From: Kushneria indalinina DSM 14324
GTDB taxonomy: Bacteria; Pseudomonadota; Gammaproteobacteria; Pseudomonadales; Halomonadaceae
Direction: 5' to 3'
Assembly (NCBI RefSeq): GCF_003385845.1
Contig: NZ_QRDJ01000008.1
Location: forward strand, 62,001-126,000
Length of the DNA: 64,000 nucleotides
The translations under genes were made by a program, and so were the position numbers. This document shows positions 1-64,000 of the stretch, piece after piece (position 1 is the first letter of the stretch; each line of letters starts with the position of its first letter). The notes beneath the pieces are model-generated. The model saw only the letters and a list, made by a program, of their open reading frames with translations, made no database searches and was not told the DNA's origin.

Positions 1-644
1 TCCAGCAGCAGTGCCGTGTCTTCCAGTTCGAGCTGGTGGTCGGGATGTTGATCCAGATAGCGGATAACGCTTAAAAGCGGCTCTCCCTGATTGACCAGCG
101 CAAGTTCCGGGCGTTGCCCGGCGGGCAGATCGGCCAGCTTTTGAAGCCACTGTCGGCAGGGGGTGCAGTCACTGCGCCACAGCAGGAGATGACGGGCAGG
201 GGCATCATGGGCCGGTGTGATCGAACGGCCTTCAAGTGACTTGAGGGTCAGCGCGGCCAGGGTGTCGGGAAGCGGTGTCTGCAGACCTGATCGATACTGC
301 TCCAGCCCCCACCAGAGCCCGTTTGTGATCATGATCAGCAGGCAAAGCCTCTGGCGCAGGGTTGGACGCTGGCGGCAGTACCACAGTGTCCAGACCAGCA
401 GTGCGATCAGACCGCCGGCGGGGGCAACGCCGGTACTCCAGAGATGCCCTGACCACACAGGATGGCGCAGGGTGGTGTCCTGGAAAAGCCATGTCCAGAG
501 GCTGGCGCCGGTCAGCCAGAACACCAGGGCGCCCAGTGCCCAGCATGTTGTGGTGGTGCGTGCCGCCGGGCTGATGACATGTGCCGCCAGCAGCGTCATC
601 GTGGCGCATGCCACGGCCAGCTGCACAGGAGACAGGGAGATCAT
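1..644 (-). CDS. Membrane-anchored thioredoxin-like protein (3' end outside window)
   Basis: Translating the minus strand from the ATG at 644 gives an open frame that runs off the left edge, at least 214 codons. The first half has about three hydrophobic stretches (residues about 4-20, 30-50 and 65-85). They are followed by a soluble part with the segment WRSDCTPCRQW, a CxxC redox motif in a thioredoxin-like context. This suggests a membrane-tethered thiol-disulfide oxidoreductase of the TlpA/thioredoxin superfamily acting at the cell envelope. An in-frame ATG at 665 is an alternative start; 644 is preferred because TTGAGGG lies just upstream. The C-terminal half of the domain is not visible, so the subfamily is open. 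It is the first gene of a leftward unit and is divergent from the small membrane protein at 750. Confidence 0.6.
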   Translation of the reverse strand, partial: MISLSPVQLAVACATMTLLAAHVISPAARTTTTCWALGALVFWLTGASLWTWLFQDTTLRHPVWSGHLWSTGVAPAGGLIALLVWTLWYCRQRPTLRQRLCLLIMITNGLWWGLEQYRSGLQTPLPDTLAALTLKSLEGRSITPAHDAPARHLLLWRSDCTPCRQWLQKLADLPAGQRPELALVNQGEPLLSVIRYLDQHPDHQLELEDTALLL

Positions 645-749
645 GGCACCCTCAAGAAGATCCATTGGTTTTTTCCATCATGCGTTAAACTTGGACAGTC
701 CGGCATGGCCGGTCATGCTCGCTGATCCATGTCGTTGCCGGTGATTGTC

Positions 750-1001
750 ATGCCTGATTCCCGTTCCACACGCCCTCGACGTCGCGATACACCACGTATC
801 GTGGCCATCTCTGCCCAGGCGTTCGGCTTTATTCTGATCGTGCTCTTTGAGACCCTGTTGCCTGAACATCTGAAACGTCCATCCCAGGGCCTGGTCCTGG
901 CCGCCATGCTCGTGGCAGCGCTCTATTCTGCGCTGCTGCGCCGTTATTACCGCAATCGGTCGCTGAAGCGCCGCGACCATGAGTCCTTCCATGACCAATG
1001 A
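750..1001 (+). CDS. Small membrane protein of unknown function
   Basis: This encodes about 83 residues: a basic N-terminus, a hydrophobic helix around residues 17-34, a second one around 46-62 and a strongly basic C-terminal tail. The topology is that of a two-helix inner-membrane protein. I do not recognise a family. The ATG at 750 is chosen because GGTGA lies about 7 bases upstream; an in-frame ATG at 729 would add seven residues. Its 3' end overlaps the phospholipase D gene (start 979) by about 23 bases, which implies translational coupling and supports its being real. Confidence 0.5.
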   Translation: MPDSRSTRPRRRDTPRIVAISAQAFGFILIVLFETLLPEHLKRPSQGLVLAAMLVAALYSALLRRYYRNRSLKRRDHESFHDQ

Positions 1002-2451
1002 CAGCAATACCGGTGCGCTGGTGCACTGGGCAAGCCAGCATGGCGCAGCGTCGGACGAGTGCAGCGGGATGCGCCTGTTGTCCGACGGTCTTGATGCCTT
1101 TGAAGTGCGTGCCCATCTGGCACGCCATGCTGAACACAGCATCGACAGTCTGAGCTATATCCTTGAGGAGGGCACCACCACCCAGGTGCTGATGGCCGAA
1201 CTGCTGGCCGCGGCCGAGCGCGGTGTCGATGTCAGGATGCTGGTGGATGACATGAGCGCCATCAACGTGCAGCGCAAGCTGCGCGCCATGCAGACTCATC
1301 CGCGCATCGAGGTGCGCCTGTTCAACCCGGTGACCTTCTGGCGGCGCCATTACTGGAGCCATCGACTGGCGATGGCACTGACCATCCGCCGCTCGCATCG
1401 TCGCATGCACAACAAGCTCTGGCTGGTGGATGGTGCGGTCGGCATCGCGGGCGGGCGCAATCTCAGCGATGACTACTTCATCACTGAAAGCAACTACAAC
1501 TTCGCCGATCTCGACATGCTGGTCGCCGGCGGCCGTATCGCCGATCAGATGCGCGAATGCTTCAGTCGGTACTGGCATGGTCACTGCGTGCGTACGCTGG
1601 CGGCCCTGGTACCGGAAGAGCCGGGCTACGACTGGCAGGCGTTGCGCGATGAGCTCAGGCGTAAACTGTCCGGCGAATCACTGGCGGACTCTCCCTTTCT
1701 GCCCATCCATCATGATGAAACACGCGGGCTCGACGAGGGGCTGGGCGAGCTGGTGCAGGCCAGCGGCGAGCTCTACTGGGATCATCCCGACAAGTCCTGC
1801 CAGCCGGGCCGGCCTGGCCGCGAATTCATCATGGGGCCGCACATTGGTGCCATGGTGGCCGATACGCAACACCATATAAAGATTGTCTCGGCCTACTTCA
1901 TTCCCAGCGAGCGGGACGTCATCGATCTGGAAGCGCTGCTGGAAAGAGACGTCGAGGTCACCGTGTTGACCAACTCCCTGAAGGCCAGCGATACGCCGGT
2001 GGTCAACGGCGGCTATGCCCCCTGGCGCCGGCGCTTTCTGGAAAGGGGGGCCCACATGTATGAGCTGCGACACGGTCACAAGCCGCGCCGGCGGCGCATG
2101 TATCACTTTGGCGCGATGGCCTCGAGTCTGCACGGCAAGGCCATGGTGATGGACGATAAAAGACTCTTTATCGGTTCGTTCAACGTGGATCCACGCTCGA
2201 CCTGGTGGAACAACGAGATGGGGTTGCGCGTGGATCATGACGGTCTGGTGTCAGAGCTTGATGACGTGATCGAGAGGGCGTTGAGCCCGGCCAGCAGCTT
2301 CAGGGTTGAGCAGGATGGCCGGGGGCAACTCTCCTGGGTGACCGTTGACGAAAATGAGCAGGAGCACCGCCTGACCAGAGAGCCCGGCAGCCTGCTGGCT
2401 CGGGCCCAGAAATGGCTGGGTGGTCTGCCAGGCGTCTGGAGGCTGCTCTAG
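979..2451 (+). CDS. clsC: Cardiolipin synthase C-like phospholipase D family protein
   Basis: The 490-residue protein carries two HKD motifs of the phospholipase D superfamily: HNKLWLVDG from His144 and HGKAMVMDD from His385, each followed by the usual G(G/S)xN element (GGRNLSDDY, GSFNVDPRS). The length, motif spacing and lack of N-terminal membrane helices fit the ClsC (YmdC) branch rather than ClsA. ClsC makes cardiolipin from phosphatidylglycerol and phosphatidylethanolamine at the inner membrane. In E. coli, ClsC works with a small partner encoded upstream; here an unrelated-looking small membrane protein overlaps its start and could play a similar part (inference). An internal ATG at 991 is an alternative start. 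Confidence 0.85.
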   Translation: MSPSMTNDSNTGALVHWASQHGAASDECSGMRLLSDGLDAFEVRAHLARHAEHSIDSLSYILEEGTTTQVLMAELLAAAERGVDVRMLVDDMSAINVQRKLRAMQTHPRIEVRLFNPVTFWRRHYWSHRLAMALTIRRSHRRMHNKLWLVDGAVGIAGGRNLSDDYFITESNYNFADLDMLVAGGRIADQMRECFSRYWHGHCVRTLAALVPEEPGYDWQALRDELRRKLSGESLADSPFLPIHHDETRGLDEGLGELVQASGELYWDHPDKSCQPGRPGREFIMGPHIGAMVADTQHHIKIVSAYFIPSERDVIDLEALLERDVEVTVLTNSLKASDTPVVNGGYAPWRRRFLERGAHMYELRHGHKPRRRRMYHFGAMASSLHGKAMVMDDKRLFIGSFNVDPRSTWWNNEMGLRVDHDGLVSELDDVIERALSPASSFRVEQDGRGQLSWVTVDENEQEHRLTREPGSLLARAQKWLGGLPGVWRLL

Positions 2452-2487
2452 CCGTGTCGTGAAAGACGCAAGGGGCGTGGTGGGGGC

Positions 2488-2787
2488 TTAGCTGTTGTGT
2501 TCGATGGCTTCCTCGGCGGTACAGGCGATATTGTCGATGATGGTCCACTGCTCCGGTGTGCCCCCTTTTTCTACCGCTTCAATGAGGGCTGCGGTGGCAC
2601 GGCGTACATAGGGCTTGCCATCCTCCTCGTGCGCCTTTTCAAGATCACTTTCCATATCCGCAATCAGCGCCTCGACGCCGTCGTAGTCATCACTCCACTC
2701 CAGCGCCTGTTCGGCCGCCTCGTTGATGGTCTCTCCAACGCCAATGATGGCGCTGTCACTGGCGACAATATAACCGCTGCTATTCAT
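2488..2787 (-). CDS. Small acidic hypothetical protein
   Basis: This encodes 99 residues, beginning MNSSGYIVASDS and rich in Asp and Glu (for example the stretch around residues 35-60). There is no signal peptide or membrane segment. I do not recognise a family. The N-terminus followed by a conserved-looking helix with regular Ala/Glu resembles small cytoplasmic antitoxin- or HicB-like folds, but no decisive motif is visible. The start at 2787 is preferred over upstream ATGs because AGAGGAT lies about 8 bases before it. The gene converges on clsC and stands alone. Confidence 0.55.
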   Translation of the reverse strand: MNSSGYIVASDSAIIGVGETINEAAEQALEWSDDYDGVEALIADMESDLEKAHEEDGKPYVRRATAALIEAVEKGGTPEQWTIIDNIACTAEEAIEHNS

Positions 2788-2957
2788 GGGTATGCATCCT
2801 CTGTAGCCGTTCGAGGGGTACCGGCAGTACCGGGATTTGTCGGACATGAGCCCAGTATAGGCATGCCTGTGCGGTCATCGACAATCGATCGCTGCCATAT
2901 ACGATGACGAAAGCTATGCTCAGCAGGAAATTTCAACCTTTGTGTCAGGGAGAGAAC

Positions 2958-3713
2958 ATGCTGCCACTGATCGATCGTGGCCAGGGCGATACTGCACTGG
3001 TGATGATGCATTTTTTCGGCAATTCACACCGTGAATGGCTCGATGTTATCGAGCATCTGGGGGCGGCCCATCGCTGCATTGCGCTGGATCTGCCGGGATT
3101 TGGCGATGCTGCCGACCGCGACGGGTTTGATACCCGCGCCATGGCGGATCAGGTGGCGCAGACCATCGAGGCGTTGGGGCTTGAGCGGGTGGTGCTGATC
3201 GGCCACTCCTTTTCCGGCAAGGTGGCCATGGTGCTGGCGGCCAGACGGCCAGAGTGGCTGGCCTCGATGGTGCTGGTGGCGCCGGCCCCGGCACTACCGC
3301 AGCCGGTCAGTGACGAGGAGCGCGAGTTTCAGCAGGCCTTTGATCACAGCCGTGAGCAGGCCGAGGCCTTTATCGACGGCGCAATCGCACAGCCCCTGTC
3401 GCCGGCGCGCTATCACGATGCTGTAGAGGATGCCATGCGCGCCTCGCCCGAGGCCTGGCAGGCCTGGCCGCGTCACGGCAGTCGAGAGGACGTCTCGGTC
3501 GAGGTCGGTGTGCTGGAATATCCCGCGTTGATCGTCGTGGGAGATCAGGATCCCTCATTACCGCCGCGGACCCAGCGCGAGCTGGTGCTGGGCCAGTTCG
3601 CCGCACCGCGCCTTGAGATCATTCCCGATCATGGGCACCTGCTGCCAGTGGAGATGCCACAGGCACTGGCGGCGCTGATCGATGATTTCGTCGGCCACGA
3701 CGGACAGATATGA
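2958..3713 (+). CDS. Alpha/beta-fold hydrolase
   Basis: The 251-residue protein has the alpha/beta hydrolase layout: an oxyanion strand near the N-terminus (MMHFFGNSHREW), nucleophile elbow GHSFSG with Ser84, an acid in GDQDPS (about Asp198) and a catalytic His in DHGHLLP (about His227). The substrate cannot be told from the sequence; esterase, C-C hydrolase or haloperoxidase-like activity are all possible. The start at 2958 follows AGGGAGAG by a few bases and is better than the in-frame ATG at 2904. It is a single gene, with about 170 bases before the next transporter gene. Confidence 0.8.
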   Translation: MLPLIDRGQGDTALVMMHFFGNSHREWLDVIEHLGAAHRCIALDLPGFGDAADRDGFDTRAMADQVAQTIEALGLERVVLIGHSFSGKVAMVLAARRPEWLASMVLVAPAPALPQPVSDEEREFQQAFDHSREQAEAFIDGAIAQPLSPARYHDAVEDAMRASPEAWQAWPRHGSREDVSVEVGVLEYPALIVVGDQDPSLPPRTQRELVLGQFAAPRLEIIPDHGHLLPVEMPQALAALIDDFVGHDGQI

Positions 3714-3887
3714 ACGCTTGAGCATAATCTGTGGTGCCTTTTCAATACGACCAATGGATGCCCTGCCTGGCGCGCCCGAAGCGCCGGGTACGTTGTGTTA
3801 CGACAGGGCCCCTGTATACATTGATCCCGCATAACAGCGTTCGAGTGACAAGGGCGTACGACGATCAATGGATCAGGGGAAGGCATC

Positions 3888-4979
3888 ATGACTTATAAAA
3901 GCGGACTGATAGCGGCCTCGCTAGCACTGTTGATGCTCGGTGGCTGTGGTGATGACAGCGACACCGAGCAGGCGGACAGTAGCGGTTCGAACGCACAGCA
4001 GGACAGCGGCGACAGCCAGAACAACGCAGGCGAGGCGACGGCGGATCCCGTTCAGGTGGTGTTTGGTACCGGGGGCACCTCCGGGGCCTACTATGCGCTC
4101 GGCGGTGCGTTGAAGTCCGTGCTTGAAGCCAGTCCGCTGGTGCGTAACGTCCAGGTGGTCTCCACCGGTGCCTCGGTGCAGAACATCCAGAACATTCAGG
4201 ACGGCCTGAATCAGCTGTCGATCGTCATGAGCGATGTGGCCTATGACGCGGTCAACGGCCAGAATCAGTTTGAAGGCAACGCCGCCGATATCACCGCCAT
4301 CGCCGGACTGTATCCCAACGTGGTCCAGGTCGTGGCGCTGGGCGACAGCGGCATCGATAGCATCGAGGATATGGCCGGCAAGCGTATTGGTGTCGGCCAG
4401 GTAGGTTCCGGTGTGGAAGCCAGCGCCAAAATCGCGCTGGCCTCGGCAGGCCTTGATTACGATGATCTGGCACGCGTCAGCCATACCGGTTATGCCGACA
4501 GCGTGACCGAGATGAGCAACGGCAATCTGGACGCTGCCTTTTTTACCTCGGGTGTGCCCAACAGCAATATTACCGGCCTGATGCAGAGCCGCGACATCAG
4601 GTTCGTCAACATTGACGGCGATATCGCGCAGACGCTGATGGACGACTATCCCTACTATCAGAGCTACACCATCCCTGCCGGCGCAGCCGAGCGCTATAAC
4701 CTCTCCGAGCCGGTCAATACCGTGGCCATCCGCAACCTTCTGATCGCTCCGGCCAGCATGCGTGACGATGTGGCCGAGGAGCTGGCGCGTCGCTTTGACG
4801 ATTATCTCGGTTCCGGGCAGGTGGCTGTGGGTGCCCTGCGCGAAGTGGGTGAAGATACCCTGGATCAGGATCTGGTTTTGCCGGTGCATCCCGGCGCGCA
4901 GCGCTACTACGACAACCGCGCAGACAGCGCGTCGCAGGACGACAGCGCCAGCGATGGTGACAACAGCGACAACAGCTGA
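3888..4979 (+). CDS. TAXI family TRAP transporter solute-binding lipoprotein
   Basis: The 363-residue protein starts with a lipoprotein signal (lipobox LGGC, Cys20) and an Asp/Ser/Gln-rich linker. It continues with the TAXI-family periplasmic fold: the glycine-rich segment FGTGGTSGAYYALGG, then SAxVQNIQ and GVGQVGSGVEASAK elements. TAXI proteins deliver small organic acids to fused TRAP permeases. The tail is again rich in Asp and Ser, typical of exported proteins in halophiles. It heads a three-gene unit with a DUF1850 protein (8-base gap) and the fused permease. The permease is frameshifted, so the system may be non-functional. Confidence 0.9.
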   Translation: MTYKSGLIAASLALLMLGGCGDDSDTEQADSSGSNAQQDSGDSQNNAGEATADPVQVVFGTGGTSGAYYALGGALKSVLEASPLVRNVQVVSTGASVQNIQNIQDGLNQLSIVMSDVAYDAVNGQNQFEGNAADITAIAGLYPNVVQVVALGDSGIDSIEDMAGKRIGVGQVGSGVEASAKIALASAGLDYDDLARVSHTGYADSVTEMSNGNLDAAFFTSGVPNSNITGLMQSRDIRFVNIDGDIAQTLMDDYPYYQSYTIPAGAAERYNLSEPVNTVAIRNLLIAPASMRDDVAEELARRFDDYLGSGQVAVGALREVGEDTLDQDLVLPVHPGAQRYYDNRADSASQDDSASDGDNSDNS

Positions 4980-4987
4980 TCCTGCGC

Positions 4988-5560
4988 GTGCCGCGTCGCC
5001 GGCTCTGGCTGACGCTGTGTGCGCTGGCCCTGACGGTCGCGCTTGGCTGGCCCCGCCCCTGGCTGGTGGTCAGTGAGCTGACCGCTCAGGGGGAGGTTGC
5101 GCAACGCTACGTGTTTCCCGGTGGCGATGGCACGACCTTTTCGCTGCGCTGGCAGCACTCGGTCGAGCGTGAGGACTGGATCGAAACCTTCAGCCTGTCC
5201 GGCGGCGACATTCGCGTGGTGCGCAGTCGTTTCAAGACCTTCGGCGCCGGCGTGCCGGATACCGGCCATGCCAGTCACCTCGAGCGCGGCTGGGTGGTGC
5301 TGGACGATATCGCACGCCAGGTCGATCCTCTGCTGGTTCAGGCGGCCTCGCGCGAGCACTACCGCATGGGATACAGCGGTTACTGTTTCGACCTGAAGGC
5401 CCTGGGCGCAGCGCCGCTTTTGCACTTTCAACAGCAACGGCTGCCAACGGCGGCAGTGATCGGCGCCCTGTGGCGTCCATGGTGGCATTGGTTGACGTCG
5501 AAGGGTCGACAGGGCCCCGCATTGTCACAGAGAGAACAACATGAGCAAGAAAATGGATAA
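4988..5560 (+). CDS. DUF1850 domain protein associated with TAXI TRAP transporter
   Basis: The 190-residue product begins at a GTG (4988), has an N-terminal hydrophobic segment (about residues 6-22) and then a beta-rich region with the RWQHSVEREDWIE pattern typical of DUF1850. DUF1850 genes are usually found between TAXI binding proteins and fused TRAP permeases, as here, and are thought to be small accessory envelope proteins. Their biochemical role is unknown. The 3' end overlaps the permease start by 20 bases, so the three genes are translationally coupled. Confidence 0.75.
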   Translation: MPRRRLWLTLCALALTVALGWPRPWLVVSELTAQGEVAQRYVFPGGDGTTFSLRWQHSVEREDWIETFSLSGGDIRVVRSRFKTFGAGVPDTGHASHLERGWVVLDDIARQVDPLLVQAASREHYRMGYSGYCFDLKALGAAPLLHFQQQRLPTAAVIGALWRPWWHWLTSKGRQGPALSQREQHEQENG

Positions 5561-7770
5561 CCGCGACGGCGCCGAGCTGACCGGTGGTCTGGCAGGCAGG
5601 GACGATAGTGCGGCGCTGGACCCGGCGCTGATGGAAAAATACGACCGCGAAAGCGCCATACGTCATAGCCTGCCGCGCCTTTTTGCCCGTATCGTGACAT
5701 GGCTGGGCGTGGCACTGGCTCTCTTTCATCTTTATACCTCGACGGCCGGGCCGCTGATTGATATCCAGCAGCGCAGCATTCACCTCTACACGCTGCTGGC
5801 GCTGGCCTTTGTGCTGTATCCCTTCACCCGCAAGGGCGCGCGCGATCGCGTACCGATCCGCGATGTAATACTGGCGCTACTGGCGCTGGGCATTGGCATC
5901 TACATGATCGTGTCCACCCAGCGAATCATTCTCGCCGCCGGGCGCATCACCGATCTGGACATGGTGATTGGCATAGTAGCCATTTTGCTGGTGCTGGATG
6001 CCACCCGGCGCGTGACCGGCTGGGGGTTAACGCTGCTGGCCACGGCCTTTCTGGCCTATGGCCTCTACGCACGGCTGTCGTTCTACCCCGAGCTCAATCC
6101 CGATATTCTGATGGCGATCGGCCGTCAGCTGATGTCACATCTGGTCTATATCACCGAAGGTCTGCTGGGCTCGGCGATCGCCGTGTCGGCCAGCTATATC
6201 ATCCTGTTCATTCTCTTTGGCGCCTTTCTGGGCAAGTCCGGACTGGGGCAGCTCTTCAATGATCTGGCGCTGGCGGTGGCGGGCCACTCCCGCGGCGGAC
6301 CGGCCAAGGTGGCGGTGATTGCCAGCGGGTTTCTGGGCTCGATCAACGGCTCGGCGATTGCCAACGTGGTCACCACCGGTGCCTTTACCATCCCGTTAAT
6401 GAAAAAGACCGGCTACAAGGCCAACTTTGCCGGCGCCGTGGAGGCGGCGGCGAGTGTGGGGGGGGCAGATTCTGCCGCCGATCATGGGGGCGGCCGCCTT
6501 CATCATGGCCGAGGTGCTGTCGGTGCCGTATACCCAGGTGATGCTGGCCGGCATCATCCCGGCGCTGCTTTTTTATCTGGGCGTGCTGATCCAGGTGCAT
6601 CTGCGTGCGCTGCGCAATGGTCTCAAGGGCATTCCGCGCGACCAGCTCTCCCCGGTACGGGCGGTCATGGTCGAGCGGGGCCACCTGCTGGTGCCAATGG
6701 CCGTGCTCATCTGGCTGCTGGCCGACGGACGCGCGCCGTTTTTTGCCGCCTTCTGGTCGATCGGCGCCACGGTGCTCATCTGCGGCACGCGTCGCGTGGT
6801 GATCGGACTGTCGTTGATTCTGCTGGCACTGATCTTTCAACCACAGCTGGAAGGGCTGATTGGAGGTCGTGGCATACCCGATATCTCTTCGGGACGGCTG
6901 TGGCTGCTGGCGGTAATCGCGGTGCCGGTCATCATCAACGCGTTGCGCGCCACGCGCGGGATCGTGGCCGAAACCATGACCGCGCGTGACTGTGTCGATG
7001 CCATGGAGGGGGGAATTCGCAACGCCATTCCGGTGGCCGTGGCCTGCGGTGCGGTGGGCATTATCGTGGGCGTGGCCACGCTGACCGGCATTGCGCTGGA
7101 GGCGGCAGATGCCGTGGTGGCGCTGGGCTCGCAGATTCCGAGTCCGATGGTGCAGCTGATGGTCACGCTGCTTTTGACCATGCTGGCGTCCATCGTGCTG
7201 GGCATGGGCCTGCCCAGTATCCCGACCTATATCATTACCAGCACCATGGCCGCGCCGATTCTGCTCAATCTGCCGCTGTTTCGCGAGCTCTCCGGCAGCA
7301 ATGAAACGGCGGTGTTCGTGGCGCACATGTTTGTCTTCTACTTCGGCATCTTTGCCAACCTGACGCCGCCGGTGGCACTGGCCGCCTATGCCGGCGCCGG
7401 TATCAGCGGTGGGTCGCCCAACGCCACGGGCTTTCAGGCCATGAAACTGGCCATTGCCGGGTTCGTGGTGCCCTTCATGTTTGTGTTCGCCCACGAAATG
7501 CTGATGATCGATTCCACGATCACCAACATCCTGATGGTGCTGGTGACCAGCGTGGCCGGGGTCACGTTGCTGGCCATTGCCGCCGAAGGCTACCTATGGA
7601 CGCGGGTCAACATGGCCATGAGGCTGCTGTCTCTGGCAGGCGCGCTGATGCTGATCTTCCCGGGACTCTGGACCGACCTGGGCGGTGCGGGTATCGCGGT
7701 GATGGTGTTCATGATCAACCGGGCGCTGGCGGCCCGGGAGAGGGCAGGGGCGTCAGGCAGTCCTGCCTGA
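5541..7770 (+). pseudogene. TRAP transporter fused permease (TAXI type), frameshifted
   Basis: This is a 4TM-12TM fused TRAP permease, but the frame breaks at a run of eight G at 6458-6465. Upstream, the reading ends at AGAVEAAASVGG and then drifts into unrelated residues up to a stop at 6989. The following base frame resumes with QILPPIMGAAAFIMAEV, exactly where the intact homologue in this window (52244-54418) reads GGQIMPPIMGAGAF. Removing one G restores one protein of about 742 residues. As written, the product would lose roughly the C-terminal 60 percent, including most of the transport core. This may be a real mutation, a slippage-prone tract or a sequencing error. The start at 5541 overlaps the DUF1850 gene. 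Confidence 0.88.
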
Positions 7771-7782
7771 CCCCCTGAAAGA

Positions 7783-7814
7783 CCGGTCGGGGCGCTTAAC
7801 GGCGTCCCGACCGG
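7783..7814. terminator. Convergent stem-loop between TRAP permease and monooxygenase genes
   Basis: CCGGTCGGG at 7783-7791 pairs with CCCGACCGG at 7806-7814, and a second small hairpin (CAGGCAG/CTGCCTG) sits at 7754-7769 in the end of the permease gene. The two genes converge here with a 25-base gap. There is no long T run on either strand, so termination is plausible but not certain. Confidence 0.4.
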
Positions 7815-8797
7815 ATATCGGCGAGAATCTCGTAGCTGCGCAGTCGGTCGGCGTGATCATAAAAGTCCGAGTTGATCATCACCTCGTTGGCACCCGTGCG
7901 CTCGATAAAGGCTTCGAGCTCGCGGCGAACGGTGTCCGGGCCGCCCACGATGGACGCGCCCAGATTATTGGAGATGGCGGCCTGCTCATGCGGGCTCCAG
8001 TCCATCTCGCGCACCGGCGGGGCCAGCTGAATACGACGACCGCGTATCAGCGACAGGAACTTCTGCTGCTGGGTCGTGGCCTGATACTGCGCCTCTTCAT
8101 CGGTATCGGCGGCCACCACCGGAATGCCGACCATGGCATAGGGCTCATCAAGCACATCGGAGGGCTGGAAGTTGGTGCGATACAGGCGCAGCGCTTCCAT
8201 CATGTAGCCCGGCGCGAACTGCCCGGCGAAGGCGAACGGCAGGCCCAGATGAGCGGCAAGCTGCGCGCTGTAGCCACTGGAGCCCAGCAGCCAGAGCGGC
8301 ACGTGAGTGCCCTGACCCGGCCAGGCACTGACGCGCTGTCCGGGCTGCTCATCGCCCAGATAGCGGGAAAGCTCCGCCACCTGCTGTGGAAAATCGTGGA
8401 CGCCACTTTGCGGGTTGCGGCCAAGGGCTGCGATGGTGGCGCCATCGGTGCCGGGCGCGCGGCCCAGGCCCAGATCGATGCGATCAGGATAGAGCGTGGC
8501 CAGTGTGCCGAACTGCTCGGCTACCATCAGCGGCGGATGGTTGGGCAGCATGATGCCGCCGGAGCCGACCCTGATGGTGGACGTGGCACCGGCCACATGG
8601 CCGATCAGCACTGAAGTGGCCGCGCTGGCGATACCGGCCGCGTTATGGTGTTCGGCCAGCCAGAAACGATGAAAGCCCAGCGACTCGGTATGGCGTGCAA
8701 GGGTGACCGTATTGTCAAACGTCTCGCTGATGGTGCCGCCCTGACGTACGGGCGCCAGATCCAGTACGGACAGGCGGGTATTGGCAAGTAGGGACAT
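7796..8797 (-). CDS. LLM class flavin-dependent oxidoreductase
   Basis: The 333-residue protein belongs to the bacterial luciferase-like monooxygenase family. It has the segment [11 protein letters not shown] (residues about 42-52), the [12 protein letters not shown] stretch and the [10 protein letters not shown] motif, which are hallmarks of the YhbW/MsnO8-type group. These enzymes use reduced FMN to oxidise organic substrates; the substrate here is unknown. It is a single gene, convergent with the TRAP operon and separated from its upstream neighbour by a bidirectional terminator. Confidence 0.85.
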
Positions 8798-8925
8798 GAT
8801 GGCCTCTGGAAATTGCGAAAAAGCACTGCTGCCAGCATATCATTAGCAGGCTCATTATGCGTGACGTCGGGGCGTATGACCGGTAATTCAAGGGCTGCCG
8901 GGCACATGACAGGGTCACCAATGCC

Positions 8926-8951
8926 AAAAAAGCCGGCAGAGCCGGCTTTTT
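8926..8951. terminator. Bidirectional rho-independent terminator
   Basis: GCCGGC, a short AGA loop and GCCGGC are flanked by AAAAAA on the left and TTTTT on the right. The T run follows the stem on either strand. It lies between the monooxygenase start and the small membrane protein, and would mainly end leftward transcripts from 8975. Confidence 0.75.
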
Positions 8952-8974
8952 AACGATGGGGCAGAGACACCCGA

Positions 8975-9295
8975 CTAGCGATGGCGTGCGTGGCGAATCT
9001 CGTATTCACCTTCCAGCGTGGCGTGGTCGTCGGACGCGCCGGTCTGCCCCTGCCAGGTTTGGCCCTTCTGGCTCGCCTGTTTTTTCATGCGATGACGCAC
9101 CAGCGGCATCATGGCCCAGCCCAGCAGGATAAAAAACAGGGCCAGTACGCTGCCAAGCATCAACAGGATGCCAAAGATCATCCAGGCGCCCAGCATTTTC
9201 AACGCGCCGGGCTGTCGAGAGGGCTGTGCTGCCCGGGCGCGTGACTTCATCTCTTCGGCCATGCGCCAGGCGGCGTTATAACTCTGATCTGCCAT
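8975..9295 (-). CDS. Small membrane protein, hypothetical
   Basis: The 106-residue protein begins MADQSYNAAWRMAEEMKSRA. It has a polar, basic N-terminus, one or two hydrophobic helices (about residues 34-62: a long run of Leu, Met, Ile and Phe) and a charged tail. It resembles small cytoplasmic-membrane proteins of unknown function common in Halomonas. The start at 9295 follows GAGGAG by about 7 bases; an in-frame ATG at 9328 lacks a good ribosome site. It is monocistronic, with the terminator at 8926-8951 just after the stop. Confidence 0.6.
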   Translation of the reverse strand: MADQSYNAAWRMAEEMKSRARAAQPSRQPGALKMLGAWMIFGILLMLGSVLALFFILLGWAMMPLVRHRMKKQASQKGQTWQGQTGASDDHATLEGEYEIRHARHR

Positions 9296-9457
9296 GTAAA
9301 CACTCCTCACGGGTAGTGGCTGAAACAAAATGGCTGACTATAAGACAATAGCGTCCATGACAGGTTCATGCCCGGATGCGTGATTCAGTCTGATTTATGG
9401 CGCAGCGATCTGACAGGGAGAGGGGGTCATGCAGGATCAGGGTAGGGCAGCCCTGAC

Positions 9458-9480
9458 GCCCGAAAGGGGTTCTTTCGGGC
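9458..9480. other. Stem-loop downstream of L31 gene
   Basis: GCCCGAAAG at 9458-9466 and CTTTCGGGC at 9472-9480 form a 9-bp stem with a 5-base loop, about 75 bases past the end of the L31 gene. No T run follows on the minus strand, so it may be a weak terminator or an mRNA 3'-end stabiliser. The rest of 9296-9553 shows no gene. Confidence 0.4.
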
Positions 9481-9553
9481 ATACAGGAGCGCTGCGGTGT
9501 TCGGATATCGGTCCGAACAGGCCGTGCTACACGGGCGAAGCGCGCCCGGAGTC

Positions 9554-9817
9554 TTACTCGGCGTTGTTGCGCGTACCGAAGTTGCCGAAGCGACGACGGA
9601 ACTGTGCTGCACGACCTTCAGAGCTGGCCTGACGCTGCTGGCCGGTATAGAAGGGGTGCGATGCAGAGGAAATATCCAGACGTACCAGCGGATAGGTCTC
9701 GCCTTCAAACTCGATGGTCTCGCCAGTGCTTACTGTCGAGCGAATCTTGAAGTGTGTATCGGCGTTGGTGTCGTGAAAGATCACCGTACGGTACTGGGGA
9801 TGGATGCCTGCTTTCAT
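9554..9817 (-). CDS. rpmE2: Type B 50S ribosomal protein L31
   Basis: The 87-residue protein begins MKAGIHPQYRTVIFHDT and contains the SSASHPFYTG segment of L31. It lacks the Cys residues that bind zinc in the type A protein, so it is the zinc-independent paralogue (YkgM type). In many gammaproteobacteria this gene is repressed by Zur and replaces the zinc form during zinc shortage. I looked upstream of 9817 for a Zur-like palindrome and saw no clear one. The ribosome site GGAG lies about 8 bases before the ATG. Confidence 0.93.
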   Translation of the reverse strand: MKAGIHPQYRTVIFHDTNADTHFKIRSTVSTGETIEFEGETYPLVRLDISSASHPFYTGQQRQASSEGRAAQFRRRFGNFGTRNNAE

Positions 9818-10074
9818 GGCGCGCTCCGGAAAGATGTTGGTCAGCCAAATTTAATGGCCGGGTATGATGAGCCAGCGTCAATATTTTTTCAACCGTTTTC
9901 CGGCCGGCGCGACCCGCCAGGGCAGGTTTTCGCCGGCCTGCCCCGGAAAGTTCTGGCTGTAAAGGGCGGTTGGCAGCCCTCTCCCGGAGATGGATCCTAT
10001 TGAACCCACGACTTGTGAGCCGCGCCCGACCAGGTCACGCTGCCTGCCGGTTGGATCGAAAGGACTATCAGGCA

Positions 10075-12453
10075 ATGCAGGCGATAACAGGGCTCTGGCC
10101 GCTGACAGCCATGCGCCAATTGTGCGCAATATTTACGCTGATGTTGATGATGCTGGCGATGGTACCGCAGGCCCACGCCTCGGCCGCCGAGCTTGCCGGG
10201 CTGGGTTCGGGCGGCGGCGACAGCGCTGACAGCAGCGAGCAGGCCTCCCCCGAGCAGATTCGCGACTCGCTGGATCAGCTGATCTCCACGCTTGAGAACA
10301 GCGAGCAGCGCGACTCGCTGTTACAGGGGCTGCGGGATCTCAGGGAGGCGAGTCAGGCGCGTATCGACAGCGATGAGGCGCAGGGGCCGCCGGGGGCAAC
10401 CGGGCGCGGCCTGCTGGGAGCGTTGGCGGCCACCTTTGAGGAGGTGACCGGTCAGGAGGGCGAGGGGCGCAGTCTGGCCCAGAGCTGGCAGCGAAGCGCC
10501 GATAACGCCCTGGATGACCTGTCCGAGCGCTTCGGCGAGCGCGGCAGTCGCTGGACACTGCTGCGGGATTTTCTGGTCACGCTGGCAGCGCAGCTGGTCG
10601 CGGGCCTGCTGCTGTATACGCTGATTCGTGCCGTGGGCAAGCATTATGGCGTGGTGCAGCGCCTCCCCGAGCAGCCCACCGCGGTGGTGCTGATGCGTTA
10701 CTGCCTGAGAAGGCTTTTGCCCATGGGCCTGGCCTTTGCCGGTACCCTTGCGATCACCTTTCGCATGGGCCCCACCCCCGGCATGACGCTGGCAACCACG
10801 CTGGGCTGGGCTGCGCTATGCGGCATGGTGTTTGCCTCGGTCTGTGAGGTGGTCTTTTCCCTGTTTTCCTGGGGGCATCGCCGTACGGCGCTGCGTCTAT
10901 TGCGCCAGCAGGCGGCATGGCCGCTCTTTTATATCGGCAGTGTCGCCGCGCTGGGAGATGCCCTCAATGCTTCCCTGCTGACCGAGGCGCTCGGCAGTGA
11001 TCTGGCCGGCTTCAGTGCCGAGGTGGTCAACATCACGGCCGTCTTGCTGACCGGATTTTTCGTGGTGCGCTTTCGGCGCCCGATTCGCCATCTGATTCGC
11101 AATCGCCCGCTGAGCCAGCGCCAGCAGGGCGGTGCCATCAGTGACCTGATTCAGGTGCTGGGCAGGGTCTGGCATATCCCGGCGCTGTTGATCGTGGCCG
11201 CTTCGCTGCTGGCCATTTTGACCTACAGCGGTGACGTGCGTTCGGTCTTTGCCCGGGCGCTGCTGACGGCCGCGCTCATGATCGTGACGCTGATCGTGAC
11301 CGGGCTTTTGCGCCGCAGCAGCCAGCAGGTTCGCCAAAGACCGCGGCGCTCGCTCTATGTTCGTCGCCTGACCCGGTTCGGCTACGTGCTGGCGCATCTG
11401 GCCTGCTGGGTCATTTTTGCCGAATGTGCCGCGCAGACCTGGGGGTTTTCGCTGTTGAATCTTGGCCGGACCGGCGGGGTGGGCGAGCGCATCGCTCAGC
11501 CCCTGATCAGTATCGGGCTGACGGTGCTGTTTTGCTGGCTGATCTGGATTCTCACCGATACGGCGATCCATCGCGCCATGACCTCGACCTCGCGCTCCCA
11601 GCGCGGGCGGGCCCGTCGCGCGCGAGCCGAAACCATCACACCGCTGATGCGCAACGTGGTGTTTGTCACCATTGTGGTGATCGGCTCGATCGTGGCGCTG
11701 GCCAATCTGGGCGTCAACGTGACGCCGCTGCTGGCGGGTGCCGGTGTCATCGGTCTGGCGGTGGGCTTTGGTGCCCAGACGCTGGTGCAGGATCTGATTA
11801 CCGGTATCTTCATTCTGGTCGAGGACACCCTGGCCATTGATGACTTTGTCGACGTGGGCGGCAATCTGGGCACGGTCGAAAAGCTCAGCCTGCGTACCAT
11901 TCGCCTGCGTGATCTGGACGGCATCGTCCACTCGGTGCCCTTCAGCCAGATCAAGGCGGTGCAGAACTATTCGCGCGAGTTCGGCTACGCCATGTTCCGG
12001 GTGCGCGTGCCTCAGCGCATGACCATCGACCGGGCCATCGAGATGATCGAGGAGACCGCCGGTGGCATGCGCAACGATCCGATGTTTCGCTTCAAGATCT
12101 GGTCGGCGCTCGAGATGCAGGGCGTGGAGAGCTTTACCGAAGGCTCGGCCATCGTACGGGCCCGCTTTCGTACCGCGCCGGTCATGCAGTGGGAGGTCGC
12201 CCGCGAGTTCAATCTGCGCCTCAAGCGGCGCATGGACGAGGAGGGCTTTGACCTGGCCGTGCCGCGCACCAGCATCCACCTGGAAAACATCGATGCGCTG
12301 CTGGCGCACCTGCAGGGGAAGGAAGCCGGTGCAGACCAGCCGCGCGAGAACCCTGACGTGATGGCGGCACCGCCCGAATCGCGTGATGAAGAAGATGCTG
12401 ACGCGCCGTCGGACGCCCCGCCGGAGGGGGGTGATGCCCCCTCGCGGCCCTGA
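10075..12453 (+). CDS. Large MscS-family mechanosensitive ion channel
   Basis: The product is about 792 residues. It has a signal-like N-terminus, a periplasmic Ser/Glu/Gln-rich region with predicted helices (residues about 40-150), roughly eight hydrophobic segments and a C-terminal MscS domain. The pore helix is visible around residues 542-575 (LLAGAGVIGLAVGFGAQTLV), followed by the beta-domain segment with VDVGGNLGTVEKLSLRTIRLRD. It opens under membrane tension on osmotic downshock, which suits a halophile. The last 35 or so residues are acidic and low in complexity. The start at 10075 has AAAGGA about 12 bases upstream; an in-frame ATG at 10111 is possible. It converges on the LacI gene with a 19-base gap. 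Confidence 0.9.
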   Translation: MQAITGLWPLTAMRQLCAIFTLMLMMLAMVPQAHASAAELAGLGSGGGDSADSSEQASPEQIRDSLDQLISTLENSEQRDSLLQGLRDLREASQARIDSDEAQGPPGATGRGLLGALAATFEEVTGQEGEGRSLAQSWQRSADNALDDLSERFGERGSRWTLLRDFLVTLAAQLVAGLLLYTLIRAVGKHYGVVQRLPEQPTAVVLMRYCLRRLLPMGLAFAGTLAITFRMGPTPGMTLATTLGWAALCGMVFASVCEVVFSLFSWGHRRTALRLLRQQAAWPLFYIGSVAALGDALNASLLTEALGSDLAGFSAEVVNITAVLLTGFFVVRFRRPIRHLIRNRPLSQRQQGGAISDLIQVLGRVWHIPALLIVAASLLAILTYSGDVRSVFARALLTAALMIVTLIVTGLLRRSSQQVRQRPRRSLYVRRLTRFGYVLAHLACWVIFAECAAQTWGFSLLNLGRTGGVGERIAQPLISIGLTVLFCWLIWILTDTAIHRAMTSTSRSQRGRARRARAETITPLMRNVVFVTIVVIGSIVALANLGVNVTPLLAGAGVIGLAVGFGAQTLVQDLITGIFILVEDTLAIDDFVDVGGNLGTVEKLSLRTIRLRDLDGIVHSVPFSQIKAVQNYSREFGYAMFRVRVPQRMTIDRAIEMIEETAGGMRNDPMFRFKIWSALEMQGVESFTEGSAIVRARFRTAPVMQWEVAREFNLRLKRRMDEEGFDLAVPRTSIHLENIDALLAHLQGKEAGADQPRENPDVMAAPPESRDEEDADAPSDAPPEGGDAPSRP

Positions 12454-12472
12454 TGCGATACTTCGGTGTCGC

Positions 12473-13507
12473 TCAGCCGGTTTCGCCGGACAAGTGAAGG
12501 TGGCCTCGCACCACCTGGCGAGTGCCGCGTCGACTGCCGGACTGCAGGGCATCCTCGATCAGATCCATGGCCTGGGTGGCCATGGTCACCAGGTCATGGC
12601 GGATTGAAGGAATGGCCGTGCCCAGCAGTTCGGCATGCGTGATGCCGTCGATGCAGAAAAGACGTGGCCCGCCGGGGTGCTCGGGCAGGGGTAGCTGTGC
12701 CCGGCGATAGGCGGCAAGAACACCCAGCGTGATCTGGTTGTTGATGCCGATCAGGGCATCCGGCAGCGGCGCCTGGCCGAGTCTTTCGCTCAGGAAGCGC
12801 TCGGTAGGTGACATGGAAAAATCGCCATAATGCACTTCAAGACTGATGGGGCTGCCGGCGAGCGCCTCACGAATCCCTGACACCCGTCCGATGGTGACCA
12901 GTGAATCCGACGGTCCCGACAGAATCAGCAGCCGCTCGACCGGCTGGCGGCGCATCCAGCGCCCGGCCTGATAGCCACAGTCGAGATTGTCGATGTAGAT
13001 GCCGCCATGGTGGGGCCCCTCGACCTCCCGATCCAGCAGCACTACGGCAATCCCGGCCCGGGCAAGCCGCTCCAGACACGCCGCCTGATGATGCGTATCC
13101 GATGAGATAAACGTCAGAATAATGCCATCCACGCCACAGGCGATCAGCCGATCGATGGCCGCCCTTTCCTGTTCGGGAGAGTCGCGGGAATCCATCGTCA
13201 GCACATCCACTTGGCGGGTCTCGCCCAGCTGGCCGATAAGACAGGTCAGTTCATGGAAAAAGGGGTTGTCGGACTGTGGATTGATGATGCCAATCACGCC
13301 GCGCGGGGGGGCGACAGGAAGTGCCGTTGACTGGCGCGGGCGTGCCAGATAGCCCATGGCACTGGCGGTATCCAGCACATGCTGGCGCGTCTGCGGATGC
13401 AGCTGGTGGGGCGAGCTGAAGGCGCGTGAGACGGTAATCGGGCTGACGCCAGCGGCCATGGCGACATCCTTTAACCGAATTCTGCCCGTTGATGGGGGTT
13501 TTGCCAT
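12473..13507 (-). CDS. LacI family transcriptional regulator of the polyol operon
   Basis: The 344-residue protein has an N-terminal LacI helix-turn-helix (residues about 10-35: LKDVAMAAGVSPITVSRAF) and a periplasmic-binding-protein-like sensor domain, with GIINPQSDNPFF and DGIILTFIS segments. The HTH is close to the GntR subgroup. It is divergent from mtlE with about 358 bases between, so it most likely controls the mtl operon in response to a polyol or sugar (inference from position). In Pseudomonas the equivalent operon is controlled by an AraC-type activator, MtlR. The start at 13507 is preferred because AGGA precedes it by 6 bases; a longer frame to 13576 has no such site. Confidence 0.88.
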   Translation of the reverse strand: MAKPPSTGRIRLKDVAMAAGVSPITVSRAFSSPHQLHPQTRQHVLDTASAMGYLARPRQSTALPVAPPRGVIGIINPQSDNPFFHELTCLIGQLGETRQVDVLTMDSRDSPEQERAAIDRLIACGVDGIILTFISSDTHHQAACLERLARAGIAVVLLDREVEGPHHGGIYIDNLDCGYQAGRWMRRQPVERLLILSGPSDSLVTIGRVSGIREALAGSPISLEVHYGDFSMSPTERFLSERLGQAPLPDALIGINNQITLGVLAAYRRAQLPLPEHPGGPRLFCIDGITHAELLGTAIPSIRHDLVTMATQAMDLIEDALQSGSRRGTRQVVRGHLHLSGETG

Positions 13508-13865
13508 GGCATTCCTGCGTGTCTGTTCAGTGAAGGCCGCTGGCACGGCCGTGCAATCAATACCTTTATCTATCATTTTTTGTCATCGATGCCGCCTGAA
13601 AAGTGGTCGCGGTGGGGGTGACATTCGTCGGTCGATAGCGTTGTTGTTTTTCTACCAAGGCTTATCAATTGGTCTTTATGGTTTTTAACCTTATGTTTTA
13701 TAAAGTTTTTAAGAAAATGGCTCGAGTTGCTTGAAAGACGTTACTGCTTAACGATATGTCGATGATGTGAATGACACCGAATGACAAGAAAAGACAGATC
13801 GGTGCACCACAATGAAGCGACTTCCTGCCGCGGGAAGTCCGTCAATGACCAGGGCAGGCATTACA
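13508..13865. other. Divergent control region between LacI regulator and mtlE
   Basis: This 358-base gap has no convincing gene. Its middle (about 13640-13730) is clearly AT-rich compared with the surroundings. It holds a promoter-like pair, the short repeat GGTT-TTT-AACC at 13680 and the inverted repeat CGTTA-CTGCT-TAACG at 13739-13753. None of these is a textbook LacI operator with a central CG, so the regulator's site is not identified. Confidence 0.5.
13669..13697 (+). promoter_or_regulatory. Possible sigma-70 promoter for mtl operon
   Basis: TTGGTC at 13669-13674 and TATGTT at 13692-13697 are separated by 17 bases and face mtlE, inside the AT-rich part of the divergent gap. Both hexamers are imperfect, so this is a candidate only. 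Confidence 0.3.
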
Positions 13866-15173
13866 ATGAAAACGTCATGGATCGTGCTATTGGCAGGACT
13901 CGGAAGTGCCGGTGTGGCTCAGGCGCAGACCACGATTACTGTAGCGACCGTCAACAATCCCGACATGGTCACCATGCAGAAGATGACCAAGGCCTTCAAC
14001 GAGGCGCATCCGGATATTCGGGTCAATTACGTGACGCTGGCCGAAAACGAGCTGCGCCAGAAAATTACCACCGACATTTCCAGCGGCGGCGGTCAGTATG
14101 ACGTCATTACCGTCAGCAACTATGAAACGCCGATCTGGGCCAAAAACGGCTGGCTCCGGGCGATGGACCATCTGCCGGAGAGTTATCAGGTCGATGATCT
14201 GATTCCGACCGTGCGCCAGGGCCTGTCCGTGGACGGCGAGCTGTATGCCCTGCCGTTTTACGCCGAATCCTCGATGACCTACTACCGCAGGGATCTGTTC
14301 GAAAAGGCCGACATCGAGATGCCTGACCATCCGACCTGGAGTCAGATGGAGGAGTTTGCCCAGAAGATTCATGACCCGAAAAACGGCGTCTACGGCATCT
14401 GCCTGCGCGGGCTGCCCGGCTGGGGCGAGAACATGGCGCTGTTCAGCACCATGGTGAACAGTTTCGGCGGGCGCTGGTTCAACGAGCAGTGGGAGGCGCA
14501 GCTGACCTCTCCGGAGTGGAAAAATGCCGCCAACGCCTACAAGACGTTGCTGACGCAGTACGGCCCGCCGGGGTCCACCTCCAACGGCTTTACCGAAACC
14601 GAAACGCTCTTTGCCAACGGCCAGTGCGGTATGTGGGTGGATTCCACGGTCGGTGCCGGCTATCTCTCCAACCCCGACAACTCGAAGGTGCACGAACACC
14701 TCGGTTTTGCCCAGGCGCCGCATGAAACCACCGAGGCCGGCTCGAGCTGGCTCTATGCCTGGGCGCTGGCGGTACCGGAGTCGGCCAACAATCCTGAAGC
14801 AGCGCAGACCTTTGTCGACTGGGCGACCTCTGCCGACTATATCCAGAACGTGGCCGATACCCACGGCTGGCTGTCGGTGCCGCCCGGCACGCGTGAATCG
14901 ACCTACGACAGCGAGGGCTATCAGGAGGTGGCGCCCTTCGCCGGTCTGGTCGAGGAAGCCATTGCCAGCGCCGACCCTGAAAATCCGACCGCCGAGCCGG
15001 TACCTTATACCGGTATCCAGTTCATCAGCATCCCACAGTTTCAGGCCATCGGTACGCGGGTCGGCCAGATCATGGCCGGTATCCTGAGCGGCCAGACCAG
15101 CGTGGACCAGGGGCTTGAACAGGGGCAGGCCTTTACCGAACGGCTGATGCGTCGTGCCGAGGTGGCGCAGTAA
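13866..15173 (+). CDS. mtlE: Polyol ABC transporter substrate-binding protein
   Basis: The 435-residue periplasmic protein has a Sec signal peptide ending near VAQAQ (residues 1-20). Its mature domain belongs to the extracellular solute-binding family 1 and resembles sorbitol/mannitol binding proteins (SmoE/MtlE): the start TITVATVNNPDM, the DVITVSNYETPIWAKNGW stretch and Trp/Tyr-rich ligand loops. It captures mannitol, sorbitol or arabitol for the two permeases downstream. The start at 13866 gives the signal peptide directly; an upstream in-frame ATG at 13812 does not. It heads the operon mtlE-F-G-K-D-Y-tal. A strong stem-loop follows the stop and may raise its mRNA level over the permeases. 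Confidence 0.9.
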   Translation: MKTSWIVLLAGLGSAGVAQAQTTITVATVNNPDMVTMQKMTKAFNEAHPDIRVNYVTLAENELRQKITTDISSGGGQYDVITVSNYETPIWAKNGWLRAMDHLPESYQVDDLIPTVRQGLSVDGELYALPFYAESSMTYYRRDLFEKADIEMPDHPTWSQMEEFAQKIHDPKNGVYGICLRGLPGWGENMALFSTMVNSFGGRWFNEQWEAQLTSPEWKNAANAYKTLLTQYGPPGSTSNGFTETETLFANGQCGMWVDSTVGAGYLSNPDNSKVHEHLGFAQAPHETTEAGSSWLYAWALAVPESANNPEAAQTFVDWATSADYIQNVADTHGWLSVPPGTRESTYDSEGYQEVAPFAGLVEEAIASADPENPTAEPVPYTGIQFISIPQFQAIGTRVGQIMAGILSGQTSVDQGLEQGQAFTERLMRRAEVAQ

Positions 15174-15212
15174 TCGGTGGCCCACCGATGACCGAGCGTC
15201 GGTAACCAGTGT

Positions 15213-15239
15213 GACCACGCGGGTATTGCCCGCGTGGTC
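15213..15239 (+). other. Intercistronic stem-loop between mtlE and mtlF
   Basis: GACCACGCGGG (15213-15223) and CCCGCGTGGTC (15229-15239) form an 11-bp perfect stem with a 5-base loop. It lies in the 104-base gap after the binding-protein gene and lacks a T run. Such hairpins often protect the upstream mRNA from 3' decay, giving more binding protein than permease. Confidence 0.65.
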
Positions 15240-15277
15240 TCCGGCGTTGATGATTTCTTTCATGCGAGGCCCATGAC

Positions 15278-16180
15278 ATGAGCGCTCCCTCCACCAATGC
15301 GCCACCGCAGCGGCGTGCACCGACCAAGCGTCTGATGGCGCCGTCCGTGCTGTTTCTGCTGGTCTGGATGATTGTCCCGCTGGCGATGACGCTGTACTAC
15401 TCCCTGCAGGACTACAACCTGATGATGCCGAACACGCGCGGCTTCGCAGGGTTTCTAAGCTATGAACTGCTCTTTACCGACCCCGTGTTCTGGGACGCGC
15501 TGCTCAATACGCTATTGCTGGTGGCGACCTGTCTGCTGGTGACGGTTGTGGCGGGGCTGGCGCTGGCGCTGTTGTTCAATCGCACCTTTGTGGGCCGGGG
15601 GATTGCGCGAACGCTTGCCATCTCGCCGTTTTTTGTCATGCCGGTCGTCACCGGACTGATCTGGAAATACATGCTGCTGGACCCGGTCTACGGGCTTTTT
15701 TCCTGGGTGATGCGCTCGGTAGGACTTGAACCCATTCAGTGGCTGTCGAGCTATCCGCTGCTGTCGGTGGTAATGATGATCAGCTGGGAGTGGACCCCCT
15801 TTGCGCTGCTGATTCTGCTGACCGGACTGCAGTCGCTGCCGGAGGATCAGCTCGAGGCCGTGCGTCTGGACGGCGCCAATCGCTGGCAGGAGTTTCGCCA
15901 CATCGTGCTGCCGCATCTGGGGCAGGTGCTCTATGTGGTGATCATGCTGGAAAGCATCTTCTTTTTGACCTCCTTTGCCGAGATCTACGCCACCACCAGC
16001 GGCGGCCCGGGCACGGCGACCACCAATCTGCCGTATTACATCTATCTGAGTGCGTTTTTCCAGTACGACATCGGGCTCTCCTCGGCGGCGGCTGTAGGAG
16101 CCGTCATTCTGGCCAATATCTTCGCCATATTCCTGATCCGGTTTGTGGCCGGCAACCTTAATGCAGGGAGCCAACGATGA
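15278..16180 (+). CDS. mtlF: Polyol ABC transporter permease
   Basis: The 300-residue protein has six hydrophobic segments and the binding-protein-dependent permease (EAA) loop: LEAVRLDGANRWQEFRHIVLPHL (about residues 192-214) fits the EAA---G motif that contacts the ATPase. It belongs to the MalF/UgpA-like carbohydrate permease family and is closest in context to SmoF/MtlF. The start at 15278 yields a cytosolic Pro/Arg-rich N-terminus. It overlaps mtlG by four bases (ATGA), so the two permeases are translationally coupled. Confidence 0.9.
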   Translation: MSAPSTNAPPQRRAPTKRLMAPSVLFLLVWMIVPLAMTLYYSLQDYNLMMPNTRGFAGFLSYELLFTDPVFWDALLNTLLLVATCLLVTVVAGLALALLFNRTFVGRGIARTLAISPFFVMPVVTGLIWKYMLLDPVYGLFSWVMRSVGLEPIQWLSSYPLLSVVMMISWEWTPFALLILLTGLQSLPEDQLEAVRLDGANRWQEFRHIVLPHLGQVLYVVIMLESIFFLTSFAEIYATTSGGPGTATTNLPYYIYLSAFFQYDIGLSSAAAVGAVILANIFAIFLIRFVAGNLNAGSQR

Positions 16181-17031
16181 CTGCCTCCAACGTTGATCAA
16201 GCGCCCGGGCGCAAGAGCGGTGCTGGCGGTACAGCGCTGACGCTTTTGGCCTGGCTGATCGGTATCACGATGTTTTTTCCGATCCTCTGGGTGGTACTGA
16301 CGGCGCTCAAGACCGAGCAGACGGCGTTCAGCATGACGCCGACGTTTATCTTTTCGCCCACGCTCGAAAGCTTTCGCAGTGCGCTGGCCCAGGGCAGCGG
16401 CTACTGGCACTACGCGCTCAACTCGGTGATTACCGCGCTGGGCTCGACCCTGGTGGGGCTGGCACTGGCCATACCGGCGGCGTATGCCATGGCGTTTTAT
16501 CCCTCCAGGCGGACCGACTTCACGCTGGTCTGGATGGTGTCGACCAAGTTCATCCCGGCCGTGGGCGTTCTGATTCCGGTCTTTCTGGTCTATCGCTCGC
16601 TGGGGCTTCTGGATACCCGACTGGGCCTGACAATGCTGTTTACCGCCATGAACCTGCCCATCATGGTATGGATGGTGTACTCGTACTTTCGCGATATTCC
16701 GGTCGACATCGTCGAGGCGGCCAGCATCGATGGTGCCAGCACGACCCAGACCATGTTCCGTGTGATTCTGCCGCTGGCCCTTCCCGGCCTGGCCTCGACC
16801 GGGCTTCTGGCGCTGATTCTGGCTTGGAACGAGTCGTTCTGGAGCCTGACCATGACCGATTACCACGCCGCCACGCTTGCCGTGTATACGGCCTCGTTCA
16901 AAAGCGGTGAGGGGCTTTTCTGGGCGCGACTGTCGGCCGCTTCGGTGCTGACTATTGCCCCCATCGTGGTGCTGGGCTGGTTTGCCCAGCGCCAGATGGT
17001 CCGCGGACTGACCTTTGGCGCCGTTAAATAG
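16177..17031 (+). CDS. mtlG: Polyol ABC transporter permease
   Basis: The 284-residue protein is the second membrane subunit (MalG/SmoG type), with about six hydrophobic helices. Its EAA loop, VEAASIDGASTTQTMFRVILPLALPG, lies at about residues 178-203. It pairs with the product at 15278 to form the translocation path. The ATG lies inside the stop of mtlF. A 57-base gap separates it from the ATPase gene. Confidence 0.9.
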   Translation: MTASNVDQAPGRKSGAGGTALTLLAWLIGITMFFPILWVVLTALKTEQTAFSMTPTFIFSPTLESFRSALAQGSGYWHYALNSVITALGSTLVGLALAIPAAYAMAFYPSRRTDFTLVWMVSTKFIPAVGVLIPVFLVYRSLGLLDTRLGLTMLFTAMNLPIMVWMVYSYFRDIPVDIVEAASIDGASTTQTMFRVILPLALPGLASTGLLALILAWNESFWSLTMTDYHAATLAVYTASFKSGEGLFWARLSAASVLTIAPIVVLGWFAQRQMVRGLTFGAVK

Positions 17032-17088
17032 GCGCAGTGACTCGATCTGCGCAGCCGGATGGCTGTGCCTGAAAAAGGAAGAGCTTCG

Positions 17089-18240
17089 ATGGCGATTGTA
17101 GAACTCAAGGATGTGGCCAAGCGCTACGACAGCGTGCCGGGCAAGAAGGGCGCCGAGCACGCCAATGCGGTCGAGGATTTCAATCTGACCACGAAGGATG
17201 GCGAATTCGTGGTGCTGGTCGGGCCGTCCGGCTGTGGCAAGTCCACCACCATGCGCATGATCGCAGGCCTTGAGCACAACACGGCCGGCGAGATCCGCAT
17301 CAACGGTCAGGACGTCAGCGACGTCGAGCCGCGCGACCGTGATATCGCCATGGTGTTCCAGAGCTACGCGCTCTACCCGCACATGAGCGTTTATCACAAC
17401 ATGGCCTTTGCCCTGGAGCTTAAGAAAACCCCGAAGGAGGAGGTGAAAAAGCGCGTCCAGGAAGCGGCCAAAATTCTGGATATCGAGCATCTACTGGATC
17501 GCAAGCCGCGGGCACTTTCAGGTGGCCAGCGCCAGCGGGTGGCGCTGGGACGAGCACTGGTGCGCCAGCCGCAGGTCTTTTTGATGGATGAGCCGCTGTC
17601 CAACCTGGATGCGCGCCTGCGCGTCGAGATGCGCGCCGAAATCACGCGGCTGCATCGGCGGCTGGGCGTGACCACCTTCTACGTCACCCACGACCAGACC
17701 GAGGCGATGACCATGGGCCAGCGCATCGTGGTCATGCGTGATGGCCGCATTCAGCAGATCGACACGCCCTATAATCTCTATGAACGCCCGGTCAACCGGT
17801 TCGTGGCAGGCTTTATCGGCACGCCGTCGATGAACTTTCTGCAGGCCGATCATCAGGGTGAAACGCTCAAGGGCGAAGGGTTTTCATGCTCGCTGAGTGC
17901 GCACCAGCGAACGGCACTGGGCGATGCCGGCCAGCGCCCACGATGCTGGCTGGGCATTCGGCCCGAACATCTGCATCAGGTCGGGGCCTCAAGCGGCAGC
18001 GGCCGACTGGAGGGTGTCATCGAGGTCATCGAGCCGCTGGGACCGGTCACCATGGCCCAGGTGCGCATCGGTGAGACGCTGGTGACGGCGCAGCTGGGGG
18101 CGCATCCCGGGATACAAATCGGTGACACGCTGACGCTGGCCTTTGATCCGGATCATGTCCATCTTTTTGATATCGACAGCGACGAGGCGCTGGGGGTGGC
18201 AGAAGCCCCTTCCGCATCCTCGGCGCAGGCCACCGCATAA
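17089..18240 (+). CDS. mtlK: Polyol ABC transporter ATP-binding protein (UgpC/MalK type)
   Basis: The 383-residue cytoplasmic ATPase has Walker [10 protein letters not shown] (residues 45-53), the ABC signature LSGGQRQR (143-150), Walker B VFLMDEP (about 163-169) and an H-loop in VTHDQTEA. The C-terminal third is the TOBE-type regulatory domain of MalK/UgpC proteins, with WLGIRPEHL. It energises import by the permeases MtlF and MtlG. The start at 17089 (MAIVELKDVAK) follows GGAAGAG by a few bases; a longer in-frame ATG at 17059 is less likely. The gene is fourth in the operon. Confidence 0.92.
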   Translation: MAIVELKDVAKRYDSVPGKKGAEHANAVEDFNLTTKDGEFVVLVGPSGCGKSTTMRMIAGLEHNTAGEIRINGQDVSDVEPRDRDIAMVFQSYALYPHMSVYHNMAFALELKKTPKEEVKKRVQEAAKILDIEHLLDRKPRALSGGQRQRVALGRALVRQPQVFLMDEPLSNLDARLRVEMRAEITRLHRRLGVTTFYVTHDQTEAMTMGQRIVVMRDGRIQQIDTPYNLYERPVNRFVAGFIGTPSMNFLQADHQGETLKGEGFSCSLSAHQRTALGDAGQRPRCWLGIRPEHLHQVGASSGSGRLEGVIEVIEPLGPVTMAQVRIGETLVTAQLGAHPGIQIGDTLTLAFDPDHVHLFDIDSDEALGVAEAPSASSAQATA

Positions 18241-18288
18241 TGACGGCAACGGGCCGGGTAAACGATCGACAACACAGGGAGTGACGGC

Positions 18289-19758
18289 ATGACAGCGCTG
18301 AAGGCAGACAATCTTGATCAGCTGGGCGGGGAGATCGCACGGCCTCGCTACAATCGTGACGATGTCAGCGTCGGCATCTTTCACTTCGGCGTTGGCGGCT
18401 TTCACCGCGCTCATCAGGCCATGTATCTCGACGAACTGATGAACGACGGCCGTGCGCTGGAATTCGGCATCTGTGGCGTTGGCGTGATGCCGGGGGATCG
18501 ACGCATGCAGGAGGTGCTCAAGGCGCAGGACGGTCTGTACACCCTGGTGCTCAAGCATCCCGATGGCCAGTGGGAACCGCGGGTAATCGGCTCGATCGTG
18601 GACTATCTCTATGCCCCGGATGACCCCGAAACACTGATCGAGCGCCTGGCCGCCGACACCACCCGTATCGTCTCGCTGACCGTCACCGAGGGCGGCTACA
18701 ACTTTCATCACGTCACCGGTGAGTTCAATTTCGACAATCCGGACGTGCGCCACGATCTGGACGCCGACGCCACGCCGAAAACCTTTTTCGGCCTGATTAC
18801 CGAGGCGCTGGCGCGCCGGCGCGAGAAGGGCCTCGAGCCCTTTACGATCATGTCGTGTGACAACATCCAGGGCAACGGCGATGTGGCAAAGGAGTCCTTT
18901 GTGGCCTTTGCCCGCCGTCGCGACCCCGAGCTGGGGGACTGGATCGAACAAGAGGTGCACTTTCCCAATTCGATGGTGGATCGCATTACGCCGGTGACGA
19001 CCGACGAGGACCGCGCCGAAATCCAGCAGCGCTTTGAGATCGAGGATGGCTGGCCGGTGGTGTGTGAGCCCTTCACCCAGTGGGTGCTGGAGGATCATTT
19101 CAACCAGGGCCGCCCGGCCTATGACGAGGTTGGCGTGCAGGTGGTCGATGACGTCATGCCCTATGAGCTGATGAAGCTGCGCCTTTTGAACGCCAGCCAT
19201 CAGGCGCTGACCTATTTCGGCTATCTCGACGGCTACCGCTACGCTCATGAGGTTTGCCAGGACGAGCTGTACGCCGATTTTCTGCTCAATTACATGGTCG
19301 AGGAGGGCACGCCGACGCTCTCGCCCGTCCCCGGGGTCGATCTTGACGACTACCGCCGTACCCTGATCGAGCGCTTCGCCAATCCCGAAATTCGCGACAC
19401 CCTGGCAAGACTGTGCGCCGAAAGCTCCGATCGCATCCCGAAATGGCTGTTGCCGGTGATCCGCGAGCAGCTCGAGCGTGACGGCGAGATCAAGCGCTCG
19501 GCGGCGGTGGTGGCCAGCTGGGCCCGCTACGCCGAAGGCGTTGACGAGCAGAATGAACCGATCGAGATTGTCGATCGCATGAGAGACGAGCTTCACGAGA
19601 TCGCCCAGCACAATCGCGATAACCCGCTGGCCTTTATCGAAAACCGGGAAGTGTTCGGCGATCTGGTCGACAACGAGCGCTTTGTCGAGGCTTACACCCA
19701 GGCGCTGTCTCGCCTGCATCAGCAGGGCGCACGGGCCACGGTGGAATCGGTGCGCTAA
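18289..19758 (+). CDS. mtlD: Mannitol 2-dehydrogenase (polyol long-chain dehydrogenase)
   Basis: The 489-residue protein has the N-terminal dinucleotide segment FHFGVGGFHRAHQ (residues about 28-40). It also has the polyol-specific long-chain dehydrogenase signature KLRLLNASH with Lys296, Asn301 and His304. These match the catalytic Lys295, Asn300 and His303 of the Pseudomonas fluorescens mannitol dehydrogenase almost position for position. It oxidises mannitol to fructose with NAD. The family also includes arabinitol 4-dehydrogenase, and the adjacent xylulokinase leaves D-arabitol to D-xylulose as a real second possibility. It is fifth in the operon and precedes mtlY by 38 bases. Confidence 0.9.
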   Translation: MTALKADNLDQLGGEIARPRYNRDDVSVGIFHFGVGGFHRAHQAMYLDELMNDGRALEFGICGVGVMPGDRRMQEVLKAQDGLYTLVLKHPDGQWEPRVIGSIVDYLYAPDDPETLIERLAADTTRIVSLTVTEGGYNFHHVTGEFNFDNPDVRHDLDADATPKTFFGLITEALARRREKGLEPFTIMSCDNIQGNGDVAKESFVAFARRRDPELGDWIEQEVHFPNSMVDRITPVTTDEDRAEIQQRFEIEDGWPVVCEPFTQWVLEDHFNQGRPAYDEVGVQVVDDVMPYELMKLRLLNASHQALTYFGYLDGYRYAHEVCQDELYADFLLNYMVEEGTPTLSPVPGVDLDDYRRTLIERFANPEIRDTLARLCAESSDRIPKWLLPVIREQLERDGEIKRSAAVVASWARYAEGVDEQNEPIEIVDRMRDELHEIAQHNRDNPLAFIENREVFGDLVDNERFVEAYTQALSRLHQQGARATVESVR

Positions 19759-19796
19759 CCCATTCCCACGACAGCATTTTCGAACAGGACGGGAAC

Positions 19797-21299
19797 ATGT
19801 ATATCGGCGTGGACTGCGGAACGCAGAGTACCAAGGTGGTGGTGCTGGATGCGCAAGAGGGCATCATCATCGGCGAAGGACAACACACGCACGAGCTGAT
19901 CAGTCGTGAAAGCGGTCGCCGTGAGCAAAATCCCGAGTGGTGGATCGAGGCGTTTGAAGTGGCGTTCCATCAGGCCATCGAGGCCGCCGGAATCGACGTC
20001 GGTGCGATTCGCGGCATCGGCATTTCCGGGCAGCAGCACGGCATGGTGGCGCTCGATAGTCAGGGCGTGCCGGTCTATCCGGGCAAGCTCTGGAACGACA
20101 CCGAATCCTCGAAGGAAAACGCAGAGTACGTCGAGGCCCTCGGCGGCGAGAAGGGCTGTCTGGACGCGCTCGGGCTGGTGCCCCAGACCGGCTACACCGC
20201 CTCCAAGGTGATGTGGCTGCGTCGCCACCATCGCGACGCCTATGACCGTATCGCGCACATCCTGCTGCCGCATGACTACCTCAACTTCTACCTGACCGGC
20301 GAGTACACCGCCGAATGCGGTGACGCCTCGGGCACGGGCTGGTTCGATACCCGACAACGCTGCTGGCATCTCGAGGCCTTTTCACACGTGGCCCCCGAGC
20401 TGGACCCCGAGCGCGTACTGCCGCGGCTGATCGAGCCACATCAGCCGGCCGGCACCGTGCGTCGCGACATCGCCGGCCGTCTGGGGCTGGGAAGCAATGT
20501 CATTGTTTCGGCCGGCGGTGGTGACAACATGATGGGGGCGATCGGTACCGGCAATATCCAGGCAGGCGCTGTCACCATGAGTCTGGGCACCTCGGGCACC
20601 ATTTATGCCAGCGCCAGCCAGCCGGCGATTACCGATAATGGGCTGGTGGCGAATTTCTGCGCCAGCCACGGCGGCTGGCTGCCCCTGATCTGCACCATGA
20701 ACGTCACCTCCGCGACCAGTCAGCTAAGCCGCGTACTGGGACATGACGTCAAGGCCTTCAATGAGGCCGTGGCGCGGGCGCCCATCGGCGCCGAGGGTGT
20801 CAGGGTGCTGCCGTTTTTCAACGGTGAGCGCGTGCCCATGCTGCCGGAGGCCACCGGCAGCTTTCTGGGGCTTTCGGCGCACAATTTCTCGGCTGACAAT
20901 CTCTGCCGGGCGGCCATGGAAGGCGCAAGCTTTGGACTGCGCTACGGGCTGGACCTGCTGGAGGCGTTCGATATTCGCCCTGAGCAGCTGCGCCTGGTCG
21001 GTGGCGGGGCCAACAGCAGTGTCTGGCGACAGATGATTGCCGACATCATGAACGTGGAAGTGGTGTGTCCGGTGATTCGAGAGGCGGCCGCGCTGGGCGG
21101 CGCGCTGCAGGCGCAGTGGTGTGATGAATACATGCAGGGGCGCAAGACAGCACTGGCCGATATCTGCCGCCATGCGGTTGATATTGACCAATCTACCCTC
21201 ACATCTCCTGACAGGGATAACGTCTCGCGCTATGCAGATGTCTACGCAGACTATGTCGAAACGCTTAAAGACCGCTATCCTGAATCTCTGACACGGTAG
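19797..21299 (+). CDS. mtlY: Xylulokinase (MtlY/XylB type)
   Basis: The 500-residue FGGY-family kinase begins MYIGVDCGTQSTKVVVLD, the N-terminal phosphate-binding loop. It has the GISGQQHGMV segment, substrate-loop residues around WNDTES, and the C-terminal nucleotide motif LVGGGANSSVWRQM. It phosphorylates D-xylulose to xylulose 5-phosphate. In P. fluorescens the same position in the mannitol operon is held by mtlY. Xylulose 5-phosphate would then feed the transaldolase encoded next. xylB is an equally valid symbol. Confidence 0.9.
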   Translation: MYIGVDCGTQSTKVVVLDAQEGIIIGEGQHTHELISRESGRREQNPEWWIEAFEVAFHQAIEAAGIDVGAIRGIGISGQQHGMVALDSQGVPVYPGKLWNDTESSKENAEYVEALGGEKGCLDALGLVPQTGYTASKVMWLRRHHRDAYDRIAHILLPHDYLNFYLTGEYTAECGDASGTGWFDTRQRCWHLEAFSHVAPELDPERVLPRLIEPHQPAGTVRRDIAGRLGLGSNVIVSAGGGDNMMGAIGTGNIQAGAVTMSLGTSGTIYASASQPAITDNGLVANFCASHGGWLPLICTMNVTSATSQLSRVLGHDVKAFNEAVARAPIGAEGVRVLPFFNGERVPMLPEATGSFLGLSAHNFSADNLCRAAMEGASFGLRYGLDLLEAFDIRPEQLRLVGGGANSSVWRQMIADIMNVEVVCPVIREAAALGGALQAQWCDEYMQGRKTALADICRHAVDIDQSTLTSPDRDNVSRYADVYADYVETLKDRYPESLTR

Positions 21300-21310
21300 A
21301 ATTTCGTTGC

Positions 21311-21329
21311 AGACGGTCATGAGCCGTCT
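21311..21329 (+). other. Small stem-loop between mtlY and tal
   Basis: AGACGG (21311-21316) and CCGTCT (21324-21329) pair across a 7-base loop in the 98-base gap between the kinase and transaldolase genes. No T run follows, so it is at most an attenuator or a processing site. Confidence 0.35.
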
Positions 21330-21397
21330 CTACATGAATATCGCGGTCAGTCGATGCTGCCCGTCGGCTGCCCCCAATCGATTCGATGGAGTGATAC

Positions 21398-22357
21398 ATG
21401 GCAACTCAGCTTGAATCCCTCAAGGCGGTTTCCAAGGTTGTCGCCGATACCGGTGACCTGGAAGCGATCAAGAAATATCAGCCCCATGACTCCACCACCA
21501 ATCCTTCGCTGCTGCTCAAGGCCTTTGATCTGGAAGGCTACCAGGAGCTGATCGACAAGACGCTTGCCGAGGTCAAGAAGGAGACCGAGGGCCAGAGTCG
21601 CGAAGCGCGCCTTGAGCACGCCGTGGACCGTCTGTCGGTGGTCGTGGGGACCGAGATTACCAAACTGGTACCGGGGCTTGTCTCCACCGAAGTGGCGTCC
21701 AAGCTGTCCTTTGATCGCGATGCGAGTATCGAGAAGGCACGCAAGCTGATCGATCTGTACAAAAAGGCCGGCGTGGATCGCGACCGCATCCTGATCAAGC
21801 TTGCGTCCACCTGGGAAGGCATCCGCGCCGCCGAACAGCTGCAGAGCGAGGGCATCAACTGCAACCTGACGCTGCTGTTCAGCGATGCCCAGGCGCGTGC
21901 CTGCTTTGAAGCCGGTGTTTTCCTGATCTCGCCCTTCGTGGGCCGCGTCACCGACTGGTACAAGAAGCGTGACGGCGTTGAAAGCTACAGCCCCGATGAA
22001 GACCCGGGCGTGAAGTTCGTGCGCGGCGTGTGCGACTACGCCAGCAACTATGGCTACGACACCGTGGTCATGGGCGCCAGCTTCCGTAATACCGATCAGG
22101 TGTTGGCACTGGCCGGCTGTAACCGCCTGACCATCTCGCCGGACCTGCTCGAAGAGCTGGCCAACGCCGAAGGTGAGGTTGAGCGCAAGGTGACCGATAC
22201 CGGCCCCGGCGACAAGAAGGTCGAGAAAATGACCGAAGCCGAGTTCCGCTGGCAGCACAACCAGGATCCCATGGCCAACGAAAAGCTGGCTGAAGGCATC
22301 AGCAAGTTCGCCGATGATCAGGAAAAGCTGGAAGGTCTGATCGAAAAGCGTCTGTAA
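21398..22357 (+). CDS. tal: Transaldolase
   Basis: The 319-residue enzyme matches the TalB class in length and motifs: the N-terminal [10 protein letters not shown], the Schiff-base lysine in RILIKLAST (Lys134; Lys132 in E. coli TalB) and the NLTLLFS and ISPFVGR segments. It transfers a dihydroxyacetone unit between sedoheptulose 7-phosphate and glyceraldehyde 3-phosphate in the non-oxidative pentose phosphate pathway. It lies after mtlY and is closed by a strong terminator, so it is probably cotranscribed with the polyol operon. That is unusual next to the fructokinase (mtlZ) found there in Pseudomonas. Confidence 0.95.
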
Positions 22358-22374
22358 ATTTAGCGCTTTCCATG

Positions 22375-22408
22375 AAAAGGCCGGCTCCATTGGAGCCGGC
22401 CTTTTTTT
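22375..22408. terminator. Strong bidirectional terminator after tal
   Basis: AAAAGGCCGGCTCC and GGAGCCGGCCTTTT pair perfectly across a 3-base loop and are followed by a run of seven T on the plus strand. It closes the mtl-tal operon and also serves the convergent ROK gene ending at 22434. Confidence 0.9.
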
Positions 22409-22433
22409 ATCCTTGATTCGATGCTCCGGGGCA

Positions 22434-23660
22434 TCAGCTTAGCTGGCGGTCGATACGCTCTGGATCCAGTAGATGATCAATGATCAGGTGTGTGGCCCCC
22501 ATGATGCCGGCGCGTCTACCCAGATGACTGATCTCCACCTTTAGATCACGTGTGGCCAGGGGAAGCGAGCGTTGATACAGCGTCTCGCGAAAGGCGGCAA
22601 CGCATTCATCCTGACCCTCGATCAGCGTCCCTCCCAGTACCACGACTGCCGGATTCAGTAGACTGACGGCATAACTGGCGGCCAGTCCCAGACGCTTGCC
22701 GCTCTGGCGTAATGCTTCGATGGCCTGTGCATCGCCACTTTTTGACAGTTGCACAATGGCTTGGGCACTGTCGACCATATGCCCCTGTTCACGCAGGGTG
22801 CGTACCAGCGACCAGCCCGAGGCGTAGGCCTCCAGACAGCCGCGCTTACCACACCGGCACGGGGCCGCCGGCTGTGTGGGCGTATCGGTCTCGATCATCA
22901 GATGGCCGATATCGCCGGCGCTCCCGCGTGCGCCACGCTGTAGCCGGCCCTCCATGATAATGCCGGCACCGATGCCGGTGCCCATCTTGATATAAAGCAG
23001 ATCCTGTACCTGCGCGCGTGCCGTCCGGTACTCCCCCAGTGCCATCAGATTGACATCGTTGTCGATGATGACCGGGCAGTCGTAGGCCTGCCGGAGTGTC
23101 TCGACGATTGGATAGTCGTCCCAGCCGGTCATGATGGGCGGGCGGACCACGCGCCCGGTCTCGAACTCCACCGGTCCCGGCAGCCCCATGGCAATGCCGG
23201 CCACATCGCCACCCTCTATTCCCGCTTCCAGCAGCAGCGCTGCAAGTGCCTGTTTGATCAGGGCCAGTGTCTCGTCGGGGCCCTTTTCTATGGCATGAGC
23301 AATTTCCCGCTCCAGGCGGATCTCGAGGGTCAGAGTGGTCAGGGCCAGACGCATGGAGGTCGCACCGGCATCCACTACCAGCAGGGCACCATAGGCGTTA
23401 TTCAGGCAGAAGTGCCCGGCCGGCCGGCCGCCGGTCGAATCACCACTGTCTGCTTCACATATCAGGCGACTTTCCAGCAGTCGCTCAAGACGCTGCGCTA
23501 CTGTCGAGCGTGACAGGCCGGTCACCCGCATGATCTCGCTTCGAGTGGTGGCACGCCGGGTGCGGATCAGATCAAGAACGATGCCATGGGTCGCCAACAC
23601 GAACTCCTTCCAGGATTTTGAACAGTTATATTCTGACACAGGGTGGTTATGACGTGTCAT
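22434..23660 (-). CDS. ROK family transcriptional regulator
   Basis: The product is up to 408 residues. It has an N-terminal winged HTH (around TTRSEIMRVTGLSRSTVAQRLERLL), the ROK ATPase-like domain (DAGATSMRLALT, MGTGIGAGIIM, GHLMIE) and the zinc motif CRCGKRGCLEA. It resembles Mlc/NagC/XylR repressors that sense a sugar or sugar phosphate. The start is uncertain. At the ATG at 23660 the AAGGAG site sits directly against the start codon, while GTG 23600 or TTG 23597 follow GGAAGGAG at better spacing and still keep the HTH. It is divergent from the epimerase gene and most likely controls that module. Confidence 0.88.
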   Translation of the reverse strand: MTRHNHPVSEYNCSKSWKEFVLATHGIVLDLIRTRRATTRSEIMRVTGLSRSTVAQRLERLLESRLICEADSGDSTGGRPAGHFCLNNAYGALLVVDAGATSMRLALTTLTLEIRLEREIAHAIEKGPDETLALIKQALAALLLEAGIEGGDVAGIAMGLPGPVEFETGRVVRPPIMTGWDDYPIVETLRQAYDCPVIIDNDVNLMALGEYRTARAQVQDLLYIKMGTGIGAGIIMEGRLQRGARGSAGDIGHLMIETDTPTQPAAPCRCGKRGCLEAYASGWSLVRTLREQGHMVDSAQAIVQLSKSGDAQAIEALRQSGKRLGLAASYAVSLLNPAVVVLGGTLIEGQDECVAAFRETLYQRSLPLATRDLKVEISHLGRRAGIMGATHLIIDHLLDPERIDRQLS

Positions 23661-23668
23661 CTCCTTAC

Positions 23669-23713
23669 TTATGTATTATTGTCATGCAAAAGGTGTGTTT
23701 TTAAAATACATAA
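23669..23713. promoter_or_regulatory. Inverted TTATGTATT repeats, candidate ROK operator
   Basis: TTATGTATT at 23669-23677 and its exact reverse complement AATACATAA at 23705-23713 lie in the divergent gap, with centres about 36 bases apart. The right copy overlaps the -10 of the epimerase promoter and the left copy lies next to the regulator's start. This layout fits autoregulated repression with a loop or paired operators; binding by this ROK protein is inferred. Confidence 0.5.
23679..23707 (+). promoter_or_regulatory. Sigma-70 promoter for epimerase operon
   Basis: TTGTCA at 23679-23684 and TAAAAT at 23702-23707 are separated by exactly 17 bases, and each differs from consensus by one base. 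The pair points at the gene starting near 23749 and is flanked by the inverted repeats. Confidence 0.65.
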
Positions 23714-23748
23714 ATAGCTTGTTTCTTGGCCTTCAGGTGGAAAACGTT

Positions 23749-24633
23749 ATGGCAGCAGGAAATTCGATGGGCATTCATGCCCTGGTCTGGACCGGTGGAG
23801 TCGATGGGCAGTCGCTGGAACGTGCCGTCAGGCAGAGCGCTGACAGCGGTTATCAGGTGCTGGAGCTGTCGCTTCATGACCTGGAAGGGATGGATGCAAC
23901 GCGGACACGTCGTGCGGCTGAAGACGCCGGTATCGAGCTGATCTGTTCGCGCGGGCTGGCCTTTGACGCCGATGTCTCCAGCGATGATAAGGAGGTGGTG
24001 GCGCGTGGCGAGGCGCTTTTACAGGCCTCGCTTGAGATGGCTGAATCGCTGGGATCGCGCATGCTATGCGGTGCGCTTTACAGTGCGCTGGGCAAGTACG
24101 GTCAGCCTGTCAGCGCCCAGGGTCGTGCCAATGCTGTTGAGGTGATTCGCCGTCTGGCCGACAGCGCGGCGAAAAAGGGCATCACGCTGGGTATCGAGGT
24201 GGTCAATCGCTATGAGTCCAACGTGATCAATACGGCCGGGCAGGCGCTGTCGCTGATCGATGAGATTGGCCGAGACAACCTCTGTGTACATCTGGATACC
24301 TATCACATGAACATTGAGGAGGCCGATCTGGTACGTCCAGTGATCGAGTGCGGTGATCGCCTGGGCTATGTCCATATCGGCGAGAACCACCGCGGTTATC
24401 TCGGCTCGGGATCAATCGACTTCAATGCCTTCTTCCACGCTTTGGCGGGCATTGGCTATCAGGGGCCCATTACCTTTGAAAGCTTCTCCTCGGCAGTCGT
24501 AGCGCGCGGGCTTTCCAATGATCTGGGGATCTGGCGCAACCTCTGGTCCGACAGTGATGACCTTGCACGTCATGCGCGTGAATTCATGGGCAATCAGCTG
24601 CATGCCACGCAGCAGATGATACGTGTGCAATAA
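23749..24633 (+). CDS. Sugar epimerase/isomerase, D-tagatose 3-epimerase-like TIM barrel
   Basis: The product is about 294 residues and belongs to the xylose isomerase-like TIM-barrel superfamily. The metal-site residues of ketose 3-epimerases are visible in order: a Glu in GIEVVNRYES, Asp/His in HLDTYHMNIEE, His in YVHIGENHRG and Glu in ITFESFSS. Such enzymes interconvert ketoses (tagatose, psicose or related) at C3 with a divalent metal. The exact substrate is not known. Starts at 23749 and 23767 (MGIHALVW, after AGGA) are both reasonable. It is first in a unit with an SSS transporter, a small membrane protein and a sugar-kinase-like gene. Confidence 0.8.
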   Translation: MAAGNSMGIHALVWTGGVDGQSLERAVRQSADSGYQVLELSLHDLEGMDATRTRRAAEDAGIELICSRGLAFDADVSSDDKEVVARGEALLQASLEMAESLGSRMLCGALYSALGKYGQPVSAQGRANAVEVIRRLADSAAKKGITLGIEVVNRYESNVINTAGQALSLIDEIGRDNLCVHLDTYHMNIEEADLVRPVIECGDRLGYVHIGENHRGYLGSGSIDFNAFFHALAGIGYQGPITFESFSSAVVARGLSNDLGIWRNLWSDSDDLARHAREFMGNQLHATQQMIRVQ

Positions 24634-24649
24634 GGCACGACCGGACTGC

Positions 24650-24681
24650 GCCCGCACGTTCTTGCCGAAAGACGTGCGGGC
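24650..24681 (+). terminator. Stem-loop between epimerase and SSS symporter genes
   Basis: GCCCGCACGT (24650-24659) and ACGTGCGGGC (24672-24681) form a 10-bp stem with a 12-base loop, followed by CGCGTTTT. It lies in the 78-base gap and may attenuate transcription into the transporter gene. Confidence 0.45.
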
Positions 24682-24711
24682 CGCGTTTTGCTGTTAATCA
24701 GGATGTAGAAC

Positions 24712-26409
24712 ATGGATGCCGCTCAATCCGGGCCGCTTTTAAGCCTGAACGTAATTGATTACATGATTCTGGTGTTTTATTTCGCCATTATCATCGCCAT
24801 CGGCTTTCTCGCCCGTCAGACCACGAAAACATCTCAGGATTTTTTCCTGTCCGGGCGATCGATGCCGGCCTGGATGACGGGGCTGGCCTTTGTTTCGGCC
24901 AACATGGGGGCACTGGAGATCATCGGTGGTGCGGCCAACGGCGCCCAGTATGGTGCCTCGGCCGTCCACTTTTTCTGGCTCGGTGCGATCCCGGCCATGG
25001 TGTTTCTGGGTGTGGTGATGATGCCCTTTTACTACAGCTCCAGGGTCCACAGCGTGCCCGAGTATCTGCGGCGACGTTTCAATGAACCCACGCATCTGCT
25101 CAACGCGATGGTCTTTGCCGTGGCCCAGCTCATGATTGCCGGGGTCAATCTCTACGCTCTGGCGCTGATCATCGAGAGCCTGACCGGTATGCCGCTGTGG
25201 ACGTCCATCGTGATAGGCGCGGTGGTGGTGCTCATGTACATCACCCTGGGCGGACTGACTGCGGCCATTTATGGAGAAGTGCTGCAGTTTTTCATCGTGC
25301 TGGCAGGGCTGACCCCTATCGTGGTGGTCGGGCTGCATCACGTGGGCGGGCTGGACGCACTGATGGAGAGTGTCAGCAGCCACGGCCCGCAGATGCTGTA
25401 TACCTGGGAGGGGACCTCAGTCGGCAACTGGGTCAACCCACTGGGGGACTGGATTGCACTGGCGATGGGGGAAGGCTTTATTCTGGCCTTTGGCTACTGG
25501 ACCACCAACTTTGCCGAGGTGCAAAGGGCCCTGTCTGCGGGAAGCCTCAACAGTGCGCGCCGAACCCCGATCATCGGGGCCTTTCCAAAGATGGCGCTGC
25601 CGCTGTTTACGATCGTGCCCGGCATGATTGCGCTGGTATTGATACCGGGGCTGGGTGGTGGTGAAGGTCCCTCCTACAACGATGCCATCCCGCTTCTGAT
25701 GGCGCGCTTCCTGCCCAATGGGGTGCTGGGGCTGGCCCTGACCGGGCTGCTTGCGGGCTTTATGGCGGGCATGGCGGCTAATATCAGTGGTTTCAATACG
25801 GTATTTACCCAGGATATCTGGCGTACCTATATTCTGCGAGGACGCAGCGATGCGCACTATCTGCGCGCCGGTCGTGTGGCCACGGTGGTGGGCATTATCA
25901 TCAGCGTGGGCACGGCATTTATCGCTGCGGGCTACAGCAATATCCAGAACTACCTTCAGCTGCTGTTCTCGTTTTTCAACACACCGCTGTTCGTCATTTT
26001 TATCCTGGGACTTTTCTGGGCACGCACCTCGCCCTGGGCGGCCTTTACGGGCATGCTGGCCGGGACCATGGGCGCCATGGCGGCGCATCTGAGCGCACCT
26101 CATATCAGCTATTTCTACCAGGGTGGTGTCATGGAGGCGGCGCGCTACAGTCCGCAAATGGCCAACTTCTACTGTGCCATTGCTGCCGGTCTTGCCACGC
26201 TGGCGGTGGTTGTGGGTGTGACGCTTTTCACTCCCGCAAAAGCGCGCGGCGAGCTCAAGGGGTTGGTCTGGGGCATCCCTGATCCTGAATCGCCCGACCT
26301 TGCCGAAATCAAGGCAGGTGTTCCCTGGTGGCGTTCTCCTATCCTGCTGGGCGGTCTGGCGCTGGCGGTGGTGGCCGGGCTTTATATCACCGTGATGTGG
26401 CGCTGGTAG
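24712..26409 (+). CDS. Sodium:solute symporter (SSS family)
   Basis: The 565-residue protein has about 14 hydrophobic helices. It has the typical SSS start (MILVFYFAIIIAIGFLARQT, then FFLSGRSMPAW) and the segment SANMGALEIIGGAANGAQYG of sodium/sugar and myo-inositol carriers (SglT-like). It would import a sugar or polyol with sodium, which suits a salt-rich habitat. Its place between an epimerase and a FrcK-like kinase points to a monosaccharide. The small membrane protein at 26433 follows at 23 bases. Confidence 0.88.
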   Translation: MDAAQSGPLLSLNVIDYMILVFYFAIIIAIGFLARQTTKTSQDFFLSGRSMPAWMTGLAFVSANMGALEIIGGAANGAQYGASAVHFFWLGAIPAMVFLGVVMMPFYYSSRVHSVPEYLRRRFNEPTHLLNAMVFAVAQLMIAGVNLYALALIIESLTGMPLWTSIVIGAVVVLMYITLGGLTAAIYGEVLQFFIVLAGLTPIVVVGLHHVGGLDALMESVSSHGPQMLYTWEGTSVGNWVNPLGDWIALAMGEGFILAFGYWTTNFAEVQRALSAGSLNSARRTPIIGAFPKMALPLFTIVPGMIALVLIPGLGGGEGPSYNDAIPLLMARFLPNGVLGLALTGLLAGFMAGMAANISGFNTVFTQDIWRTYILRGRSDAHYLRAGRVATVVGIIISVGTAFIAAGYSNIQNYLQLLFSFFNTPLFVIFILGLFWARTSPWAAFTGMLAGTMGAMAAHLSAPHISYFYQGGVMEAARYSPQMANFYCAIAAGLATLAVVVGVTLFTPAKARGELKGLVWGIPDPESPDLAEIKAGVPWWRSPILLGGLALAVVAGLYITVMWRW

Positions 26410-26432
26410 AGCGCCCCTAAAGGGAGAAAGGC

Positions 26433-26687
26433 ATGATACGTAACGAGTCAAAAAAGCGGCGCCCCTTCGACCTGCGCCACCTGATTGCCTTCGTGCTCGG
26501 GGTCTACGGTATTCTGCTGGGCGGCAAGGGGCTGCTCGATAATGCGCAGACGCTCGAAAAGGCGGACGGGCTTGCCATCAATGCCTGGATGGGGGTCGCC
26601 ATGCTGGCCCTTGGGGCGTTAATTTGGCTATGGAGTCGGCTGGACCCTCTGCCACCGGTCAGTCCTGATGACGATACGGATGAATGA
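26433..26687 (+). CDS. Small membrane protein accompanying SSS symporter
   Basis: The 84-residue protein starts MIRNESKKRRPFDLRHL. It has two hydrophobic helices (about residues 15-33 and 47-66) and an acidic tail ending DDDTDE. The ribosome site GGGAGAAAG precedes the ATG. I do not recognise a family. Its position directly after the symporter gene suggests an accessory subunit, but this is only context. Confidence 0.65.
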   Translation: MIRNESKKRRPFDLRHLIAFVLGVYGILLGGKGLLDNAQTLEKADGLAINAWMGVAMLALGALIWLWSRLDPLPPVSPDDDTDE

Positions 26688-26743
26688 TCAAATTCAGCGG
26701 ACGCATGGCGCGTCATGTCTGATCCTTCTGTAGAGGAAATGCA

Positions 26744-27439
26744 ATGAGTACCCCTGTCTCGAGTGACCATGGTGCCTCGGAAAACGATATTGCCGGGATA
26801 GCAATCGATGAGGCAGTGGTCGCGGCGGCCCGGGCGCTGATTCGTGATCGGCCCCGGGCACTGCTGGGGCTGGTAGGCGCGCCGGGGGCCGGCAAGTCCA
26901 GTGTCAGCGAGGCGCTGTTGAGCCATCTCGGTGAGCAGATGCAGGTGGTGCCGATGGATGGCTATCACCTCTCCAATCGTGAACTGGCCCGTCTTGGGCG
27001 TGCCGAGCGCAAGGGTGCTCCGGATACCTTTGATGGCGCCGGTTATGTATCGCTGCTGGAGCGATTGCGCACGCCCAAAGCGGATGAAATCGTCTACGCG
27101 CCAGGCTTTTATCGTGAGATCGAGGAGCCCATTGCCGCCAGTATTGCCGTGCCACCGGACACGCCGCTGGTGGTGACCGAGGGCAACTATCTCCTGATGG
27201 AAGAGGCGCCCTGGGATCGCGTCAGGGCGATGCTCGATGAAATCTGGTATGTCGAGGTCGACACCGAACTGCGCGAGCAGTGGCTGGTGGAGCGGCATAT
27301 GCGCTTTGGACGCAGTGAGCTTGATGCCCGGGCGTGGGTGGCCAGCACCGATCGTCCCAATGCCGAGCGTATTGAAGCCACCCGCGCGCGCGCTGACCGT
27401 CTCATCGGCTGGGATGGCGGTTGCATCCGGTTTTTATAA
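26744..27439 (+). CDS. FrcK-like P-loop kinase
   Basis: The 231-residue protein has Walker A GAPGAGKSS (about residues 45-53), the segment VVPMDGYHLSN with the catalytic Asp, and the downstream VVTEGNYLLM and RHMRFGRS elements. This is the uridine kinase/pantothenate kinase-like family that includes FrcK, found with fructose and sugar ABC transporters in rhizobia. It may phosphorylate the imported sugar. The substrate is unproven; a nucleoside kinase activity is the main alternative. It is last in the epimerase operon. Confidence 0.75.
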   Translation: MSTPVSSDHGASENDIAGIAIDEAVVAAARALIRDRPRALLGLVGAPGAGKSSVSEALLSHLGEQMQVVPMDGYHLSNRELARLGRAERKGAPDTFDGAGYVSLLERLRTPKADEIVYAPGFYREIEEPIAASIAVPPDTPLVVTEGNYLLMEEAPWDRVRAMLDEIWYVEVDTELREQWLVERHMRFGRSELDARAWVASTDRPNAERIEATRARADRLIGWDGGCIRFL

Positions 27440-27614
27440 GCTTGCGATGGTTTTTAACACGATGTCACCATTTTCAGGCGTTTTCGCCGCTCATCCGGGG
27501 CGGCATCAGCGTGGCTTCAGGCTATAATCATGACCAGCAGGCTCCGGCGTTGATCGTCGGGGCATTTTTTTGAGTATCAAGCTGACACGATTCAGTTAGT
27601 TTCAGGAGTTGTTC

Positions 27615-29012
27615 ATGAACCATCACGCAGGGAGTGCGCACAAGGGGCCGCAGGGCAAGACCCTGGTAGCGCTGGTATCCATCATTGCCGCCCTGGGCGG
27701 TCTGTTGTTTGGCTATGACACCGGCATTATCGGTGTTGCCCTGCTGGGGCTGGCCCGCGATTTTGCCCTCGATGACACGCTTAAGCAGATCGTGACCGGC
27801 GCGATCATCCTCGGCGCGCTGGTGGGGTGCCTGGGCACCGGGCCCATCTCGGATCGTATCGGTCGGCGCTGGTCGATCGCGCTGGTTGGGCTGGTGTTCA
27901 CCCTGGGATCGATCCTGTCGGCGGCCGCGCCCAGCGTGGGTGTGCTGATTCTGGCGCGCTTCATCCTGGGGCTTTCCGCCGGCAGCGCCACGCAGATCAT
28001 TCCGGTCTACATTGCCGAGGTTACGCCCCCGGCGCATCGCGGCAAGCTGGTGGTGATGTTTCAGTTCATGGTGGTCTTTGGCATCCTGGTGGCCTATCTC
28101 ACCGGGTATGGCCTCGGGCACCAGTGGCGCTGGATGTTCGGACTCGGCATTATTCCCTCGGTGGTGCTGATGATCGGCATGCTATTGCTGCCGGAGAGCC
28201 CGCGCTGGCTTTTGGGCAAGAATCGCGAGGAGGAGGCGCTGGGCATTCTGGAGCGCGTACGGGGCGACCGGCAGGGCGCGCAGCAGGAGCTTGACGAGAT
28301 CAAGGAGATCGCCGCGCAGCCGGAGGGCAGCTGGCGAGACCTGTTCAGCTCCTGGGTACGCCCGGCCCTGATTGCAGGTTTTGGCATCGCGATGTTTTCC
28401 CAGATCACCGGCAACAATGCCCTGATCTACTATGCCCCCACCATCCTGAGTGACGCAGGCTTTGGCGACAGCGCCTCGGTGCTGGCGGCCGTGGGCGGGG
28501 CGGTGCTGATCAATCTGGCCACCGTGCTGGGTATCTTTCTGGTTGACCGCATCGGTCGCAAGCGCTTTCTGCTGTGGATGGTGCCGGGTTCGGCCGTCGC
28601 GCTGATCGTCATGGGCGCGCTTTTTATCGGCGGCTCACCGGAAAGCACCGCGGCGCAGTGGACCCTGGTAGCGTGTCTGGCCATCTACATGGCGCTCAAC
28701 TCAAGTTTTGGCGTCTGCCTGTGGCTGATCAACGCCGAGGTCTATCCGCTGTTTGTCCGCGGCAAAGGGGCAAGTGTCGGGGCCTTCAGCCACTGGATAT
28801 TTAATCTGCTGATGACGCTGACCACGCTGTCGCTGATCGGGGCGCTGGGCACGTCGGGCACCTTCTGGCTCTACGCGCTGATTACCATTGCGGCTTTGGT
28901 GTTCATCGTGCGCTACGTGCCGGAAACGAAAGGGCGCTCGCTTGAAGAGATCGAGGCGGATCTACGCAGTGGCACCTTCTTCCCGGCCAAACGCAAGAAG
29001 GCTGCGAAGTGA
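27615..29012 (+). CDS. Sugar:H+ symporter, MFS sugar porter family
   Basis: The 465-residue protein has 12 helices and the classical sugar porter marks: GGLLFGYDTGIIG near the N-terminus, DRIGRRWSI between helices 2 and 3, PESPRWLLGKNR after helix 6, a repeat of DRIGRKRFL, and PETKGRSLEEIE near the C-terminus. It resembles XylE, GalP and AraE. The ATG at 27615 is chosen because CAGGAG precedes it by 6 bases. It may provide another route for the sugar used by the epimerase module, although 175 bases separate it from frcK and it could be a separate unit. Confidence 0.9.
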   Translation: MNHHAGSAHKGPQGKTLVALVSIIAALGGLLFGYDTGIIGVALLGLARDFALDDTLKQIVTGAIILGALVGCLGTGPISDRIGRRWSIALVGLVFTLGSILSAAAPSVGVLILARFILGLSAGSATQIIPVYIAEVTPPAHRGKLVVMFQFMVVFGILVAYLTGYGLGHQWRWMFGLGIIPSVVLMIGMLLLPESPRWLLGKNREEEALGILERVRGDRQGAQQELDEIKEIAAQPEGSWRDLFSSWVRPALIAGFGIAMFSQITGNNALIYYAPTILSDAGFGDSASVLAAVGGAVLINLATVLGIFLVDRIGRKRFLLWMVPGSAVALIVMGALFIGGSPESTAAQWTLVACLAIYMALNSSFGVCLWLINAEVYPLFVRGKGASVGAFSHWIFNLLMTLTTLSLIGALGTSGTFWLYALITIAALVFIVRYVPETKGRSLEEIEADLRSGTFFPAKRKKAAK

Positions 29013-29157
29013 AGGGCAGTGCGTACCTGACCAAAGAGCGATATTGAGCCGCCTTTCGAGGTGACGGTTTTTGTATTGAGGTCCAGATCATGTCTACGCG
29101 CGCCAGGTCGTGCGATTAAGGTATGCTCGCTCGGAGGTTAGTGGCCGGCAGGGGATC

Positions 29158-30063
29158 ATGTTCGACTTCAAGGAAATCGAAGCTTTTGTCTGGATCGTGC
29201 AGCTGGGATCCTTTCGTCTGGCGGCGCGTCATCTTCATCTGACCCAGCCTTCGGTATCGGATCGGATCGCCCGGCTGGAGTCACTGATGGGTGAACCCCT
29301 GCTTGATCGGACGCAGCGTCCCATCAAGCCGACGCTTAGAGGGCGTCAGTTTTATCAGCATGCCCTCATTCTGATGGAGGCGCGCCAGGAGGCCATGGCG
29401 ATGCTGGAGCTGGCGACCCCCTTTCAGGGGGCGCTGCGTCTGGGGGTTGTCGAGTCCATTGCGCATAGTTGGCTGCCCCGATTTCTTGCCGAGCTGGCGC
29501 AGCGTTTTCCCGAGATGACGCTGGAACTTGAAGTCGATACCTCACCTGGTCTGGCCGCCAAACTACATAATCGCGATGTGGATATGGCCTTTCTCATGGG
29601 GCCGGTGAACACGCCAGAAGTCCTCAACCGTTTTCTCTGTCACTATAAAATGGGATTGATTGCAAGCCCGGAGCTGGCTATCGATCCTGATGATTTCTCG
29701 CTCCAGAAGATTCCCGATCTGGCGCTGATCACCTTTGCCAGAGACAGCCGCCCTCACCGCGAGCTGGGCAATCTGCTTCATCAGCAGCGTCTGGAACGCT
29801 GCAAGCTTCACTGCTCAAGCTCTGTATGGACCATTGTGCGCATGACACTTGATGGCATCGGTATCGGCGCCATCCCGCCGCGTCTGGTGCACGATGAGCT
29901 TGTCCAGTCGAGGCTGATTGAGCTGCCGGCTGATCTTCCCGAACTCGAATTTACGGCCTCATGGCCGCGCCATCTTGATAAGTCACTGGCCGATGGCATT
30001 GTTGAACTGGCCATCGAAATTGCACGTGAAGATCAGGCGCGTTATCCCCAGTATTCCCTCTAA
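29158..30063 (+). CDS. LysR family transcriptional regulator
   Basis: The 301-residue protein has an N-terminal winged HTH (MFDFKEIEAFVWIVQLGSFRLAARHL, then PSVSDRIARLESLMG) and a LysR substrate-binding domain. The start at 29158 aligns with the family's normal N-terminus and follows GGCAGGGG; a longer ATG at 29110 is less likely. It is encoded just upstream of, and on the same strand as, the dctPQM-DUF2848-amidase cluster and is the likely regulator of that cluster. The effector is presumably an organic acid or the amide degraded there (inference). Confidence 0.9.
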   Translation: MFDFKEIEAFVWIVQLGSFRLAARHLHLTQPSVSDRIARLESLMGEPLLDRTQRPIKPTLRGRQFYQHALILMEARQEAMAMLELATPFQGALRLGVVESIAHSWLPRFLAELAQRFPEMTLELEVDTSPGLAAKLHNRDVDMAFLMGPVNTPEVLNRFLCHYKMGLIASPELAIDPDDFSLQKIPDLALITFARDSRPHRELGNLLHQQRLERCKLHCSSSVWTIVRMTLDGIGIGAIPPRLVHDELVQSRLIELPADLPELEFTASWPRHLDKSLADGIVELAIEIAREDQARYPQYSL

Positions 30064-30405
30064 ATACAGACATCGATATCGATCACTTCCCCCTTCCTGT
30101 GACGGGCATTGAGGTGGATACGCAGCGTCTGCCGGGCAGTGAAAGGTTTTTTCGATTTTAACGAATCAGAAAAATCGATTTGCCTTATCAAAGCTTCCTT
30201 CTTATTGTCGAGAAAACAATCACAATACGGGCCATCAAGTGCCTGATATGCGCTACATCGATAATAAGTGGACAGGGGAACATATCGATTAACGATAGTC
30301 CTGGCCATGATTTGCAGTACGGCCGGCTCTGCTCCTATCGAGCTGTCCTTATTGCAATGGCTCGGCACAACATCAACAACAAATGCCAAAAGCGAGGCCT
30401 ACCCC
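30064..30405. other. Control region upstream of TRAP dctP gene
   Basis: This 342-base gap has no convincing gene. It is AT-rich relative to the flanks and holds a perfect palindrome ATCGATATCGAT at 30072-30083, directly after the LysR stop, and a LysR-type inverted repeat at 30283-30297. No clear terminator follows the LysR gene, so readthrough into dctP is possible. Confidence 0.5.
30283..30297. promoter_or_regulatory. Candidate LysR binding site
   Basis: TATCG-ATTAA-CGATA is a perfect 5-bp inverted repeat with a 5-base spacer, the size and shape of LysR-type sites, about 110 bases upstream of the dctP start. Similar ATCGAT elements recur nearby, so the match may partly be chance. Confidence 0.35.
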
Positions 30406-31485
30406 ATGAATTGCCAAACCATCAATGGCACTGCGCGTTATCGTGCCCTGATTCCCCTTGCCGCTACCGTGCTTGGTATCGGTACTGTCTCATCGGCCTC
30501 CGCCGAAACGTCGCTCAACGTTGTCGGCAGCTGGGGCAGCCTGGAGATGCATCAAAAGTTCGAGCAGCCCTTCTGGAGCAGGACGCTGCCCGAAGCCAGC
30601 GACGGCGAGATCATGACGCAGGTCACCAGTTTCGATCAGATGGGTATCGCCAACAGCGATGTCTTCCGCTATCTCGGTGATGGCCTGTTCGACGTGGGCA
30701 TAACGGTGGGTGACTACACCGTCAGCGACGCACCGGAGCTCGAAGGGCTCGATCTGCCAATGATGACTACCGAAAGCGATCAGGCCCGCGAGGTGGCAGA
30801 AGCCTTTCGCCCCATCGCCGAAAGGGCGCTGAACCAGCGTTTCAACAGCCACGTGCTCGCTATCGTCCCTTACCCCGCCCAGGTGCTGTTCTGCAACACG
30901 CCGATCTCGGGGCTTTCGGACCTCGAGGGCAAGAAGGTGCGCGGTAGCGGTCGTTCGACAGGAGAGTTTCTCGAAGCCCTCGGCGCGCAGAGTCTCAACA
31001 TCGCCTTCAACGAAGTACCCGGGTCGCTCGAACGCGGTGTGATCGACTGTGCCGTGACCGGTTCGATGTCCGGCTACAGCGCCGGCTGGTACGACGTTTC
31101 GAGCCACATGCTGCCGCTGCCGATCGGCGGTTGGGACTATGTCATCACCGCCATCAATCAGGACAAGTGGGAGAGCATCGACGTCGCCGAGCAGCAGCTG
31201 ATCCAGGATCAGGTCGATGACGCCTTTACTGCCCCGGTCTGGGCCAACGCCGAAAACGAAACCCAGCGCGGCATCGCCTGCCTCACGGGTAAGGGCGACT
31301 GTCCGGCGGGCGACCCCGCCGGCATGACGCTGATCGAGCCGACCCGGGCCGATACCGAGCGCGCCCGCCAGGCGCTTCAGGACGTCGTGCTGCCGGCATG
31401 GGCCGGGCGTGTCGATGCCGATACGCTCGAGCAGTGGAACGCAGGCGTCGGCCAGGTCGTCGATCTGCAGGCCGAAGCCCCCTGA
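30406..31485 (+). CDS. dctP: TRAP transporter substrate-binding protein (DctP type)
   Basis: The 359-residue periplasmic protein has a signal peptide ending near SASAE (residues about 1-32). The mature part shows the DctP fold: the segment KVRGSGRSTGEFLEALGAQ (the usual KIR...S ligand arginine region) and the TGSMSGYSAGWYD stretch. It captures an organic acid or amide-type anion. The start at 30406 produces the proper signal peptide; an earlier in-frame ATG at 30268 does not. It leads the operon dctP-Q-M-DUF2848-amidase. A stem-loop lies after its stop. Confidence 0.88.
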   Translation: MNCQTINGTARYRALIPLAATVLGIGTVSSASAETSLNVVGSWGSLEMHQKFEQPFWSRTLPEASDGEIMTQVTSFDQMGIANSDVFRYLGDGLFDVGITVGDYTVSDAPELEGLDLPMMTTESDQAREVAEAFRPIAERALNQRFNSHVLAIVPYPAQVLFCNTPISGLSDLEGKKVRGSGRSTGEFLEALGAQSLNIAFNEVPGSLERGVIDCAVTGSMSGYSAGWYDVSSHMLPLPIGGWDYVITAINQDKWESIDVAEQQLIQDQVDDAFTAPVWANAENETQRGIACLTGKGDCPAGDPAGMTLIEPTRADTERARQALQDVVLPAWAGRVDADTLEQWNAGVGQVVDLQAEAP

Positions 31486-31495
31486 CCCCGCGCTT

Positions 31496-31523
31496 CGACG
31501 CGCCGCCTGAAAGCGGCGCGTCG
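31496..31523 (+). other. Intercistronic stem-loop between dctP and dctQ
   Basis: CGACGCGCCGC (31496-31506) and GCGGCGCGTCG (31513-31523) form an 11-bp stem with a 6-base loop, immediately after the binding-protein stop. There is no T run. It likely stabilises dctP mRNA relative to the permease genes. Confidence 0.65.
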
Positions 31524-31554
31524 GGATCGCCACTTCCACAGGCAGAAACTTCCC

Positions 31555-32148
31555 ATGTCTACCTTCATCAAGGGACTCGACGGGCTGGTGTGCTTCACCC
31601 GTGGCGTCTCCCGACTGGCGGCGCGCGTTATCGGTCTGGCGCTCCTGGCCGTGGTTGTCTTCATCGGCGTCGAGATCCTGCTGCGCAAGTTGACCGGGCA
31701 CTCGCTCTCCGGCGTCCACGAGTACGCCGGCTATGTGCTGGCGGTACTCTCGGCGTGGGGCATTTCCCACACCCTGCTCGAACGGGCGCATATTCGTATC
31801 GATGTGGTTCACGGGCGGCTCCCGCCGCTGTCGCGTCACACACTGAACGTCCTTTCGCTGCTGGCGCTCAATCTGGTCGCCTGGATGATCGCGATCAACG
31901 TCTACCCGGTGCTGGGTAAATCGCTCAACAACGGCTCCACCGCCAATACCCCGCTGGCTACGCCGCTGTGGATTCCCCAACTGTTGTGGGCGGCGGGCTA
32001 CTGCTGGTTCGCCTTCACCACCAGCGTCATGGGTCTGCGAGTGCTCGCCGCGCTCTTTCAGCGAGACGTGGCCACGCTGGATGCGCTGGCCGGCATGGAC
32101 AACGGTGAACTCACCGAGGCGCTACCTGCCAGGGAGGCCCAGCGATGA
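31555..32148 (+). CDS. dctQ: TRAP transporter small permease (DctQ type)
   Basis: The 197-residue protein has four hydrophobic helices and the DctQ family segment ILLRKLTGHSLSGVHEYAGYV. It pairs with the large permease encoded next and helps dock the binding protein. Its 3' end overlaps dctM by four bases (ATGA). It belongs to the DctPQM set, distinct from the two fused TAXI permeases elsewhere in the window. Confidence 0.85.
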   Translation: MSTFIKGLDGLVCFTRGVSRLAARVIGLALLAVVVFIGVEILLRKLTGHSLSGVHEYAGYVLAVLSAWGISHTLLERAHIRIDVVHGRLPPLSRHTLNVLSLLALNLVAWMIAINVYPVLGKSLNNGSTANTPLATPLWIPQLLWAAGYCWFAFTTSVMGLRVLAALFQRDVATLDALAGMDNGELTEALPAREAQR

Positions 32149-33425
32149 TCGGATTTCTCTCGGCCGGCATCCTCACGCTGCTGCTTGCCGGCATTCCGGT
32201 GGCGGTGACGCTGTTTCTACTCGCCTTCGGCATCGATCAATTCTTTTCGTTCTTCCCGCTGACAAAAGCGCTGGGCCAGAACCTGTGGTCGGCGGCAGAC
32301 TCGTTCCTGCTCATCGCCATCCCGCTGTTCGTTCTGATGGGCGAGATCATCGTGCGCGCCGGCATCGCCGAGAAGGCGTATCGCGCCATGGATCATTGGC
32401 TCTCCTGGCTGCCGGGCGGGCTGATCCACGCCAACATCACCACCGCGGCGTTGTTCTCGGCGACTTCGGGCTCGTCGGTCGCCACGGCCGCGACGATCTC
32501 CACAGTGGCGCTACCCCAGGGTGACAAGCTCAACTATGATCCGCGGCTCTTCTGCGGCAGCATCGCCGCCGGCGGCACGCTGGGTATTCTGATCCCGCCA
32601 TCGATCAACCTGATCGTCTACGGCTTTTTGACCGAAACCTCGATCCCCCGGCTTTTCATGGCGGGGCTGATTCCGGGCCTCGGGCTGTCGCTGCTGTTCA
32701 TGGCCATGGCTCTGGTGATGTGTCTGTGGAAGCCGAGTCTTGGCGGGCCGCGTAACGTCGCCAGCTGGAACGCGCGCCTGCGCAGTCTGGCGTTTCTGGT
32801 GCCGCTGCTGATCCTGTTTACGGTGATCGTCGGCTCGATCTATCTCGGCTGGGCCACGCCCACCGAGGCTGCCGCCATCGGCGTCATTGTCTCGCTGGGG
32901 CTGGCGGCGGCCAACCGGCGGCTGGAGGGCCGGATGCTGATGGCCGCTCTCGACGGTACGGTCAAGACGACCTCGATGCTGCTGTTCATCATCCTGGCGG
33001 CGTCGTTTCTCAACTTCGCGCTGACCTCGTCGGGGCTGGTCCAGCAGCTGAATACACTGCTCAATACCTGGGATCTTTCCCCCTACGCGCTGCTGCTGGC
33101 GGTGATCGCGCTGTTCATCGTGCTGGGCTTTTTCATCGAGACGTTGTCGCTGATGGTCATCACCATCCCCATTGTCACGCCGCTGATCGTCGCCGCCGGC
33201 TTCGACAAGGTGTGGTTCGGCGTCGTCATGATCCTGTTCGTCGAGATGGCGCTGATTACACCGCCGGTGGGGCTCAACCTTTACATCGTTCAGGCCGCTC
33301 GCCGCGGCAAGCCGTTCTCCGACGTGGTCGTCGGTACGCTGCCGTTCATCGGCGCGATGCTGCTGATGGCTGCTCTGCTGGTGTTCTTCCCTGGCATCGC
33401 GCTGTGGCTGCCCAACTCGCTGTGA
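32145..33425 (+). CDS. dctM: TRAP transporter large permease (DctM type)
   Basis: The 426-residue protein has about 12 helices and the DctM motifs FFSATSGSSVATAATIS-like (here LFSATSGSSVATAA) and GGTLGILIPPSINLIVYG, both near the sodium-coupled transport core. It is a sodium-driven importer of organic anions. The ATG at 32145 lies within the dctQ stop. It is followed at 47 bases by the DUF2848 gene. Confidence 0.92.
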   Translation: MIGFLSAGILTLLLAGIPVAVTLFLLAFGIDQFFSFFPLTKALGQNLWSAADSFLLIAIPLFVLMGEIIVRAGIAEKAYRAMDHWLSWLPGGLIHANITTAALFSATSGSSVATAATISTVALPQGDKLNYDPRLFCGSIAAGGTLGILIPPSINLIVYGFLTETSIPRLFMAGLIPGLGLSLLFMAMALVMCLWKPSLGGPRNVASWNARLRSLAFLVPLLILFTVIVGSIYLGWATPTEAAAIGVIVSLGLAAANRRLEGRMLMAALDGTVKTTSMLLFIILAASFLNFALTSSGLVQQLNTLLNTWDLSPYALLLAVIALFIVLGFFIETLSLMVITIPIVTPLIVAAGFDKVWFGVVMILFVEMALITPPVGLNLYIVQAARRGKPFSDVVVGTLPFIGAMLLMAALLVFFPGIALWLPNSL

Positions 33426-33472
33426 CCCGATCCTTTCATCGACGCTTTTCACTGTTTACGGAAACACGACTC

Positions 33473-34156
33473 ATGCTGACTTTCACTACACCCCAGGGTT
33501 CTCTGACGCTCACGCCCCAGCGCCTGGCGATCGCCGGCTGGGCCGGCCGCGACCAGGCCGGCGTCCAGCACCACATTGCCGAACTCGCCGAGCTCGGCGT
33601 CAAACCGCCGTCGAGCGTGCCGCTGTTCTACCGCGCCAGCGCGCAACTGCTGACCCAGGCCGAAGACGTCGAGATGCTCGGCGGCGAGGGCTCTGGCGAG
33701 GCCGAGGTGTGCCTGGTCAGCGACAGCGACGGCCGACTCTGGGTGACGCTCGCCTCCGATCACACCGACCGCAAGCTGGAAGCCGTGGGCGTGGCAGAGT
33801 CCAAGCAGCTCTGCGCCAAGCCGGTCGCCACGAAGGCGTGGGCGCTCGATGAGATTTGCGAGCACTGGGACCGGCTGGAGCTTTCGAGCGAGATCGAGGA
33901 AGACGGTCAGCCGGTGACCTATCAGCAGGGCACCCTGGCCGAGTTGCTGGACGTGGAGACGCTGCTGGCCAGGCTGCCCGCCGCGCTCAAGCAGGGTGAA
34001 TCGCTCGCGCCCGGCACGCTGCTGCTGTGCGGAACGGTGCCGGCGATCGGCGGCATCCGCCCCAGCCCGCGCTTTTCGATGTCGCTGGTGGATCCCGTGC
34101 TCGACCGCCGCCTTGATCACACCTACCGCATTGTCGAACTCGAGGTCGCACAGTGA
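33473..34156 (+). CDS. DUF2848 domain protein
   Basis: The 227-residue protein matches DUF2848, with the segments ASDHTDRKLEA (catalytic-looking His/Asp) and the C-terminal PGTLLLCGTVPAIGGIRPS. DUF2848 proteins are distantly like fumarylacetoacetase/YcgM-type hydrolases and are commonly encoded beside amidases and TRAP genes. The precise reaction is not known. The ATG at 33473 is selected by family length; no long upstream extension is needed. It is followed by an amidase whose GTG start overlaps its stop, so the two are coupled. Confidence 0.7.
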   Translation: MLTFTTPQGSLTLTPQRLAIAGWAGRDQAGVQHHIAELAELGVKPPSSVPLFYRASAQLLTQAEDVEMLGGEGSGEAEVCLVSDSDGRLWVTLASDHTDRKLEAVGVAESKQLCAKPVATKAWALDEICEHWDRLELSSEIEEDGQPVTYQQGTLAELLDVETLLARLPAALKQGESLAPGTLLLCGTVPAIGGIRPSPRFSMSLVDPVLDRRLDHTYRIVELEVAQ

Positions 34157-35517
34157 GCGGGGCCGATAACGCCACGGCGTTCTGGCAGCGCGTGCCGAGT
34201 CAGCGACGGCTGGTGGATTGGCAGGCGGCGCTCGCCGCGGGCGAATTCACCCCGGTGGAGGCGCTCGAGGCGCTGATCGAGCGTGCCGGATCGATTCCCG
34301 ACGTCACCGCCACGGCGTTTGTCGACTTCGATGCCGACACGCTGCGCGAGGGGCTGAAAGAGATCGGTCGCGACGAGGCGCTGGCCGGTCTGCCGGTCAG
34401 CATCAAGGATCTTTTCGACGTCCGCGGTGAGGTCACCGGTGCCGGCTCGAAAGTGCTTGCTGACGCTACCGCGGCCACTCGGGACGCCCCCGCCGTGGTG
34501 CGCCTGCGCCGAGCCGGGGCCTTGCTCACCGGGCGTACCACCATGAGCGAGTTCGCGTTCTCGGGACTCGGCCTCAATTCGTACTGTGGCACGCCGCCCA
34601 ACCCCTTCGATGCCGAGCGCATCACCGGTGGCTCGACTTCCGGAGGCGCCGCGTCCATCGCCTTCGGTCTGGCCGCGGCAACGCTGGGCAGTGATACCGG
34701 CGGCAGCCTGCGCATCCCGGCGGCATTCTGCGGCCTGACCGGCTTCAAGCCTAGCCAGACAAGCGTTCCCGGCGAGGGCGCCTATCCGCTGGCCCCGAGC
34801 CTCGACTGCGTCGGTCCCATCGCGCCGAGCGTCGACTGCTGCGCGCGGCTCTGGTCGGTGCTTGCAGCAACTCCCATGCCCACCCTCGACCCTACGCCAC
34901 GGCCGCTGCGGCTGGCGGTACCCGTCGGCGGTCTGCTCGAGGAGCTGGACGATACCGTGCGCGACGGCTTCGAGGCGGCCATCGCCCGGTTGGAAGCAGC
35001 GGGCTGCCACGTCGAACGCCTGACGTTCGAGGCGGTCGACGGGGCGCTTTCGATCAACCAGCAGGGCGGGCTCGTCGTGCCGGAAGCCGCCGCGCTGCAT
35101 CGTGAGCAGCTCGAACGCGCGCAGGCCGACTACGATCCGCTGATCGCCGAACGCCTGACGGGCGGCCGTGACGTCAGCGCGACGGACTATCTCCAGCGCC
35201 TCTGGCCCCGTGCCGGCTGGCAGCAGCGTTTCGGCGAGGAGATGAGCGGCTTCGACGCGGTGCTGCTGCCCACGGTGGCGACGCTGCCACCGAAGCGCAT
35301 TGAGCTGGAAAACGACGCCGCGGCGTTTCAGCGCGCCAACCGGCTGGCGCTGCGTAATACCAGTGTCTTTAACTATCTCGATGCCGCCTCGATTTCGCTG
35401 CCGTTTTTCACACCAAAAGAGGCACTGCCCATTGGCCTGATGCTGTCGCGGCCTCAAGGGCAGGATTGCCGCCTGTTGCAGCACGCAAGCGTTGTGGAAG
35501 CGATGCTGGCATCCTGA
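34153..35517 (+). CDS. Amidase (amidase signature family)
   Basis: The 454-residue enzyme carries the amidase signature Ser-cisSer-Lys triad: Lys85 in PVSIKDLFDV, the serines of GGSTSGGAAS (Ser161/Ser163) and Ser185 in GSDTGGSLRIP. It begins at a GTG that overlaps the DUF2848 stop by three bases. It hydrolyses an amide to an acid and ammonia, or acts as a related hydrolase. The substrate is unknown, but import by the adjacent TRAP genes and control by the LysR gene suggest a small amide or carbamoyl compound (inference). It is closed by a terminator. Confidence 0.85.
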   Translation: MSGADNATAFWQRVPSQRRLVDWQAALAAGEFTPVEALEALIERAGSIPDVTATAFVDFDADTLREGLKEIGRDEALAGLPVSIKDLFDVRGEVTGAGSKVLADATAATRDAPAVVRLRRAGALLTGRTTMSEFAFSGLGLNSYCGTPPNPFDAERITGGSTSGGAASIAFGLAAATLGSDTGGSLRIPAAFCGLTGFKPSQTSVPGEGAYPLAPSLDCVGPIAPSVDCCARLWSVLAATPMPTLDPTPRPLRLAVPVGGLLEELDDTVRDGFEAAIARLEAAGCHVERLTFEAVDGALSINQQGGLVVPEAAALHREQLERAQADYDPLIAERLTGGRDVSATDYLQRLWPRAGWQQRFGEEMSGFDAVLLPTVATLPPKRIELENDAAAFQRANRLALRNTSVFNYLDAASISLPFFTPKEALPIGLMLSRPQGQDCRLLQHASVVEAMLAS

Positions 35518-35557
35518 AAGTAGTGCTTGAGAGGTCGCCTCTGTCGGCGATCGACAT

Positions 35558-35588
35558 AAAAAAAGGGCGCCTTCGGGCGCCCTTTTTG
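35558..35588. terminator. Bidirectional terminator after amidase gene
   Basis: GGGCGCC and GGCGCCC pair across a TTCG loop, with a run of seven A before the stem and five T after it. It lies between the amidase and the convergent maeA gene, and can end transcripts from both sides. Confidence 0.9.
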
Positions 35589-35606
35589 CGGTCGGCATGC
35601 ATCGGC

Positions 35607-37304
35607 CTAGTAGGATGCGCGACGATACTGACGATAGCGCGGGCGCCAGAAGTTGGCGTCGATCGCCTGGCGAATGGTGTCGTCATCGGTTTCAAGCGCC
35701 ACGCCGTCCTGCTGGGCACGCCGGGCCACGGCGATGGCGATCTTGCGGCTTACTTCCTGGATGTCCGACAGCGGCGGCAAAACGGCGCCCTTGCCTTCAA
35801 TCGCCACCGGTGAGCAGTCGGCCAGCGCTCTGGAGGCGGCCATCAGCATGCCATCGGTGATGCGCGAGGCTTTCGCGGTAATCGCGCCCAGCCCGACACC
35901 CGGGAAGATATAGGAGTTGTTGCACTGGGCGATGGGAATTTTGCGCTCGCCAATGGTGACCGGCTTGAAGGGGCTGCCGGTGGAGACCAGCGCTTCACCG
36001 TTGGTCCACTCGAGAATCTCGCGCGGTGTGGCCTCGATGCGAGAAGTCGGGTTGGACAGCGGCATGACCAGCGGCTCGCGGCAGTGCTCGTGCATGGTTC
36101 TGATGACGTTTTCGGTAAAGAGACCGCGCTGGCCCGAGACACCGATCAGGATGGTGGGTTTGGCATTGCGCACCACATCGATCAGCGCCAGGTCCCCACT
36201 GCCGGTGTCCCAGTCGCTGAGGTCGGCGCGCTTTTGCACCAGACGGCGCTGGAAGTTGACCAGGTTGCTCATGTCATCGGTCAACAGGCCATAGCGGTCG
36301 ATCATGAAGATGCGCTTGCGCGCCTCCTCCTCGCTGAGCCCCTCTTCCTGCATGGCCAGCACGATGTGCTCGGCGATGCCGCAGCCTGCCGAGCCGGCGC
36401 CGACGAAGGCCACGCGCTGCTCTGAGAGCTTTTCACCCTTGGCCTTGCAGGCTGAAAAAAGCGTGCCCAGCGCCACGGAGGCGGTGCCCTGGATGTCATC
36501 GTTGAAGCAGCAGATCTCGTCGCGATAGCGCTCCAGCAGCGGCATGGCGTTGGCCTGGGCGAAATCCTCGAACTGAATGATGGCGTTGGGCCAGCGGCGC
36601 TTGATGCCCTGAATGCACTGGTCGACGAACTCGTAGTACTCCTCACCGGTAACACGCTCGTGGCGCCAGCCCATGTACATCGGATCGTCCAGAAGATCCT
36701 GATTGTTGGTGCCGACATCCAGCACTACCGGCATGGTATAGGCCGGGCTGATGCCACCGCAGGCGGTGTAGAGCGAGAGCTTGCCGATCGGAATGCCCAT
36801 GCCGCCGATGCCCTGATCGCCCAGCCCCAGAATGCGCTCGCTGTCGGTAATCACCACCACCTTGACGTTGTCCTTGGTGGCACTGTGCAGGATATCGGTG
36901 ATGTAGTCGCGGTGATCATAGGAGATGAAGATGCCGCGGTGGGAGCGATAGATCTGGGAAAAGGACTGGCACGCCTCGCCGACGGTGGGCGTATAGATGA
37001 TCGGCAGCATCTCTTCGAGATGGTCTTCCAGCAGGCGAAAGAACAGCGTTTCGTTGCTGTCCTGAATCGAGCGCAGATAGATGTGACGATCCAGGTCGCT
37101 GGACTGCTGTTCGTACTGCTGATAGGCGCGCTCGGCCTGCTCCTCGATGGTTTCGATGTTCTGCGGCAAAAGACCCAGCAGGTTGAACTGAATGCGCTCT
37201 TCAAGCGAAAAGGCACTGTCCTTGTTGAGCAGCGGTGTTTCGAGCAGGGTGGGCCCTGAGTGCACGATATAGAGCGGGCGAGAGGGATTCTGGGACATCG
37301 TCAT
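35607..37304 (-). CDS. maeA: NAD-dependent malic enzyme
   Basis: The 565-residue protein has the same length as E. coli SfcA/MaeA and its signatures: [11 protein letters not shown], the NAD loop [27 protein letters not shown]-region (residues about 145-175) and [14 protein letters not shown]. It decarboxylates malate to pyruvate with NAD, linking the citric acid cycle and glycolysis. Starts at 37304 and 37298 are both possible. It is a single gene, convergent with the amidase cluster. Confidence 0.93.
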
Positions 37305-37457
37305 GACTCGCTGTAGACAGAAAGTGAAGGGATACCCAGGACGCGGTGTGCAGGGTATCGATGGGGTCGTTCACCGCCGGCGGCGTTCCCACTATAGCCA
37401 TCTCCCGGAACGCGACACAGCGCAACCATGGCCTGACGCGTACGCCAGCCATATTGA

Positions 37458-38816
37458 TCAGCTGTTCAGTGACATCAAAAGCAGTGGCAGCATCATGTAA
37501 AGCTCAGGGTGTGACTCACCGTTGACGCGAAGGTCCCGGCTGTCCATTTGTACATCCACACGGTAGCGCTCGCCGTCGCGGACCAGCAGCCCCTCCTGTT
37601 CGAGCCCGTCAAGCAGCGACGCCGGTCGTCGGGCGTTCGGGCCGGACCGCGTGACCAGCCGCTCAAGCAGCGTGCGATCCGAGGCCATGTCCAGCGTCAG
37701 GGCTGCGCGGCCCAGCGCTGACGTGACGGGAGAGCGCTCGCTACCATCGCCCGGTTCGAGATTGATGGCCAGCTTGCCTTCCAGCGACCCCCGCGGCGTA
37801 TCCAGACCGGCCACCGTGGTTTCAAGCGTCGGCGCCCCCTGAAGGACCGCCATCAGGTACTGGGTCATCATCTGCTGCACCTGCCCCGAGACCTGATCCT
37901 CGTCCAGGGAATCATCCAGAGTGGACAGGCCGATCAGCAGATGACGCGTGGCGTCGCGGGGCAGGCCCTTGAGCAGCAGGGTCTGGGTGGCATTGTTGAT
38001 GATCAGTGGCTCGGCAAGCGACGGAGAACGCATCAACATGTTGCTGAGCTGCCAGGACCCGGTCATCGACAGGCCCTCATCACCGCTGTCCCGCAGCTGC
38101 GCCTGACCGTCCAGGCCCAGCTTCAGGGCCACGTCTTCGCTGTCATTTTGATAGTGCAGCTGGCCCAGCGTGGTCTTGAGACGGCCATCCCAGAAGTTGT
38201 CCATATTGGGCCAGTCGGGGCCGCCGGCGCCGCTGCTTTCAAGCCTGAGCGACTTGAGCACCAGAGTGGCATCGTCACTTGTGAAATTCAGCGACGGGAT
38301 CGAGACGTCTGAAGCGGTGCGGTCATCGTCCAGACGGTAGTGGCCTTCCATACCGCCCCAGGCCAGTCGCGCGCCCGGCACTTCAGGCACCTTGGTCTCT
38401 TCAAAGGCCGGCGAGCGCCAGTCGATGTCGACGTCATTGTCAAAGCCCACGGTGGTTGTGGCCTCAAGCGCCGGCTGATCGCCGAAATAGTGCGCCACGG
38501 TGGGCTGATGCTCACCCAACTCGGGCGTACTGTCGATGTGCGCCCAGCCAAAGCCCCATGGGCCGTGGGTGATGTGGTGATGCACATCGACCGGAAAGGG
38601 GCCATCTTCGGTGTCGATAACGGTGTGGGTCACGGCCTCGGAGGTGCGCCAACCCCGGTCATAACGGGTCACTTCCGTGGGGACGCTGGTGGAGATCTGA
38701 CCCACGCCCTGGCGAAATTCCTGCTCGATCCGCTGGCCGGTGTACCAGGGCGCTGCAACGCCTGCCGCCACGATAATCACCGCGGCGATACCAATAATGC
38801 CCGTTGTCTTGCGCAT
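37458..38816 (-). CDS. YdgA family (DUF945) protein
   Basis: The 452-residue protein begins with a hydrophobic anchor (MRKTTGIIGIAAVIIVAAGVA, residues 1-22) followed by APWYTGQRIEQEFRQ, the standard start of DUF945/YdgA proteins. The rest is beta-rich and repetitive, in the extra-cytoplasmic part. Its function is unknown; related E. coli proteins are inner-membrane anchored with a large periplasmic domain. It stands alone, about 50 bases from the CvfB-like gene. Confidence 0.8.
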   Translation of the reverse strand: MRKTTGIIGIAAVIIVAAGVAAPWYTGQRIEQEFRQGVGQISTSVPTEVTRYDRGWRTSEAVTHTVIDTEDGPFPVDVHHHITHGPWGFGWAHIDSTPELGEHQPTVAHYFGDQPALEATTTVGFDNDVDIDWRSPAFEETKVPEVPGARLAWGGMEGHYRLDDDRTASDVSIPSLNFTSDDATLVLKSLRLESSGAGGPDWPNMDNFWDGRLKTTLGQLHYQNDSEDVALKLGLDGQAQLRDSGDEGLSMTGSWQLSNMLMRSPSLAEPLIINNATQTLLLKGLPRDATRHLLIGLSTLDDSLDEDQVSGQVQQMMTQYLMAVLQGAPTLETTVAGLDTPRGSLEGKLAINLEPGDGSERSPVTSALGRAALTLDMASDRTLLERLVTRSGPNARRPASLLDGLEQEGLLVRDGERYRVDVQMDSRDLRVNGESHPELYMMLPLLLMSLNS

Positions 38817-38868
38817 GAAGATTCCTGAACGTTCGTGTGATGTTTTGAAGGTCAGCGTTCGGTGCCGG

Positions 38869-39720
38869 TCATGACTTGTCTACCTGTCGTATCCCATCGT
38901 TATCGATGGTAATCAGGCCCTGTTTATAGAGTCCGCCGATGGCCTTTTTGAAGTTGCCCTTGCTCACACCAAAGGTGCGCTGGATCAGGGCCGGATCGCT
39001 CTTGTCGCTGATGGCAAGCGTACCGCCTGCCTTTTGCAGCCGTTCAAGAATCTGCTCGGCCAGGGGCTCTGCCAGCACTTCGCGACGGGGCTGCAGGCTC
39101 AGGTCTACCTTGCCGTCGTCACGTATCTGGCGAATGTAGCCCCTGGTATGGGTCCCCATGCGCAGCGGGCGAATCGCTTCGCTCTTGTGCAAAAGCCCCC
39201 AGTGGCGATGGTTGATGATGGCATTGAAGCCCAGATCGGTCGGGCCGGTAATCAGCAGGTCGACTTCCTCGTCACGGCCGTAGTCGGCCGGCTCGCGACT
39301 CAGGTAGCGATCCAGTCGCATCGAGGCGGTAATGCGTTGGGTGCGATCATCCAGATAGGCGACCACCACGCAGCGATCCCCCTGACGCAGCGGCCGGCTG
39401 GTGCGCTCCTCAAAATGTGGCAGCAGCAGATCCTTGGGCAGCCCCCAGTTCAGAAAGATGCCGACCGGGGTGCGCTCGACCACCTCAAGGGCGGCAAACT
39501 CGCCAACCTGAATTTTGGGTCGCTCGGTGGTGGCAATCGGGCGGTCTTCACTGTCGAGATAGAGAAATACCCGCAGCGAGTCGCCCGGCTCGGTAGACGT
39601 CCCCCGCGGTATCTGGCGCGTCGGCAGGAGTATATCGCCCAGCGTGCCACCGTCGAGAAACAGCCCGATAGACGACGTTCTGAGGATTTCCAGCGTATTG
39701 AAACGGCCCATTGCCGGCAT
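38869..39720 (-). CDS. CvfB-like S1 RNA-binding protein
   Basis: The 283-residue protein has several S1-like domains and the C-terminal winged helix of the CvfB/YitL family: it starts MPAMGRFNTLEILRTSSIG with FLDGGTLGDILLP and ends in KGNFKKAIGGLYKQGLI. Relatives bind RNA and affect virulence and translation. The start at 39720 is preferred over ATGs further upstream, which lack the family's N-terminal alignment. Cellular role here: cytoplasmic RNA binding (family inference). Confidence 0.8.
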   Translation of the reverse strand: MPAMGRFNTLEILRTSSIGLFLDGGTLGDILLPTRQIPRGTSTEPGDSLRVFLYLDSEDRPIATTERPKIQVGEFAALEVVERTPVGIFLNWGLPKDLLLPHFEERTSRPLRQGDRCVVVAYLDDRTQRITASMRLDRYLSREPADYGRDEEVDLLITGPTDLGFNAIINHRHWGLLHKSEAIRPLRMGTHTRGYIRQIRDDGKVDLSLQPRREVLAEPLAEQILERLQKAGGTLAISDKSDPALIQRTFGVSKGNFKKAIGGLYKQGLITIDNDGIRQVDKS

Positions 39721-39843
39721 GGTCAGGCCCCGTGAACAGGATGAAAACGCCATGTTAACGCAAACGCAGCGATGGCGGGCAGGGGAAGGGCATCCGTGAT
39801 GCACGGCTTGTCATGGCCGTGGGGCAGTGCAATCCTTTTATCC

Positions 39844-39890
39844 GGAGATGGCATGCCTCCCGAAGCGCCCGCTTCAAACCATCACGTCCT
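39844..39890 (+). promoter_or_regulatory. Weak fluoride riboswitch-like element upstream of crcB
   Basis: The segment reads GGAGATGG...CTCC (stem 39844-39847/39857-39860), then a short GAAGC/GCTTC hairpin (39862-39875) and CATCACGTCCT. This resembles the crcB RNA motif: a GGxGATGG stem, a hairpin, and a [G/C]AT[G/C]AC..CCT tail. The expected pseudoknot pairing between the loop and the tail is poor, so it is tentative. It lies about 120 bases before the crcB start. Confidence 0.25.
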
Positions 39891-40008
39891 GTCGCGACGT
39901 GGTTGATGATGCCTGCAGCGCATCCTGCCCGGGGTGCGAGCGCAGGCGCGTGTCGACATGCCGTTGTCGACCGCTGCCTCGACATTATCGAGATTCGAGG
40001 AGTGCCGC

Positions 40009-40398
40009 ATGTGGTTTTCCATTCTTGCCATCGGTCTTGGGGCCGCGCTGGGCGCCAATCTGCGCTGGGCGCTGTCACTGGCGCTCAATGCGCTGTTTCC
40101 ACCCCTGCCGCCCGGAACGCTGGTGGCCAATCTGCTGGGGGGCTGGCTGATCGGGGTCGCCTTTGCGCTGTTCAATCTCCTGCCGGAGTTGAGCCCGCAC
40201 TGGAAGCTGTTTGTTGTGACCGGATTTCTGGGCGCGCTGACGACCTTTTCCACCTTTTCACTGGAAATCACCGGACAGCTGCAGGCCGGTCGCTATCTGA
40301 GTGCTTTTGCCGGCATCAGCGCCCATCTTGCAGGATCGCTGCTGATGACGGCACTGGGGATGGCCTGCGTGGCGCTTGTGCATCAGTGGCTGCGCTAG
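40009..40398 (+). CDS. crcB: Fluoride efflux channel CrcB/Fluc
   Basis: The 129-residue protein has four hydrophobic helices and the CrcB marks GANLRWALS, GTLVANLLGGWLIG (Asn in the pore) and TFSTFSLE. It forms a dual-topology fluoride channel that removes toxic fluoride from the cytoplasm. The start at 40009 has GAGGAG about 8 bases upstream; the longer in-frame ATG at 39934 is less likely. A possible fluoride riboswitch lies upstream. Confidence 0.93.
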   Translation: MWFSILAIGLGAALGANLRWALSLALNALFPPLPPGTLVANLLGGWLIGVAFALFNLLPELSPHWKLFVVTGFLGALTTFSTFSLEITGQLQAGRYLSAFAGISAHLAGSLLMTALGMACVALVHQWLR

Positions 40399-40423
40399 CG
40401 GCCATTGATGATATATGGCAGCG

Positions 40424-40440
40424 CTGCAATAAAACTGACA
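40424..40440 (+). promoter_or_regulatory. Pho box (PhoB site) upstream of pstS
   Basis: CTGCAATAAAACTGACA matches the PhoB consensus CTGTCATAAAACTGTCA at 14 of 17 positions, keeping both CTG-type repeats and the AT-rich spacer. About 11 bases downstream, TAACCT (40452-40457) is a plausible -10. It implies phosphate-starvation control of pstSCAB by PhoB. Confidence 0.7.
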
Positions 40441-40507
40441 TATTTGCTTGCTAACCTGGCGTCGTGTTGAGCAGCCGCCCCTTTATTCCGGGCGGCATGA
40501 TTACCAA

Positions 40508-40526
40508 CAGGGCGCCAGGCGCCCTG
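40508..40526 (+). other. Inverted repeat in the pstS leader
   Basis: CAGGGCGCCAGGCGCCCTG is a perfect 9-bp inverted repeat with a single central base, 25 bases before the pstS start codon and close to its ribosome site. It could fold in the leader and modulate translation; the role is unknown. Confidence 0.45.
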
Positions 40527-40550
40527 GCGCAAGGGAACGGAGCAATTCTG

Positions 40551-41585
40551 ATGATCAAGCAAGTCGCTGCAGCCTTCATCGCTACCTCGCTGGCGGCCAC
40601 CGCCTCGGCCGCTACCATCACCGGCGCCGGTGCGACCTTTCCCTACCCGGTCTATTCGCAGTGGGCCGATGGCTATCAGGATGAGACCGGCAACGGCCTC
40701 AACTACCAGGCCATCGGCTCCGGCGGCGGTATCCAGCAGATCACGGCCAGTACGGTCACCTTCGGGGCCAGTGACGCGCCGATGACGCCGGAAGAGCTCG
40801 AAGAAAACAGTCTGGTTCAGTGGCCGCAGATCATGGGCGGTGTGGTACCGGTCGTGCACGTGGAAGGGGTCGAGGACGGTGCGCTGCGTCTGGATGGTCA
40901 GACACTGGCCGATATCTACCAGGGTAATATCACCACCTGGAATGATGATGCCATTTCACAGCTCAATCCTGATGTAGAGCTGCCCGATACCCAGATCACT
41001 CCGGTCTATCGCGCTGAAGGCTCGGGCACCAACTTCCTCTTCACGCACTATCTGGCCCAGGTTAGCGAAGAGTTCAAAAACGAGATCGGTGAAGGCAAGT
41101 CGGTCGCCTGGCCTGCCGGTGTCGGTGCCAAGGCCAATGCCGGTGTGGCCAGTCAGGTCAATGGCATCAACGGTGCGATCGGTTACGTCGAATCGGCCTA
41201 TGCCGAGCAGAACAATCTGAACGTGGCGCAGATGGAAAACCAGGCCGGCAACTTCGTGACCGCCGGTAGCGACTCCTTCCAGGCCGCGGCCGCCAATGCC
41301 GACTGGGAAAATGCCGAGGGCATGTACCTGGTGCTGACCAACCAGCCGGGTGACGACAGCTGGCCGATCGTGGGCGCCTCCTTCATTCTCATGCATACCG
41401 AAGTTGACGATGCCCAGGCCGCTCGTGATGCGCTCGCCTTCTTTGACTGGTCGTTTGAAAACGGCGGCGACATGGCTACCGAGCTGGATTACATCCCGAT
41501 GCCGGAAAACGTGGTCAGCATGATCAAGCAGGACGTCTGGTCGCAGATCAAGGACAGCAGCGGCAACGCCGTATGGCAGCAGTAA
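40551..41585 (+). CDS. pstS: Phosphate ABC transporter substrate-binding protein
   Basis: The 344-residue periplasmic protein has a signal peptide (residues 1-20, cut near ASAAT). It has the PstS phosphate site: ITGAGATFPYPVYSQW, then IGSGGGIQQI and FGASDAPM, and later RAEGSGTNFLFT. It binds inorganic phosphate with high affinity. The ATG at 40551 follows GGAG by 8 bases and gives a proper signal peptide; an in-frame ATG at 40464 does not. It heads pstSCAB, under a Pho box. A stem-loop follows its stop. Confidence 0.93.
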   Translation: MIKQVAAAFIATSLAATASAATITGAGATFPYPVYSQWADGYQDETGNGLNYQAIGSGGGIQQITASTVTFGASDAPMTPEELEENSLVQWPQIMGGVVPVVHVEGVEDGALRLDGQTLADIYQGNITTWNDDAISQLNPDVELPDTQITPVYRAEGSGTNFLFTHYLAQVSEEFKNEIGEGKSVAWPAGVGAKANAGVASQVNGINGAIGYVESAYAEQNNLNVAQMENQAGNFVTAGSDSFQAAAANADWENAEGMYLVLTNQPGDDSWPIVGASFILMHTEVDDAQAARDALAFFDWSFENGGDMATELDYIPMPENVVSMIKQDVWSQIKDSSGNAVWQQ

Positions 41586-41609
41586 TCCCTGCTGATGAGC
41601 CGATGTGTC

Positions 41610-41634
41610 AGGCCGGGGCCATGTGCCCCGGCCT
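41610..41634 (+). other. Intercistronic stem-loop between pstS and pstC
   Basis: AGGCCGGGGC (41610-41619) and GCCCCGGCCT (41625-41634) form a 10-bp stem with a 5-base loop, in the 95-base gap between pstS and pstC. It probably raises PstS output over the permease subunits. Confidence 0.65.
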
Positions 41635-41680
41635 CTGTCCACCTGACGAACCCATGACCGTTTATGCACAGGTATGAGCC

Positions 41681-42640
41681 ATGACAACCGGCAGCAGCGT
41701 CACACATAAGGCCGCAGAGGGCGATCGGATGCAGAAGCTGTCGGCAAGTGCCCAGGAACGTGCCGCGCTCAAGCGCAACGGCATTATCGATCGGGCCTTT
41801 GAGTTGACCACCCGAGGCTCGGCACTGATGGTGCTGCTGCTTCTGGGCACCATTACCGGTTCTCTGGTACTGGCCGGCTGGCCGGCCCTGTCGGAGCTGG
41901 GACTTTCCTTTTTTACCGAGGACCGCTGGGCGGCCAACGTCAATCGCTTCGGGGCACTGCCGGCCATCTACGGCACGCTGATCACGTCACTGATTGCGAT
42001 TGCCATCGCCATTCCGGTATCGCTGGGCATTGCGATCTTTCTGACCGAAATTTGTCCGCCGAAGCTGCGCCGTACCATCGGCACCATGGTCGAGCTGCTG
42101 GCGGGGGTGCCCTCCATCATTTACGGCATGTGGGGCATGGAAGTACTGGCACCGTTTCTGCAGTCCCATTTCCCGTCGGTATTCCCGGCTGGTACCGGAC
42201 TGACCACGGCCGGGCTGATCCTGGCGATCATGATCATTCCCTTTATCACCGCCGTGACCCGCGATGTCATGAACACCGTGCCGCCGATCATGCGCGAGTC
42301 CGCCTATGGGCTGGGGTGTACCACCTGGGAGGTTGTGCGTCACGTTATCTTTCCGTCCGTGAAAGCCGGCATGCTGGGCGGCGTGATTCTCGGTCTGGGG
42401 CGGGCGCTGGGGGAGACCATGGCGGTCACCTTCGTGATCGGCAACAACCTGTTTTTGAACGCCACCGTGACCGGGCAGGGCACCTCGATTGCCGCCCTGA
42501 TTGCCAATCAGTTCTCCGAAGCCGATGGTCTGCAGCGTTCGGCGCTGCTGCTGCTGGGTCTTGTCCTGTTTTTGATCACCTTTGCGGTGCTGGCACTGGC
42601 ACGCTTCATGCTCAGACGCATGGAGCATCGGGCCCCATGA
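41681..42640 (+). CDS. pstC: Phosphate ABC transporter permease PstC
   Basis: The 319-residue protein has about six hydrophobic helices and the PstC segments LLAGVPSIIYGMWG and MRESAYGLGCTTWEV (the EAA-type loop). It forms the phosphate channel with PstA. In-frame ATGs at 41681 and 41729 are possible starts. It lies ten bases before pstA. Confidence 0.93.
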   Translation: MTTGSSVTHKAAEGDRMQKLSASAQERAALKRNGIIDRAFELTTRGSALMVLLLLGTITGSLVLAGWPALSELGLSFFTEDRWAANVNRFGALPAIYGTLITSLIAIAIAIPVSLGIAIFLTEICPPKLRRTIGTMVELLAGVPSIIYGMWGMEVLAPFLQSHFPSVFPAGTGLTTAGLILAIMIIPFITAVTRDVMNTVPPIMRESAYGLGCTTWEVVRHVIFPSVKAGMLGGVILGLGRALGETMAVTFVIGNNLFLNATVTGQGTSIAALIANQFSEADGLQRSALLLLGLVLFLITFAVLALARFMLRRMEHRAP

Positions 42641-42650
42641 GGAGCGCATC

Positions 42651-43493
42651 ATGAATCCTGTCTATCGTCGTCGGCGGATGGTCAATCGCACCATCATGAC
42701 GGCATCACTGCTGGCCTCGGCCTTTGGGGTCATCTGGCTGTTTCTGATTCTTTTGACGCTGGTCACCAAGGGCGTCCCGGCCCTGTCGATCGATGTGTTT
42801 ACCGAGCGCACCCGCATGTCCGGCGGCGGGCTGGGCAATGCCATTCTGGGGTCGCTGATCATGACGGCACTGGCTACCGTGGGTGGCACGATCATCGGCA
42901 TTGCGGCCGGTACCTGGCTTGCCGAGTATGGCGGCCGCTCGCGGCTGGCCAATCTCATCCGTTTTATCAACGATGTCCTGCTGTCAGCGCCCTCCATCAT
43001 CATTGGTCTTTACATCTACGCCGTCGTTGTACTGCCGATGGGACACTTCTCGGGCTGGGCCGGCGTGGCGGCACTGATGGTCATCATCATTCCGGTCGTG
43101 ATCCGCTCGACCGAAGATATGCTGCTGCTGGTGCCCAATTCGCTGCGTGAAGCGGCGGCGTCACTGGGCGCGCATCGCTGGCTCATCGTGCTCAAGGTCT
43201 GCTATAGCGGTGCAAGGGCAGGGATCATCACGGGGATACTGCTGGGATGTGCGCGCATCAGCGGCGAGACGGCACCGCTGCTCTTCACGGCGCTCAATAC
43301 CAATCAGTGGAACTTTTTCAACATGGGCGGCGAGATGCCCAACCTGCCGATGGTGCTTTACCAGAACATGACCATCAATTCGTTTATCCCCGAACAGGTA
43401 GCGCTGGCGTGGGCAGGGGCACTGATACTGACGGCTGCGGTGCTGATTCTCAACATTCTGGCGCGCGTGACGTCGGCGCGGTCACAGAAGTAG
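42651..43493 (+). CDS. pstA: Phosphate ABC transporter permease PstA
   Basis: The 280-residue protein starts MNPVYRRRRMVNR after GAGGAG. It has six helices and the motif SLREAAASLGAHRWLIVLKV, the loop that contacts PstB. It is the second phosphate permease subunit, located in the inner membrane. Its start is chosen over an upstream in-frame ATG inside pstC. Confidence 0.92.
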   Translation: MNPVYRRRRMVNRTIMTASLLASAFGVIWLFLILLTLVTKGVPALSIDVFTERTRMSGGGLGNAILGSLIMTALATVGGTIIGIAAGTWLAEYGGRSRLANLIRFINDVLLSAPSIIIGLYIYAVVVLPMGHFSGWAGVAALMVIIIPVVIRSTEDMLLLVPNSLREAAASLGAHRWLIVLKVCYSGARAGIITGILLGCARISGETAPLLFTALNTNQWNFFNMGGEMPNLPMVLYQNMTINSFIPEQVALAWAGALILTAAVLILNILARVTSARSQK

Positions 43494-43514
43494 GCATCGA
43501 GGGGCTTTCATTTC

Positions 43515-44348
43515 ATGAATATGCGATCAGAGAATTTCACCATGGCGCCCAGGCAGACATCCAGGAATGCTTCCGGAAACACCAGTGTGGCAGCCCCTGC
43601 CAAGCTGTCGGTCAATGACCTGAATTTTTACTATGGCGATTTTCAGGCGATCAAGGGGGTCTCGATGGAGATCCCGTCCAATCAGGTGACGGCCTATATC
43701 GGGCCGTCGGGCTGTGGCAAGTCAACGCTCTTGCGCTGCTTCAACCGCATGCATGATCTTTATCCGGGATTGAAGACCGAAGGCGGCCTTTTGCTGGATG
43801 GTCAGGACATCTATGCCTCGGGCGTGGATATCAATCTGCTGCGCGCCCGTATCGGTATGGTGTTTCAAAAGCCGACGCCGTTTCCGATGTCGGTCTATGA
43901 CAATATCGCCTTCGGCGTGAAGCTCTACGAACGATTGTCGCGGCGCGACATGGATGAACGGGTAGAGTGGGCGTTGAAAAAGGCCGCGCTGTGGGGCGAA
44001 GTCAAGGACAAGCTCAAAACCAACGGACAGTCACTCTCCGGCGGACAGCAGCAGCGCCTTTGTATCGCGCGCACCATTGCGGTCAAGCCCGAAGTGATTC
44101 TGCTTGATGAGCCGACCTCGGCGCTGGATCCGATTTCGACCGGCTACATCGAGGATCTGATCCACGAGCTCAAGGCCGACTACACGATCGTGATCGTGAC
44201 GCACAACATGCAGCAGGCGGCACGTGTGTCCGATATTACGGCGTTCATGTATCTGGGCGAGCTGATCGAGTGCGGACAGACCGACCAGATCTTTACCGAC
44301 CCCGCAAAAAAGCAGACCGAAGATTATATAACGGGGCGTTATGGATAG
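43515..44348 (+). CDS. pstB: Phosphate ABC transporter ATP-binding protein PstB
   Basis: The 277-residue ATPase has Walker [10 protein letters not shown] (about residues 62-70), the signature [13 protein letters not shown], and Walker [14 protein letters not shown]. The PstB-specific segments [10 protein letters not shown] and [14 protein letters not shown] are also present. It energises phosphate import. The N-terminal 28 residues are a polar extension. No phoU follows here; a terminator closes the operon. Confidence 0.95.
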
Positions 44349-44395
44349 GGGGCGTTATTGCGGCTAGAATTTGATCGTTCTGCAGCGCAAGCAAG

Positions 44396-44424
44396 AAAGG
44401 GGGCACAGACGTGCCCCCTTTTGC
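44396..44424 (+). terminator. Rho-independent terminator after pstB
   Basis: GGGGGCAC and GTGCCCCC pair across an AGAC loop, with AAA before the stem and TTTT after it. It is about 50 bases past the pstB stop and closes the phosphate operon. Confidence 0.85.
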
Positions 44425-44591
44425 GTTTCGGACGTATCGGTAGGGTGGTGGCGCACCACACCGATGCATGTCAAGAGGCTAGGCATTGAAAGGTCAAAAA
44501 TATCAATGGCTTGCCTTTATTTGCCTTACTCGGGATGTTTTTGGACTAGGCTTTGATGACATTCCAACAATGACAGGGGATCGACGCATTT

Positions 44592-46262
44592 ATGGCTATT
44601 GCTCCCAGACAGCGTGTCTTTGTCGCCTCCACGATGATTATCGTGCTCCTTGTGGCCATCGGCGCCATCTTTCCCGAACAGTTCAGCGACGCTGCCAGTG
44701 CCGCCCTGAGCGGTGTAACCCATCTGTTCGGCTGGTTCTATCTCTTTTCGGTTTTTGGTTTTGTCATCTTTTTGCTGGTACTGGCCTTTAGCAAGTACGG
44801 CAAGATTCGTCTCGGTCCTCAGGAAAGCAAGCCATCCTACGACTTCTTTTCCTGGGTCAGCATGCTGCTGGCTGCCGGCTTCGGGGTGGGGCTGGTGTTT
44901 TACGGCATGGCCGAGCCGATGACTCATTTCATGAACACGCCCTTTAACGATATGGAAGGCGGCACGCCGGAAGCCGCGCGCTACGCCATTCAGTATTCGT
45001 TTTTCAACTGGGGCGTGCATCAGTGGGCGGCATTTTCGGTGGTGGGCCTGATTATCGCCTACACCCAGTTTCGCAAGGGGCAGACCGGGCTGGTCTCAAC
45101 GGTCATGTCGCCGCTGACGGCAAAGCTTGGCAAGGGACGCGTCTTTGCCGGCGGGCTTCTCAATACCTTTGCGGTCGTGGCGACCGTCATGGGGGTAGCG
45201 ACTTCCATCGGTCTGGCAGTGCTTCAGATCAATGGCGGTCTGCATGCCGTCTTTGGGGTGGCCGAGGGCTTCATGTGGCAGGCCATCATCCTGTTTGCCA
45301 TGTTCATCTGTTACATGATGTCCACGGTCTCCGGGCTCGACAAGGGCATCAAGCGGCTGTCGAATCTCAACATGGTGCTGTGCCTGGGACTGATGCTCTA
45401 CGTTCTGTTGACCGGCCCAACGGTGGCCATTCTGGAAACCATTACGGTCGGCATGGGGGACTATCTACAGAACTTTCTGGGCATGAGCCTGCGCATCAAT
45501 CCCTTTACCGACAATGACTGGATCAGCAGCTGGACCGTGTTCTACTGGGCCTGGGTCATTGCCTGGTCGCCGTTTGTTGGCACCTTCGTGGCGCGCGTCT
45601 CCCGTGGGCGTACCATCAAGGAGTATGTCTTCGGGGTGCTGATCGTGCCGCCGCTGCTGGCCTGTCTGTGGATCGGGGTCTTCGGCGGTGCCGCGCTGCA
45701 CATGGACCTCTATCAGGATGCAGGCCTTGCCTAGGCGACCAGCGACAACATCACCTCGGCGCTGTTCGTGATGTTTGATCAGATGCCGTTCTCCTTCCCG
45801 CTGTCGATCGTGGCCATGATCCTGATCTTTATCTTTCTGGTCACCTCGGCGGATTCCGCGGCCTATATCGTGGGTCAGATGACCGACAAGGGATCGCTCA
45901 ATCCGCCGCTCTACAAGCGAGTGACCTGGGGGGTGCTGATCGCTGCGATCTGTCTGATCCTGATTTCGGCAGGCGGCGAGAGCGGGCTCAGCGGGTTGCA
46001 GTCGGCCGCCGTGGTGTCGGCGCTGCCGTTTACGCTGATCATCTATGGCATGGTTTATGTGCTGCTCAAGGAGCTGCGTGCTGACCGCAAACAGATGCTG
46101 CTCAATCTCTATCGTCAGCATAACGAGACGCCGGTCGGGGCGGATGCCTTTGAGGCCGATGAAATGTCCGATACCCATGCCGAGCGTCTCCGTCGTGTGC
46201 CGGATGTCAAGAATCGCCGGATCAATCGGGGGCGGGGCACCGGGCAGATCGAGCAGGATTAA
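44592..46262 (+). pseudogene. BCCT family betaine/choline transporter, interrupted by amber codon
   Basis: This is a sodium-coupled osmolyte carrier of the betaine/carnitine/choline family. It has 12 helices in outline, the segment AAGFGVGLVFYGMAEPM, and the family signature WVIAWSPFVGTFVARVSRGRT around helix 8. The frame stops at TAG (45732-45734) after MDLYQDAGLA, but the next codons in the same frame read ATSDNITSALFVMF and continue the family sequence for 175 more residues to 46262. A single C-to-A change (TCG to TAG) would explain it. Without it the protein is about 556 residues. As written, the last three or so helices are lost. Sequencing error cannot be excluded. Confidence 0.88.
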
Positions 46263-46302
46263 AGGGGAGCAGGTTTAAAGAGGAAATGACGTGATAGCTA
46301 TG

Positions 46303-46323
46303 GGCCGGACTTTATGTCCGGCC
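46303..46323 (+). terminator. Stem-loop after BCCT gene
   Basis: GGCCGGAC (46303-46310) and GTCCGGCC (46316-46323) form an 8-bp stem with a TTTAT loop about 40 bases after the BCCT stop, followed by TGATTATATTT. It probably ends the BCCT transcript, although the T run is broken. Confidence 0.55.
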
Positions 46324-46329
46324 TGATTA

Positions 46330-46497
46330 TATTTGTCTATTTCGATGATCCGCAATGATGATTAGCCTGTTAACAGGTCATGCCTTAACCTTGATCTCGA
46401 TTCGAGCCGCCAGACTCGAATCTGCTTTATCTTGCATCGTTGATGCATTGCAACACCCCCTTCTCTCCCGCATGTTCTTCATGCGGGATTTTTTTTG
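46330..46497 (+). ncRNA. Candidate structured small RNA
   Basis: Between the BCCT terminator and the extensin-like gene, about 170 bases contain three hairpins in a row. They are GATTCGAG/CTCGAATC (46399-46406 with 46415-46422), GCATC/GATGC near 46434-46446, and a strong final one with CCCGCATG/CATGCGGG and eight T (46467-46496). It has no good coding frame. A weak promoter-like pair (TTGTCT at 46333 and a poor -10 near 46356) precedes it. It could be a small RNA or a 5' leader ending in a terminator. I do not recognise the family. Confidence 0.3.
46467..46496 (+). terminator. Strong rho-independent terminator before extensin-like gene
   Basis: CCCGCATG, loop TTCTT and CATGCGGG are followed by A and eight T. 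It ends a plus-strand transcript just 25 bases before the start of the next gene, which makes it a possible attenuator or the 3' end of a small RNA. Confidence 0.85.
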
Positions 46498-46521
46498 CCT
46501 GTCGAGCCATCAGGAGGGGAC

Positions 46522-47232
46522 ATGCGCTACGTCGTATTGATCATCCTGTTGATACCGGTGGTGGTAGCCGCAGGCCTCTGGCAGCAGTGGCCGGGCAGCG
46601 AGCGCGTGCCATCAAAATACAATCCCTTTGCACCGTTTAACGTGGATGATCCGTTAAACCCGATTACGCGTTTCAAGCTCAAGGCGCTCGATCAGGACCC
46701 GCAGCGCTGTCTGGCGGCGCTGGCCGGGGCGCGCGAGCAGGGGGCCATCGATTATGTCGAGGTGGGCAGCCCCGAGATCGGGGCGTGTCAGCTCGATCAC
46801 GCCGTGCGGGTGCGTTCCACCTCAGTGCAGTTCAGTGCCAGCTTTCTGGCCAGCTGTCCGCTGGCGCTCTCCTGGGTGGTGTTTGAACGACAGCGTCTGC
46901 AGCCCGCCGCGCGCGAGATCTTCGGCCGCGACGTCGCTCGGGTGGATCACGTGGGCAGCTTCGCCTGTCGCAACGTTTATCACCGTGCCAGCGGTCGCCG
47001 CAGTGAACATGCCACGGCCGAGGCGTTCGATGTGACCGGGTTTCGCATGGAGGATGGCACCCGGACAACGGTGGCCGGTCACTGGCAGGACGAAGGGCCG
47101 CGGGGCCAGCTTTTGAGGCGCGCCTTCGAGGGCAGCTGTGACGTCTTCGGCAACTCCCTGGGGCCGGAATACAACGCGGCCCATCGCGATCATTTTCATC
47201 TCGGCATGCGGGGCTATGGGCTTTGTCGCTAG
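46522..47232 (+). CDS. Extensin-like C-terminal domain protein (M15-like)
   Basis: The 236-residue protein has one N-terminal membrane anchor or signal (residues 1-18). Its C-terminal domain has the extensin-like/M15 peptidase pattern: SEHATAEAFDV with His163 and Asp170, and HRDHFHLG with His224 and His226. These are the zinc-binding positions in D-Ala-D-Ala carboxypeptidase relatives. It contains several Cys. It is probably a periplasmic cell-wall-related enzyme; the substrate is unproven. Strong AGGAGG before the ATG. Confidence 0.8.
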   Translation: MRYVVLIILLIPVVVAAGLWQQWPGSERVPSKYNPFAPFNVDDPLNPITRFKLKALDQDPQRCLAALAGAREQGAIDYVEVGSPEIGACQLDHAVRVRSTSVQFSASFLASCPLALSWVVFERQRLQPAAREIFGRDVARVDHVGSFACRNVYHRASGRRSEHATAEAFDVTGFRMEDGTRTTVAGHWQDEGPRGQLLRRAFEGSCDVFGNSLGPEYNAAHRDHFHLGMRGYGLCR

Positions 47233-47365
47233 GCGTTTCAGGCGCCACATTGCATACGCAGCGTCACAAAAAGGCTGATGTCACGCCCTGGAAGGCTGAC
47301 TATGGTAGGAGAATATCGGCTGCTAAAGCTTACTCCCCAATAACAACCTCGAGGAGCTCTGCTGC

Positions 47366-47452
47366 ATGATCATTGTCCGTCGGCCAGTGAGCCCGTATCG
47401 CCCTTCAGCGCTGCCTTTCAGGGGCCAGGCCATCTGCAGGGGAGACGTATAG
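47366..47452 (+). CDS. Possible 28-residue small ORF before VOC gene
   Basis: An ATG at 47366 follows GAGGAG by 9 bases and opens a 28-codon frame, stopping at 47450-47452, five bases before the VOC gene. It starts MIIVRRPVSPYRP and is basic and Pro-rich. It could be a translated leader for the downstream gene; no family is recognised. Confidence 0.25.
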   Translation: MIIVRRPVSPYRPSALPFRGQAICRGDV

Positions 47453-47456
47453 CGCC

Positions 47457-47870
47457 ATGTTTACCCATATCCACCTTGGTGCGCGCGATCTGCCGCGTCT
47501 GGCCGCCTTTTATGACCATGTGCTGGAACCGCTCGGACTGGTACGCCTTTTTGAGGAGCGCGATGGCGGGCCGCCTGATGCCATCTGGCACTACCCGGGC
47601 AGACACTGGCCGCTGTTTGTCATTCAGTATCCCTTCAACGGCCTGCCGGCCACCTGGGGCAACGGGGCTCAGGTCAGTTTCATGTCGCCGTGCCGGCAAA
47701 GTGTTGATGATGTCTGGCATCGGGTCATGGCCTGCGGTGGGGGCAGTGAAGGGCCGCCGGGCGTGCGCGACTGCTACGGACCGGATTTTTACGCCGCCTA
47801 CTGTCGCGATATCGAGGGCAACAAGCTCTGTTTTGTGCATGCCGCCACGATGCAGGCGTTTTTCACATGA
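47457..47870 (+). CDS. VOC family protein (glyoxalase/bleomycin resistance fold)
   Basis: The 137-residue protein starts MFTHIHLGARDLPRLAAFYDHVLEPLG, the typical VOC first module, and ends with DIEGNKLCFVHA, where the metal-ligand Glu is expected. VOC proteins bind divalent metals and act on small molecules or sequester drugs; the reaction here is unknown. It overlaps the DUF3253 gene by four bases (ATGA), so the two are coupled. Confidence 0.8.
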   Translation: MFTHIHLGARDLPRLAAFYDHVLEPLGLVRLFEERDGGPPDAIWHYPGRHWPLFVIQYPFNGLPATWGNGAQVSFMSPCRQSVDDVWHRVMACGGGSEGPPGVRDCYGPDFYAAYCRDIEGNKLCFVHAATMQAFFT

Positions 47871-48124
47871 AAGAGGTGAGCGAAGCGGCCATTGCCGACA
47901 CACTGATGGCGCTTGCCCATCGCCGCGGACATGACAAGAGCTTTTGTCCGTCGGAGGTCGCCCGTGAGCTGTTTGACGAGGCGCACTGGCGCGATCACAT
48001 GGACGATGTTCGCCGGGTGGCCGCCGAGCTTGCGCGACAGGGCCGACTGGAGATGCTGGCCCGCGGGGCGCGATTGTCGCCGGATGTGGCGCATCGTGGG
48101 CCGATACGTCTACGGTTGTGTTAA
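47867..48124 (+). CDS. DUF3253 domain protein
   Basis: The 85-residue protein has the DUF3253 pattern: a winged-helix-like core with FCPSEVARELF, then DDVRRVAAELARQGRLEMLARG and a GPIRLRL end. The function is unknown; the fold suggests nucleic-acid binding. It is translationally coupled to the VOC gene, and is 69 bases from the GST gene. Confidence 0.75.
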   Translation: MKEVSEAAIADTLMALAHRRGHDKSFCPSEVARELFDEAHWRDHMDDVRRVAAELARQGRLEMLARGARLSPDVAHRGPIRLRLC

Positions 48125-48193
48125 ATCCTGCAAACGGCGTGTGTTCATGGGTGAACGCATGCCGGGCAGAGCAGACCTTCAGGGAGTGACCGC

Positions 48194-48847
48194 GTGAGCG
48201 ATTTTGTTCTTTATGGTTTCGATGGCAGCACCTATGTGCGCACGGTGCGCATGCTCTTTCTGGAAAAGGGCGTGACCTACGACCAGGTGGCGGTCGATGT
48301 GCTCAAGGGCGAAACCCATACCCCCGAGCACCTGCGCCGTCATCCCTTTGGCAAGGTGCCGGCACTGGAAACCGGCGGGCGTATTTTGTACGAAACCGAC
48401 GCTATCGCCGAGTTTCTGGAGGGGCATTTTCCGGCGCCGGCACTGGTGCCGCGCCAGCTCGATGACCGGGTCGACATGCGCCAGTGGGCGGCGGTGATCA
48501 ACAACTACTACTACCAGGCCATGATCATGGAGCTTGCCTGGCAGCGCGTCATCAATCCGCTGCTGCAGCGCCCGGTAGACGAGACGGTGATTGCCGCGGC
48601 CCTGCCGAAGGTGCGCCACCAGTTTTCGCTGCTGGAGCGGTCACTGGCCACGCGCACCTGGCTGATCGCCGGGCCCGTCTCCTATGTGGATTTCCTGCTG
48701 GCCCCGATCATGGCCTATGTGGTCATGACGCCCGAAGGCCGCGAGATCATGGCCGATTTCCCGGGTGTGCAGCGCTGGTGGGACAACATCCAAAAGCGCG
48801 AAAGCTTTGAGCGCACCATCCCCGAGCGCTTTCGCCACATCGATTGA
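48194..48847 (+). CDS. Glutathione S-transferase family protein
   Basis: The 217-residue protein has a thioredoxin-like N-terminal half with the glutathione-binding segments FGKVPALETGGRILYETDAIAEFLEG (residues about 56-81, including the cis-Pro and the ES/ET-type site), and an all-helical C-terminal half. It is cytoplasmic and probably acts in detoxification. It starts as GTG/ATG at 48194 (the codon reads GTG) after AGGGAG. Confidence 0.82.
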   Translation: MSDFVLYGFDGSTYVRTVRMLFLEKGVTYDQVAVDVLKGETHTPEHLRRHPFGKVPALETGGRILYETDAIAEFLEGHFPAPALVPRQLDDRVDMRQWAAVINNYYYQAMIMELAWQRVINPLLQRPVDETVIAAALPKVRHQFSLLERSLATRTWLIAGPVSYVDFLLAPIMAYVVMTPEGREIMADFPGVQRWWDNIQKRESFERTIPERFRHID

Positions 48848-49025
48848 GCATGGTCCCAGGCGGCGCCGACCATCCCCTGCCATAACGGGCTGACGGGTGC
48901 CGTGGCTTTCCCCCCTTTACCCGAGCGGGTATCCTGCACGGTTTTCCAACATGACGCAGCGACGCGACCACCGCGGGCGCTGCTCTGTTCCTTGTCGAAT
49001 GTTCATTGCCGAAAGGGGAGTGCCG

Positions 49026-49517
49026 ATGCAGCCGCGTGTGGGAGTGATCATGGGATCGAAGTCGGACTGGCCGGTCATGGAGCATGCCGTCAACATGCTG
49101 ACGCGCCTTGGCGTGGCGTATGAAACGCGCGTGGTGTCGGCGCACCGAACGCCGGATCTGATGTTTGAATATGCAAAAACCGCGGCCGAGCGAGGCATCG
49201 AGGTGATCATTGCCGGCGCCGGCGGCGCGGCGCACCTGCCCGGCATGGTGGCTTCCCAGACACCGGTGCCCGTTCTTGGCGTGCCGGTGGAGTCCAAGGC
49301 GCTCAAGGGCATGGATTCATTGCTCTCGATTGCCCAGATGCCGGGCGGCGTTGCCGTGGGAACGCTGGCGATCGGCAAGGCCGGAGCGACCAATGCCGGT
49401 CTTCTGGCCGCCCAGATCATCGGCACGCACGACAGCGAGGTTCGTCGCGCCGTCGAGGCCTTCCGGACCGAACAGACGCAAAACGTGCTGGATAACCCCG
49501 ACCCGAGCGCCGAATAG
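49026..49517 (+). CDS. purE: N5-carboxyaminoimidazole ribonucleotide mutase
   Basis: The 163-residue protein has the PurE motifs: [10 protein letters not shown] at the start, [15 protein letters not shown], and [24 protein letters not shown]. It converts N5-CAIR to CAIR in purine synthesis. The start at 49026 follows AAGGGGAG; longer frames to 48897 lack the family's alignment. It is followed by purK after 72 bases. Confidence 0.95.
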
Positions 49518-49589
49518 CACTGTTGAAAAGGAGTACGGTTAAAAACCGTACTGGCGCAGGGTTTTCTCATTTCCTCCAATCAGCGAGAC

Positions 49590-50714
49590 ATGGCAATGCA
49601 GATCGGCATTCTGGGAGCGGGACAGCTCGGACGCATGATGGCACTGGCCGGCCTGCCGCTGGGCCAGCGTTTTACGCTTCTGGACCCGGGCGGCGCGCCC
49701 AGCGCCGGGATCGGTGAGATTCTCACCGGCAGTGATGACACAACGCTTGAGGACTTCATTGCCCGCGTGGACGTGGTCACCTATGAGTTCGAACATCTGC
49801 CGGTGGCGCTTTTGGAGCGCATCGAGCAGGTGAAACCGGTGTATCCCTCGAGTCGCGCCATTGCGGTGTGTCAGCACCGGGCCCGTGAGAAGGCGCTCTT
49901 TTCGAAGCTGGATATCCCCACGCCCGAATATCGGCTGGTCGACAGCGCCGAGGCGCTTGAGGCGGCGGCACGCGAGCTGGGCTGTCCGGTGGTGGCCAAA
50001 TCCACGACCGAGGGTTATGACGGCAAGGGCCAGGCCGTATTGCGTGCGCCCGAGCAGGCACATGATGCCTGGCAGAGCATCAATCATGATCAGCTGGTGG
50101 TCGAGGCGTTCGTGGACTTTGTGCGCGAAGTCTCGTTGATTGCCGTGCGCGGACGAGACGGCGCCGTGCGTACGTACCCGATCACGGAAAACCAGCATGA
50201 AGAGGGCATTTTGCGCTATTCGGTGGCGCCGCTGCCGGATGTCGATGCCGAGCTGCAGGCCACGGCGGATGGCTATATCCAGAAGCTGCTTGATGAGCTG
50301 GACTATGTCGGCGTGCTGTCGCTGGAGCTTTTCCAGACCCGCGATGGCAGGCTTTTGGCCAACGAGATGGCCCCCCGGGTGCACAACTCCGGTCACTGGA
50401 CCATGAATGGCGCCTTCACCAGTCAGTTCGAGAGCCATCTGCGCGCCATCGCCGGGCTGCCGCTGGGCGATACGAGCGCCCGCGGCCTGACCTGCATGGT
50501 GAACGTCATCGGTGAAGAGGGCGACAGCGCCGCGCTGCTGGCCCTTGAGGGCGTGCATCTGCATCGCTATGGCAAGGCGCCGCGGGCCGGGCGCAAGCTG
50601 GCCCACATCAATGTGGTGGCCGATGACTATGCAACGCTTTTGCAGCGCGCGCGCGCTGTTACCGCGCTGCTGCCCGGCGCGTTCGAGATCACCATGGCAT
50701 GGGATGGCGTCTGA
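49590..50714 (+). CDS. purK: N5-carboxyaminoimidazole ribonucleotide synthase
   Basis: The 374-residue ATP-grasp enzyme begins MAMQIGILGAGQLGRMMALAG and contains the expected KSTTEGYDGKGQAVL lysine/glycine loop and the ENQHEEGILR and RVHNSGHWT segments. With ATP and bicarbonate it makes N5-CAIR from AIR, the substrate of PurE. An in-frame ATG at 49596 is a second possible start. It forms a purEK operon, closed by a hairpin at 50730. Confidence 0.95.
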   Translation: MAMQIGILGAGQLGRMMALAGLPLGQRFTLLDPGGAPSAGIGEILTGSDDTTLEDFIARVDVVTYEFEHLPVALLERIEQVKPVYPSSRAIAVCQHRAREKALFSKLDIPTPEYRLVDSAEALEAAARELGCPVVAKSTTEGYDGKGQAVLRAPEQAHDAWQSINHDQLVVEAFVDFVREVSLIAVRGRDGAVRTYPITENQHEEGILRYSVAPLPDVDAELQATADGYIQKLLDELDYVGVLSLELFQTRDGRLLANEMAPRVHNSGHWTMNGAFTSQFESHLRAIAGLPLGDTSARGLTCMVNVIGEEGDSAALLALEGVHLHRYGKAPRAGRKLAHINVVADDYATLLQRARAVTALLPGAFEITMAWDGV

Positions 50715-50729
50715 CCCCCCCCCTGCCAT

Positions 50730-50761
50730 TGCCTGCAGGGGCCGTCTGGTCCCTGCAGGCA
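50730..50761 (+). terminator. Stem-loop after purK
   Basis: TGCCTGCAGGG (50730-50740) and CCCTGCAGGCA (50751-50761) form an 11-bp stem with a 10-base loop. A pyrimidine-rich stretch follows rather than a pure T run. It is a likely end of the purEK transcript. Confidence 0.5.
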
Positions 50762-50839
50762 TCATGTGATGTTCTCTCTTTCCTTTTCTCTTCTCCCTTC
50801 TTCTTTTGCCGGATTCGTGGCGTTCGCCCTTTTGTAGGG

Positions 50840-50860
50840 CATTGTCTTGATCAGACAATG
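50840..50860. promoter_or_regulatory. Operator-like inverted repeat upstream of aminotransferase gene
   Basis: CATTGTCT and AGACAATG are perfect 8-bp inverted arms around a 5-base spacer, about 115 bases before the start at 50974. TTGTCT...AGACAA arms are typical of GntR/FadR-type sites. No such regulator is encoded nearby, so this is only a candidate. Confidence 0.4.
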
Positions 50861-50973
50861 TTCATCTGCTGCTTGTCGACGTTTTCAGGCCATGGGCATA
50901 CTGGAACATCCGTCCCGGTGCGACCGCGCCATGGCGCTTCAATCCTGCCTGATGCCCTCTCAAGGAGCTGGTG

Positions 50974-52179
50974 ATGTCCTATACCGTGCCCGATATCGAA
51001 CCTCTGGAATCCATCCTGCCCGATGAGCCGCTGCTCATGATGGGCGCGGGCCCCGTACCCATTCCGGCTCGGGTGGCGGCGGCCAACGGCATCGTCATCA
51101 ACCATCTGGGCGAGACCATGGCGCGTATCATCGAGCAGGTGAAGGCGATGTCGCGCTACGTCTTTCAGACCGAATCACGCCACATTCTGGGCGTGGCCGG
51201 CCCGGGTTCGGCGGCAATGGAGATGGCCGTCATCAACCTGGTCGACCCCGGCACCCGGGTGCTGACGATCAATAACGGCTTTTTCAGCAGCCGGCTGGGC
51301 GAAATGGCTCGGCGTGCCGGCGGCGAGGTCATGGAGATGGATGCCGGCGTGTCGCATGCCGCCGACGAGGCCGCCGTCATCGAGGCGATCCGCACGCATC
51401 GCCCGCGCGTATTGACCATCGTGCAGGGGGAGACCTCCAGCACCGTGCTCAACCATACCCTGCCGGCCATCTGTCGGGCGGCATCAAAGGCCGGCTGTCT
51501 GGTGATCTGCGATGCGGTCTGCACGCTGAGCACCCTGCCGCTGGAGATGGATGCCTGGGGCGTGGATGTGGTGATTACCGGCGGTCAGAAGGGGCTGAGC
51601 TCGATCCCCGGCGTGTCGTTGATCGCCTTCTCCGACCGGGCCTGGGCGGTCATCGAGGGTCGGGAGCGCACCCTGACCCACTGGTGTCTGGATGCCCGCC
51701 TGGCGCACCAGTTCTGGTACAACAAGTCCTACCACTACACGGCGCCGGTGTCGGGCATTCTGGCACTGCATGAAGCGCTGCGGCTGGTGTGTCAGGAAAC
51801 CCTGCCCCGACGCTTTGATCGCCACCTGCGTTGTTCCCGGGCGCTACAGGCCGGCATCGAGGGGTTGGGGCTCGGGCTTTATATTGAAGGGCCGTCGCGG
51901 CTGAACTCGGTGGTCGGCATTCATCTGCCCGAGGGGCTGGCTCAGGCCGATCTGATGCAGCATATCTCCTGTCATCACGGCGTGGAGATCTCCGGGGCCT
52001 TTGGCGCCAATATCGTGCGGATCGGGCAGATGGGCGAGCAGTGTCGCACGCACCATCTGTTTCGCACCCTGCACGCGCTGGGCACCAGCGTACGCTCGCT
52101 GGGCTACAAGGTTGACGTGCCCGCCGGTGTGGCGGCGCTGGAGCTGGCGCTAGCCGGTTACCAACCGGTCTATGCCTGA
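50974..52179 (+). CDS. Class V aminotransferase (alanine/serine-glyoxylate type)
   Basis: The 401-residue PLP enzyme has the class V layout: MMGAGPVPIP near the N-terminus, GVAGPGSAAMEMAV, and the PLP lysine Lys206 in GGQKGLSSIPG. It resembles alanine-glyoxylate, serine-glyoxylate and related (pyridoxamine-pyruvate type) aminotransferases. Which amino donor it uses is not clear. The ATG at 50974 has AAGGAG exactly 6 bases upstream, better than the GTG at 50971. It is followed by a strong terminator. Confidence 0.85.
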   Translation: MSYTVPDIEPLESILPDEPLLMMGAGPVPIPARVAAANGIVINHLGETMARIIEQVKAMSRYVFQTESRHILGVAGPGSAAMEMAVINLVDPGTRVLTINNGFFSSRLGEMARRAGGEVMEMDAGVSHAADEAAVIEAIRTHRPRVLTIVQGETSSTVLNHTLPAICRAASKAGCLVICDAVCTLSTLPLEMDAWGVDVVITGGQKGLSSIPGVSLIAFSDRAWAVIEGRERTLTHWCLDARLAHQFWYNKSYHYTAPVSGILALHEALRLVCQETLPRRFDRHLRCSRALQAGIEGLGLGLYIEGPSRLNSVVGIHLPEGLAQADLMQHISCHHGVEISGAFGANIVRIGQMGEQCRTHHLFRTLHALGTSVRSLGYKVDVPAGVAALELALAGYQPVYA

Positions 52180-52193
52180 CTCTATCGGAGAAT

Positions 52194-52224
52194 GAAAGGG
52201 GCCCCGCCATGCGGGGCCCCTTTC
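52194..52224. terminator. Bidirectional terminator between aminotransferase and TAXI permease
   Basis: GAAAGGGGCCCCGC and GCGGGGCCCCTTTC pair perfectly across a CAT loop, between two convergent genes. The 14-bp stem is strong; the flanking A/T runs are short. Confidence 0.8.
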
Positions 52225-52243
52225 GTTGAGACAGCCGCTGTGG

Positions 52244-54418
52244 TCAGGTCGTCGCTACCCCCGGCTTGTCGTCGCCGTTGCGGCCGCGCCGCTGCAGAAT
52301 GATCAGAGCTGCGGCGATGGCGATACCGGCCAGGTCGGTATAGATACCGCCATAGATCATGCACAGCGCACCCAGGAACATGACGACCCGCTGCCACGCC
52401 TTCACCGGGCCAAAAAACCATGCCTGCACGGTGGCGGAGAGCAGCACAATGCCCATGGTGGCAGTAACGGCGACGCGGGCGATCTGCAGGGCGCTGCCCT
52501 CCATCAGCATGGCCGGGCTGTAGAAGAACATGAAAGGTACGATGAAGGCAGCCAGACCGATCTTGAACGAAGCCACCGACGTGCCCATGGCGTTGTCTCC
52601 CGAAATGCCCGCCGCGGCGTAGGAGGCCAGTGCTACCGGTGGTGTGATCGCCGAGACCACCGCAAAGTAGAACACGAAAAAGTGCGCGATCAGCGGCTGA
52701 ATGCCGATACCGATCAGACCCGGTGCGACCACCGAGGCGGCCACCGCATAGGCTGCGGTAGTCGGCATGCCCATTCCCAGCAAAATGCTGATCAGCATGG
52801 CGAAGAACAGCGCCAGCAGCTGACTGACGCCGGCCAGGCCCAGCAGCAGCGAGGAAAAGCGCGCGCCCACTCCGGTGAGACCGATCACGCCGACAATCAA
52901 ACCGGCGCAGGCGCACACCGCGATGATCTGAATCGACATCGTGCCGCCCAGCTGCAGGGCGCGCAGAATCGCCGCCGGGCCCATCTTGTTGGGCGAAATC
53001 CAGCTGACGATGGCCGCCGAGGCGGTGGCCAGGGTGCCGGCACGAATCACCGAGTATCCCATGAACAGCGCCGCCACCAGAATAATGATGGGAGCGAATA
53101 GATAGACGTGGCGCGCCAGTTTCGAGAACTTCGGAATTTCATCCCGGGTCATGCCACGCATGCCCTTGCGGGCGGCCTCGAAGTCGACCATGAAGTAGAC
53201 CGAGGCGAAGTAGAGAATGGCCGGGATGATCGCCGCGATGGCGATCTCGGTATAAGGGATACCGGTAATCTCGGCCATGATGAAGGCGCCTGCCCCCATG
53301 ATCGGCGGCATGATCTGCCCGCCGGTGGAGGCCGCGGCCTCAATGGCGCCGGCGCTACGGCCCGGATAGCCCACCCTTTTCATCAGCGGAATGGTCAGCG
53401 AGCCGGTCGAGACCACGTTGCCGGCGCTGGTGCCGTTGATCATGCCCATCAGACCGGAAGCGAAGATCGATACCTTGGCCGGCCCGCCGCGGGCACGACC
53501 GGCAGCAGCGAAGGCAAAATTGACGAAGTAGTCCCCCACCTTCGAGGCCTGCAGGAAGGCGGCGAAGATAATGAACAAAATGATATAGGTGGAAGAGACA
53601 GCGGTCGTTGGTCCCAGCACGCCGGCGTCGGTGTAGACCTGGCTGAAAAAGCGGTTGAGCGTCAGTCCCGGATAGCCGAGAAAGCCGGGCAGGAAGGGGC
53701 CGGCAAAGACGTAGGCAATGAAGATTGCAGAGATGACCACCAGTGCCATGCCGGCCACGCGCCGGGTCAGTTCCAGAATCAGCAGTGAGCCGGCGATCGC
53801 CGCCCACGAGATACCGATTGGTGCGAAGGCGGTACCGGTCGAGGCGCGCAGCGGCGAGTTGAACATCAAAAGCAGATAGCTGGAGGCAGCGGCCGCACAC
53901 ACCATTAATACCAGCTCGGCGATCGGCAGGCTGCCGCGTGGCCGGCGGATCAGCCACGAGAGCACGATGGCGCCAACGGTGGCAGCGATCAGCGGTGTGC
54001 CGAAATGCCAGGTCTCGACTGTCGGGTCGATGCGCATGGCGCCGCCGGCCATGGTCTGGCGCATCACAAACACCTGCACCAGGGCGTAGAGGGCCGGCAG
54101 CAGCAGCACGGCGGCAAGGCCGTCGAGCCAGCGCGGCGAGAGTTGATGGCCGTTTTCGGCGAAGCGGGCTCCGGTATAGAGACCAAAACCAAGAATCAGC
54201 GCGCCGCAGACGTGCAGGATACGAAACGTCCAGGTTTCGATCGGGTAAACGTTGAGTGAAATCAGGTGAAAGCTGGTGTAGGCCACGGCCATGATGGCGA
54301 ACAGCCACCACTGCCAGCCGGCGAAGACGCGCCGGCTCGGCTCGACGACATCGCTGTCGACGCCGTCGGCGATGATCATGTCATTTTCGGGCTTTTGCCC
54401 TTCTTGTTGCCTGGACAT
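52244..54418 (-). CDS. TRAP transporter fused permease (TAXI type)
   Basis: The 724-residue protein is the intact fused 4TM-12TM TRAP permease. It has the DctM-like segments GGPAKVSIFASGLMGMINGTSAGNV and EAAASTGGQIMPPIMGAGAFIM, and many helices throughout. It works with the TAXI binding protein encoded immediately upstream on the same strand (63 bases). This intact copy serves as the reference for the frameshifted permease at 5541. The sigma-54 promoter and DctBD genes upstream imply regulation by an external organic acid. Confidence 0.92.
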   Translation of the reverse strand: MSRQQEGQKPENDMIIADGVDSDVVEPSRRVFAGWQWWLFAIMAVAYTSFHLISLNVYPIETWTFRILHVCGALILGFGLYTGARFAENGHQLSPRWLDGLAAVLLLPALYALVQVFVMRQTMAGGAMRIDPTVETWHFGTPLIAATVGAIVLSWLIRRPRGSLPIAELVLMVCAAAASSYLLLMFNSPLRASTGTAFAPIGISWAAIAGSLLILELTRRVAGMALVVISAIFIAYVFAGPFLPGFLGYPGLTLNRFFSQVYTDAGVLGPTTAVSSTYIILFIIFAAFLQASKVGDYFVNFAFAAAGRARGGPAKVSIFASGLMGMINGTSAGNVVSTGSLTIPLMKRVGYPGRSAGAIEAAASTGGQIMPPIMGAGAFIMAEITGIPYTEIAIAAIIPAILYFASVYFMVDFEAARKGMRGMTRDEIPKFSKLARHVYLFAPIIILVAALFMGYSVIRAGTLATASAAIVSWISPNKMGPAAILRALQLGGTMSIQIIAVCACAGLIVGVIGLTGVGARFSSLLLGLAGVSQLLALFFAMLISILLGMGMPTTAAYAVAASVVAPGLIGIGIQPLIAHFFVFYFAVVSAITPPVALASYAAAGISGDNAMGTSVASFKIGLAAFIVPFMFFYSPAMLMEGSALQIARVAVTATMGIVLLSATVQAWFFGPVKAWQRVVMFLGALCMIYGGIYTDLAGIAIAAALIILQRRGRNGDDKPGVATT

Positions 54419-54449
54419 GGTGTGTTACCTCAAATGAGTCGAAAAACGG

Positions 54450-54473
54450 CGCCGCCCCAAGGGCGAGGCGGCG
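54450..54473 (-). other. Intercistronic stem-loop between TAXI binding protein and permease
   Basis: CGCCGCC and GGCGGCG pair with a 10-base loop in the 62-base gap after the binding-protein stop. No T run is present. It parallels similar hairpins in the mtl, dctPQM and pst operons. Confidence 0.55.
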
Positions 54474-54480
54474 ACGTGCG

Positions 54481-55494
54481 TTACTGACGAATCAGCGACG
54501 GATCGATCTCATGACCGTTCTCCTCGTACCAGCGCACGGCGCCCGGGTGATAGGGCAGCACGGTGTTGTGTTCAAGATTCTCCGGCACGCTGTTGGCGGC
54601 GCTGCGGTGGATGTTACGCATGCGGTCATTGTTTTCCATGCTCAGCTTGACGACCTGATAGACGAACTCCTCGGGCAGATCGCAGTTGGCGATGGTGAAG
54701 TTCCACATCGATACGGCGCGTATATCCCGATCCAGCGTGCTGTAGGTGCTGGCGGGAATGGTGAACGGTGCCACCGGGAATTCTTCGACAACCGTCTCCT
54801 GCTGCGCTTCGGTGAACTCGACGAAATTGACACCTGTCTGCACTTCCAGCTGGCTGACCGCCGGGATGGGAATGCCGGCCGCGAAGGCCACGACGTCAAT
54901 CAGACCATCCTGCAGCTGACTGCCGAGATCCGACCAGCCGCCGTTGCGACGCTCGTAATCCACTCCAAGGGTGGTCAGGATATCCGGGAAGTAGGTGTCG
55001 GAGGTGGACGCGGCGGGGCCGAAGCCGATGCGCGCGCCGTCGGGAATGCTGTCGATACTGTCGATGCCGCTGCTGGAGAGCGCCGCCACCGAGAAGGGCG
55101 TTTCGTACATGGGAAACAGCGCACAGACGTTGTCCATTTCCATGCCCGGTGCCAGCGGGCTTTCACCGTTGAGCGCCTGGGCTGCCGGGCCCATGGTGGT
55201 CAGACCCAGCGCCACGTCGCCGCTGTGGACCAGCGCCATGTTCTGGGTCGGACCGCCGGTGATCTCGCCGCCGCCGGAGACGCCCAGCTCATCGGCGATC
55301 AGGTTGGCCCAGCCGGAGCCGTAGACATAGTAGGTGCCGCCCTGGCTGGCGGTTGCGACAGTGATGCTGCTCGGCCAGTCGCTGCGGTCCACGCTGTCAC
55401 TGGCCTGGACAGCGCTGATGGTGGCCAGCGAGGTGACTGTGGTCATGGAGGCGGCGACAGTCATGGCAAGGGTGTTACGGGACAGAATCTGCAT
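54481..55494 (-). CDS. TAXI family TRAP transporter solute-binding protein
   Basis: The 337-residue protein has a signal peptide (residues about 1-31, cut near VQASD). Its mature TAXI fold has ATASQGGTYYVYGSGWANL, GGGEITGGPTQNMALV and RIGFGPAAST segments. It captures a small organic acid for the fused permease. It is preceded at about 80 bases by a sigma-54 promoter candidate and two enhancer-like repeats, with genes for a DctB/DctD-like pair upstream. GGGAGC precedes the ATG. Confidence 0.9.
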   Translation of the reverse strand: MQILSRNTLAMTVAASMTTVTSLATISAVQASDSVDRSDWPSSITVATASQGGTYYVYGSGWANLIADELGVSGGGEITGGPTQNMALVHSGDVALGLTTMGPAAQALNGESPLAPGMEMDNVCALFPMYETPFSVAALSSSGIDSIDSIPDGARIGFGPAASTSDTYFPDILTTLGVDYERRNGGWSDLGSQLQDGLIDVVAFAAGIPIPAVSQLEVQTGVNFVEFTEAQQETVVEEFPVAPFTIPASTYSTLDRDIRAVSMWNFTIANCDLPEEFVYQVVKLSMENNDRMRNIHRSAANSVPENLEHNTVLPYHPGAVRWYEENGHEIDPSLIRQ

Positions 55495-55573
55495 GATGGG
55501 AGCTCCCGCTATGATCGGACTTTTTTTGAAATGACACCGAGCGCGGTGTCGGTGCGCGTCACGTCATGAGAGG

Positions 55574-55590
55574 GGCAAACGGTGCGCCAT
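55574..55590 (-). promoter_or_regulatory. Candidate sigma-54 (-24/-12) promoter for TAXI operon
   Basis: On the minus strand, TGGC and TTGC lie at the correct sigma-54 spacing: GG and GC are separated by ten bases (55589 to 55575). The flanking positions deviate from consensus. It faces the TAXI gene start at 55494, leaving a leader of about 70 bases. The adjacent NtrC-family activator gene and upstream repeats support the assignment. Confidence 0.6.
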
Positions 55591-55669
55591 GCGCCTTCTT
55601 TGATAATAATTTCAGTGTCTTGGGTTTTATTGATGCAACTTTGGTCGGGCGTGGCGCGAGGCCGAAGTG

Positions 55670-55718
55670 GCGGATATCCGCATTCTTGCACATGAAGGCT
55701 GTGCGGAAATCCGCACAG
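55670..55718. promoter_or_regulatory. Tandem GCGGA-N2-TCCGC repeats, candidate DctD enhancer sites
   Basis: Site 1, GCGGATATCCGC (55670-55681), and site 2, CTGTGCGGAAATCCGCACAG (55699-55718), share the core GCGGA-N2-TCCGC. Their centres are 33 bases apart, about three turns of DNA. Both lie some 100-140 bases upstream of the sigma-54 promoter candidate, the usual place for NtrC-family enhancer sites. Binding by the adjacent DctD-like protein is inferred. Confidence 0.6.
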
Positions 55719-55745
55719 GGGCGTTGTCAGGAAGGAGAGGGTGCC

Positions 55746-55771
55746 GCCATCGCCGCCGAATTGGCGATGGC
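55746..55771 (-). other. Stem-loop downstream of dctD
   Basis: GCCATCGCC (55746-55754) and GGCGATGGC (55763-55771) form a 9-bp stem with an 8-base loop, past the end of the dctD gene. There is no T run, but it may end the dctBD transcript before the TAXI promoter. Apart from this, the enhancer repeats and the promoter, nothing else is seen in 55495-55846. Confidence 0.4.
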
Positions 55772-55846
55772 CGAGGCTAGAGTATAAGAGCGAACACGAT
55801 GCCAAAGCACCGATCGGGATAACTTTTGCCCTGTCAAGGGCTGTGC

Positions 55847-57233
<1,387 letters not shown>

Positions 57234-57241
<8 letters not shown>

Positions 57242-59129
57242 TAGCAGGCGTCTCCGGGGGCAGGGCGCGTGGTGTCGCGACGGCAGGTAGATGGATAATG
57301 AACAGTGCCCCGCCTTCGGGGCGGTTACGGGCTTCGAGGCGACCACCGAGGTCACTGATGATGCGCTGCGAAATCGACAGGCCCAGCCCCAGCCCCTTGC
57401 CGGCGGCACGCGTGGTATAGAAGGGCTCGAAGAGGTGATCGAGTGCCTCGGCGCTGAGTCCCGGGCCGCTGTCGGCCACGCTCAGGATAACCCATTCATC
57501 GCGGTGTTCGGCACTCAGTATCAGCTGTCGCTCGGCACTGTCGCACATCGCCTGCTGGGCATTGCCGATCAGGTTGACCAGCACCTGCTCCAGCCGTACC
57601 GAGTCGGCACGCACCCAGCAGGTCGCCTCACTCATCTGCAGCCTTACCCGGATATCGGCCGCCTCCAGGCGAGCGCGAAACAGGCGTAGCGCGTAGTCGA
57701 AGCACGCCTGAGCCGAGACGTCGGTCAGGGTGTCATCACCCTTGCGCGAGAACTGACGCAGCTGAGCGCTGATGGCGGCCATGCGTTCGACCAGTTCACT
57801 GATCTGCACCAGGTTGTCGGCGGCGGCCTCGGGACGACCGCGTTCCAGCAGGATGCGGGCGTTGTCGGCATAGGCGCGAATGGCACCGAGCGGCTGGTTG
57901 AGTTCGTGGTTAATGCTGGCGGCCAGCTGCCCCAGTACCGCCAGTCGCGCGGCCTGCACCAGCTCGTCACGGGTCTGGCGCAGGCTCTCCTCGGCGCGCT
58001 TGCGCTCCTCGATCTCCTGCGACAGCTGTCGATTGGACCCCATCAGTTCCCGTGTACGCGCCTCGACATGGCGTTCCAGCTCATCGCGGGCGTGTGCCAG
58101 GGTGTGACGTTCGCGTTCGGCGAAGCGCTCGCGTTCACGACGCAGCCGACGGCGCTGCCAGCCAATGGCGCCTCCCAGTGCGAGCAGCATCCAGCTACCG
58201 CCGGCGCCCAGCGCCCCCAGCCACTGCGCCTGCGTTACTGGCGCCAGAGGCTGCAGAATATTCAGGCGCCAGTTGAAGCGTGCCAGCGGCTGTGAAAGGT
58301 TCAGATAGTCACGACCGTCAAGACGCATCAGTCGGGCGCCGCCGGGCAGCGTCTCAAGCACGTCAAATCCTGCCTCGGGCAGCGGGTCATCGGTATAGCG
58401 CCGGGTCGCCAGCAGCCCGCGGCGCACGCCCTCTGAAAGAGGCTTTAGTGCGGTCAGGCGCAGGTCGGGATTGCTGGCCATGAAGATGATACCGTTGGCG
58501 TCGGTGACCAGCAGGGTGGCGTCGAGACTTTGCCACTCGCGCTCGATCCCCTCGAGTCCCACCTTGACCACCATTACCCCATCAGGTGGCGTCTCCGATG
58601 TTCTGCCATTGGCCCACACCGGCGCCGAAAAATAGTAACCCCGTTTTCCCGACTGGGTGCCGAGGGCGTGGAAACGACCGCCGTGGCCGCTGATGGCCTG
58701 ACGATAATAGCCCCGAAAGGCATAGTTCTGGCCCATGAAACTGTCGGCGCGCTGCCAGTTGCTGGCAGCAATGGTGGTGCCGCCGCGGTCGAGCAGATAG
58801 ATATCCGAGACGTCCGCGTAGGCCCGTGAGCGATTCAGCAGCCGATTGAGCGCCGGAACATCGCGGATGTCATGTGGCTGGGCAAGAAAGCGCCGCACGC
58901 TCTCGCGGGTGGCCAGCAGGTGGGGCAGGTAGTCGTGGCGGGTAAGATAGCCGGTGAGGTTGGCGCGTGACAGCTGCAGGGCGTTACCGGCGGTGTGATG
59001 AAGCTCCGCCAGCGCCCACTCGCGGGCCAGCCGCGCGCCCTGCCACATAACCAGCAGCAGCGCGATGCTGACCGCCAGCACTACCAGCATGCGCCGGCGT
59101 CCGATGCGTCGTTGCGGCGTATCCCTCAT
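57234..59129 (-). CDS. dctB: DctB-like sensor histidine kinase
   Basis: The 631-residue protein has a first membrane helix (about residues 13-32), a periplasmic sensor domain (about 35-300; Cache-like in size and layout, as in DctB) and a second helix (about 306-325). These are followed by a coiled-coil linker (about 330-385) and a kinase core with His408 in SINHELNQPLG, plus N, G1 and G2 boxes (NLIGNAQQAM, DSGPGLSAEALDHLF, GKGLGLGLSIS). It senses an extracellular acid and phosphorylates DctD. It overlaps dctD. Confidence 0.92.
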
Positions 59130-59571
59130 CGCCGGCTGACAAGCGCTGTGCCGGCCACGACCGGGTCGGTGCCTCCTGGGTGGCGCATACTCTCCCCTTG
59201 GGTGAGTCGAGTCGAAACATCATGCTACGTGGATCGCGACAGGCCGCACAGTATCGAATGGTCGATGCCGGCGGGCGCCCTTGAAAGGGCGCTGGCGTGC
59301 CACACACCAGGATGTGCCTGAAACGCCTTGTTCCATCCATCCGCTCCGGCGTCATTGGTTATCGTCGTCTCCTTGATCAGGCAGGGGTGAAAAAATGGGC
59401 AGCGCGGATGCGATAATTTTTTCAGGAAAGTGCGCCCAGAGCGCCGGTTCGCGTCCCCGGTACAGCCGCAACGATCGAGGCGCCTGATAACAACTCTCGT
59501 CGAGTACATCGTTCGTGCGGTGGAAACCTGATCGCTTTTCAAGGCCTGCGTCGGCGACGCCCTCGGTCGGA
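59130..59571. other. Intergenic region upstream of dctB
   Basis: About 440 bases between the dctB start and the terminator of the Tim44-domain gene. Short open frames occur on both strands, but none has a recognisable product or a good ribosome site. No clear promoter or operator is seen. This may contain the dctB promoter. Confidence 0.4.
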
Positions 59572-59600
59572 CAAAAAAATGCCCCGCATGAGCGGGGCAT
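59572..59600 (-). terminator. Rho-independent terminator after Tim44-domain gene
   Basis: Read on the minus strand, ATGCCCCGC and GCGGGGCAT pair across a 4-base loop and are followed by seven T. It lies 20 bases after the stop of the gene at 59622. Confidence 0.88.
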
Positions 59601-59621
59601 TGTCTTGAGAGGCGATCGGGA

Positions 59622-60464
59622 TCAGACGTTGTTTTGTTCGATGCCCTGAATGTACCAGGGGGACTGGTCGCGCACTTCACGAACCAGATGCCAGGTCTCG
59701 TTGAACTCGTTGTCCTGACCGTCCTCTTTCATGATGCCGTGAAACAGCACCGTGGCTTCGGCCTGCTTGCCGTGTTCGCGCACATCACCCAGCTCGGCAA
59801 ACAACCGCACGACCTCGGTCTGGTTGTTGGCGCTTTGCTCGGCGCGCTCCTTGCGTAGCAGGTTATAGAGCTCGGGTGTGACAAACTCCTGAATTTTCTC
59901 GAAGTCGTTGTTGTCCCAGGCGCGCTGCAGGTTCATGAAGTGCTCCTTGGCACCGGACAAAAACTGCTCGCGGTTGAACCAGTCGGGCTCGCTGCCGGCC
60001 ATGGCCGCACCACCCATGGCACCACCGGCAGTCCCACTGGACGTGCCGCCAATGTCATGCGCCTGACGCTGCTGGTGCTGAGGCTGCTCGTCGTGGGCGC
60101 CGGTGTTGGTCGCTCGACGCCGCGCCGCCAGCACCTTCCAGGCCACAAAGCCCAGCAGCGCGATCAGCAGGATATCCATGAAGCGGATGCCGTCGAAAGC
60201 GCCGCCAAAGAACAACGACGCCAACAGACCGCCTGCCATGATGCCGGCCAGCGGGCCCATGAAGCGGGACATGCCACCACCGGCGGCGCGTGTGCCCTGC
60301 TGGGCCTGACGCGGCGGTGTGCTGGCCTGGCTGCTGCTCGGGCTTGACGAACGGGAGTAGCTGCCAAAGCTCTTGCCGCCGCCGAAGCGCTTGGCGTCGG
60401 CATGCTCGACGGCCAGGCCAAAGCTCATCAGACCGATGAGCAGGGTGATCAGTAGATGACGCAT
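59622..60464 (-). CDS. Tim44-like domain membrane protein
   Basis: The 280-residue protein has a signal or anchor at residues 1-23, a Ser/Gln/Pro-rich linker (about 30-65), two membrane segments (about 75-115), a Gly/Gln/His-rich low-complexity stretch (about 125-165) and a C-terminal Tim44-like domain (about 170-280) with the FLSGAKEHFMNLQRAWDNND start. Bacterial Tim44-domain proteins are of unknown function and likely bind lipid or small molecules at the membrane. GGAGG precedes the ATG; a longer start at 60491 is possible. Confidence 0.78.
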   Translation of the reverse strand: MRHLLITLLIGLMSFGLAVEHADAKRFGGGKSFGSYSRSSSPSSSQASTPPRQAQQGTRAAGGGMSRFMGPLAGIMAGGLLASLFFGGAFDGIRFMDILLIALLGFVAWKVLAARRRATNTGAHDEQPQHQQRQAHDIGGTSSGTAGGAMGGAAMAGSEPDWFNREQFLSGAKEHFMNLQRAWDNNDFEKIQEFVTPELYNLLRKERAEQSANNQTEVVRLFAELGDVREHGKQAEATVLFHGIMKEDGQDNEFNETWHLVREVRDQSPWYIQGIEQNNV

Positions 60465-60521
60465 GAGAGATCCTCCCGATAAATGCATCATTGAGTGGTG
60501 GTCAATTGACCATCGTTGCGA

Positions 60522-61298
60522 TTACTGCGCGTCGCGGGTAAATACCCAGCTGTTGTGATCCGACAGGTCGGCATTAAAGCGATAGCCGCCCATGTCGAAG
60601 GCCTTTAGATCGTCACGTTTCTCGAGTCTTTGCTGCACCATCCAGGCGCTCATCATGCCGCGCGCCTTTTTGGCATAAAAGCTGATGACCTTGTACTGCC
60701 CGTTTTTGGCATCCTTGAAGACCGGGGTGATGACATCGCAATCGAGATGCTTGCGGTCAATGGCGCCGAAGTATTCGTTGGAGGCCAGATTGATCAGCAC
60801 CGGGTCACCGCTGCTTTCTTTCACCGCCTGATCCAGATCGCGTGTCAGACGCTCTCGCCAGAAGGCATAAAGATCACGCCCGGCCGGGTTTTCAAGCTTC
60901 GTGCCCATCTCGAGGCGATAGGGCTGCATCAGATCCAGCGGGCGGAGCATGCCGTAAAGTCCCGACAGGATGCGAAGATGCGACTGCGCCCACTCAAGGT
61001 CATTTTCCTGCCAATGCGCCGCTTCAAGCCCGGTGTAGACGTCGCCCTGAAAGGCCAGTATCGCCTGTTTGGCGTTACTTGTATCAAACGGTGTCTGCCA
61101 CTGCTCGAAACGCGCCACGTTGAGACCTGCAAGCTTGTCACTGATCCCCATCAGCTGTGACAGGGCCTGCGGTGAATAGTCGCGCAGAATATCGATCAGT
61201 TGACGGCTCTGGTCCAGATAATCCGGCTGCGTGGCCATCGTTGTTGAGGAAGGCGTTTCAAAATCCAGCGTCTTGGCTGGGGACAGCACGCTCAGCAT
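60522..61298 (-). CDS. yaaA: Peroxide stress protein YaaA (DUF328)
   Basis: The 258-residue protein starts [16 protein letters not shown], the invariant YaaA beginning, with the later [14 protein letters not shown] and the C-terminal [16 protein letters not shown] segments. It lowers intracellular free iron and limits oxidative DNA damage after peroxide stress (known for E. coli YaaA). It is a single gene, with normal length. Confidence 0.92.
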
Positions 61299-61419
61299 GC
61301 AGATTCTCCGCTCATGTTGTCACGATTATAACCCCTCCGGCCCCGGCATCAGACTGCATTAAGCCAGTGCCAGGCCAGAGGGAGGACGTATGGTGTCCGG
61401 GCCCCGGAAAGGAGATGGG

Positions 61420-62457
61420 TCAGGGGCAGGGGTTGGGCAGGCGCTTATGGACGCCTTCAATGGCTTCAATAACCTCATCGGAAAGCGTCAGCGGCTCGCT
61501 TGCGATGTTGTGATCGAGCTGCTCAAGCGTCGTGGCGCCGATGATATTGCTGGTCACAAAGGGCCGGGTGTTGACCCAGGCCAGCGCCATCTGGGCCGGA
61601 TTGAGATCAAAGCGCCGGGCGATATCGACATAGGCCCAGGTGGCTTCTTCGGCCAGCGTCGAATTGTAGCGCTGAAAGCGTTCAAACAGGGTAAGGCGCG
61701 CCCCATCCGGTTTGACCCCGCCCAGGTACTTGCCGGTCAGTACCCCGAAGGCGAGCGGCGAATAGGCCAGAAGCCCCACACTCTCGCGATGGCTGATCTC
61801 GGCCATGCCGACTTCATAGCTGCGGTTGAGCAGGTTATAGGGGTTCTGAACCGATACCACGCGCGGCAGGTTCATGGTCTCGGCCAGGCGCAGACAGGTC
61901 ATCGTGCCCCAGGGCGTTTCGTTGGACAGGCCGATGCTGCGAATCTTGCCGGCATCCACGGCTTCCTTGAGCGCCGACAGGGTCTCCTCCAGCGGCGTAG
62001 CGTCCGGGGCCTCTTCATGCTGGTAGTCCAGCTTGCCGAAATAGTTGGCGGGGCGGTCCGGCCAGTGCAGCTGATAGAGATCGAGATAGTCGGTGTTCAA
62101 ACGCTTGAGGCTGTCATCGAGGGCCTGATGGATCTGCTGACGCGAAAGCTTCGGTCCGCCGCGCAGATACTCCATGCCGCGGCCGGCACCGGCTACCTTG
62201 CTGGCCAGCACGATGTCGTCGCGGCGGCCGCGAGCCTTCAGCCAGCTGCCAATATAGGCTTCGGTACGACCCTGTGTCTCGCCGTTCGGCGGTACCGGGT
62301 ACATTTCAGCGGTGTCGATGAAGTCGATACCGGCGGCCAGGGCGCGATCGAGCTGCTCGTGCGCCTGACTTTCACTGTTTTGTTCGCCAAAGGTCATGGT
62401 GCCAAGACAAAGCCGGCTGACCGTTATGCCACTGTCACCGAGAGGACGTCTTTCCAT
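61420..62457 (-). CDS. tas: NADP(H)-dependent aldo/keto reductase, Tas-like
   Basis: The 345-residue protein has the aldo/keto reductase tetrad area: Asp48 and Tyr53 in DFIDTAEMY, a Lys in VLASKVAG and His in LYQLHWPDRP. It matches the Tas subfamily in length and in the segment PPNGETQGRTEAYIGSWLK. It reduces carbonyls with NADPH; its natural substrate is not known. Single gene, 120 bases from yaaA. Confidence 0.88.
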   Translation of the reverse strand: MERRPLGDSGITVSRLCLGTMTFGEQNSESQAHEQLDRALAAGIDFIDTAEMYPVPPNGETQGRTEAYIGSWLKARGRRDDIVLASKVAGAGRGMEYLRGGPKLSRQQIHQALDDSLKRLNTDYLDLYQLHWPDRPANYFGKLDYQHEEAPDATPLEETLSALKEAVDAGKIRSIGLSNETPWGTMTCLRLAETMNLPRVVSVQNPYNLLNRSYEVGMAEISHRESVGLLAYSPLAFGVLTGKYLGGVKPDGARLTLFERFQRYNSTLAEEATWAYVDIARRFDLNPAQMALAWVNTRPFVTSNIIGATTLEQLDHNIASEPLTLSDEVIEAIEGVHKRLPNPCP

Positions 62458-62712
62458 GGGGTTTCCAGAGCCTTGTAAAGCAGGTGAATGCCCATGTTAG
62501 ACGGGCGGTGATGCGCGGGCAAACACGGGGCTTGAGTCACTTCCTGCACAGGCGTATATTGCCGGCCTCGCCACGCGGGGGAGCCAACCCTCGCCGCGGT
62601 GATGACGGGGCTGCCCCTTCTGGTTTTTTACTCTGCAGGTGATGAGTCACCTTCACGGCAACAGTGGTTCGCATCAATGCCTGATCCCTGCCACGCTACG
62701 TGCAGACAGGGC

Positions 62713-63270
62713 ATGTATCGAATGCTGGAACTTACAAGGTTGGTTGTTATGCTGCGGTCTGCTCAAGTATTCACCCGGTTTGAATATCGTCTGGCATCGC
62801 GTCTGATGCAGGCCCCATGGCTGGAAGGCTCCGCCCACAAGCGTCGCCTGACCATGCACCTGTTTCGGCGCTGTGCCAATGCCGGGCACGTTGATGCGCT
62901 GTCCACCTATGGTGTCATGCTGTTTCGTCGTGGCCACACGGCGCGTGACAAGGCCCGGGGCGTACGCTGTGTCGTCAAGGCGGCCGAGGCCGGCCACCCC
63001 GAGGCGCAGTATCAGGTGGCACACATGTACGAACACGGTTGCACCCAGTTTGCCCGTCGGGAAGACCGCGCGGTGACCTGGTATGCTCGCGCGGCCGAAG
63101 CCGGTCATGACGGTGCCGCCCAGCGACTGGCTCGCGCCTTCGATCACGGCGAGCTGGGCCTGCCGGTGGACCCTGAGCGTTCACGACACTGGCAGCTGGC
63201 AGATGACGATACCGCCATTGCCGCTCGGCAGATGACCTCAATGCCCGGGAGTGCGCCGGCGCTCCAGTAA
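62713..63270 (+). CDS. SEL1-like repeat protein
   Basis: The 185-residue protein has at least three SEL1/TPR-like repeats: GHVDALSTYGVMLF, GHPEAQYQVAHMYEHG and GHDGAAQRLARAFDHG, each about 36 residues, preceded by a basic helical N-terminus. Such proteins serve as helical scaffolds for protein-protein contacts. No signal peptide is seen. Starts at 62713, 62722 and 62749 are possible; 62713 follows ACAGGG. It is followed by a terminator. Confidence 0.72.
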   Translation: MYRMLELTRLVVMLRSAQVFTRFEYRLASRLMQAPWLEGSAHKRRLTMHLFRRCANAGHVDALSTYGVMLFRRGHTARDKARGVRCVVKAAEAGHPEAQYQVAHMYEHGCTQFARREDRAVTWYARAAEAGHDGAAQRLARAFDHGELGLPVDPERSRHWQLADDDTAIAARQMTSMPGSAPALQ

Positions 63271-63299
63271 GGCCAGTGCTTGCACCGGTCGAGACATTG

Positions 63300-63332
63300 A
63301 AAAAGCCCGAATCCAGTGGATTCGGGCTTTTT
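63300..63332. terminator. Strong terminator between SEL1 and oxidoreductase genes
   Basis: AAAAAGCCCGAATCC and GGATTCGGGCTTTTT form a 15-bp stem with an AGT loop and T/A runs on both strands. It terminates both convergent genes. Confidence 0.92.
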
Positions 63333-63368
63333 CGTGGCCGCAGGCTGATTGACGTTCAGGCCGCCGGG

Positions 63369-64000
63369 TCAGGCGCCGGAGACGCCCATCAACACCTTGC
63401 CGGTACTGGTGTTCTCTTCCAGAAAGCGCATGGCGTTGTCAGCTTCCTGAATGGAGAAGGTGCGATCGATCAGCGGCTTGATGCGACCATCTTCCAGCAG
63501 CGGCCAGACGTGAGCATGCAGGGCGTCCATGACGCTGCCCTTGCCGGCCGGCGAGCGTGAACGCAGGGTCGAGCCGATCAGGCGCTGACGTTTCATCAGC
63601 ATGCGCGCCAGATCTACATTGGTTTCACGACCGCCCATGAAGCCGATCAGGATGATGCGCCCGTCGAGGTTGAGCACCTGCTGGTTCCATTCGATGTACT
63701 CACCGGCCACCGGGTCCAGCACGACATCGACCCCGCCCCAGTTCTGTACGGCCTCGACAAAGCTGCCGTCGTGGCGGTTCCAGCCGGCCTGGGCACCCAG
63801 CGCCTTGCAGGCCTCGATTTTTTCCTGGCTGCCCACGGTGACAAAGCAGGGGTTGTTGAAGGCGTGGCACAGCTGAATGGCGGCCGTACCGACACCGCTG
63901 GCCCCGGCGTGCAGCAGCACCCGTTCGCCTTCGCGCAGATCCGCTTCCATGTAGAGATTGAGCCAGGCGGTGGCGAACACCTCGGGCAGGGCGGCGGCGT
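63369..64000 (-). CDS. Zinc-binding/quinone oxidoreductase, MDR family (5' end outside window)
   Basis: The frame is open to the right edge, with at least 210 codons visible. It contains AALPEVFATAWLNLY (the usual start of the coenzyme domain in quinone reductases), the NADPH loop LLHAGASGVGTAAIQL and the C-terminal AxRFLEENTSTGKVLM-type end. It belongs to the medium-chain dehydrogenase/reductase superfamily, quinone oxidoreductase (QOR/PIG3-like) branch. The N-terminal domain lies beyond 64000. Confidence 0.9.
   Translation of the reverse strand, partial: AAALPEVFATAWLNLYMEADLREGERVLLHAGASGVGTAAIQLCHAFNNPCFVTVGSQEKIEACKALGAQAGWNRHDGSFVEAVQNWGGVDVVLDPVAGEYIEWNQQVLNLDGRIILIGFMGGRETNVDLARMLMKRQRLIGSTLRSRSPAGKGSVMDALHAHVWPLLEDGRIKPLIDRTFSIQEADNAMRFLEENTSTGKVLMGVSGA

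Follow-up and report, generated by a model that had tools for sequence, protein, structure and literature searches.

A predicted DctBD/sigma-54 circuit controlling a TAXI-type TRAP transporter in Kushneria indalinina and its family

The window analyzed here, a 64,000-nucleotide stretch of the Kushneria indalinina DSM 14324 genome, carries on its minus strand a sensor-regulator gene pair followed by a pair of transporter genes. The transporter pair consists of a TAXI solute-binding protein (SBP) of 337 amino acids (54481-55494) and a fused TRAP permease of 724 amino acids (52244-54418). The SBP scored 171.2 bits against TIGR02122 (curated cut-off, 84.35), and the permease, which also matches PF06808, scored 609.4 bits against TIGR02123 (curated cut-off, 320.65), the two profiles whose combination marks a TAXI-TRAP system. 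NMT1_3 (PF16868) was the only Pfam match of the SBP and TRAP_TAXI its only NCBIfam match; with no match to PF03480 in the Pfam and NCBIfam profile search, it is not a DctP family SBP. The 62-base gap between the two genes (54419-54480) holds a G+C-rich inverted repeat followed by T's, spotted by eye, which is possibly a transcript-balancing hairpin. On the plus strand, a class-V aminotransferase gene (50971-52179) converges with the permease gene; BhcA and PhnW are among its best NCBIfam matches, both under their cut-offs. A second TAXI-like system also lies on the plus strand of the window (SBP from about 4047, permease from about 7000), with 25% identity to the first in the SBP and 35% in the permease, and neither of the core sites described below occurs near it.

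Directly upstream of the TAXI pair, and overlapping each other by 8 bases, are genes for a 631-amino-acid sensor kinase, dctB (57234-59129; dCache_1, HisKA, and HATPase domains), and a response regulator, dctD (55847-57241; 464 amino acids from the ATG at 57241). DctD combines a receiver, a sigma-54 AAA+ domain with the GAFTGA motif at residue 224 of 464, and a Fis-type HTH, the architecture of a group I enhancer-binding protein. The longer start that would give a 520-amino-acid open reading frame is unlikely because many relatives have stops inside the full-length match. Searched against PDB sequences (E 0.01), the DctB sensor region gave three matches with E values from 7e-33 to 2e-32, as would a DctB-type periplasmic sensor: 2zbb and 3e4o, which carry the name DctB and include that of S. 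meliloti, and 3by9, which is titled "Sensor protein" and which we take to be V. cholerae DctB. For neither regulator was an NCBIfam equivalog over its cut-off found among the best 25 matches listed for each. The genome contains a single copy of rpoN. Domain and curated-profile matches thus bear out the dctD- and dctB-like genes and the TAXI SBP with fused permease that an earlier note had read from the sequence.

The gap between dctD and the TAXI genes holds the elements of a putative sigma-54-dependent promoter with two enhancers. The distal one, UAS2, is a 20-base inverted repeat at 55699-55718 with 9-base arms flanking a central AA; it holds TGTGCGGAAATCCGCACA, and its core, GCGGAAATCCGC (55703-55714), starts 125 bases upstream of the -24 box. 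The proximal one, UAS1 (GCGGATATCCGC, 55670-55681), is a dyad that starts 92 bases upstream of the box, both distances being counted from the first T of TGGC. The two GCGGA-N2-TCCGC cores lie 33 bases apart, as the earlier note had stated; it had placed them about 100-140 bases upstream of the promoter, in place of the 92 and 125 measured here for the cores. The promoter itself is TGGCGCACCGTTTGC (55575-55589, minus strand). Its GG-N10-GC spacing is right for a -24/-12 element, as claimed, and the spacer between TGGC and TTGC, previously given as N8, is N7. Read on the minus strand toward the TAXI genes, the order is UAS2 (55718-55699), UAS1 (55681-55670), and promoter (55589-55575). With this spacing, its conservation in the family, and rpoN in the genome, the element has the features expected of a sigma-54 promoter.

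Pattern frequencies alone would leave room for a reading of the dyads as chance palindromes, with TAXI genes that are constitutive or controlled otherwise. The -24/-12 pattern by itself is not rare: 4.5 occurrences would be expected in the window, and 2 were found. For GCGGA-N2-TCCGC the expectation is 0.24 and the window has two, a count reached in 1 of 100 shuffles. Throughout the genome (3,752,699 bases), the scan proposed in the earlier note found it in five places, and the three besides UAS1 and UAS2 all lie inside long open reading frames. The core is not enriched as such genome-wide, since its backward-read control occurs in 24 places. We considered a larger DctD regulon in this genome and discarded it, given that the three other core sites fall within long open reading frames; a near-match with one mismatch, on contig C7, lies between open reading frames that are not transport-like by eye. 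The weight of the enhancer and promoter evidence is therefore in position and conservation, not in the rarity of the patterns. Both of these argue against chance, as does an exact match to a published site, and we consider that reading hardly credible.

The R. meliloti DctD-binding sequence is given as TGTGCGgaaatCCGCACA, from the original binding-site papers as cited in a passage of PMC11077940, which also describes two DctD sites upstream of Rhizobium dctA. Positions 55700-55717 of the window, within UAS2, are identical to this sequence in 18 of 18 bases, and UAS1 in 12 of 18. The exact sequence TGTGCGGNNNTCCGCACA occurs at one place only in the genome, that of UAS2. Allowing up to 3 mismatches, it was found 45 times on the forward and 40 times on the reverse strand, and the backward control gave 56 and 64, so the 18-mer has no excess of near-matches over the control, which is what chance palindromes would also give. 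TGTGCGG-N3-TCCGCACA, the predicted recognition site of DctD, is thus present at the locus, and it is conserved in the family.

Relatives of the regulator on plasmids are consistent with this assignment. In both of the two records opened (of 503 matched), the DctD relative adjoins a kinase and a dicarboxylate symporter gene (Sinorhizobium mexicanum, 56% identity; Azospirillum ramasamyi, 58%). The Azospirillum dctA (symporter) promoter beside its own dctBD has two DctD-type sites 34 bases apart, the 18-mers starting 93 and 59 bases upstream of a -24/-12 box; at the S. mexicanum locus, no DctD site with up to 4 mismatches was found before the symporter gene. Another activator of this type (AauR or MifR) was considered and is disfavored by the site identity, the sensor match, and the two symporter-linked relatives, which favor DctD. 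Judged by site, sensor, and relatives, the window regulator is DctD-like, and the sigma-54 circuit proposed in the earlier note is supported by the 18/18 site, the S. meliloti DctB among the sensor matches, and rpoN. Like the Sinorhizobium/Rhizobium DctBD-dctA circuit, the window has a DctB-type sensor, a receiver-AAA+-HTH activator, tandem DctD-type sites, a -24/-12 promoter, regulator genes adjoining the transporter, and a distal site with 18 of 18 bases in common. It differs in its transporter, a TAXI TRAP system instead of the DctA symporter, and in an additional dyad, resembling an ACTU motif, between enhancers and promoter.

We then compared 151 family genomes, drawn evenly from a larger family group. 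TAXI proteins were matched in 97 of these at E 1e-60, with at least 68% identity in 91. Upstream DNA was available for comparison from 89 of these 91 genes, together with 3 second copies and 4 more distant copies; G032 and G035 (partial genes) and G026, G054, and G086 (three of the six whose TAXI is only 50-54% identical) were left out. Each region received a composite score (maximum, 28) for matches to UAS2, UAS1, and the promoter at fixed geometry, and 480 shuffles gave a mean of 17.0, a 99th percentile of 20, and a maximum of 22. Among the 83 TAXI genomes with dctBD, from 13 genera, 76 scored above 20 and 53 above the shuffle maximum of 22, counts that are not independent because the genomes are related, and for a geometry that was taken from the window and from loci of the relatives. 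The 92/125 spacing was exact in 60 of the 76 passing regions. The proximal site is degenerate in most relatives, with at least 8 of 10 bases matching in 31 of 83. Seven of the 83 failed the 99% level (L041, L042, L066, L076, L095, L105, and L121), six of them from genus g11. Three of the four distant copies scored above 20; the 54% TAXI copies of three genomes (L122-L124) have DctD-type sites with scores of 22-23. At locus L220, the more distant TAXI gene is located past prlC, and another TAXI SBP gene comes after it.

The family amounts to a natural experiment in which a genome may have the transporter genes without the regulator genes, or the reverse. None of the six TAXI genomes lacking a DctD match at E 1e-130 passed, and none scored above 17; dyads, promoter, and the other conserved promoter elements were all missing upstream of TAXI in 6 of 6. 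Likewise, none of the three second TAXI copies in dctBD-carrying genomes has the sites, and none scores above 19. The earlier note had staked its reading on the sites not being lost in relatives that keep the genes: sites and promoter are kept in 76 of 83 dctBD genomes and in 0 of 6 without DctD, and the alignment of the gap that it proposed recovered the conserved enhancers and -24/-12 box along with two further conserved elements that it had missed, one IHF-like and one ACTU-like. Five of the dctBD-less genomes belong to genus g19 and one to g20, which suggests, as a count made without a tree, that dctBD was lost at least twice; in L126 and L131, yrdA and lldR adjoin with no dctBD between them. 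The five g19 promoters without dctBD (L126-L130) have a different repeat in common, TTCAACGTT(C/T)GTTCAG, which suggests that TAXI has come under another regulator there. Conservation at fixed spacing in 13 genera and absence without dctBD are the evidence against chance palindromes, and by comparison across the family, control of TAXI by DctBD and sigma-54 is well supported. Two broader pattern searches were set aside. A gapped family-wide pattern failed as a target finder, its backward control matching as often or more in most genomes, and its one use was to point to dctP in genus g7. Counts of the core pattern in six genomes that have dctD and lack TAXI were uninformative, with 7-20 places per genome against 24-50 for the control.

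TAXI (at least 68% identity) and DctD (at least 67%) occur together in 85 of the 151 genomes, another 6 have just the TAXI and 9 just the DctD, with a 54% TAXI in three of the 9; since the genomes are related and the identity cut-offs were picked after viewing the lists, Fisher values for this co-occurrence overstate its significance. The pairing that the earlier note called unusual is thus common in the family, and it stands out only against the searchable literature. Among the 112 genomes with a DctD of at least 57%, 85 have TAXI only, 20 have only a DctP ortholog (at least 63%), and none has both. The remaining 7 have neither transporter at these cut-offs, and 6 of these carry a 50-54% TAXI. 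This class includes G067 (DctD of 68% over a partial match) and excludes G042 and G065 (DctD of 54-55%), both of which have a DctP at 55% and no TAXI match. The single genome with both transporters, G051, has no dctBD. All six g19 genomes with dctBD and no TAXI match have a DctP ortholog of at least 77%. In two of these genomes, G062 and G098, about 2.4-3.1 kb separate DctP and prlC; reading toward prlC, G062 has dctPQM followed by a superoxide dismutase gene, and the order at L211 is dctPQM (pointing at prlC), a Cu/Zn superoxide dismutase gene, and prlC. In G104 and G019, DctP lies about 10 kb beyond prlC, and in G091 and G038 it lies elsewhere. Some genomes of the window genus that have the TAXI also have a separate DctP family, at 57-59% identity, and the window genome also encodes 13 DctP-type SBPs and 3 SDF carriers; the pattern is therefore an either/or choice under one regulator and not a shortage of transporters.

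All 21 DctP upstream regions were scanned for two dyads 32-35 bases apart followed by a -24/-12 box, and 210 shuffles gave a 99th percentile of 21 and a maximum of 22. In dctBD genomes, 14 of 20 DctP promoters scored 23-26, above the shuffle maximum, namely 6 of 6 in g19, 6 of 6 in g7, and those of G022 and G024. Spacing in g19 was 90/123 in four genomes, 89/122 in one, and 100/133 in one; the g7 dyads are 34 apart, at 112-133 and 146-167 bases from the box instead of 92/125, and the -12 half of this promoter is TCGC. The six g5 promoters scored 20-21, not above the 99th percentile, and that of G051, which has DctP without dctBD, scored 19 with no dyad reaching 9 of 10. With sites at 6 of 6 g19 DctP promoters and none at the g19 TAXI promoters without dctBD, the sites go with dctBD for both transporters in this genus, and across the family the enhancers are found with the regulator, whichever of the two transporters is present. 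In 5 of the 6 g7 genomes, the DctD match ends before or inside the HTH, though the DctP enhancers (L206 and L217-L219) look DctD-type; the DNA-binding domain of DctD is unproven in these five. The DctBD-linked DctPQM systems resemble the window in having the same regulator pair in the family and, in 14 of 20, paired dyads with a -24/-12 box. They differ in the binding protein, which according to a passage of PMC12344293 has no similarity in sequence between DctP and TAXI systems, in the permease, which is a single fused protein in the window, and in the dyad that resembles ACTU, which is absent from the 6 of 6 DctP promoters scanned.

This dyad, CCCGACCAAAGTTGCA, lies at 55634-55649 on the minus strand and starts 60 bases upstream of the -24 box, as a candidate CrbR/ErdR site. 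When 76 of the 83 main rows (score of at least 21) were aligned on the -24 box, a conserved TTCGAC-N4-GTCGAA dyad started 60 or 61 bases upstream of it, with AC-N4-GT invariant in the best dyad per row in 76 of 76 promoters. The ACTU motif is needed for CrbR activation of acs in P. fluorescens (from a passage of PMC5715377). A matrix built from the TAXI promoters gave the four published ACTU sites 17.3, 18.5, 1.3, and 9.3; the window dyad, at 14.4 against a median of 21.9, is the top site in the window, and the best site upstream of the genome's own acs gene reached 12.4. Assignment of the dyad as an ACTU-type CrbR site is thus suggestive, not proof. We also considered that TAXI promoters without dctBD might keep the dyad, which is ruled out by its absence there.

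The invariant AC-N4-GT at so regular a distance, with two of the four published sites scoring 17-18 and the other two 1.3 and 9.3, could be taken to mean that the promoter works chiefly through CrbR and sigma-70 under acetate-type conditions, with the DctD sites as a secondary input. The ACTU promoters of acs and actP in CrbS/R (MxtR/ErdR) systems have an inverted repeat of the same TTCGAC-N4-GTCGAA type; there it precedes a putative sigma-70 promoter, whereas the window dyad lies between the DctD sites and the sigma-54 box. All 84 aligned rows (81 of the 83 main rows and the three 54% TAXI loci) retain GG and GC of the -24/-12 box, partly by construction, no -10 box was established, the dyad is missing where dctBD is missing, and it was absent from all six DctP promoters scanned. 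A mainly CrbR-driven promoter is therefore very unlikely in our estimate, and a CrbR input added to the DctD/sigma-54 promoter may exist. The second conserved element, CAAGACACTGAAA (YAAN4YTGWW; 55610-55622, minus strand), was found from column counts over the same 84 promoters: most rows have a YAA-N4-YTG block upstream of the -24 box, at a distance of 33 to 21 bases (A 83, A 74, T 76, and G 76). We take this block to fit the IHF consensus. It may be an IHF site that provides an input to the TAXI promoter; an A+T-rich spacer or second promoter would also fit.

Taken together, these comparisons make it highly probable that the locus is a DctBD/sigma-54 circuit controlling a TAXI-type TRAP transporter, which most likely imports a dicarboxylate as DctPQM does. 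In the proposed circuit, DctB would use its periplasmic dCache domain to sense an organic acid outside the cell, most likely a C4-dicarboxylate, and would phosphorylate DctD, which would then oligomerize on UAS2 (55699-55718) and UAS1 (55670-55681). A bend in the DNA at the IHF-like element (55610-55622) would bring DctD to the sigma-54 RNA polymerase at 55575-55589, and transcription of the TAXI SBP and permease genes would start near 55563. The transporter tied to DctBD in the family is either TAXI or DctPQM, and TAXI would therefore most likely do the job of DctPQM and import a dicarboxylate; on the same grounds of regulator and either/or pattern with DctP, the candidate substrate would be succinate, fumarate, or malate.

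L-glutamate is described as a common TAXI ligand in passages of PMC12344293, PMC11574862, and PMC12632250, so the system might instead be a glutamate transporter for which DctBD was recruited to serve an acidic amino acid. VcGluP, TtGluBP, and the P. mirabilis alpha-ketoglutarate TAXI system share with the window pair the TIGR02122 SBP and TIGR02123 fused permease, and the passages describing these characterized systems mention no link to DctBD or sigma-54. In a phmmer alignment, the pocket tyrosine Y45 of VcGluP corresponds to Y55 of the window SBP, which would suit glutamate. The side chains at the amino-group contacts differ (Q93 to T100 and E125 to T132), as do S75 (P82) and H123 (Y130), by an alignment of low identity on which the residues were placed by hand; T100, T132, P82, and Y130 are invariant in eight family members. 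These changes weakly disfavor glutamate, and given the regulator and the DctP either/or pattern, which favor a dicarboxylate, a glutamate transporter seems quite unlikely.

The DctBD circuit itself is already known, and what is new here is its predicted control of a TAXI transporter. No paper joining TAXI with DctD or DctBD was found in the open-licence literature, outside of which most subscription papers lie, and in the passages concerned the TAXI literature describes few substrates and no regulator. A well-studied regulator with a published binding site that points at a TAXI system thus predicts a substrate class. More tentatively, and as less likely than not, we consider the full picture in which one DctBD is tied through the same kind of enhancer to DctPQM or to TAXI, whose binding proteins are unrelated. 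The TAXI system would in that case import C4-dicarboxylates and be the first in the searchable literature that classical DctBD controls, from a promoter that would join DctD/sigma-54 and CrbR-type acetate inputs within about 145 bases.

The genes around dctBD bring in a further candidate substrate. Adjacency of dctBD and TAXI, which the earlier note had described, holds in three genera, g1, g2, and g4 (inferred to be Kushneria, Chromohalobacter, and Salinicola); in the other loci fetched, the two are about 5 to 14 kb apart. Direct adjacency is thus a local arrangement, and the sites are the common factor. The loci fetched from most other genera have lut-type genes and an FAD-linked oxidase gene divergent from lldR-dctB-dctD, which is followed by a YdjM-like gene, by yrdA and an SNF-type transporter gene on the opposite strand, and then by prlC and the TAXI pair. 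An lldR gene adjoins dctBD in 11 of the 15 genera for which the dctB side was fetched, and was not seen in g1, g2, g4, and g24. Neighbor names (lldR, lut, yrdA, prlC, and D-lactate-dehydrogenase-like) were given by eye, with one representative of each checked against Pfam; the matches (GntR-FCD, CCG, LUD/LutB_C, LUD, Lactate_perm, FAD_binding_4, hexapeptide, SNF, Peptidase_M3, and DctP) fit the names without proving them.

The lldR linkage makes lactate a candidate substrate, and the circuit could be right with dctBD as a lactate or short-chain acid module and TAXI importing lactate or a related monocarboxylate. The lldR-like GntR-FCD gene could mean a lactate-related signal, lutABC-type genes and the divergent oxidase gene often stand beside lldR-dctBD, and the TAXI promoter contains an acetate-type ACTU dyad. 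A lactate permease homolog lies near lldR-dctBD or the lut cluster in L138, L139, L143, and L207 (Lactate_perm match in L143). Set against this, the sensor matches DctB structures, the alternative transporter of the same regulator is DctPQM with DctD-type sites, and no lldR was found in the 11-13 kb upstream at loci of the window genus, Salinicola, and Chromohalobacter (names inferred) or in the 4.9 kb of the window itself. We thus regard a lactate module as unlikely and retain a dicarboxylate as the predicted substrate. At loci of several genera (L132-L137 and L140-L143), the dctB homologs match in two pieces roughly 140-350 bases apart, and they seem to contain an extra stretch after the sensor that is missing from the window DctB.
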